Assembly: GCA_025350915.1 (NCBI GenBank)
Contig: JANXWX010000059.1
Coordinates: 1-36,623, forward strand
DNA length: 36,623 bases
Source: Nitrosomonadales bacterium
GTDB taxonomy: Bacteria; Pseudomonadota; Gammaproteobacteria; Burkholderiales; Gallionellaceae
Reading direction: 5' to 3'
The stretch's first letter is position 1. Every line of letters starts with the position of its first letter. The notes below the pieces were generated by a model, which was not told the origin of the DNA, did not search any database, and worked only from the letters and a program-made list of their open reading frames with translations. The position numbers were made by a program, and so were the translations under genes. Positions 1 through 36,623 of the stretch are shown here, piece by piece.

Positions 1-1949
1 GTAGAAGCAATCCACAAGCGCAACAAATCCGCGCCCAGTCGATTGCAAATATCCTGCGGCTCGATGCCGTTGCCGCTGGACTTGGACATCTTATGGCCCT
101 TCTCGTCGACCGTGAAGCCATGGGTAAGCAATTGCCGATAGGGAGCTTTACCATCCATTGCGCAAGCTGTCAGCAATGAGCTCTGGAACCATCCACGATG
201 CTGATCAGATCCTTCCAGATAAAGATCCGCCGGGAAAGTTAATTCCTCACGCTGGCGCAAAACCGCCGCATGGGTCGTACCCGAATCGAACCATACATCC
301 AGAGTGTCACTGAGTTTGCGGTAATGTGCGGCATCCGCTCCGAGTAACTCGGCGGCTTCCAGACTAAACCAGGCTTCAATACCCTGCTGCTCTACGCGTT
401 TAGCTACTTGCTCCAGCAGTTCCGGCGTACGCGGATGCAGTTGCATGGTTTCCTTATGCACGAAAAACGGCATCGGCACACCCCAGTTGCGTTGGCGTGA
501 CACACACCAGTCAGGGCGGTTCTTGATCATCGCTTCAAGACGCGCACGACCTCAAGCCGGGAAAAACTCGGTATCTGCAACAGCCTTGTTGGCCAACTCG
601 CGCAAGCCGGGCTTACCCTGAGAATTCTGCTCCATGCCGATAAACCACTGCGGTGTTGAACGGGAAATAATAGGGGTCTTGTGACGCCAGCAATGCGGGT
701 AACTGTGTTTAATTTTTTCCTGATGCAACAAATGTCCATTGGCCTGCAAGCCATTCAGTACAAGATCATTGGCCTTCAATACAAACACACCCGCCAGCGG
801 CACGTCACCGATCGCAGGTGTGGTGGAAATAAACTTGCCATCATCGCCCACCGGATTCTCTGTTGGCAGATTATATTTCTGGCCGATGAAGTAGTCGTCC
901 AGGCCGTGCGCCGGCGCGGTATGAACCAGACCCGTACCCGCCTCCAGCGTAACATGCTCGCCACAAATTATCGGTACGCTGCGTTTCTGAAAAGGATGTT
1001 GCAACAACATATTTTCCAGCGCCTTGCCGAAACAGTTGGCCGCCTTGCCATCGCCGCGATCATTACTGCCCGCGAGTTGATAACGGGTCAGGCAGGGTTC
1101 GACCAGATCAGCCGCCAGAATCAGATAGCCCTTGTCTGTCTTGACCAGGTTATATTCCAGCTCGGGATGTACGCATACCGCCTGATTGGCCGGTAATGTC
1201 CAGGGAGTGGTGGTCCAGATCACTACATATACTTTTGTTCCTGCCGACAACTTCACCCTGAAAGCCTTGTTAAGCGCGGCGATGTCAACTACTTCAAAAC
1301 CCACATCGATTGCCGGCGACACCTTGTCCTCGTATTCAACCTCGGCCTCGGCCAGTGCTGACTGGCAATCAAGGCACCAGTTCACCGGCTTCTTGCCCTG
1401 ATACAAATACCCCCTGTCGTTGATCTTGCCCAACGCGCGAATGATCTCGGCCTCGGTCTTGAAGTCCATCGTCAGGTAAGGATGATCCCAATCGCCCAGT
1501 ATGCCGAGACGGATAAAGTCTTTCTTTTGTTTCTCGATTTGTAGCGTCGCATAATCGCGGCACAGCTTGCGAAATTGTGCGGCGGGAATATTTTTGCCGT
1601 GCTTCTTTTCGACCTGTAACTCAATCGGCAAGCCGTGGCAATCCCAGCCCGGCACATAGGGAGCATCGAAACCTGACAGGGTTTTACTTTTAACAATGAT
1701 GTCCTTCAGAACCTTGTTCACTGCATGGCCGAGATGAATATCACCATTGGCATAGGGCGGGCCGTCATGCAGCACAAATTTCGGACGGCCTTTACTGGCT
1801 GCACGTATTTTCTGGTAGCGTTGTTGCGCCTGCCATTCCGCAACCATTTTAGGTTCACGTTTGGCCATATCCCCGCGCATCGGGAACGGGGTGTCAGGCA
1901 GATTGAGTGTGAGCTTATAATCCATTTTATCCGGGTTATCCATGTTCAT
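1..1949 (-). CDS. ileS: Isoleucyl-tRNA synthetase, 3' end beyond window, interrupted by an in-frame TGA
   Basis: Class I aminoacyl-tRNA synthetase that charges tRNA-Ile in the cytoplasm. Seen: the N-terminal Rossmann part with the HIGH-type motif HLGH (about residues 72-75), the CP1 editing domain ([11 protein letters not shown], then [12 protein letters not shown]), and after the break [16 protein letters not shown] and the KMSKS loop at 78-92. The frame is open from 1949 to a TGA at 552-554 (codon 466). It then continues in the same frame for 183 more sense codons to the window edge. The stop stands where the family has Trp (FFPA-W-G-xAR), and one base change, TGG to TGA, explains it. The C-terminal tRNA-binding part lies outside. 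The ATG at 1949 overlaps the ribF end by 14 bases. The internal ATG at 1925 gives [10 protein letters not shown], which matches the E. coli start better. Whether the gene is dead, read through, or carries a base error cannot be decided here. Confidence 0.95.
552..554 (-). other. Premature in-frame TGA in ileS at a conserved Trp codon
   Basis: The + strand reads TCA where CCA would encode Trp on the coding strand. Both flanks translate in one frame as perfect IleS sequence: TEFFPA before, [20 protein letters not shown] after. Six Trp codons downstream in the same gene are ordinary TGG. TGA is a normal terminator here (tldD, glnE, yhbY, lpxB and others), so a reassigned code is unlikely. Confidence 0.9.
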
Positions 1950-2862
1950 TAAACCATTTCTTAGTGTGTTCTACATCGAGTGCAATTTGTTTGGTCAAGC
2001 TTGGCAAATCAGGGTATTTTTCTTCGTTGCGCAACTTGTGCAAAAACTCCACGCGCAGATGTTGCCCGTAAATTTCCCCGGCAAAATCCAGCAAGTGAAT
2101 TTCCAGTACGGCACGTCCATTGGTATGCACCGTGGGACGGACACCCAGACTCGCTGCACCGTGCAATGGTGATATGTGATCGCCCGTTACGCGCACAACA
2201 AAAATACCTGTGAATGGTGGACGATTGTGTTTCATTTGTACATTGGCAGTGGGAAAACCGATCTCACGGCCCAACTTGTCACCATGCACTACCCGTCCGC
2301 TGATACCGTAAGGGCGCCCTAAAAAACGGCTTGCCGCACGCATATGACCTGCGGCCAAAGCTGTCCTGACCGCCGTACTGGATACGCGAATTCCGTCGAA
2401 CAATACACTATGCATGGCTTCAACATTAAAGCCCTGCTGTCCCGCAACTTTTTCAATCAACCCAAAGTCACCGCTGCGCCCGCTGCCAAATCTGAAATCA
2501 TCCCCTATCAGAATATATTTAACAGCCAGATTTTTATACAGCGCATCAATAAAACTGTTTGCGCTCATCTGAGCAAACTCAGTGTTAAATCGGCAGATAT
2601 GCACTCGGTCTACCCCCAGCTCTGCCAACAACTCCAGCTTTTCACGCAAACTCGTCAGTCGTGCCGGCGCCTGCTCTGGTGTAAAGAACTCTCGTGGATG
2701 CGGTTCAAAAATAACGACCGCACTCAGCAAGCCACGCGACTTTGCCTCTCCAAGCAGGCGCGAGAGCAAGGCCTGATGGCCCAGATGCACACCATCGAAA
2801 TTTCCGATAGTGAGTGCAACAGGATGTCGATCAGGAGAATGGAGGGAGCGCAAAATCAACAT
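1936..2862 (-). CDS. ribF: Bifunctional riboflavin kinase / FAD synthetase
   Basis: Converts riboflavin to FMN and then FAD in the cytoplasm. The 308-residue length is normal for the family. Seen: an N-terminal nucleotidyltransferase domain with [10 protein letters not shown] at residues 20-29, GDDFRFG near 120 and SSTAVR near 161-166, followed by a C-terminal flavokinase domain that begins [12 protein letters not shown] (about 183) and contains GFPTANV (202-208). It overlaps ileS by 14 bases and presumably shares its transcript, as is usual for ribF-ileS-lspA. The ATG at 2862 matches the family start. No Shine-Dalgarno sequence is visible before it, and a perfect TATAAT lies only 8 bases upstream. 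Confidence 0.96.
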
Positions 2863-2870
2863 AAGCGCGA

Positions 2871-2876
2871 ATTATA
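2871..2876 (-). promoter_or_regulatory. Candidate -10 hexamer of a ribF promoter
   Basis: The minus strand reads TATAAT exactly, ending 8 bases before the ribF ATG. No good -35 is seen at 16-18 bases upstream. If used, transcription would start within a few bases of the ATG, giving a leaderless or almost leaderless mRNA. This would fit the absent ribosome binding site. The box match is seen; its use is inferred. Confidence 0.4.
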
Positions 2877-2950
2877 CCCGAGGAACCGGTATTTTTTAGT
2901 GCCTAGACTTCGTTGAATCCGGCAGGTTAAGACTTAATCCTGATGTCGCT

Positions 2951-3179
2951 TCAAACCTTTTTCACAAAACACTGCTACAGGCGCAGTCCCTTGATTTTGT
3001 CAGAGCTTCCCTCGATCGCATCCTCCCCCACCCAGACGGATATTTTTGATTATCGTTCCGCGTTTAAGGCTGTCGGCTGATGCCTTAACCTCAAAATCTT
3101 GATGATCTGTACCGAGCCACCCTCAATTAATACATTGCCATTACACAAATTTAACCACTAAATCAGGCTCATATTCAGC
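2951..3179 (-). pseudogene. Decayed remnant of a PhnA/YjdM-family gene (C-terminal part)
   Basis: This gap has no intact ORF, yet the minus strand gives successive pieces of one protein in shifting frames: [10 protein letters not shown], then NGNVLIEGGSVQIIK, then SADSLKRGTIIKNIRL, then EDAIEGSSDKIKGLRL, a TAG, and QCFVKKV with a TGA at 2951-2953. They follow the order of the PhnA (YjdM) C-terminal domain, which in E. coli has GDSVTIIKDLKVKG, LKIGTKVKNIRL and a FVKK end. I count one extra base after VVKFV, one missing base after QIIK, one extra base in the G run near 3025-3030, and one nonsense codon. The N-terminal zinc ribbon with CxxC pairs is missing. The remnant starts directly at the tldD stop codon. 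PhnA proteins are small, of uncertain function, and not themselves phosphonate hydrolases. Family assignment is from memory of the motif order. Confidence 0.68.
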
Positions 3180-4623
3180 CTGTACCACCCACGGTTAACC
3201 CATCAATACGAACGGTAGGCTGACCCACGCCCACAGGCAGATGTTGCCCTTCCTTGCCGCAGGTACCCACGCCTGAATCGAGTGCCATGTCGTTGCCCAC
3301 CATGCTGACGCGGTTCATCGCCTCAGGACCATTTCCAATAAGGGTTGCACCTTTCACCGGATAGGTAATTTTCCCGTTTTCAATCATGTAGGCTTCGGTA
3401 GTCGAAAACACAAATTTACCATTGGTTATATCTACCTGTCCTCCGCCAAAATTGGCAGCGTACAAGCCGTGTTTTACCGAGGAAATGATATCTTGTGGAT
3501 CGTGAGCGCCATTCAGCATCATAGTGTTGGTCATGCGTGGAATGGGCAGATGGGCATAGGATTCACGGCGTGCATTTCCGGTTAGGGCAACACCCATCAG
3601 TCTTGCATTCATCGAGTCCTGCAAATAGCCTTTGAGCACACCGTCTTCGATGAGCACAGTGCGCTGGGTCGGATTGCCTTCATCGTCCATTTGCAGGGAG
3701 CCTCTGCGGTCTGGAATCGTGCCGTCATCCACCACGGTCACGCCTTTTGACGCAACACGTTCGCCGACGCGTCCTGAAAAAGTCGAGCTACCTTTACGAT
3801 TGAAGTCGCCTTCGAGTCCGTGGCCAACCGCTTCATGCAGCAATATTCCCGGCCAACCGGAGCCCAGAATAACCGTCATATTTCCTGCGGGTGCAGGCCG
3901 CGCATCGAGATTAACCACTGCCTGATGCACGGCTTCAGCCGCATATTTTTGCAATATATCATCACTGAAATAGGCATAGTCAAAGCGTCCACCACCACCG
4001 GCAGAACCCTGCTCGCGCTTGCCGTTACTTTCTACAATCACCTGCAGCGACATGCGTACCAGCGGGCGAATATCGGCACTCATCTGGCCATCGTTGCGTG
4101 CGACCATCACAACGTCATATTCACCGGCCAGACTGGCCATTACCTGGGTGACACGGGGATCCAGTGCGCGTGCGTGGCGCTCCAGGCGTTCCAGCAAGGC
4201 CACTTTCTCCGACGCGCTGATACTGGCTATCGGGTCATGCGGCAAATACAACTCATGATTGGTATTTTTCCGGTGTCCCAGCATCGGTATACTTTGGTTT
4301 CCGCCCTGACGCGCGATGGCGCGCGTTGCCATGGCGGCACTTTCCAACGCAGTCATGCTGATGTCGTCTGAATAGGCGAATGCAGTTTTTTCACCACTTA
4401 CCGCGCGTACACCCACGCCCTGATCTATACTGAAACTACCGGACTTAACAATTCCTTCTTCCAGCGACCAGCTTTCTGAACGCCCGTATTGAAAATACAG
4501 ATCCGCATAGTCGACCTGGTGTGCCAGCATTGTTCCAAACACACGTTCCAGCTTGCGCTCGTCCAGCGAGAAGGGGAGCAGCAACGATTGCTGCGCAAGG
4601 ACAAAGGTAGAATCTTTTTGCAT
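3175..4623 (-). CDS. tldD: Metalloprotease TldD
   Basis: Zinc-dependent cytoplasmic protease that works with TldE/PmbA; known for processing microcin B17 and degrading CcdA and unfolded peptides. Seen: 482 residues, the family length; the catalytic HEAVGH at residues 263-268 within [20 protein letters not shown]; the conserved DDGT..DRRGS region; [18 protein letters not shown]; and a C-terminal CGKEGQ...VGVGQPT...LTVGGTG end with the cysteine expected near the zinc site. The ATG at 4623 has only a weak ribosome binding site. It lies 102 bases downstream of the nitrilase-family gene, in the conserved order yhdP-nit-tldD. The partner gene pmbA/tldE is not in the window. Confidence 0.96.
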
Positions 4624-4696
4624 TAAATGGCCCGATAAAATTGAAAACTAAGGTTAAGCAAGCTATGAACAGTTCTACATCCCATTGTTCCGGAAA

Positions 4697-4714
4697 GTGG
4701 CAAATATGTGCCAC
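4697..4714 (-). terminator. Small hairpin between the amidohydrolase gene and tldD
   Basis: GTGGCA and TGCCAC form a perfect 6-bp stem around a 6-base loop, 11 bases past the TAG of the upstream gene. On the minus strand it is followed by only three T residues, so it could be a weak terminator, a processing site or chance. Confidence 0.3.
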
Positions 4715-4725
4715 CACCTGGTCGG

Positions 4726-5574
4726 CTAGAAAAGGGTGCGATGAGTTAAGGCAGGGAGACTGGCACGCAAACTTGACTGATAGGAGGGATTGATATCAGC
4801 CACAACAACGCCTGAACCGCGCGGCAGCACGTCAAGAACACGTCCCCACGGGTCGACTATCATGCTATGGCCGTGTGTTTCACGGCCATTCACATGATAC
4901 CCGCCCTGAGCCGATGCGATGACGTAGGCAAGGTTTTCGATGGCACGTGCTCTCACCAGCGTTTCCCAATGCATCTTTCCTGTCGTTGCCGTAAAGGCTG
5001 AAGGGAGCACAAATATATCCACATCTTTCATTGCACGAAATAACTCGGGAAACCTCAAGTCGTAACACACCGCCAAACCGATACGCCCGAAGGGACTATC
5101 TACGACAACCACCTTGTCGCCTGCCTCTATGGTTTTGCCTTCGTGGTAATGCTCGTTGCCAAGATCAAGGTTAAATAAATGAATCTTGTCGTAACGTGCC
5201 ACCTGCTTCCCGTGCTCATCAAATACCAGGCAGGCGTTTCTGATTTTGTCGGGCGTGCTTGCTACCATTGGTATAGACCCGCCCACCACCCAGATACGGT
5301 GCTTGCGCGCTATTTCAGAAAGAAATTTCTGCATGACGCCTGCACCGATCTGTTCACGCGCAGCCACCATATCCTCCTCTTTCATGCCCATGATGGAGAA
5401 AAACTCGGGCAACACCACGAGTTTTGCACCCTGTGACACGGCATTTTCGATCAGGCGTCGCGCTTCACTTAAATTGCCGGCCACATTGGGACCCGATGCC
5501 ATTTGCAATGCGGCAACCTTGAACGCATTAACCTGTGCAGCAATACGGCGTTGCGTAGAATTAATATCTGCCAT
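4726..5574 (-). CDS. Carbon-nitrogen hydrolase, nitrilase superfamily (Nit/omega-amidase type)
   Basis: Hydrolyses an amide bond. Relatives of this type act as omega-amidases or deaminated-glutathione amidases, but the substrate cannot be read from sequence. With the ATG at 5574 the protein has 282 residues and the full catalytic triad: E57 in LPEFF, K130 in RYDKIHLFN and C170 in GLAVCYDLRFPE. The open frame extends to a TTG at 5613, but those 13 residues lie outside the family's usual start and almost touch the yhdP stop at 5619, so ATG 5574 is preferred. It sits between yhdP and tldD, a common betaproteobacterial order, and is probably co-transcribed with them. No signal peptide. Confidence 0.9.
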   Translation of the reverse strand: MADINSTQRRIAAQVNAFKVAALQMASGPNVAGNLSEARRLIENAVSQGAKLVVLPEFFSIMGMKEEDMVAAREQIGAGVMQKFLSEIARKHRIWVVGGSIPMVASTPDKIRNACLVFDEHGKQVARYDKIHLFNLDLGNEHYHEGKTIEAGDKVVVVDSPFGRIGLAVCYDLRFPELFRAMKDVDIFVLPSAFTATTGKMHWETLVRARAIENLAYVIASAQGGYHVNGRETHGHSMIVDPWGRVLDVLPRGSGVVVADINPSYQSSLRASLPALTHRTLF

Positions 5575-5618
5575 GATGTGCTTTCTAAAATATTTCGTTG
5601 AATTACACTGCAAACACG

Positions 5619-8600
5619 TTAAGGTTTTTTCTCGCCTACTTTTTCAACTTTTGGATCGGCCCAGCTTCCGCTGACATTATATTCAAACGATGCCATTTGT
5701 CCGAGTGGATCGTTCAATATTTTGCTGGCAAGGTAAACACCCGCACCGACTACTGGCGTTGCAACCAATGCTGATATCAATGCCGCACTGTTCCCGACTG
5801 CGGGGACGATACGTACGCGCAAGTTTTGTGTCTCACTATTCAGATCTATTTGCCCCTGCATGCTGACTTTGGCGGCGGAACCCTCAATTTTCAGGTTATT
5901 GGTAACGACAACGCCTTGCTTGATATCAGCATCGCCCTTGATGCTGTCAAATTCAAATCCTTTGCTGAACACGTCTTCGAAGTCCAGCGTGATGCGTTTT
6001 GGCAATGCCTGCAGACTTAAGATACTAAGTAGTTTGCCGATACCGGGATCAATTTGCATGAATTGTCCTTTCCCAGCATCCAGACTGATATGACCGCTCA
6101 TATCGGTCTTGTTAAATTGAGCCGGTGAGCCAGGCCAGGTAAATGAACCTTCCCATTTCCCGCTTCCATTCTTCACGCTGTTCGGAAATCCGGAACGCGC
6201 CAGTACATTACCCGCATTATGAATGTCAGACTTTACATTTACTTCCGTGCGTGGCGCGTCCGCCGACATTTTCCATTTACCGCTAACGGTCAAAACCCCA
6301 TCGGGATTAGATAAACGCAGATGATCGAGCAAATAGGTTTGTTCATCCTGTTTTGCCAATAACTCAAGCTTGCCAACAGGCAGCCCTTTAAAATTCAGCT
6401 TGTCAACGATCAAATCTATTTCAGGAAGCTCAAGGGGGCCATCAGATTTTGAAGTAGGAGCCGTCTCCACATCCTCCTTTTTGACTTTTTCTCCTTCAGC
6501 CAGCGTAAGGTCAAGATTCTTCAATCGCGCAACGAGCTTGCCATTGTCATCTGCTTGCCAGTTTACTTCTCCATTGATCTCTTTAGAGCTTAACTGTGCC
6601 ATCAATATGCCATTACGGCCCGATGCTTTGACATGCACATCGTTAAAGGTATTATCGTAACCCGTTACTTTTTGCACCACCAAATCTGCGCCTGCCAGGC
6701 CAATAGGTTCACTCTCTTCATCTGAATTTGCCAAAGCTCCCCAGCCTTCAAGCGACAGATGGGGTAGTGTCCCAATCACCCATAAACCATCCCTGTCCGC
6801 TTTTTGAATGACATTACCAAAATTGACAATACCACGCTTGATATCCCAGACACCTTCAACATTCTTTGTTTGCAAGATGTTCGCGTTAAGTTGTGAGCCA
6901 TATTGCAGCGCTGAGAAAATCTGGGTCGGACTTGAATAGTTGATTTCAATCCGCAAGGGTATCGTCGCTTCGGCACGTTTTGCCAGGGGCTCGGGTAATT
7001 CTGATTTTAATCCCAGCATATTTGAGGTTATCAATACCTTGGCCTGTTTATTCTTTACACCAATCTCCACATTCCAATCGGGTTGTCCACTCAGCTTGCT
7101 TAACAATGGGGCCGGATTCTGTTCACGCAGCACACCAAAATTTGCTTTGCCTCCAAGTTTTATTTTGATCGCACCGTCCTCAGCATTTTCTATCGACAGT
7201 TTTGCTGGTCCGCCGAGTATTTGTGCGTTAATATTTTGAGCCGAAACGACAGCCTCGGTGAACAATAAATCACCATTTACTTTGCGCATTGTTGGCAGTT
7301 TTTTATCTATCTCCACTACGCTATCAATAAAGTGATATGTCCCCGCCACCTTTACCGGTAATGGTCCGCTCAAGGGTATGGTCAGATTCAAGTTGAGCTT
7401 GCCGTTCCCGGTTGCCACAACATCGTCTGTCAAACCGTCAAGATAGCCGCGTACCGGGCTTGCCTTGATAAAAGCCAGCGCACGGGTATTATCAGCGTCG
7501 GCATCACCATTGATATGCAGCATCAAATCATCGCTCAATATATCCGGGATAAAAACTTTAACATTCTTAAGATTGATGCCCGCAGTAATCGCCGAAGAAG
7601 TCGTAATCTCCATCTCCTTGCCCTGCATTAAAAAGTCTGCATTACCATTTTCAATACGCGGCCAACCTGTTTCATAGGCCAGTGCTACGCCCTTCGCGCG
7701 ACCGTTAACTTTAAATATTCCTTTGCGGTTCGCAACGAATGGAAAATCGCTTAAATTTCCTTTAATGCGTATATTAAAATCATTCGACTCACCCGCCAGC
7801 AAGGCATCGTTCATCCACTTTCGCGCATCCGTGCCCAGTGCAACTAATGGAATATATTTACTGGCACGTGTAACCAGGGCACGGTTCAAATGGATATTGA
7901 TATCGAGATAACCCGGGCTGCTTTCCAATGTGTGGTAACTGCCATATGCCGAACCAGCAAGATCAGCATTTTCAGCGGCAAAACTACGCAGACTGACCTC
8001 AACTCCATCCCTGTTTTTTTTCCAGCCAGACTGTGCCGTGATTGAGTCGAACGCCAAGGGTCCTGCCATAAACTGAGGGGCATCTAACCTGAAATTGCGC
8101 GAGTTCAAAAATATATTTCCGCTAGCTTCATTCCCGTCCACGTCACCACTCACCCCTGAAAAACCAGGAAATTTTCCCACGCGTTGCAGTGCAATTTCTG
8201 AAAGTTTTACTTTCAGTTTGTAATGCAATTGCTTGTTATTATCAGTTTCCCATTTCGCCTGCAGATTACTTATCTTCCCCTGTGGCGAAAATTCGGCAAA
8301 TTGCTCTTTATATTTTTTCTCAATAGGTAAAAACTCCATTAACTTACCCAGGCCATCCAGTTCAAGTAAATTTGCACGAATTTCACCGGTTGACGCCTGT
8401 ATATCCTTTAGGTTGCTCAAGCTTACAAACAAATCCGTTGGCTTAAGTACAAAATTGTTAAATAGTTTAAGTGATAATTTATTTGTAAAAATTTCAAAGC
8501 CTTGCTTTACCTCTTTCCAGCCGACACGGCCACTCAATACTTTAATATCGAGTGGAGGCAAGTCATCAGCAAGCCGGGTTTGCACATTGATCAATGCAAG

Positions 8601-9446
8601 GTCCGTTGTAATATGGCTTAACTTTCCATCGTCTATCCCCAGCCAACCTCTTAGCGCACCCTTACCCTGTTTAAGCGCGCCAGGTAGCGGCAACCATGTA
8701 TTCCAGGCGGGCAAGTCGGCATAATCAATCTGGGTAAATATTTCCCCGCTCCAGTTTTGCAAGTTATCAAAACTTTTACCGTAAAAATCACCGCGTACAT
8801 CCAATTCGGATGACAACTCGGCAGGTGGCGTAGCACGGATGGCAAAACGATGGAAATTCCATCTGTTTTCAATTAACAGATTTACATTGTTGAAAGCCAG
8901 CATAGGTTTTCCGTGCCGCTCATCCAGCCAGGAAATATGTGCCCCCCTAACCGCTATCTTTGATTGATTCAACAGCATGTTTGAAAAACTATTATCCGTG
9001 GATGGCCCGCCAAGTTGCACGCCCGAAATATGCAGCAGACCCTGCATATCACGTTTGATTAACAAATCAGGCTGATCAATGTCCAGACTGGCCAGACGGA
9101 GCTCCCCGGTCAGCAATGTCATCCAGGACACCACGACATCAACTCGTTGCAATGCAAATGAGGTACGAAGTTGTTTGTCCAGAATACGAATTTCAGACAA
9201 GCGCAAGTGCGGACCGATGCCATGCCAATCTGCTTCTATTTTTTCAATTTCAACTGTCAAGCCGATCGCACTGCCAACCGCATCGGTAATATCGTTATGA
9301 AATTTCTCTATATCGGGCAATATCGAATAACGCATCGTCAAAAACAAGCCCGTGACCACAAACATCAAGACAATGGCAATAACCAGGGCTGAACGACGCA
9401 GAAATTTGTATGCGCCTGTGGCGATTCGGAAGGAAATTTTCAACAT
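5619..9446 (-). CDS. yhdP: YhdP-family AsmA-like phospholipid transport protein
   Basis: At 1275 residues this is the largest simple ORF here and typical of YhdP (the TIGR02099 type, DUF3971 plus AsmA-like C-terminus). Such proteins are anchored in the inner membrane and span the periplasm as a hydrophobic groove that carries phospholipid to the outer membrane. Seen: a short cytoplasmic N-terminus, one membrane segment at about residues 18-40 (SALVIAIVLMFVVTGLFL), then long beta-rich sequence. The C-terminal AsmA-like region contains DMSGHISLDAGKGQF, IDPGIGKLLSILSLQALPKRITLDF, FDSIKGDADI and GQIDLNSETQNLRVRIVPAVG. It is divergent from glnE, with 106 bases between starts, and followed after 44 bases by the amidohydrolase gene. 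The ribosome binding site is weak. Confidence 0.93.
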   Translation of the reverse strand: MLKISFRIATGAYKFLRRSALVIAIVLMFVVTGLFLTMRYSILPDIEKFHNDITDAVGSAIGLTVEIEKIEADWHGIGPHLRLSEIRILDKQLRTSFALQRVDVVVSWMTLLTGELRLASLDIDQPDLLIKRDMQGLLHISGVQLGGPSTDNSFSNMLLNQSKIAVRGAHISWLDERHGKPMLAFNNVNLLIENRWNFHRFAIRATPPAELSSELDVRGDFYGKSFDNLQNWSGEIFTQIDYADLPAWNTWLPLPGALKQGKGALRGWLGIDDGKLSHITTDLALINVQTRLADDLPPLDIKVLSGRVGWKEVKQGFEIFTNKLSLKLFNNFVLKPTDLFVSLSNLKDIQASTGEIRANLLELDGLGKLMEFLPIEKKYKEQFAEFSPQGKISNLQAKWETDNNKQLHYKLKVKLSEIALQRVGKFPGFSGVSGDVDGNEASGNIFLNSRNFRLDAPQFMAGPLAFDSITAQSGWKKNRDGVEVSLRSFAAENADLAGSAYGSYHTLESSPGYLDINIHLNRALVTRASKYIPLVALGTDARKWMNDALLAGESNDFNIRIKGNLSDFPFVANRKGIFKVNGRAKGVALAYETGWPRIENGNADFLMQGKEMEITTSSAITAGINLKNVKVFIPDILSDDLMLHINGDADADNTRALAFIKASPVRGYLDGLTDDVVATGNGKLNLNLTIPLSGPLPVKVAGTYHFIDSVVEIDKKLPTMRKVNGDLLFTEAVVSAQNINAQILGGPAKLSIENAEDGAIKIKLGGKANFGVLREQNPAPLLSKLSGQPDWNVEIGVKNKQAKVLITSNMLGLKSELPEPLAKRAEATIPLRIEINYSSPTQIFSALQYGSQLNANILQTKNVEGVWDIKRGIVNFGNVIQKADRDGLWVIGTLPHLSLEGWGALANSDEESEPIGLAGADLVVQKVTGYDNTFNDVHVKASGRNGILMAQLSSKEINGEVNWQADDNGKLVARLKNLDLTLAEGEKVKKEDVETAPTSKSDGPLELPEIDLIVDKLNFKGLPVGKLELLAKQDEQTYLLDHLRLSNPDGVLTVSGKWKMSADAPRTEVNVKSDIHNAGNVLARSGFPNSVKNGSGKWEGSFTWPGSPAQFNKTDMSGHISLDAGKGQFMQIDPGIGKLLSILSLQALPKRITLDFEDVFSKGFEFDSIKGDADIKQGVVVTNNLKIEGSAAKVSMQGQIDLNSETQNLRVRIVPAVGNSAALISALVATPVVGAGVYLASKILNDPLGQMASFEYNVSGSWADPKVEKVGEKKP

Positions 9447-9497
9447 AATTTAGCAGAGACCAAAATGCGAACCGAAGAAGTAACGCATATAAAATAT

Positions 9498-9526
9498 TTG
9501 AGTCTTATAATCCATCAATATATATA
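9498..9526 (+). promoter_or_regulatory. Candidate sigma-70 promoter of glnE
   Basis: TTGAGT at 9498-9503 and TATATA at 9521-9526 are separated by 17 bases, placing transcription start about 20 bases before the glnE ATG. A perfect TATAAT at 9506-9511 overlaps the spacer but has no -35 partner. On the minus strand TTGATG-16-TATTTT in the same gap could serve yhdP. No sigma-54 consensus is seen. Inference from consensus only. Confidence 0.4.
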
Positions 9527-9552
9527 GCGCATTTTACCCTTAAGACAAGACT

Positions 9553-12279
9553 ATGAACACCTTAACTCCTCAGCACGGCAATGATTTTGAAGCGGTAATC
9601 AAACGCACTTCAGGCTGCAGCAGGTATATTCAGCGTTTACTTGATACAGATGCTGATTTGCAGGATTGGTTGCGGGAGCACTATTTGCAACCGTGTACTC
9701 CGGGGACAATAATGACCTGGTTCAGCCCCTTGCCAGCCGGTAACGAGGCGGAGGTCTCCAGCGCATTACGCAAATTGCGCAAAAAGGTAATGCTCAACGT
9801 ATTAACCCGTGATCTGAACGGATTATCCAATCTGGATGAGGTTATGACCTGCATGACAGCTTTGGCGGAACTCACCGTTAAGCAGGCGCAAAACTGTGCC
9901 ATGCAATCACTGATAGAGGTGTATGGCCAGCCTATCGGCGCCGAAAGTGGCAAAACACAAGAATTATTGATTATAGGCATGGGGAAACTCGGCGGACGAG
10001 AACTGAACGTATCTTCTGATATCGATTTAATTTTTGTGTACCCGGAGGATGGCCATACAAATGGGGATCGCAGCATAGACAACAATGATTTCTTCAGCCG
10101 GCTGGGCCGTAAAATAATTGCACTGATCAACGATATCACCGCTGACGGCTATGTGTTCAGGGTTGATATGCGCTTACGTCCCTATGGCGACAGTGGCGCG
10201 CTGGTTACGAGCTTTGCCGCACTGGAAGAATATCTGGTTACGCAGGGACGCGAGTGGGAACGTTATGCCTGGATAAAAGCGCGGGTAATCGCCCCGGCTG
10301 ATTGCCCTGAAGCCGATGAATTATCCAAACTCACCCAGCCGTTTATATTTCGCAAGTATCTGGATTTTGGTGCATTCGAATCGATGCGCAACCTGCACGC
10401 GCAGATTCGTCAGGAAGTGCAACGGCGAGACCGCCTGAATAATGTCAAACTGGGGCCGGGAGGGATACGTGAAATTGAATTTATCGCCCAGGTGTTTCAG
10501 CTGATTCGCGGGGGCCCCAATGCGCGACTGCGTATTCGCCCCACCCAAATGGTATTACATCTTCTGGCTGAAAGCGGTCACATCAGCCCTGCTGCCGCGG
10601 CAGAATTAAATGCAGCCTATATATTTTTGCGCAATCTGGAACACCGTCTGCAATATCTCGATGATCAACAAACTCAAGACTTGCCCGAAAGTAAAACTGA
10701 TCAGGAAATCATTGCTTCAGCCATGGGGTATGCCTCAAACGAGGAAATGCTGTTAATTTTTAACCGGCATAGAAATATTGTCAGCAAGCATTTTGAAGAA
10801 ATATTCAGCACGCAAAACCAATCGTTAGAGGACACGTCTACTGCCAGCAACGCGCTGTGGTACGAAGGTATTCAGGCTGAAGAACTCCACAGTGCGCTAG
10901 ACCGACTGGGCTTCAACAACAGCGTTCCACTGGCCGAGCAGCTGCTGCAGATCCGTAACAGCGGACGCTATCTGCAACTACCGGAAATAAGCCGCCAACG
11001 TATGGATAAACTTATTCCACAATTCATTAATCTCGGTGCGGAACGAAGCAATCCAGACCAAACGCTGCAGCGCATTCTGAAGCTGCTTGAGAATATCAGT
11101 CGCCGCGCGTCTTATCTGGCTTTTATGGCTGAATATCCGCAAATTTTGCCCCGGCTGGTGAACATAGCCAGTGCAAGTGAATGGGCTTCAGATTATTTGG
11201 TACGACACCCGTTCTTGCTTGATGACCTTCTGGATGCCCGTGAAATATATCGCGCACCAGACTGGCCCCTGCTGGAAAACTTGCTGCAGGAACAATTGGC
11301 CGATTGTACCGATGACATTGAACGCGCCATGGATGTGTTGCGGCAATTTCACCATAGCCAGACATTTCATTTGCTGGCGATGGATTTGCAGGGATTGCTC
11401 CCGCTGGAGACCTTAAGCGATCACTTGAGCGATCTGGCTGATCTGATTTTAAAAAATGTATTACAACTATGCTGGCTCGATATCCGTACCAAGCATCAAG
11501 CCGAACCTAAGTTTTCCATCATTGCTTATGGCAAATTGGGAGGCAGGGAACTCGGCTATGAATCCGATCTGGATTTGATATTTCTCTATGACGACACTCA
11601 TCCGGAGGCTAGTGCAATTTATGCCAGGCTGGCGCAACGTATCAATACCGTACTCAGTAGTTACACCTCCGCGGGCAGGCTATACGAAACAGACTTGCGT
11701 CTGCGTCCTAACGGCGCCAGCGGTTTGCTGGTCAGCAGCCTGGCAGCTTTCAAAGAATATCAGCAAAAACACGCCTGGGTATGGGAGCATCAGGCCCTGA
11801 CTCGTGCCCGCTTTATCACCGGCGATAAACATACCGGTGACGAGTTCAATTCCATTCGTAAAGCTGTTTTGTGCCAACCTCGTGAAATTGAAGCGTTGCG
11901 AAAAGAAGTTATTGATATGCGACTGAAGATGCGCGACGGGCACCGGAACACCAGCGCATTGTTCGATATCAAGCATGACAAGGGAGGGATGGTCGATATT
12001 GAATTTATGGTGCAATTTCTCGTTCTCGCCTATGCGCCAACTTATCCTGAGTTGACCGCAAACAGTGGAAACCTTGCGCTGCTCGAACTCGCCGCAAAAC
12101 TGAAGCTGATTGACCACGGCCTTAGCCGAAAAGTGCAGGGATGTTATCGTCAGTTGCGCAAAACACAACACACAATGCGTTTGAACAACGCCACGCCGTG
12201 CCGGATTGAAAAACATGAACTTGATACTGAAGCAGTCCTGATACTGTGGCATAGTTTGTTCAAAGTAACGGATTATTGA
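9553..12279 (+). CDS. glnE: Bifunctional glutamine synthetase adenylyltransferase / deadenylase
   Basis: Controls glutamine synthetase by adding AMP to it or removing AMP from it in response to PII and glutamine. The 908 residues hold the two related nucleotidyltransferase halves. The N-terminal deadenylase domain has GMGKLGGRELN, SDIDLIFVY and DMRLRPYGDSG. The C-terminal adenylylase domain has YGKLGGRELGYESDLDLIFLY and DLRLRPNGASG. Each half keeps its metal-binding DxD pair. It is a little shorter than E. coli GlnE (946), mainly at the N-terminus. The ATG at 9553 lacks a strong Shine-Dalgarno. It converges with the cyclase gene, with four bases between the stop codons and no obvious terminator. 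Confidence 0.97.
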   Translation: MNTLTPQHGNDFEAVIKRTSGCSRYIQRLLDTDADLQDWLREHYLQPCTPGTIMTWFSPLPAGNEAEVSSALRKLRKKVMLNVLTRDLNGLSNLDEVMTCMTALAELTVKQAQNCAMQSLIEVYGQPIGAESGKTQELLIIGMGKLGGRELNVSSDIDLIFVYPEDGHTNGDRSIDNNDFFSRLGRKIIALINDITADGYVFRVDMRLRPYGDSGALVTSFAALEEYLVTQGREWERYAWIKARVIAPADCPEADELSKLTQPFIFRKYLDFGAFESMRNLHAQIRQEVQRRDRLNNVKLGPGGIREIEFIAQVFQLIRGGPNARLRIRPTQMVLHLLAESGHISPAAAAELNAAYIFLRNLEHRLQYLDDQQTQDLPESKTDQEIIASAMGYASNEEMLLIFNRHRNIVSKHFEEIFSTQNQSLEDTSTASNALWYEGIQAEELHSALDRLGFNNSVPLAEQLLQIRNSGRYLQLPEISRQRMDKLIPQFINLGAERSNPDQTLQRILKLLENISRRASYLAFMAEYPQILPRLVNIASASEWASDYLVRHPFLLDDLLDAREIYRAPDWPLLENLLQEQLADCTDDIERAMDVLRQFHHSQTFHLLAMDLQGLLPLETLSDHLSDLADLILKNVLQLCWLDIRTKHQAEPKFSIIAYGKLGGRELGYESDLDLIFLYDDTHPEASAIYARLAQRINTVLSSYTSAGRLYETDLRLRPNGASGLLVSSLAAFKEYQQKHAWVWEHQALTRARFITGDKHTGDEFNSIRKAVLCQPREIEALRKEVIDMRLKMRDGHRNTSALFDIKHDKGGMVDIEFMVQFLVLAYAPTYPELTANSGNLALLELAAKLKLIDHGLSRKVQGCYRQLRKTQHTMRLNNATPCRIEKHELDTEAVLILWHSLFKVTDY

Positions 12280-12283
12280 ACGG

Positions 12284-13510
12284 CTACGACTTTATTACCC
12301 CCAGCACTTTATAAGCAACCGTGTTGCCTTTACCCTTCAGGTTAAGCATATTCGGCGCCTCAAACAGGTAGTGCTGGCGCAACCGGTTATAAGTTGTTTT
12401 ATCGGCAAATATTTCACCTTTCTTGCCATCATCCGCAAGTCTGCTGGCAAGATTGACCGTATCTCCCCATACATCATAGATAAAGCGTTTGCTGCCAATA
12501 ACCCCTGCTACAGCGGGCCCCGTCGCAATGCCAATATGAATACCCATATTGTGACGGAGCAGATCCGGATGTTGCGATATAAGCGTCTGCATCTCCAAAG
12601 CCATGTCGACTATACTTTTTACATAGTCTTCATGATGTCGGGTCAGACCACCCACAACCATATAAGCGTCGCCTATTGTTTTTATCTTTTCCAGGCCATA
12701 TTTATCCGTCATGGCGTCAAACCAGGAAAATATTTTATTCAGCAGTGCGACCATTTGTTGTGGTGCCATTTGCTCGGTCATTTGCGTAAAATTTGTAATG
12801 TCTGCAAACATCACCGTTACATCAGAATGACCATCGGCTATTAATGCCTGGTTTTCTTTTAACCTTTTGGCAATATTTACAGGAAAAACATTCAGCAATA
12901 AACTTTCAGATTTTTGTTGCTCCCCGACTAACAAGGTATGTTTCTCATCCAGTTGCTGTTTTATTTTTTCCGTTTCAAGAACGAAATAACGCACCAGAAA
13001 ATACAGTATGGATGACATCACTGCAAAATTGAGTGCAAAGAACACACCAATTGTCTTTATCTCCAGTCCACCCGTATTGCCAACACCAAGGAAATAATCA
13101 AAAAACCCGGATACAGACGTCAGAATAATGTAAGCCACAAACCAGGGGATGGATTCACGCCAACCGGCTACCACCACTGCGCCTATCGGAGCAAGCAAAG
13201 CCCAAATTGTCACGCCACTGGAGGTGATTGAGCTGCCCACACTCCATTGCATCACAAACGGTGCGAACAAAAACAGGCTAAGTTGTATAAAACGGAAGAG
13301 TTTGAAATTTCGGGTTTTTAAATAATAAACCAGTGAACTGAGGGAAACCGCCTGATAGGCCAGGGGAATGTTAGTAGAGTAGTTTTGCCCCATTAACCAG
13401 TAAATAGCCAGCCAGAACATGACGGCGAAGTTCATAAACGCACAGGCAAATATCAACAGGCTACTCCGTAGCTTATCTTCCTGAGTGTCCAAAGTAATTA
13501 ATTCGCCCAC
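12284..13510 (-). CDS. Membrane-bound class III adenylate cyclase
   Basis: Makes cyclic AMP from ATP. Of its 408 residues, about 15-178 form several membrane segments (five or six), then a short helical linker (EKIKQQLDEKHTLLVGEQQ) leads into the catalytic domain. Catalytic residues are complete: metal ligands D237 (MFADITNFT) and D281 (IGDAYM); adenine-selecting K277 and D346 (YDVWGD); transition-state N353 and R357 (VNLASR). The Lys/Asp pair favours ATP over GTP. It starts at a GTG preceded by AAGGG at suitable spacing; the next internal ATG would cut into the first membrane helix. No partner regulator is adjacent, so the signal sensed by the membrane part is unknown. Confidence 0.88.
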   Translation of the reverse strand: MGELITLDTQEDKLRSSLLIFACAFMNFAVMFWLAIYWLMGQNYSTNIPLAYQAVSLSSLVYYLKTRNFKLFRFIQLSLFLFAPFVMQWSVGSSITSSGVTIWALLAPIGAVVVAGWRESIPWFVAYIILTSVSGFFDYFLGVGNTGGLEIKTIGVFFALNFAVMSSILYFLVRYFVLETEKIKQQLDEKHTLLVGEQQKSESLLLNVFPVNIAKRLKENQALIADGHSDVTVMFADITNFTQMTEQMAPQQMVALLNKIFSWFDAMTDKYGLEKIKTIGDAYMVVGGLTRHHEDYVKSIVDMALEMQTLISQHPDLLRHNMGIHIGIATGPAVAGVIGSKRFIYDVWGDTVNLASRLADDGKKGEIFADKTTYNRLRQHYLFEAPNMLNLKGKGNTVAYKVLGVIKS

Positions 13511-13690
13511 ATCTACCCTTCATCAAGGCTGTGTCTATACAACCAAACACCCGCTCGCGCACTACCCTATCCCGGCTAGGATACTACACTATGCCAAAAT
13601 AAAATTCCCGGCATTTAGTGTTATTGAGTGCCAGTAATGTCGCTTGGCCTGGCATTCAAAACGTGATGATTGATGCTGCTAAAATGAATT
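13511..13690. other. Short intergenic region with no recognised gene
   Basis: This 180-base gap between the beta-propeller gene and the cyclase gene holds no ORF that I recognise. It contains short imperfect inverted repeats (TGCCA...TGGCA, TGCC...GGCA) without a following T tract, and a repeated GCCGGGA. The cyclase promoter should lie here but no convincing -35/-10 pair was found. Confidence 0.5.
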
Positions 13691-14773
13691 TTATCTTTGC
13701 TTGCAGACGCCAACACACCGTGGGGAAGTGCCCGCCATTACGGTCGTATCTCCCCAAGAATTTCTTGGAATAGCGGTAAGCTCGCCCTGAGCACCTATCG
13801 CAAACTGCGACACATTATTACTGCTGATATTCGTCACATAAGCGTATTTGCCACTTGGCGTTATATTGATATGCACAGGTGTGGCCATGGAATTTACTAC
13901 CGGGGGCAGCATGGGCGTGAGTTGTCCATTATCTGCCAGTGTGTATTGGGAAATATTATTGCCATTCTGGTTGACCACATATCCATGTTTGCCGGAAGGT
14001 GCAATACAAATCGCGATGGGATGTTTGCCAGCCTGGACAGGCTCGGAAATCAGATTCAGCTCTCCATTCGCGCTTATTGCATATTGCGTGACATTACCGC
14101 TCGTCCTGTTCACGACGTATGCATATCTCCCCGCCGGATCTATGGCCATGGCTCGCGGAGCAATACCCGACCCTATCGACGGTTGCTGCATGGGTGTCAA
14201 ACTGCCGTTATCGGTGATGCAAAACTGCGATACGTTATTGCTACTGTTGTTCACTACGTAGACATATTTACCCGAGGGGTGGACAGACACAGCAACTGGT
14301 ATCGTTCCGGTTGCTACTGCTGCAGGTGACATAGCGTTTAACAAGCCGCCGGGGCTGATCACATATTGCGATACTTCATTGCTGCTGTTGTTAACGACAT
14401 AAGCATAGCGACCCAAGGGATCGATTGCAATTGCTACGGGTGCGGTGCCCGCATCAACGGAAAGGCCGAGCGGTTGAAGACTTCCATTCTCACCTATTTC
14501 AAACTGTGAAATATTGTTGCTGCCCTGATTGGCGACATAGGCATATTTACCCAGGGGGTGGATCGCAATAAAGACGGGGGTAGTGCCTGCTGCTACCGTT
14601 CCAGCTTGCAGGGGTTCAAGGGAGTTATTCGTAGAAATTATATATTGCGAAATATTATTTTCACCCTGATTCACCACGTATACAAACTCAACATCCCATT
14701 CATGCTTTTGCTTTGCCTGTAAAATTATTTTTTGATAGCTGCGCAAAGCAAACCCGCTAATCGTGTTCAACAT
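13691..14773 (-). CDS. Seven-repeat beta-propeller protein (YVTN / lactonase-like)
   Basis: The 360 residues consist of about 34 N-terminal residues and seven tandem repeats of about 46-50 residues. Each repeat carries [KR]YAYVVN..SNNVSQ, a short [ND]G.L..[ML] turn and a P[VR]AIAI.P.G end. This matches a seven-bladed propeller of the YVTN or 6-phosphogluconolactonase-like class. No signal peptide or membrane segment is visible, which is unusual for surface YVTN proteins. I see no enzyme active site and give no function. It starts 12 bases after the glmM stop behind a good AGGAG, so it is probably translated from the glmM transcript. Betaproteobacteria more often have tpiA/secG after glmM, so the gene looks like a lineage-specific insertion. 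Confidence 0.82.
   Translation of the reverse strand: MLNTISGFALRSYQKIILQAKQKHEWDVEFVYVVNQGENNISQYIISTNNSLEPLQAGTVAAGTTPVFIAIHPLGKYAYVANQGSNNISQFEIGENGSLQPLGLSVDAGTAPVAIAIDPLGRYAYVVNNSSNEVSQYVISPGGLLNAMSPAAVATGTIPVAVSVHPSGKYVYVVNNSSNNVSQFCITDNGSLTPMQQPSIGSGIAPRAMAIDPAGRYAYVVNRTSGNVTQYAISANGELNLISEPVQAGKHPIAICIAPSGKHGYVVNQNGNNISQYTLADNGQLTPMLPPVVNSMATPVHINITPSGKYAYVTNISSNNVSQFAIGAQGELTAIPRNSWGDTTVMAGTSPRCVGVCKQR
13720..14671 (-). repeat. Seven tandem intragenic repeats of about 140-150 bases
   Basis: The protein repeats (YVVN..SNN.SQ units) are echoed in the DNA: motifs such as ATATTGCGA(A/T)A and the reverse complement of TATGCxTATGTC recur about every 140 bases on the + strand. Similarity between units is moderate, so the copies are diverged rather than recent. 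Boundaries are approximate. Confidence 0.6.
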
Positions 14774-14785
14774 GACACTACTCTC

Positions 14786-16141
14786 CTACGAAACTGCACG
14801 TACAGACTGGGCGATTTCCTCTGCCCAGTAGCGTACTTTCTCACCGTCCTCACCTTCCACCATGACGCGCAAGAGCGGCTCGGTACCCGAAGGCCGCAGC
14901 AAAACACGCCCCTTACCCGCAAGTGCAGCTGTCGCGGAAGATACTGAAGCCTGAACCTGTGCATGATTGCTACAGTCCTGGCCCTTCGCGATTCGCACAT
15001 TGATTAAGACCTGTGGAAACATCAGCAACTCGGCAGAAGCTTCAGCCAGCGTTTTCTTGCTTGAACGCAATGCATGCAATACTTGAAGCGCTGAAATAAT
15101 GCCATCACCTGTGCTGTGTCGATCCAGACAGATAAGATGTCCCGAGTTTTCACCACCCAGTTGCCAGCCTTTTTGCTGCAATAATTCCATGACGTATCGG
15201 TCGCCCACCTTTGCACGCGCGAAGGGAATACCCATATTCTGCATGGCGAGTTCAAAGGCCAGGTTGGTCATCAGCGTGCCAACCACGCCACCCTTCATCG
15301 TACCCAGCTTCTGTCGGTGTTTGGCTACAATATAAAGCAGCTGATCGCCATCATATAGTTGCCCCTTGGCATCTACCATCACTACACGGTCAGCATCCCC
15401 ATCCAGCGCTATGCCGATATCGGCGTTATGCGCCACGACGGCCTTCTGCAAATTTTCGGGTGCAGTCGCACCATAATGGTCGTTAATATTTTTTCCGTCG
15501 GGGTTCACACCGATTTCTATTACATCTGCACCCAGTTCATGAAATACATGACCCGCAATGTGATACGCCGCACCGTGCGCACAATCAACCACGATCTTCA
15601 AACCGCGCAAGTCTAGATCATAGGGAAAGCTGCTTTTGCAAAATTCAATATATCTGCCGGCCGCATCATCCAGGCGTTTCGCCTTGCCAAGCTTTGCGGA
15701 AGTCATGGTAATGATGGGTGCATCCAATCCTGCTTCAATGGCACTTTCAACTTGATCGGGTAATTTGCTTCCGCTTGCCGAGAAAAATTTAATGCCATTA
15801 TCTTCAAACGGATTGTGTGAAGCGGAAATAACAACACCGGCCTGTAAACGCAGGGCACGGGTCAGATACGCCACCGCCGGGGTCGGTATCGGCCCGGCCA
15901 GATAGACATCCGCACCCGCCGCAATCAAGCCTGCCTGCAGTGCGGATTCGAGCAGATAGCCGGAAATCCTCGTGTCCTTACCGATCAACACCGTGGGCCG
16001 CTCGCCTTCGCTCAAATTCCAGTCTGACGTAGCAAGCACCTTCCCCGCCGCGTAACCCAGATGCAAAACAAACTCGGGCGTAATCGGTGTTTCACCTACC
16101 TTGCCGCGCACGCCATCGGTGCCAAAATATTTTCTGCTCAC
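14786..16141 (-). CDS. glmM: Phosphoglucosamine mutase
   Basis: Converts glucosamine-6-phosphate to glucosamine-1-phosphate, the step before UDP-GlcNAc, which feeds peptidoglycan and lipid A. Seen: N-terminal [11 protein letters not shown], catalytic phosphoserine loop [12 protein letters not shown] (Ser about residue 108), metal loop DGDADR, sugar-binding GGENSGH and the C-terminal phosphate-binding [12 protein letters not shown]. The open frame runs to a TTG at 16159, but GTG at 16141 gives [10 protein letters not shown] as in E. coli and has GGAG seven bases upstream, so it is chosen (451 residues). It follows folP by 50 bases in the usual ftsH-folP-glmM order. Confidence 0.96.
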
Positions 16142-16191
16142 AACATTACTCCATTTCAATTTGAAGAATCAAACAACCTGCGTTGGGACAA

Positions 16192-17010
16192 TTATATATT
16201 TACCGCATTCCAGATTTTAAGCACATCACGCGTGGCCTGCACATCGTGAACCCGTACAATGTTTGCACCACGCTGAACGGCAATGAGCGCTGCAGCCAGG
16301 CTTCCCGGCAAACGCTTTTCAACTTCATGCCCGGTTAGCTTACCCAACATGGATTTACGGGATAAACCCGCCAACACTGGCACTCCCAATCCTGCAAATA
16401 TCTGCAGGTTTCTTAACAACTGCAGATTATGCTCCACAGTCTTGCCAAAACCAAAACCGGGATCAATCACGATACGATCTCTTTTTATTCCTGCGGCTTC
16501 GATGACAGCCACGCGGGAACGCAAGAAATCCATGACTTCAGCGATGACATCCTGATAAATTGGTTCAATTTGCATCGACTGCGGCTGACCTTGTTTATGC
16601 ATCAGACAAACCGCAGCATTGCTTGCCGCGACAGCCGCTAACGCTTCGGATTGTTGCAGTGCATTGATATCATTCACCATACTGGCGCCCGCAGCGAGTG
16701 CCGATCGCATGACCTCTGCTTTACAGGTATCGATAGAGAGTGGAACGCCAATATCACGCATGGCCTCGATGACCGGCATTACCCGATCGAGTTCTTCCTG
16801 CACACTGACAGCTACCGCGCCCGGGCGTGATGATTCCCCGCCAATATCGAGTATATCGGCACCTTCAGAAATAAGTTGATGGGCGTGCGAAATGGCGGCA
16901 TCGCGCGGTAAATGGCGACCGCCATCAGAGAATGAATCGGGAGTGGCATTGACGATACCCATCACCAATGGACGGGTTAAATCTAATCGGTATGAGCCAC
17001 AATGGAGCAT
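16192..17010 (-). CDS. folP: Dihydropteroate synthase
   Basis: Condenses p-aminobenzoate with dihydropterin pyrophosphate in folate synthesis; it is the target of sulfonamides. The 272 residues carry MGIVNATPDSFSDGG, GADILDIGGESSRPGA, SIDTCKAEV, VNDINAL, DPGFGFGKTVEHN and the C-terminal IVRVHDVQ signature. ATG 17010 agrees with the family start. No Shine-Dalgarno lies before it: the bases immediately upstream are the T tract of a hairpin that follows ftsH. Either folP has its own start inside ftsH, or it is expressed through read-through. Confidence 0.96.
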   Translation of the reverse strand: MLHCGSYRLDLTRPLVMGIVNATPDSFSDGGRHLPRDAAISHAHQLISEGADILDIGGESSRPGAVAVSVQEELDRVMPVIEAMRDIGVPLSIDTCKAEVMRSALAAGASMVNDINALQQSEALAAVAASNAAVCLMHKQGQPQSMQIEPIYQDVIAEVMDFLRSRVAVIEAAGIKRDRIVIDPGFGFGKTVEHNLQLLRNLQIFAGLGVPVLAGLSRKSMLGKLTGHEVEKRLPGSLAAALIAVQRGANIVRVHDVQATRDVLKIWNAVNI

Positions 17011-17013
17011 CAG

Positions 17014-17057
17014 AAAAAGAGTTATTCAAGTGAGAGAATTCGAAATTGAATAACTCT
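17014..17057 (-). terminator. Terminator-like hairpin between ftsH and folP
   Basis: AGAGTTATTCAA and TTGAATAACTCT form a perfect 12-bp stem (17018-17029 with 17046-17057) around a 16-base loop. On the minus strand it is followed at once by TTTTT and the folP ATG three bases later. The ftsH stop is 20 bases before it. It looks like an intrinsic terminator of ftsH that also abuts the folP start; the stem is AT-rich, so its strength is uncertain. Confidence 0.65.
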
Positions 17058-17077
17058 CACCGATCACTTTGATGGCT

Positions 17078-18967
17078 TCAGGTTGCTTCAGCAGGTGTTG
17101 CCGGTGCGGTCGGGGTAGAATCTGGTGGCGGCTGTGGTGTCACCTTGGGTTGACTGGGTTCCCGCGGTGGTTTGCCGGCCATAATATCATTCAACTGATC
17201 AGCATCCAGCGTTTCCCATTCAAGCAGCGCTTTGGTCATCGCTTCAATCTTGTCTTTATTCGCTTCAATCAAGCTGCGAGCCAACGCATATTGCTGATCA
17301 ATAATGCGGCGGATTTCCTCGTCCACTTTTTGCATCGTGGCTTCCGATACATTTTTATGCGTAGTCACGGAACGACCAAGAAATACCTCGCCATCGTTTT
17401 CGCCATAAACCATAGGCCCCAAAGCATCTGACATACCCCACTGGGTCACCATGCTGCGAGCCATGCCGGTCGCGCGTTCAAAGTCATTGGAAGCACCAGT
17501 TGTCATCTGGTTCATAAAAATTTCTTCTGCAATACGCCCGCCGAACAAAACGGCTATCGTGTCGAGAATACGGTTTTTGTCCAGGCTATAACGGTCTTCT
17601 GCGGGTAACTGCATGGTCAAACCCAGTGCACGTCCTCGCGGTATGATCGTTACTTTATGCACCGGGTCAGTCTTGGGCAACAGCTTCGCCACAACGGCAT
17701 GGCCGGATTCATGGTACGCAGTATTGCGTCGCTCCTCTTCCGGCATAATCATGGAGCGACGCTCAGTCCCCATCATGATTTTATCCTTGGCCGCTTCAAA
17801 ATCTTCCATATCGACAAACCGCTTATTGCGACGTGCCGCAAATAACGCTGCTTCGTTCACCAGATTTGCGAGGTCTGCACCCGACATGCCCGGTGTGCCG
17901 CGCGCCAAAATATCAGCTTTAACATCCGGTGCAACTGGCACTTTGCGCATATGCACATTAAGTATCTGTTCGCGTCCGCGAATATCAGGCAAGGGCACGA
18001 CTACCTGACGGTCGAAACGACCTGGACGCAATAAGGCTGAATCCAATACGTCAGGACGGTTGGTCGCCGCAATCACAATCACGCCGCTGATTCCTTCAAA
18101 GCCATCCATTTCTACCAGTAAGGCGTTAAGCGTCTGTTCACGCTCATCGTTACCACCACCCATACCGGCGCCACGCTGGCGTCCCACCGCATCAATTTCA
18201 TCTATGAAAATAATACAGGGGGCATGCTTTTTGGCCTGCTCAAACATGTCACGCACACGCGCTGCGCCGACACCGACAAACATTTCGACAAAGTCGGAAC
18301 CGGAAATAGAAAAGAATGGGACTTTAGCTTCACCTGCAATGGCTTTAGCCAGCAGTGTTTTACCGGTTCCCGGGCTACCCACCATCAGTACGCCTCGAGG
18401 AATACGGCCACCCAACGATTGAAACTTGGTCGGGTCGCGCAAAAAGTCCACCAGTTCGGAAACTTCTTCTTTGGCCTCGTCACAGCCCGCCACATCGGCA
18501 AAGGTTACGCGCTCTTTGGTATCGTCCATCAGGCGCGCCTTGCTCTTGCCAAACGAAAATGGTCCGCCACTTTTGCCGCCGCCCTGCATCTGGCGCATGA
18601 AAAACACCCACACACCTATCAAGAGCAACATCGGGAACCAGGACACGAAAATACTCATCCAGAAAGATTGCTCTTCTTCCGGCTTGGCTTCAATTTTTAC
18701 GCCATTTTTAAGTAGATCCGACACCATCCACAGATCGCTGGGCGCATAACTGTTGATACGTTTTCCATCTATTGTTACCGCTTTCAGTAAGCGTCCTTCG
18801 ATGGTCACTTTGGCAATTTGCCCCTGTTTTACCTCTTCGAGAAACTGCGAATAATCCAGTGTTGACTGATTACTTTGCTGCTGTCTTTGGCTGAATTGAT
18901 TGAACACGGTCATCAGCACCAATGCAACAACAAGCCATATTCCTACACTTTTAAATAAATTATTCAT
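17078..18967 (-). CDS. ftsH: ATP-dependent membrane zinc protease FtsH
   Basis: Hexameric inner-membrane AAA+ protease that degrades misfolded membrane proteins and short-lived regulators, including LpxC in enterobacteria. Seen: membrane segment at about 8-24, a periplasmic loop, second membrane segment at about 104-124, Walker A GSPGTGKT (197-204), Walker B IIFIDE (252-257), SRH RPGRFDR, zinc motif HESGH (419-423), and a Pro/Thr-rich C-terminal tail ending PATPAEAT. The 629 residues are normal. ATG 18967 has a strong GAGGGG upstream. It lies 70 bases after rlmE, and a candidate promoter sits in that gap. Confidence 0.98.
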
Positions 18968-18999
18968 GAATGCCCCTCGTGAGCTTTAAAACATAACGT

Positions 19000-19028
19000 A
19001 TTAAACACTGTACAACCCAATTACTCAA
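19000..19028 (-). promoter_or_regulatory. Candidate sigma-70 promoter of ftsH
   Basis: On the minus strand TTGAGT (19023-19028) and TTTAAT (19000-19005) are 17 bases apart, putting the start about 25 bases before the ftsH ATG. The boxes match 4/6 and 5/6 of consensus. No heat-shock -10 (CCCCAT) is evident. It would let ftsH be transcribed independently of rlmE. Confidence 0.45.
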
Positions 19029-19037
19029 GGCTGCCTG

Positions 19038-19655
19038 CTAAATCTTGTCCATCCCCAACATGTACACTTCGCTGCTGCGGTCGCGTGATGCTTTGGGTTT
19101 GCGGCTAACCACTTTTTTGAAGTGGGTACGCATAAGCTTTACATACTCTTCAAATCCCGAACCCTGGAACACTTTTACCAAAAAAGCACCGCCGGGTTTG
19201 AGATGCTGTGCGGCAAACTCCAGTGCCAATTCAGCCAGATGTATCGAGCGTGCCTGGTCGGCAGAGTCTATGCCACTGATATTGGGTGCCATATCGGAAA
19301 TTACAAGCCCTATCTGTTTGCCTGCCAGCCTTTCTTCCAATTGTGCCAATACACTATCTTCACGAAAGTCACCCAAAATGAACTCTACGCGCGCCAGCGG
19401 GGCCAAGGGTAACAAGTCCAGTGCTATTACCTTGCCTTTGTCCCCGATCTTGTTGGCCACTACCTGCGACCAGCCGCCCGGTGTAGCACCCAGATCAACA
19501 ACAACCATACCCGCCTTGACCAGATGATCCCGGTCGTCAATTTCCAGTAATTTGTAGGCGGCCCGCGAACGATAGCCATCCTTTTGTGCCATTTGCACGT
19601 AAGGATCATTAATATGCTCTCGCATCCACTGTTTGCTGGTCTTGGTAGGCTTCAT
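19038..19655 (-). CDS. rlmE: 23S rRNA 2'-O-ribose methyltransferase RlmE (FtsJ/RrmJ)
   Basis: Methylates U2552 of 23S rRNA (E. coli numbering) in the assembled 50S subunit, using S-adenosylmethionine. The 205 residues show the Rossmann motif [12 protein letters not shown] and the K-D-K-E tetrad at K35, D121 ([11 protein letters not shown]), K161 (FLVKVFQG) and about E196 (RSSEVYMLG), three residues lower than in E. coli. It precedes ftsH as in many proteobacteria. Only 34 bases separate its ATG from the divergent yhbY start, so its promoter must overlap yhbY. No clear ribosome binding site is visible. Confidence 0.96.
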
Positions 19656-19689
19656 CGATTAGAATGTCGAACTATATCAGGAGTTCATT

Positions 19690-20034
19690 ATGTTATTACT
19701 TTCAGTTGCTCAACGTACCGCGCTTAAAGCGCGTGCACATTCCCTTAGTCCTACTGTCATCATCGGAAATGCTGGGTTGACACCCAGCGTGCTGAATGAA
19801 ATTTCACGCACTTTAAAAAGCCACGAACTCATGAAAGTCAGGGTAATGAGTGATGACAGGGACGCGCGTGAAGCGGTAATGCAGGAAATCTGTACCCAGC
19901 TGAACGCCGGCGCAGTCCAGCATATCGGCAAAATACTGGTCATTTATCAGCCGCAGGAAACACCCTTGTTGTCATTGCCCAAACGTAAAAAAGGCAAGCC
20001 GTTGACGAAAAAACAATTAGGCAACAAAACCTGA
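19690..20034 (+). CDS. yhbY: CRM-domain RNA-binding protein YhbY
   Basis: Small protein of the CRM (chloroplast RNA splicing and ribosome maturation) class that binds pre-50S ribosomal particles. The 114 residues show LKARAHSLSPTVIIGNAGLTPSVLNEI, the KVRV strand and the C-terminal IGKILVIYQP strand typical of the fold, then a basic tail (KRKKGKPLTKKQL). ATG 19690 has a good AGGAG. It is divergent from rlmE and convergent with greA, whose stop lies four bases away. Confidence 0.93.
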   Translation: MLLLSVAQRTALKARAHSLSPTVIIGNAGLTPSVLNEISRTLKSHELMKVRVMSDDRDAREAVMQEICTQLNAGAVQHIGKILVIYQPQETPLLSLPKRKKGKPLTKKQLGNKT

Positions 20035-20038
20035 GTGT

Positions 20039-20515
20039 TTAAACATACAGCACGTTAACAATTTCATACTCGCGGATGCCGCCCGGCGCCTGCACTTCAG
20101 CCACATCACCGCCAAATTTACCAATCAACGCTCGAGCAATGGGTGAATTAATGGAAATCTTCCCCATCTTGATGTCGGCTTCATCCTCACCCACAATTTG
20201 ATAGGTCATGACGTTACCCGTACTGACATCTTCCAGCTCGACGGTTGCGCCAAATACACAACGGCCGTCCGCATTCAAGGTCCTGGGATCTATCACTTGC
20301 GCGCTACCCAGCTTGCCTTCGAGATCGATAATACGGCCTTCGATAAACCCCTGACGCTCTTTCGCAGCCTCATATTCAGCATTTTCAGACAAGTCGCCCT
20401 GCGCACGGGCCTCGGCAATCGCATTGATCACCCATGGTCTATCTACTGTCTTCAGCCGGTGCAATTCACTGCGTAATAATTCCGCGCCTATGAGGGTTAG
20501 TGGTATTTTGATCAT
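20039..20515 (-). CDS. greA: Transcription elongation factor GreA
   Basis: Enters the RNA polymerase secondary channel and stimulates cleavage of backtracked RNA. The 158 residues are the usual length. Seen: N-terminal coiled coil with [35 protein letters not shown], including the functional acidic tip DLSENAEY, then the FKBP-like C-terminal domain ([29 protein letters not shown]). ATG 20515 has AAGGAAG upstream. It is 18 bases after carB, forming carA-carB-greA. Confidence 0.97.
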
Positions 20516-20533
20516 GTTGCACTTCCTTTATTT

Positions 20534-23500
20534 TTAACTTTGCAGACGCTTATGCAATGCCTGCAAATCATAAACATCCAGCCCTGTCAGGTGCTGCATA
20601 CCCACACAGGCCGCACGAGCACCGGCCATTGTTGTGTAGTAAGTTACCCTGCCCTGCAGGGCTGCATGACGAATGGAATAAGAATCCTGTATCGCACTGC
20701 GCTTGCTGTCTACGGTATTGATGATCAGGCATATCTCACCATTCTTGATCATATCAACTATATGCGGACGCCCCTCCGTTACCTTGTTCACCACCTTAAC
20801 TTCCACGCCTGCAGCACTAATCGCTGCACCTGTGCCACGCGTGGCGAGGATACTGAATCCCAGGCCATGCAAGTTTTTAGCCACCTCAACCGCAGCCAGT
20901 TGATCATCGCTACGCACACTGATAAACACCTTGCCGGAAGCCGGCAATTTTATACCCGCTGCAAGTTGTGACTTGACGAAGGCCTCGGCAAAAGTATTGC
21001 CCACGCCCATCACCTCACCGGTGGACTTCATCTCGGGACCAAGAATAACATCCACTCCTGGAAATTTAATGAACGGGAAAACAGCCTCTTTAACCGAATA
21101 GAACGGCGGCACCACTTCACCCTTAATACCCTGTTGTGCCAGTGACTGTCCCACCATGCAACGTGCCGCAACTTTTGCCAGCGGCACACCGGTTGCTTTG
21201 GAAACAAATGGAACCGTACGTGAGGCACGTGGATTCACTTCCAGCACATAAACCGTATCGCCCTGTATTGCAAATTGCACGTTCATCAACCCAACCACAT
21301 TCAGCGCCTTGGCCATCGCCACAGTCTGACGTCGCAACTCATCCTGCATCTGTGCAGACAAACTGAATGGCGGCAAAGAACAGGCAGAATCACCGGAGTG
21401 TACACCCGCCTCTTCGATATGCTCCATAATGCCGCCGATCAATACTTCCTGCCCGTCGGATACCGCATCCACATCCACTTCAATCGCATCATTGAGGAAT
21501 CGATCCAGCAATATCGGCATGCGCTCGGGATAGATTTTTGCACTCTCCACCGCCTCACGCATATAGCGCTCAAGATCAGGCTGGGTATGCACGATCTCCA
21601 TTGCGCGACCACCCAGCACGTTACTGGGACGCATCACCAGCGGATAGCCAATTTCCTGCACCGCCTGGACCGCCTGATCAGGTGTACTTACCGTACGGTT
21701 GGGAGGTTGTTTTAAGCCAAGTTGCTGCAACATCCGCTGGAATCGCGCACGATCTTCCGCGCAATCGATCATGTCCGGTGTGGTGCCAATAATTGGCACG
21801 CCATTTTTCTCAAGACCTCTTGCCAGCTTCAATGGGGTCTGGCCACCATATTGCACGATTACGCCGTATGGTTTCTCGACTGCAACAACTTCCAGCACAT
21901 CTTCCAGTGTCAATGGCTCGAAATACAGGCGATCTGAACTGTCATAATCCGTTGATACCGTCTCGGGGTTGCAGTTCACCATGATGGTCTCATATCCATC
22001 TTCGCGCATTGCAAGTGCGGCATGCACGCAGCAATAATCAAACTCAATACCCTGGCCGATTCGATTGGGGCCACCACCCAGCACCATAATTTTCTTCTTG
22101 TCCGATGGCCTGGACTCGCACTCCTCTTCATAGGTGGAATACATATACGCGGTATTGGTCGCAAACTCCGCTGCGCAGGTATCAACACGCTTGTATACGG
22201 GACGAATATTCATTGCATGGCGCAAGGCACGTACGGAGGGCGCTGCACAGTCAAGCAGCTTACCGAGGCGCTTGTCTGAGAAACCACGTCGTTTCAATGC
22301 GCGTAGTTCATCAGCAGTCAGCGTATCCAGCCCGCGTCCAATCAAGGCCGTTTCACGCTTGATTAAATCTTCAATCTGCACCAGGAACCAGGGATCAATT
22401 TTGCTGACGGCAAACACTTCGTCCACGCTCATTCCCATACGGAAGGCATCACCTACCGCCCAGATACGATCCGGACCCGGCGCACCCATTTCAGCAACCA
22501 CCGCCTCACGGTCTGCATATTTCGAATCCAGTCCGTCCACACCCACTTCAAGGCCGCGCAAGGCTTTCTGGAAGGATTCCTGAAAGGTGCGTCCCATCGC
22601 CATTACCTCGCCTACCGATTTCATCTGCGTGGTTAAACGGTCATTGGCTTGCGGGAATTTTTCAAAGGCGAAGCGCGGTATTTTGGTCACCACGTAATCG
22701 ATTGAAGGTTCAAATGATGCAGGTGTCAAACCACCGGTGATATCGTTTTTCAGCTCATCCAGCGTGTAACCGACTGCCAGCTTGGCCGCCACTTTGGCAA
22801 TCGGGAAACCCGTTGCCTTGGATGCCAGCGCAGAGGAACGCGACACGCGCGGATTCATTTCTATCACCACCATACGGCCGTCTTCGGGGTTGATCGCAAA
22901 CTGCACATTGGAGCCACCGGTATCCACACCGATCTCGCGCAGCACTGCCAGCGACGCATCGCGCAGAATCTGGTATTCCTTGTCGGTCAATGTCTGCGCG
23001 GGTACAACGGTGATGGAGTCACCGGTATGCACGCCCATCGGATCGAGGTTTTCTATTGAACAGATGATGATGCAGTTGTCGGCGCGATCACGCACCACTT
23101 CCATTTCAAACTCTTTCCATCCCAGTAGCGATTCTTCAATCAGCAGTTCTTTGGTCGGGCTTGCTTCAAGACCTCGCTCACAGATCTCGACAAACTCTTC
23201 ACGGTTGTAGGCAATACCGCCACCGGAACCGCCCATCGTGAAGGAAGGACGAATCACGGTAGGGAATCCCAACGCCTGCTGTACCTGCAAGGCTTCTTCC
23301 ATACTGTGAGCAATAACAGAACGTGCCGAAGCCAGACCGATGCGCGTCATCGCCTGCTTGAATTTCTCGCGGTCTTCTGCCATGTCGATAGCATCACGCG
23401 TCGCACCGATCATTTCAACATTGTACTTTTCCAGCACACCATGCTTGGCCAGATCCAGCGCACAGTTCAGTGCGGTTTGTCCGCCCATGGTCGGCAGGAT

Positions 23501-23755
23501 CGCATCCGGCTTTTCCTTGGCGATGATTTTTTCGACGATTTGCCAGGTAATGGGCTCGATATAGGTCGCATCCGCCATATTCGGATCCGTCATGATCGTG
23601 GCCGGATTGGAATTGACCAGAATCACGCGATAACCTTCTTCACGCAAGGCCTTGCAAGCTTGTGCGCCAGAGTAATCAAACTCGCAGGCCTGACCGATCA
23701 CGATTGGACCGGCGCCGATTATTAATATGGATTTTATATCTGTACGTTTTGGCAT
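20534..23755 (-). CDS. carB: Carbamoyl-phosphate synthase large subunit
   Basis: Makes carbamoyl phosphate from bicarbonate, ammonia from CarA, and two ATP, for arginine and pyrimidine synthesis. Start at ATG 23755 gives [21 protein letters not shown], as in the family, and 1073 residues; the frame extends to a TTG at 23785 that is rejected. Seen: two homologous ATP-grasp halves ([15 protein letters not shown] in the first, [14 protein letters not shown] in the second), the nucleotide loops [21 protein letters not shown] and [12 protein letters not shown], and a C-terminal allosteric MGS-like domain (FISVRSDDQ...ILATRGTGA). It lies 49 bases after carA. Confidence 0.98.
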
Positions 23756-23804
23756 AACTTCACTTTGGTAATAAGTGCATGGCAAATGATGGAAGCATCA
23801 TTAA

Positions 23805-24944
23805 TTACTTGGCACTCGCACCCCTTTCCTTCATCGAGCCGACAAAGCGGTCAAACAGATAACCGACATCCTGCGGACCCGGGCTGGCTTCAGGATGTCC
23901 CTGGAAACAGAATGCAGGCTTGTCGGTTAACTCGAAACCCTGCAAGGTGCCATCAAACAACGACACATGGGTAACACGTGCATTTTTAGGCAATGATTCA
24001 ATATCCACCGCGAAACCGTGATTCTGACTGGTAATCATCACGCGCTTGCTCTGTATATCTTGTACGGGGTGATTCGCACCGCGATGGCCGAACTTCATTT
24101 TCAAGGTCTTCGCGCCCACAGCCAGGCCCAAAATTTGATGACCCAGACAGATCCCAAATAGGGGCACACCAGCCTGCAAAAATTGTTGCGTGGCGGCAAT
24201 CGCATAATCACAAGGCTCCGGGTCACCGGGGCCATTCGACAGAAACACGCCATCCGGCTTGAGTGCCATCACTTCAGCTGCTTTTGTCTTGGCGGGTACA
24301 ACTGTCACTTTGCAGCCACGCTGCGCCAGCTTGCGCAAAATATTGTGCTTCACGCCAAAATCATAGGCGACGACATGGAACTGCGTCTGCTCAATATCGG
24401 TGTAACCCGTTTTTAAATTCCACTCGCGCTGCGTCCAGGTATAAGGCTTGTCGCAAGTGACCACTTTTGCCAGATCCATGCCGGCCAAACCGGCAAAAGC
24501 GCGTGCGGCAGCGAGTGCAGCCGTTTCGTCAGTACCGGTTGCGATACAGCCATTTTGTGCGCCTTTTTCACGCAATATACGCGTCAACTTGCGCGTATCA
24601 ATGTCGGCAATAGCCACCACGTTATTGGCTTTAAGAAACTCGGGCAGTGAGTGTGTGCTGCGCCAGTTACTGACAGTTTGCGACAAATCGCGTATCACCA
24701 GGCCGCTGGCAAAAACTTGCCGGGACTCCACATCTTCTATATTCACACCCACGTTACCGATATGCGGATAGGTCAACGTGACAATCTGTTTACAATAGGA
24801 TGGGTCGGTGAGTATCTCCTGGTAGCCGGACATTGAGGTATTAAATACCACTTCTCCTACACTGCTTCCTTCGGCTCCGATAGATATGCCACGAAACACT
24901 GTCCCATCGGCTAAAACTAGAATGGCAGGATTCGTTAGTGACAC
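23805..24944 (-). CDS. carA: Carbamoyl-phosphate synthase small (glutaminase) subunit
   Basis: Releases ammonia from glutamine for CarB. Seen: N-terminal domain with [21 protein letters not shown] and the C-terminal class I amidotransferase with nucleophile Cys (GICLGHQ), oxyanion region [13 protein letters not shown] and the GHPEASPGP His/Glu pair. An ATG at 24992 opens a 395-residue frame. The GTG at 24944 gives [15 protein letters not shown], closer to the family, with GGGGAG seven bases before it, so it is preferred (379 residues). The ATG at 24992 lacks a Shine-Dalgarno and lies directly against the leader hairpin. Confidence 0.95.
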
Positions 24945-24966
24945 CGGATTGCTCCCCAAATAATGA

Positions 24967-25020
24967 TCAGAATATGACGCGATGGATGACATAAAGAAGC
25001 GGGAAGAACAGTTCGTTCAT
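24967..25020 (-). CDS. Possible 17-residue leader peptide of carAB
   Basis: An ATG at 25020 opens a 17-codon frame, [17 protein letters not shown], ending in TGA 22 bases before the preferred carA start. AAAGG lies four bases before the ATG, a little close for a ribosome binding site. The start codon lies inside the leader hairpin, so a translating ribosome would melt it. Speculative: only the frame and its placement support it. Confidence 0.35.
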
Positions 25021-25025
25021 CCCGC
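24999..25025 (-). promoter_or_regulatory. Terminator-like hairpin in the carA leader
   Basis: GCGGGA pairs with TCCCGC, and after one mismatch GAAC pairs with GTTC around a five-base loop. On the minus strand the hairpin is followed by TTCTTTAT. It lies between the predicted transcription start (about 25035) and carA. Position and tail suggest an attenuator of carAB; this is inference. Confidence 0.55.
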
Positions 25026-25041
25026 CTTTGATTGATTTAAG

Positions 25042-25070
25042 ATTATACCTGATTACACGGGGGGTATCAA
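25042..25070 (-). promoter_or_regulatory. Strong sigma-70 promoter of carA-carB-greA
   Basis: On the minus strand TTGATA (25065-25070) and TATAAT (25042-25047) are exactly 17 bases apart, the best promoter match in the window. Predicted start is near 25035. The palindrome CAATTG occurs at 25068-25073, overlapping the -35, and again 22 bases away at 25090-25095, a possible but unproven operator pair. Confidence 0.75.
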
Positions 25071-25130
25071 TTGGGACAACGAATTCACACAATTGAATTT
25101 GGGGGAAAGCCGGGATGAAACTCAATACAA

Positions 25131-25943
25131 TCAGATAGAAGTACTCAATTCAGGTGTAAGTATCAATTCTGCTTCCAGCTCTTTTTGACACATTGGCAGG
25201 TTTAACGCGGTTCCTATTACCAATTCAGCTTCTTGCGCCAATTCTCGTCTGGTTTTGCCATGCGTCGAAATCGGTGAATTAAACACCGTTTCTGCATAGA
25301 TAATTTGCTGACTTAATACCTTAAACAGTGAATCAGTAAAGCTCATCTCATCCACATAAGCGGTGGCAGAATTCAAGCTTCCATCCTTGTGCGTATAGCG
25401 AATGGCAACTGGCCAGATTTTGCAGTCACAATGTACAGCAGGTTGCAATAACGATGCATGAAAGGGGCGCAACATGCTGCCATCACTGGTTGTTCCTTCG
25501 GGGAATATCGCCACACATCCGCCACTGCTCAAAATAGCGGTGATTTGATGATTGACCCGAGCGGTATCGTGGCGCTTGGTACGGTCTATAAACAGGGTGC
25601 CGGTCTTGTGAGCCAACCAGCCGATAAGGGGCCAGGAGCGTACTTCAGCCTTTGAAACAAAGTTGACTGGCCTGACTGCATTCAGCAGATAAATATCCAG
25701 CCATGAAATATGATTGGCAACCACAAACATGCTATGCACAGACAAGTCTGGTGCCACGCCGTGCATACGGATATGGATATTCAGGAGACTTAATAAATTG
25801 CGATGCCAGCGATGTTCAATGCGCAAGCGGGTTTGAGCTGACACCCAGGGAAACGCCAGTAGCACGAGTACAACTCCTTGCAGCAGGTGCAAGACCAAAC
25901 GCAACATTCTGAAAATGCGTACCCAATAACTGCTTGGCTTCAA
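25131..25943 (-). CDS. olsA: 1-acyl-glycerol-3-phosphate-type acyltransferase, probable lyso-ornithine lipid acyltransferase OlsA
   Basis: PlsC-family O-acyltransferase. The 270 residues show a hydrophobic N-terminal helix (about 14-34), block I NHISWLD (H78 and D83 of the HX4D site), block II-like GTLFIDR and block III FPEGTTSDGS. As the second gene of a pair with olsB it most likely adds the second acyl chain to lyso-ornithine lipid at the inner membrane. A plain PlsC role in phosphatidic acid synthesis remains possible. The frame begins at a TTG three bases after the olsB stop, suggesting translational coupling; an ATG at 25907 is an alternative start. Confidence 0.8.
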   Translation of the reverse strand: MKPSSYWVRIFRMLRLVLHLLQGVVLVLLAFPWVSAQTRLRIEHRWHRNLLSLLNIHIRMHGVAPDLSVHSMFVVANHISWLDIYLLNAVRPVNFVSKAEVRSWPLIGWLAHKTGTLFIDRTKRHDTARVNHQITAILSSGGCVAIFPEGTTSDGSMLRPFHASLLQPAVHCDCKIWPVAIRYTHKDGSLNSATAYVDEMSFTDSLFKVLSQQIIYAETVFNSPISTHGKTRRELAQEAELVIGTALNLPMCQKELEAELILTPELSTSI

Positions 25944-25946
25944 TGT

Positions 25947-26699
25947 TTATTTACCCAAAAAGTGTTTTGCATAACGCTTATTTAACCGTGACATGGGCAA
26001 AAGTACAAGCAAATCTGCCGTATTAAAATCGGGATCCCAAGCCGGGTCGCCGCAAACATAGGCTCCCAGGCGCAGATAGCCTTTAATCAGGGGAGGAGCA
26101 AACACGTCCGCTTTATCAACCAACGCTGCATAGGGCAGTGCGCAAATCGGCGTTACTCTCCATTCAACCGGCCCCATACTTTCTGCTTTTATATTGCTAT
26201 AGATGTTGGCAGCGTTATGGCCGCCATCGGCCATGCTAATGCTGGCACAGCCAATCAGGTAATCATAGTTATGATTCACCATGTATTGAGCCATGCCGGC
26301 CCATAACAGCGTAATCACGCCCCCATCCCGGTAGTCCGCATGGACACATGAACGGCCAACCTCAACCAGGCTGCTGCGCAGATTTTCCAAACGGGACAAG
26401 TCAAACTCTCCCTCGGAATAATAGCCGCCAGCCTTTAAGGCTTGCTCAGGCGACAATATACGATAGGTGCCAACAACTTCATTGGTATTTTCATCACGCA
26501 CCAGCAGATGATCGCAATAAAAATCATACCTGTCCTGATCAAGTCGCTCTTCTTTACCGGGCATTTTTGCGCCCATTTCTTCGGCAAAAATCTTGTAGCG
26601 CAGTTTTTGCGCTTCACGCACTTCATTTTCAGTACGAGCCAATGATACTGAAAATTTTGGTTTTTCTTTATGTAAGGCCTGTGTTTGCAGTTGTAACAT
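25947..26699 (-). CDS. olsB: L-ornithine N-alpha-acyltransferase OlsB
   Basis: GNAT-fold acyltransferase that transfers a 3-hydroxyacyl group from acyl carrier protein to ornithine, the first step to ornithine lipid. The 250 residues show the family features: LRYKIFAEEMGA near 33-44, the DRYDFYCDHLLVRD region, VVGTYRILSPEQA, GGYYSEGEFDLS, and EVGRSCVHADYRDGGVITLLWAGM as acyl-binding region. ATG 26699 has a strong AAGGAG. It is followed by olsA after three bases. Upstream lie Pho-box-like repeats, fitting the known induction of ornithine lipids by phosphate limitation in several proteobacteria. Confidence 0.87.
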   Translation of the reverse strand: MLQLQTQALHKEKPKFSVSLARTENEVREAQKLRYKIFAEEMGAKMPGKEERLDQDRYDFYCDHLLVRDENTNEVVGTYRILSPEQALKAGGYYSEGEFDLSRLENLRSSLVEVGRSCVHADYRDGGVITLLWAGMAQYMVNHNYDYLIGCASISMADGGHNAANIYSNIKAESMGPVEWRVTPICALPYAALVDKADVFAPPLIKGYLRLGAYVCGDPAWDPDFNTADLLVLLPMSRLNKRYAKHFLGK

Positions 26700-26705
26700 A
26701 ATTTC

Positions 26706-26730
26706 TCCTTATCAATAATTTTGATAAGGA
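26706..26730 (-). promoter_or_regulatory. 10-bp palindrome covering the olsB ribosome binding site
   Basis: TCCTTATCAA and TTGATAAGGA form a perfect 10-bp inverted repeat with a five-base spacer. On the minus strand the downstream arm carries AAGGA of the olsB Shine-Dalgarno, and the upstream arm is its complement. If transcribed whole it would hide the ribosome binding site. If the start predicted from the -10 at 26732-26737 is right, part of the arm is not transcribed and the palindrome may instead be a protein-binding site. Confidence 0.5.
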
Positions 26731-26731
26731 A

Positions 26732-26787
26732 AGATTACGCATCTGCTGTGACAGTGAGGTTACAGCGTTGTTAAACTTTGGTTAACA
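26732..26787 (-). promoter_or_regulatory. Tandem Pho-box-like repeats and -10 upstream of olsB
   Basis: Read on the minus strand, 7-base units TGTTAAC, GTTTAAC, CTGTAAC and CTGTCAC begin at exact 11-base steps with 4-base spacers (26781-26787, 26770-26776, 26759-26765, 26748-26754). PhoB sites are direct repeats of CTGTCAT at 11-base steps. The last two units fit well, the first two less so. A -10-like TAATCT (26732-26737) follows ten bases after the last unit, the spacing known for PhoB-activated promoters. Regulation by PhoB is inferred. Confidence 0.6.
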
Positions 26788-26792
26788 GCGGA

Positions 26793-27248
26793 CTAAATAT
26801 ACCTGCCTACTGTGCCCATTGCTATCGTTAACAAGCCAATCGTTAAATTCAGCGCTATCAGCTTTCTGATCGTACCGAGCACGCCGGCTGCAGCTGGCCA
26901 TTCCTGCTTGGAAACCATCCGGTTAAACTGAACGTAACATTTAAAATATACGTAAATGTATATTGCGATCATCACCAGCCCCATCAGGAACATAAGATTG
27001 ATATACAAAGGCAGATGCGCAAAACCGCCCAGCAGGTAAATCATATAAAAACCGCTAACCAAAATCAGAAAAATCGAAATCCAGACCCAGTTGAAAAAGC
27101 GGCTAAAAGATTTATCCCACAAACGCAGTCTTTCTGGCGGCTGCAATACTTCAGCTGCAGTGGGACGCAATACAACGTACGCAAAAAACATTCCGCCTAC
27201 CCAGACAACAGTAGCCAGCAAATGGATGAGTTTCATGAAAAACATCAT
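26793..27248 (-). CDS. CopD-like integral membrane protein
   Basis: A 151-residue protein with four hydrophobic segments (about 5-27, 53-75, 82-103 and 128-149). The first holds HLLATVVWVGGMFFAYVVLRP, the His-containing signature of the CopD/YcnJ-like membrane family. Those proteins are linked to copper or haem-related functions, but many are uncharacterised, and no copper gene is nearby. ATG 27248 has AGGAG at good spacing. It lies between rnhB (31 bases upstream) and olsB, at the tail of the lipid A cluster. Function unknown. Confidence 0.78.
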   Translation of the reverse strand: MMFFMKLIHLLATVVWVGGMFFAYVVLRPTAAEVLQPPERLRLWDKSFSRFFNWVWISIFLILVSGFYMIYLLGGFAHLPLYINLMFLMGLVMIAIYIYVYFKCYVQFNRMVSKQEWPAAAGVLGTIRKLIALNLTIGLLTIAMGTVGRYI

Positions 27249-27279
27249 AGGATTCTCCTTTTTAAATTAACGCCAATTA

Positions 27280-27849
27280 TTACAATAATTCACGCACGGG
27301 TCTGAAACTTTTACGGTGCTCGGGTGAAATGCCGTGCAACTTTAGTGCAGCCATATGCGCTGCAGTTGGATAGCCTTTGTGGGCATCAAATCCATACTGG
27401 GGATAGCTTTCATGCATCTGTAACATGGCGAGATCGCGTGCGGTTTTGGCAAGAATAGAAGCGGCTGATATTGCTGCCACACTGCTGTCTCCCTTAACAA
27501 TTGCCCGACTGCTAATTCCCGTATCGGGGCAATACAATCCGTCTACCAGTACTTCATCAGGACGAATTGCAAGCCCTTCTACTGCGCGTTTCATCGCCAA
27601 CAGGCTGGCCTGCAGAATATTAATTTCATCAATTTCCGTTGCTGAGGCTGTGGCGACCGCCCAAGCGATGGCATGTTGACGTATTTCAATAGCCAACTGC
27701 TCGCGTTTACGTTCACTCAGCTTCTTTGAATCACCCAATCCTTCAATTGCAAAATCCGGATCAAGAATCACCGCTGCCGCATACACCGGTCCGGCCAGAG
27801 GTCCTCGTCCCGCCTCATCGACCCCGCAAACAAAAAAAGTGGTGGTCAT
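27280..27849 (-). CDS. rnhB: Ribonuclease HII
   Basis: Cuts RNA in RNA/DNA hybrids and removes misincorporated ribonucleotides. The 189 residues show the active-site [14 protein letters not shown] (D11, E12), [13 protein letters not shown], the VDGLYCPD region with the third acidic residue, and [21 protein letters not shown]. Its ATG overlaps the lpxB stop as ATGA, so the two are translationally coupled, in the widespread order lpxA-lpxB-rnhB. Confidence 0.97.
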
Positions 27850-29006
27850 GCGTGCGCATTCAAGTAGGGAAGCACTGCTTGAGCGGCTTTTTTGGCAGAA
27901 TCTTGTTTAAGTATAGAATGCATTTCGCTGAAGCGCTCTTCCAGCTCGGTTACGGCTTGTTTGTTTGCGACAAGATTAAGCAAAGCCTGCGCCAGATTTT
28001 CTGCTGTTGAATCATCCTGCAACAATTCGGGTACAACGAATTTTTTGGATAATATATTGGGCAATCCGATGTAGGGCAGGATTTGCTTACGCTTGGCCAG
28101 CCAATAGGAAAATGGGGATAGCTTGTAGGTGATGACCATGGGTCGCTTCAACAAGGCCGCCTCAAGCGTTGCGGTGCCGGACGCAACCAGCACTCCGTCG
28201 GCAGCAATCATCGCATCGTGCGCATGGCCAAACAGAAGTGTGATAGGCAAGTCATGCGCGTTCTCCTGCCATATTGCTTCTTCAAAAATATTGCGCGTTT
28301 CGCGGCTGCCAAGCGGAACCAGAAACTGCGCGTCGGGAATTACTTTAAGAATAAGGGCCGCAGTTTGTATATATGTTTTGGCCAATTGCCTGACTTCACT
28401 TTTGCGGCTACCCGGCAACAGCGCAAACACCTTGGCGTTGAGTGGTTGTATGCGCATCTGCTCGCGCATCTCCATGCGGTTGGGGGTTTCCGGCAAGATA
28501 TCCGCCAGCGGGTGACCAACATAGGTCACAGGGACACCCGCCTTTTGATACAGCGGAACCTCAAAAGGAAACAACGCAAGCATATGGGATACCGCTCGCT
28601 TGATTTTATGGATGCGTTCGCTGCGCCACGCCCAAATTGAGGGACTGACAAAATGCACCGTGGGAATGCCATGTTGTTTCAGCGCCAACTCGAGGTCGAG
28701 ATTAAAATCCGGCGCGTCGATGCCAATAAAAAGATCGGGAGGATTTTGGATCAGGTGCTTGCGCAAACTGCGACGTATTCCGGAAATTTCACGGTAATGT
28801 CGCAATACTTCGACGTATCCCATCACCGATAACTTTTCCATTGGATACATTACCTGCATGCCAGCAAACTGCATCTTGGGACCGCCGATACCCACAAAGC
28901 GTACATTCGGCATCAATTCCTTGAGTGCCAACATGAGTTGACTGGCAAGCAAGTCACCCGAAGCTTCACCTGCAACCATGGCAACAGTTTTGATAGATTG
29001 ACTCAT
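27846..29006 (-). CDS. lpxB: Lipid-A-disaccharide synthase
   Basis: Glycosyltransferase (GT19) at the inner face of the inner membrane that joins lipid X and UDP-diacyl-glucosamine. The 386 residues show [74 protein letters not shown] and [11 protein letters not shown], all diagnostic. It follows lpxA by 10 bases and overlaps rnhB by four. Confidence 0.98.
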
Positions 29007-29016
29007 AGGTTATTTA

Positions 29017-29787
29017 TTATCGAACAATACCGCGCTGCGTACGGTTAAGAAAGTCAGCCATTATTTGCACTTCCGGACATTCTGCAATTTGCTGGCTTAT
29101 CTGAATTTTAGCTTCTTCCAGCGTTAATCCGGAACGATACAAAGTTTTGTAAGCCCGCTTGAGGCCGGCCAGGGCACTGCTGGAAAATCCGCGGCGTTTC
29201 AACCCTTCCGAATTCAAGCCATGGGGTGCGGCAGGACTACCGGAAACCTTTACGTAGGGTGGAATATCATGCAGCAACACGGTGCCGACTGCTGTCATAA
29301 CGTGCGCACCTATCTGGCAGAATTGATGTACGCCGGTAAACCCACCGAGAATCACAAAATCATCAATAATCACATGTCCGGCTAGCTGCGTACTATTGGC
29401 GAAAATAACGTTGTTGCCGATCTGGCAATCATGCGCCACATGCACATAGGCCATGATCCAATTATTATTTCCCATGCGCGTTACGCCAACATCCTGCACT
29501 GTGCCGATGTTGAAGGTACATGATTCACGTATCACGTTGTTATCGCCAATTTCAAGACGTGTCGGTTCACCGGCATACTTTTTATCTTGCGGCACTTCGC
29601 CAATCGAGCAGAATTGAAAAATCTGATTGTTTTTTCCGATGCGCGTATGCCCGGTAACCACCACATGGGGACCAATTTTCGTGCCCGCTCCGATCTCAAC
29701 ATGCTCGTCAATAATCGTATACGCACCCACCTGAACATCATCAGCAAGCTTGGCATCGGGATGTATGATGGCCGTTGGATGACGCAT
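29017..29787 (-). CDS. lpxA: UDP-N-acetylglucosamine acyltransferase
   Basis: First step of lipid A synthesis: transfers a 3-hydroxyacyl chain from ACP to UDP-GlcNAc. 256 residues form a left-handed beta helix of hexapeptide repeats, with AHDCQIGNNVIFAN, the catalytic His in QLAGHVII, and GGFTGVHQFCQIGAHVM, then a helical C-terminus. ATG 29787 shares its A with the fabZ TGA, so the two are coupled; a GTG one codon earlier is less likely. Confidence 0.97.
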   Translation of the reverse strand: MRHPTAIIHPDAKLADDVQVGAYTIIDEHVEIGAGTKIGPHVVVTGHTRIGKNNQIFQFCSIGEVPQDKKYAGEPTRLEIGDNNVIRESCTFNIGTVQDVGVTRMGNNNWIMAYVHVAHDCQIGNNVIFANSTQLAGHVIIDDFVILGGFTGVHQFCQIGAHVMTAVGTVLLHDIPPYVKVSGSPAAPHGLNSEGLKRRGFSSSALAGLKRAYKTLYRSGLTLEEAKIQISQQIAECPEVQIMADFLNRTQRGIVR

Positions 29788-30233
29788 CACTTGTCCCTCA
29801 ATGTGGCCATCAAATTACCCTCTGCCACCAATTTTCCATCCACTTCGGCAATCGCACCATACTTCCAAATGCCGCGCTTGTTGCTCTGGATTTCCACCTT
29901 GAAGATGACCTGGTCACCGGGGCCAACAGGTCGTTTGAAGCGCGCATCGTCTATGCCAACAAAATAATATACCGAGTCATCACTGGGTTTGGTACCCATC
30001 GTTTTGAATGAAAGCAATGCGGCCGCCTGCGCCATTGCCTCAATGATCAGCACGCCAGGCATAACAGGGTGATGCGGGTAGTGGCCGGTAAAAAATGGCT
30101 CGTTCATCGTTACATTTTTAAGCGCCACAATATTTTTTCCTGGTTCGCAATCAAGCACGCGATCTATCAACAAAAACGGATAGCGATGCGGCAAGTGTTG
30201 CAAAATCTCGTGTATGTCCATCTGAATTCCCAT
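29787..30233 (-). CDS. fabZ: 3-hydroxyacyl-ACP dehydratase FabZ
   Basis: Hot-dog-fold dehydratase of fatty acid synthesis, which competes with LpxA for 3-hydroxyacyl-ACP. 148 residues with [14 protein letters not shown], the catalytic His and Glu in [22 protein letters not shown], and the KRPVGPGDQ region. ATG 30233 has AGGAG six bases before it; a TTG at 30236 is rejected. It lies 13 bases after lpxD. Confidence 0.97.
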
Positions 30234-30246
30234 CAACTTCTCCTGA

Positions 30247-31284
30247 TTATTTCTTTAAAATTTCAATTTGTTGTTCCAGCAATTTGACCCTATCTGCCAA
30301 CTCGTCCAGATGTTTTACCTGGGCTGCATTTTTGCGCCAGGCCTGTGTCGTCGTAAAAGGGAATATGCCACAATAGCTGCCGCGTTCCTTGATGGATTTC
30401 CCCACCAGGGTAAAAGATGAAATTTCGACCTCATCAGCAATCTGCAAATGCCCCAGAATACCCGCACTGCCACCTATGCGGCAATAACGTCCGATGGTAG
30501 TGCTACCTGCGATACCGACACAACCGGCAATTGCAGTATGCGCACCGATACGCACATTGTGTGCAATCTGAATCTGATTATCCAGTTTGACATCGTCTTC
30601 AATCACCGTGTCATCCAGTGCGCCCCTGTCTATCGTTGTGTTCGCGCCAATTTCCACATCGTCGCCTATTATTACACGGCCAATTTGCGGGATTTTCACC
30701 CAGCGCCCTTCTTCCATAGCCAGGCCAAAACCATCCGCACCGATTACGACACCCGAGTGCGCAATCAGGTTATTTCCCAGCACACAATCGTGATACACCA
30801 CGACACGCGGATACAGCAGCGCATTTTCACCTATATGGACTCCCGCACCAATGCTGCAACCCGACATGATGATACTGTTTGCGCCGATCTGCGCACCGTC
30901 ACCAATCACAACATTCGCATCAATTTGCACCCCCGGATGAATAATTACCCCCTCACCCACAACCGCTGTCGGATGTATGCCCGCAACGGGTTGTAACGAT
31001 GGGTTCAGGAGGGTAGAAACTTTGGCAAAAGCAGCATAGGGATTACTGCATACAATGCGTGGCAGGTTAGTCGCGTCAGCATCTGCAGCGCTTAAAATGA
31101 CGGCACCGGCTTGCGTCTTAGACAGCTGCGAACGATATTTGCTGTTGGCCAGAAATGCGATTTGATGTGATTGCGCGTTTTCTAATGTGGAGACTTGATT
31201 GATGATGACATCGTGACCGCCAAGCACTGTGCCGCCAAGCCGCTTGGCAATATCGTCTAATCGATAGGCTAGAGATTGCTTCAT
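30247..31284 (-). CDS. lpxD: UDP-3-O-acylglucosamine N-acyltransferase
   Basis: Third acylation-pathway step of lipid A: adds the N-linked acyl chain. The 345 residues have an N-terminal uridine-binding domain (to about 100), a hexapeptide-repeat beta helix including [37 protein letters not shown] and [24 protein letters not shown] with the catalytic His, and a C-terminal helix ([20 protein letters not shown]). It lies 15 bases after skp. Confidence 0.98.
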
Positions 31285-31299
31285 AAATGTAAAGCTGGA

Positions 31300-31803
31300 T
31301 TATTTTTCAGCCGCCAGAAACTGCAGCACCTTGTCGGTAATATCTATTTTCGGATTGCGATACACCGCTTCCTGCAACACCAGATCAAATTTTTCCTGTT
31401 CGGCTATCGCTTTTATTGCTTTGTTGGCTCGCGCCAGCACCAATGCCAATTCCTCATTTTTACGCAGATTCAGGTCCTCGCGAAATTCGCGTTGCATGCG
31501 TTGCAAATTTACATTGAGATTTGCCAACTCACGTTCTTTGCTGCGATGTTCTGCGTCAACCGGCGTCAACCCTTCCTTGTCGAAATACATTTGTATTTCT
31601 TTTGCCTGTTTGGCGACCTTCTTCATCTCAAGGTCACGCTGCTCAAATTCTTTTTCAATTTTCTTTTCGGCTTGAACAGCAGGCGTAGACTCACGCAAAA
31701 TACGCTCGGTATCAACCACGCCTATTCTAAAATCACTTGCATAACCAGCTGAAAATGTTGATACGAATAAGCTAAAAGCAATCATCTGCAATATATTTTT
31801 CAT
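31300..31803 (-). CDS. skp: Periplasmic chaperone Skp/OmpH
   Basis: Trimeric chaperone that holds unfolded outer-membrane proteins in the periplasm for BamA. 167 residues: signal peptide (about 1-22, ending near SAGYA), beta strand FRIGVVDTERILRES, then a long charged coiled coil (EKKIEKEFEQRDLEMKKVAK onwards), and the C-terminal strand DITDKVLQFL. ATG 31803 has AGGAG. It is 44 bases after bamA. Confidence 0.94.
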   Translation of the reverse strand: MKNILQMIAFSLFVSTFSAGYASDFRIGVVDTERILRESTPAVQAEKKIEKEFEQRDLEMKKVAKQAKEIQMYFDKEGLTPVDAEHRSKERELANLNVNLQRMQREFREDLNLRKNEELALVLARANKAIKAIAEQEKFDLVLQEAVYRNPKIDITDKVLQFLAAEK

Positions 31804-31847
31804 CTCATGCTCCTGGTCGACTATCCATTACGTAATGAAACTAACAC

Positions 31848-34133
31848 CTAGAAAATCTGCCCCAATGTAAACTGGAATCTTTCCAGATTATCACCAACTT
31901 GTTCATTAAGAGGCCAAGCATAACTCATTTTAAGCGGGCCAACCGGTGATATCCAGGTTAGTGCCAAGCCAGTTGAATATCTCGCACCATCCGTTCCCGG
32001 TATCACGCTCGGTACGCCATAAATTATACCCCCATCCACAAAAGCACTTAAGCGTACCGATCTTTCCTTGCCGCCACCCGGCATCGGGAACAAGAGCTCG
32101 GTATTCAGGATGATGCGCTTGTCACCGCCCAGGCTAAGATTATTGATATCTCTAGGCCCGATTGAAGCTGATCGGTACCCCCGTACCGTACCTACTCCAC
32201 CTGCGGTGAAGTTTTCAAAGAAGGGCAATGGCTTGTCGTCGTAGCCACCAGCTACTCCGAAGTCTCCATTTAACAACAAGGTAACATCCTTGCTGAGGGG
32301 GAAAAATTTCTGATGCTGATAAGTCAGCTTGTAATAGCGTTGCTCAGAAACCGGAAGCGACACTTTCAAGTACGACTTCTGCACTTTTCCCTCTGTCGGG
32401 TATATTGCGCTGTCCCTGCTGTCTCGTGTCCACCCTACCGTACCCAACAGGTTGCTAGTTGTGGTGCCAAAAGTATTGACGTAATTCAAATATTGCAATG
32501 AGCTGGCTGAGGTCAGCTCATACTGCGACTGCTCTACAGACAAACCATAATACATGGTTTCATCCTCGCCGATGGGCAAACCAAAACGCACTCCACCACC
32601 CGAAGTATAAGATTTGTAAGGACTTATAGAGGTTTTTGTTGTATCCAGATTACGCTGATAAATATCAAAACCACGGCTCACACCATCATCCGTGTAATAG
32701 GGATTGGTGTATGAAACCGAGTACACCTGGTTGGTTTGGCTGGTATTGATCTGTGTGGAAATCTGTTTACCAGTACCCAGCCAGTTTCCGAACGTCATGC
32801 CGGCAGTCAGTACCAGGCCTGAAGTATTGGAAGAAACACCGGCACCCACGTTAAAGCTTCCCGTTGGTTTTTCCTTGACGCTGACATTCAGATCGACCTG
32901 ATCTTTACTGCCCTGCACCGGCGGCGTTTCAAGGTTTACCTCACTGAAGAAATCGAGCCTATCCACCCTTTGCTTGGATTTCTGGATTTTTTTCGTCGCA
33001 AACCATGCGCCTTCCATTTGCCTGAATTCACGTCTGATAACTTCATCCTTGGTTTTGGTATTGCCCATCACATTAATATTACGTACATACACACGTTGAC
33101 CCGGATCGGCCACAAACGTAAAAGCAACTTCATGTTTTACTTTATCCAGCTCGGGAACTGCACTGACGTTGGCGAACGCATAGCCATCATCGCCCAGGCG
33201 ATCAGAAATTTTCTTTTGTGCATCCGTTAATTTAACCCGCGAGAAAACATCACCGGAATTGATACTAATCAATTTACGCATTTCTTCATGAGGCAAAATG
33301 CTTTCAGGCGCAATCAACTTGATATCAGAAACAGTGTATTTGGCACCTTCATTGATGTTGATCGTAATGTATATATCCTTTTTATCCGCCGAGATGGATA
33401 CCTGTGTGGAATCGATTGAAAATTCCAGATAGCCACTGTCCAGATAAAAAGAACGCATCACCTCAAGATCAGCGGACAATTTTTGCTTCGAATATTGATC
33501 GTTACTCGTCGCCCATGTCCAAAATGTGGGCGTTGTGAGTTTCATCAAATCCAGCAATTCTTTTTCCGGAAACACGCTATTGCCGACGATATTAATTTGC
33601 CTGATCCTGGATACCGAACCTTCCACCACATCAAAGCTCACCGCAACGCGATTACGTTCGAGTTCAGCAACAGTCGTTTTGATCGATACGGCGTACTTCC
33701 CCCGGGCAACATATTGCCGCTTGAGCTCATTCTCTGATTTTTCCAGTGCTGATTTGTCAAAAATACGTCCTTCTGCCAGACCTACAAATTTCAAGTTGTC
33801 TCGCAACTGGTCTTTGGGAAACTCTTTTACGCCGTTAATTTCAACACTGGCGATTGAGGGGCGCTCACGCACAATCACAACAAGCACACCTTTCTCAACT
33901 TTCAGGCCAACGTCGGTAAAAAATCCGGTGGCAAATAATGCGCGAATGGCGGCAGCAGACTGATCATCCGTTAACGTGTCACCGACCTTTACCGGCAGAT
34001 AACTGAACACGGTACCGGGTTCGGTACGCTGGATACCTTCTACCCGAATATCCTTCACAACAAATGGTTCCATCGCAACTACAGACGTGATGTATAACAG
34101 CGGGATCAAGCCCGCTAATTTGAGTAATCTCAT
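31848..34133 (-). CDS. bamA: Outer-membrane protein assembly factor BamA
   Basis: Core of the BAM complex, which folds beta-barrel proteins into the outer membrane. 761 residues: signal peptide (about 1-20), five POTRA domains (about 22-420, beginning FVVKDIRVEGIQRTEPGTVFSYL), then a 16-strand Omp85 barrel with the conserved lid-loop motif VRGY (in GGVGTVRGYRS) and a C-terminal aromatic residue (LGQIF). It starts seven bases after the rseP stop with a weak ribosome binding site, suggesting coupling. Confidence 0.98.
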   Translation of the reverse strand: MRLLKLAGLIPLLYITSVVAMEPFVVKDIRVEGIQRTEPGTVFSYLPVKVGDTLTDDQSAAAIRALFATGFFTDVGLKVEKGVLVVIVRERPSIASVEINGVKEFPKDQLRDNLKFVGLAEGRIFDKSALEKSENELKRQYVARGKYAVSIKTTVAELERNRVAVSFDVVEGSVSRIRQINIVGNSVFPEKELLDLMKLTTPTFWTWATSNDQYSKQKLSADLEVMRSFYLDSGYLEFSIDSTQVSISADKKDIYITININEGAKYTVSDIKLIAPESILPHEEMRKLISINSGDVFSRVKLTDAQKKISDRLGDDGYAFANVSAVPELDKVKHEVAFTFVADPGQRVYVRNINVMGNTKTKDEVIRREFRQMEGAWFATKKIQKSKQRVDRLDFFSEVNLETPPVQGSKDQVDLNVSVKEKPTGSFNVGAGVSSNTSGLVLTAGMTFGNWLGTGKQISTQINTSQTNQVYSVSYTNPYYTDDGVSRGFDIYQRNLDTTKTSISPYKSYTSGGGVRFGLPIGEDETMYYGLSVEQSQYELTSASSLQYLNYVNTFGTTTSNLLGTVGWTRDSRDSAIYPTEGKVQKSYLKVSLPVSEQRYYKLTYQHQKFFPLSKDVTLLLNGDFGVAGGYDDKPLPFFENFTAGGVGTVRGYRSASIGPRDINNLSLGGDKRIILNTELLFPMPGGGKERSVRLSAFVDGGIIYGVPSVIPGTDGARYSTGLALTWISPVGPLKMSYAWPLNEQVGDNLERFQFTLGQIF

Positions 34134-34140
34134 TATTATT

Positions 34141-35496
34141 TCAATTTAAAATCAAACGACTAAAGTCATTGAACAAGGCCAGTGCCATCAGAGTAAAGAG
34201 TAAGGCGATGCCCACTTTTTGTCCTGCTTCCCACAGCCATTCGGGGACAGGGCTACCCTTAAGCAACTCCGCCATATAATACAGTAAATGTCCGCCATCC
34301 AATAAAGGAATAGGCAGCAAATTCAATACGCCCAGACTGATGCTGATCAATGCCAGGAAGGATAAATAGGCACCTACCCCCATATGCGCAGACTGGCCGG
34401 CATAGTCAGCAATCGTAATCGGACCGCTCAGGTTTTTGAGGGAAATTTGCCCCACAATCATGCGACCCATCATTTGTAAACTGACCGCACTGGTTTCCCA
34501 TGTTTTGCGCATCGCCTGTGAGAGTGCCGCGATGGGCGAGTAACGAATTGTCGTCATCATCGCGTCAAACTCCTGCTGGTCAATTTGTGGTGCGGCACCG
34601 ATTTTGCCAACCTGCTTATCGGCCTCTTTTACGGAATCAGGAGTCAAATCAAGCGTAATTACATGGCCTTCACGCTTGATCTCAAGATGAAGCAGACTTG
34701 CAGGGTGGTTGCGTACCACCTCGACCCATTTTTCCCAGTCACTCACCGGCTCACCATTTGCGCTGAGTATGGTATCGCCTACTTTTAACCCTGAACGCTG
34801 CGCTACGCCGCTTTCAATTAATTTTCCAATCACAGGCTTTATCACGGGTTGATAGGGCTGCAAACCCAGCTTGCCGAGGAAGTCGCTATCCAGATCTGCG
34901 ACTGTCAGCGAGCTGATATCCAGCACGCGTTGTACAATTTCACCCTGCACAGTGCGAATTTCAAGACTAACCTCACTTGATTGCAACACCGTATCCAGCA
35001 ATACCCAGCGAACATCCTGCCAGCTTGGAGTTGGCTTGCCATTGATGCTGACAATAGTTTGCTGCGCTTGCAATTGAGCCGCTGCCGCAGGCGTATGCTG
35101 TGCAACAATGCCCAACGCCGGCTTAAGGCCCGGAATGCCATAAATAAACAGGCCCCAATAAAACACGATTGCAAGTAACAAATTGGCCAGCGGACCCGCC
35201 ACAACGATAGCCATACGCTGCAACACGGGTTGACGATTAAAGGCAAATGGCAATTCCTCTGCTTTAACTTCGCCCTCACGCTCATCCAGCATCTTGACGT
35301 AGCCCCCCAGGGGTATGGCAGATAAAACCCACTCGGTATCACTGCCGGCAAATTTTTTGCTGTACAAGACTTTGCCAAAGCCAATTGAAAAGCGCAGTAC
35401 TTTAACGCCGCACCGGCGAGCTACCAGATAGTGTCCATATTCATGGAACGCTACCAGCACCACAATGGCGATGATAAAAGCTAATAATGTAGTCAT
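34141..35496 (-). CDS. rseP: Site-2 intramembrane zinc protease RseP
   Basis: Cuts the anti-sigma factor RseA within the membrane in the sigma-E stress response and clears signal-peptide remnants. Seen: HEYGH in the first membrane helix ([13 protein letters not shown]), [16 protein letters not shown], periplasmic PDZ region in two parts ([13 protein letters not shown] and [15 protein letters not shown]), and the third zinc ligand in [14 protein letters not shown] 35496 overlaps the dxr stop as ATGA and gives MTTLLAF; an ATG four codons earlier (35508) is also open. Confidence 0.96.
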
Positions 35497-36623
35497 TGCA
35501 AAATCCATTCGTGTGCAGCAATTCGCGATTGCTTATCAGCCAGCAAAACATCTTCAAGCGTATCAACAGCGACACTCACGTGTTTCTCCAACACATGTTT
35601 GATCAGACGAGGTATGTCGAGGAAGGAAATTTCCTTGTTAAGGAAGGCATCCACCGCAACCTCATTCGCCGCATTCAATACCGCCGGTGCCGTGCCACCG
35701 GTACGCAAGGCCTGATACGCCAGGGCCAGGCAGGGAAAACGCTCAAAATCCGGTGCGGCAAAGTTCAGCGTTGCGATTTTAAACAAGTCCAGCGGCGCTA
35801 CCCCGGCATCGATACGATTCGGGAAGGCTAGAGCATAGGCTATCGGTGTACGCATATCGGGATTACCCATTTGCGCCATCACTGACCCATCCACATACTG
35901 CACCATGGAGTGAATCACGCTCTGCGGATGTATGACAACCTGTATATCATCTGCCGCTGCATTAAACAGCCAGTGCGCTTCGATCACCTCCAGCCCTTTG
36001 TTCATCATGCTGGCAGAATCGACCGAGATTTTACGGCCCATCACCCAATTGGGATGCGCACAAGCCTGCTCCGGCGTAACTTGTTGCAGCGCCGACAAGG
36101 GTGTATCGCGGAAAGGACCGCCTGAGGCAGTGAGTAATATTTTACTGATGCCGCTAGCGCTCATATTTGCCGCATAGTCTCGCGGCAACGCCTGGAAAAT
36201 TGCATTATGTTCGCTGTCTATCGGCAACAGGGTGGCGCCATTTTTGCGTACGGCATCCATAAAGATTTGCCCGGCCATGACCAATACTTCCTTGTTCGCC
36301 AGCATAATTTTCTTGCCGGCCTGCGCTGCAGCCAGGCTGGACCTTAAACCAGCCGCTCCCACAATCGCCGCCATCACTGCATCCACCTCAGGCAGGGCGG
36401 CAACCTGTTCCAGCGCTTGCTCCCCGATCAGTACTTCCGTTTTCAAACCAGCGGAGGCCAAGCGCTGTTTTAGTCTGGCTGCCGCAACCTCGTCGAGCAG
36501 CACCGCATAGCGCGGATTGAATTGCCGGCATTGTTCAAACAACAACTCATCCTGTCGACAGGCAGTTAACGCAATGATGCGATATTTGTCAGGATGGCGC
36601 GCAACCACATCCAGCGTGCTGGT
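35493..36623 (-). CDS. dxr: 1-deoxy-D-xylulose-5-phosphate reductoisomerase, 5' end beyond window
   Basis: Second step of the MEP isoprenoid pathway; the target of fosmidomycin. The frame is open to the window edge ([15 protein letters not shown]), and only about the first dozen residues are missing. Seen: [31 protein letters not shown], the metal-binding DSEHNAIFQ, the LTASGGPFR loop, [23 protein letters not shown] and [16 protein letters not shown] with the active-site His. It heads the visible part of the dxr-rseP-bamA-skp-lpx cluster. Confidence 0.97.

Follow-up and report, generated by a model that had tools for sequence, protein, structure and literature searches.

The ornithine lipid genes olsB and olsA of a Nitrosomonadales bacterium (Gallionellaceae) appear to be transcribed from a PhoB-activated promoter, and the DNA of that promoter also seems to encode one strand of a stem that would cover the olsB Shine-Dalgarno sequence. 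We consider a PhoB-activated olsBA promoter with an overlaid translational lock to be the best explanation of this arrangement, and we hold it with moderate confidence. What we observe, in the window (the whole stretch of DNA analyzed, 36,623 nucleotides of contig JANXWX010000059.1) and in its relatives, is a phased array of half-sites, its conservation, the accompanying pho genes, and a conserved, species-specific pairing together with its position. PhoB control of ornithine lipid synthesis comes as no surprise, unlike a conserved stem that draws one of its strands from the promoter. An initial annotation of this DNA had proposed the promoter but did not mention the stem.

The olsBA locus and its probable PhoB-type promoter

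The two acyltransferase genes and the gene in front of them share one strand:

26793..27248, minus strand: CopD/DUF4149-like membrane protein gene, upstream of and co-directional with olsB (PF05425, 42.7 bits)
25947..26699, minus strand: olsB, ornithine N-acyltransferase-like, 250 aa, ATG at 26699 (PF13444, 129.8 bits)
25131..25943, minus strand: olsA, lyso-ornithine lipid O-acyltransferase-like, 3 bases after olsB (PF01553, 89.4 bits)

Adjacent OlsB-like and OlsA-like acyltransferases, both above their Pfam cut-offs, point to an OlsBA pathway. The best NCBIfam matches of the olsB and olsA products are the OlsB and OlsA models, respectively. Their scores fall below the equivalog cut-offs (194.5 against 320 bits for OlsB and 146.6 against 300 bits for OlsA), which says little because the models seem lineage-specific, their suffixes BRUA and RHOCB apparently marking models for particular lineages. 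The CopD/DUF4149-like gene ends 93 bases before olsB, with both genes on the minus strand, and it is a possible source of read-through RNA into olsB.

In front of olsBA, the initial annotation had described four units 11 bases apart and a TAATCT hexamer ten bases beyond them. The coordinates and spacing proved right on the minus strand, and the gap is exactly 10 bases (26738-26747). In the order in which an RNA polymerase would meet them, the elements are as follows, with half-site scores taken from a phoB-derived half-site matrix:

26781..26787, minus strand: half-site 4, TGTTAAC, weak (-6.1 bits)
26770..26776, minus strand: half-site 3, GTTTAAC, degenerate (-0.7 bits); relatives also have a phased third unit here
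26759..26765, minus strand: PhoB half-site 2, CTGTAAC (8.62 bits)
26748..26754, minus strand: PhoB half-site 1, CTGTCAC, closest to the -10 (11.65 bits)
26732..26737, minus strand: -10-like hexamer TAATCT, 10 bp past the last half-site
26725, minus strand: predicted transcription start, an A, the 7th base past the -10, placed by sigma-70 geometry to within 1-2 bases

By these scores, the inner two units make up a strong box and the outer two are degenerate or weak. Scored with two, three, or four phased units, the array outranks every other place on both strands of the 36.6-kb window, and its score was never reached when the 250-bp upstream region was dinucleotide-shuffled 5000 times. Two units at spacing 11 reach 20.3 bits, against a best of 13.3 bits (spacing 14) among spacings 8-10 and 12-14; three units reach 19.6 bits at spacing 11 and at most -2.6 bits at those other spacings. 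A sigma-70 consensus scan of 26600-27400 returned no minus-strand promoter. The bare Pho consensus CTGTNAYNNNNCTGTNAY has five exact matches in the whole genome (2.97 Mb), the olsB site among them, and 46 matches with one mismatch, as against 35 for a reversed control pattern; several of the one-mismatch matches lie inside genes. The bare consensus is thus only weakly enriched genome-wide, and conservation is the stronger argument.

A PhoB matrix was built without olsB, from the upstream regions of phoB in the source genome and its relatives. Of 41 genomes (the source genome and 40 relatives), 38 encode a PhoB that scores above the family cut-off. Of the 38 phoB upstream regions, 33 have a box that agrees with the consensus at 11 or more of 14 positions; these entered the matrix, at least one of them (G029) being doubtful by position. 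In most same-family genomes, the phoB box is CTGTCAT-N4-CTGTCAC or near it; it stands about 58-75 bases ahead of the gene and is followed ten bases later by a -10-like hexamer. Applied to both strands of the window, this matrix places 26748-26765 first at 18.46 bits, so that the comparison with a PhoB weight matrix came out as the promoter proposal had anticipated. The second-best match (27407-27424, plus strand, 15.58 bits) is within rnhB and is probably due to chance.

The search for phoB, phoR, and further Pho boxes was equally productive. In the source genome, PhoB (352.9 bits) and PhoR (422.9 bits) are encoded by adjacent genes, with CTGTCATGTAATTGTCAT just upstream of phoB, and seven PstS-like proteins are present, six of them above the family cut-off. 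Box-like sites stand upstream of two of the pstS copies. Many of the pstS upstream regions in the searched genomes, among them one in the source genome, carry TGTAAT-N4-TGTAAY forms, and CTGTAAC is therefore a natural Pho box variant. PstS-like proteins number 5, 8, 4, and 2 in the same-genus genomes G001-G004, as against between 0 and 2 in each of 20 further same-family genomes that were searched. The box CTGTTATATAACTGTAAC occurs in the source genome at both C115:6982-6999 and C167:11870-11887 with identical downstream flanks, near two contig ends, and probably belongs to a repeat that broke the assembly.

Conservation of the array before olsB was assessed in relatives. The three nearest same-genus copies (in G001, G002, and G004) keep the phased units, the 10-base gap, and a TAATTT or TAACTT hexamer. 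A wider set comprised 79 named, mainly betaproteobacterial olsB upstream regions, obtained from 80 named loci after one with too short an upstream stretch was set aside; one of the 79 is a Rhodospirillales record, and L029 was excluded from the relatives for its weak match. Measured against random 200-base pieces of the same loci, two phased units exceed the 5% null in 73 of the 79 regions, three units in 78, and four units in all 79. A combined fit of promoter and array, in which gaps of 9 and 11 were permitted at a small penalty, placed the -10 exactly 10 bases from the last half-site in 88 of 89 best fits. Alignment with relatives' olsB upstream regions therefore finds the array kept in the three same-genus genomes and in most of the 79. 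The matrix rank, this conservation, and the pho genes of the genome all support the PhoB-type promoter first suggested. As read from the DNA, we have little doubt that the Pho promoter before olsBA is real and of a known kind, and PhoB control of olsB in this lineage seems very likely.

Such control is in itself ordinary and already known in other bacteria. Pho boxes are described before olsB in Burkholderia sensu lato (PMC7814305) and in Acinetobacter; A. baumannii makes ornithine lipid under phosphate limitation and loses it in phoR mutants (PMC11828411). By analogy with these studied bacteria, olsB RNA and lipids in the source bacterium would be expected to respond to phosphate. Elsewhere among the relatives, olsB and pstS are separated by about 3 to 4.1 kb in G015, G016, and G021, and G026 has olsB, pstS, and phoB within about 8 kb. 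Divergent neighbors of olsB include genes for a polyphosphate kinase (L110), a PF04185 phosphoesterase (L107), and a metallophosphoesterase (L121). The first two count as phosphate genes, and all three may share the Pho box array with olsB.

A stem with one strand in the predicted promoter

Downstream of the array, on the same strand, two segments are complementary:

26721..26732, minus strand: 5' arm of the stem, TTTCCTTATCAA; it forms 12 pairs across a 5-base loop
26704..26715, minus strand: 3' arm, TTGATAAGGAGA; it includes the Shine-Dalgarno sequence AAGGAGA (26704-26710)

The 12-pair stem spans 26704-26732, is unbroken with one G-U pair, and folds with -13.5 kcal/mol (z -4.95 against shuffles). 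Its 5' arm begins in the -10 hexamer and runs slightly past the predicted start, and the part of the arm at 26726-26732 lies upstream of the predicted start at 26725. The 5' strand of a Shine-Dalgarno-covering stem is therefore encoded by the (predicted) promoter region. An RNA that begins at 26725 is left with a 5-pair stem of -1.3 kcal/mol, and its Shine-Dalgarno sequence is free. No Rfam match was found in the window between 26600 and 26900. An intrinsic-terminator pattern matches at 26704-26732 (one found, against 0.6 expected in shuffles), and a terminator at this place in the window was rejected because the tail holds the start codon.

The same layout recurs in relatives with other letters, such as CCTTATC/GATAAGG in G002, CCCCG/CGGGG in G004, GTCTCC/GGAGAC in G012, and the arms GTTTTACC and GGTAAAAC in L083. 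The arm letters differ among species while the pairing is kept. To measure the strength of this pattern, the pairing of each leader's upstream part was computed against the Shine-Dalgarno part of the same leader and against the Shine-Dalgarno parts of every other species, a comparison that keeps composition. The first set began as 108 olsB leaders, of which 100 were unique and 89 remained after 11 without a Shine-Dalgarno match were removed; the start codon was taken as the ATG nearest the protein match. Across the 89 leaders, own parts pair with -12.36 kcal/mol and foreign parts with -8.43 kcal/mol (permutation z -15.5). When each cluster contributes a single leader (60 leaders), the values are -11.69 and -8.28 kcal/mol (z about -11.5), and composition-keeping shuffles give p <= 0.05 in 43% of the 60 clusters. 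The excess is limited to 12-base segments that start between -4 and +8 of the first base of the -10 hexamer. In the first set it peaks with segments that start at +2, inside the hexamer, and segments further upstream (-12 and beyond) give z -1.7 or weaker (|z| < 2). At +10, z is -1.4 in the first set and -2.3 in the replication set described below. The first set also includes a same-genus leader, from G001, with practically no stem.

For replication, an order-wide search that matched 296 genomes supplied 67 further olsB places, of which 27 came as new loci and 40 were chosen, mostly as one per genus. Removal of 4 places lacking a start with a Shine-Dalgarno sequence, 10 that too closely resembled the first set, and 5 that too closely resembled one another left 48 leaders. 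The segment was fixed at the first-set peak (+2), and starts were set only by promoter fit, Shine-Dalgarno match, and ATG preference, with at least one of the 48 (L289) having a plainly misplaced start. Own parts again pair better than foreign parts, at -9.24 against -5.88 kcal/mol (z -11.4), and segments at -24, -18, -12, and -6 give z values of -1.1, 0.2, -1.7, and -1.6. With both sets merged into 105 non-redundant leaders, z is -15.7; the own arm beats at least 95% of foreign arms in 38 leaders and is worse than the median foreign arm in 22.

Leaders of other genes supplied the controls. Over the region from -48 to -16, other genes' leaders in the same loci show no excess in either of two sets (z +1.9 for 31 leaders and -0.8 for 113), and the idea that the stem is a general property of leaders was rejected on this result. 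At the peak segment there is likewise no excess before phoB (z -0.8, 27 of 38 phoB leaders) or pstS (z -1.6, 25 leaders, with 26 of 30 pstS loci used), by which a property of Pho promoters as such was also rejected. The phoB leaders do have a weak excess over -48 to -16 (z -2.5), at -12 (z -3.0), and at -2 (z -2.3). We regard it as virtually certain that the conserved, species-specific pairing before olsB is real.

The consequences for ribosome access were computed for the same 105 leaders. Opening the last 15 bases, including the ATG, costs a mean of 8.29 kcal/mol in the long RNA, 4.98 kcal/mol when the promoter segment is foreign, and 2.82 kcal/mol in RNA from the predicted start. The cost with the own segment exceeds that with foreign segments in 83 of the 105 leaders and that of the short RNA in 90; in the window, the costs are 14.25 kcal/mol for the long RNA and 1.02 kcal/mol for RNA from the predicted start. 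Since long RNAs are costlier to open than short ones, one would expect translation of RNA begun at the Pho promoter and silencing of longer RNA. On average, the Shine-Dalgarno core is unpaired with a probability of 0.33 with own arms, 0.38 with foreign arms (p 0.035), and 0.60 in the short RNA. The core is thus nearly as buried with foreign arms, and the difference between own and foreign lies in stem strength.

A proposed lock and its alternatives

In the mechanism that we propose, phospho-PhoB would bind the phased half-sites, which would stand in for a -35 element, and when phosphate is scarce RNA polymerase would start about 7 bases after TAATCT. The DNA running from the -10 hexamer to slightly past the start encodes a strand complementary to the olsB Shine-Dalgarno region. 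RNA from the Pho promoter would lack most of this 5' strand and be translatable; RNA from further upstream, whether by read-through or from a spurious start, would contain both strands, fold, and hide the ribosome-binding site. OlsB would then come solely from messages that PhoB had started. We infer that PhoB binds, where the start lies, and that longer RNA is silenced. A lock on longer transcripts seems to us likelier than any other reading of the stem, with our judgment tilting slightly in its favor. A wider proposal is that betaproteobacterial olsB is commonly under two-key control, in which only PhoB-started messages from that promoter are translatable and the start-site-gated lock is maintained by compensating changes through many families; we see the arguments for and against this generalization as evenly balanced. 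As for the source of the longer RNA, stems are no stronger behind co-directional genes (50) than behind opposite genes (21; p 0.5), a comparison with 18 leaders outside both classes and some doubtful gene calls. Clear stems also stand beside genes that are divergent by Pfam matches (L131 and L084). Silencing of read-through from the neighbor as the sole purpose of the stem is unsupported because the co-directional and opposite contexts are alike.

Among the alternatives, the one that survives best, though we think it unlikely, is that the true start lies further upstream and the stem sits inside the Pho transcript, where it would control translation in cis as, for example, an RNA thermometer. 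The stem does cover the Shine-Dalgarno sequence in the manner of known thermometers, and the start point is a prediction. Against this reading, the 10-base gap between half-site and -10 is kept in 88 of the 89 best fits, and many species have their best pairing start within the -10 hexamer, which no transcript from this promoter can contain. We give still less credence to the inverted repeat acting as DNA, either as a repressor operator or as a cruciform around the start. A palindrome at that place, found beside divergent genes too, would suit such a role, but the arm letters vary widely between species, unlike those of a sequence-specific operator. Moreover, G-U pairs outnumber A-C mismatches 13:6 in own stems as against 76:117 in foreign ones (p 0.026, on small counts). 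A DNA repeat should treat both alike, and the G-U excess is as expected of RNA and favors RNA over a DNA operator.

The identity of the regulator has to be weighed as well. Repeats of 11 bases are also bound by other members of the OmpR family, so geometry alone is not specific to PhoB. The genome has 53 response-regulator matches, and the outer two units presumably resemble GTTTA-type boxes, all of which would speak for a PhoP-, PmrA-, or QseB-like regulator in place of PhoB. The inner units, however, match the phoB and pstS boxes of the same lineage, from which a PhoB specificity of the array would follow, and the phoB-trained matrix finds the site; we therefore consider another regulator highly improbable. 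Least probable of all, at the margin of what we would entertain, is an ordinary Pho promoter whose pyrimidine-rich start DNA meets a purine-rich Shine-Dalgarno sequence and yields the stem as a by-product: foreign arms do pair somewhat (cross mean -5.90 kcal/mol) and cut access to the Shine-Dalgarno core almost equally (0.38 against 0.33), yet with composition alike own arms are about 3 kcal/mol better in two separate sets, the composition-keeping shuffles reach p <= 0.05 in 43% of 60 clusters, the phoB and pstS promoters have no excess at that place, and the own-versus-foreign result argues strongly against it.

Relation to known systems

The lock proposed for olsB has a counterpart in phage T4. 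The long early transcripts of T4 gene e and I-TevI adopt a structure that buries the ribosome-binding site. For gene e, promoters a short way upstream give RNA that is missing the 5' strand and is translated, and the strand itself is encoded by the late promoter region (PMC3014915). The logic is the same, with the long RNA locked and the 5' strand encoded by the promoter region. Gene e, however, is a phage timing device whose function has been demonstrated, whereas olsB is a chromosomal starvation gene with a PhoB promoter for which the function would be deduced. RNA thermometers and translational riboswitches likewise place a stem over the Shine-Dalgarno sequence. Unlike theirs, most of the 5' arm of the olsB stem would fall in promoter DNA that is not transcribed, provided that the start has been placed correctly. 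The portions at hand of the reports on PhoB-regulated olsB or olsBA in Burkholderia sensu lato and A. baumannii make no mention of pairing between promoter and Shine-Dalgarno sequence (PMC7814305, PMC11828411), and no report of a stem in the olsB leader was found among the papers listed in the literature searched, which was mostly outside subscription journals.

If the lock is real, cells would guard tightly against ornithine lipid when phosphate is plentiful, and promoter sequence could be selected for its action in RNA that merely passes through. Other such locks might be sought with the same rule, by asking whether the stretch from the -10 to the start pairs better with its own Shine-Dalgarno region than with foreign ones. 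There is also a warning here, in that changes to a promoter can act through translation. Given the kinship with Gallionellales, phosphate-free lipids may be important in waters rich in iron, with their bound phosphate.

Distribution among distant relatives

Among distant relatives, for which 42 of 47 leaders were scored, the distribution of the stem is mixed. Nine of the eleven relatives at 42-44% identity have the array, a TAGCCT hexamer, and longer leaders, and we take those with TAGCCT to be Pseudomonas. Pairing at the corresponding place in these relatives is moderate, from -6.4 to -9.2 kcal/mol in own-arm values alone, without the foreign-arm comparison. L229 and L230, which are nearer than these relatives, keep the array with almost no pairing (-2.5 and -3.3). 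Eight of ten relatives at 39-45% identity were scored, and all eight are without a good promoter fit (score < 10). As further observations, the Methylophilaceae/Methylopumilus records L141, L144, and L147 have a weak olsB array (about 1 bit, three units) and no stem, and the promoter fit is poor and the stem absent in L223 and L224, which belong to a single small-genome genus. Contig C57 of G004 carries two olsB copies (L003 and L030) about 4.5 kb apart on opposite strands, both with a Pho-like array and with 79% and 62% identity to the olsB of the window. Some distant leaders pair strongly, as in L243 (-13.9) and L238 (-11.1).
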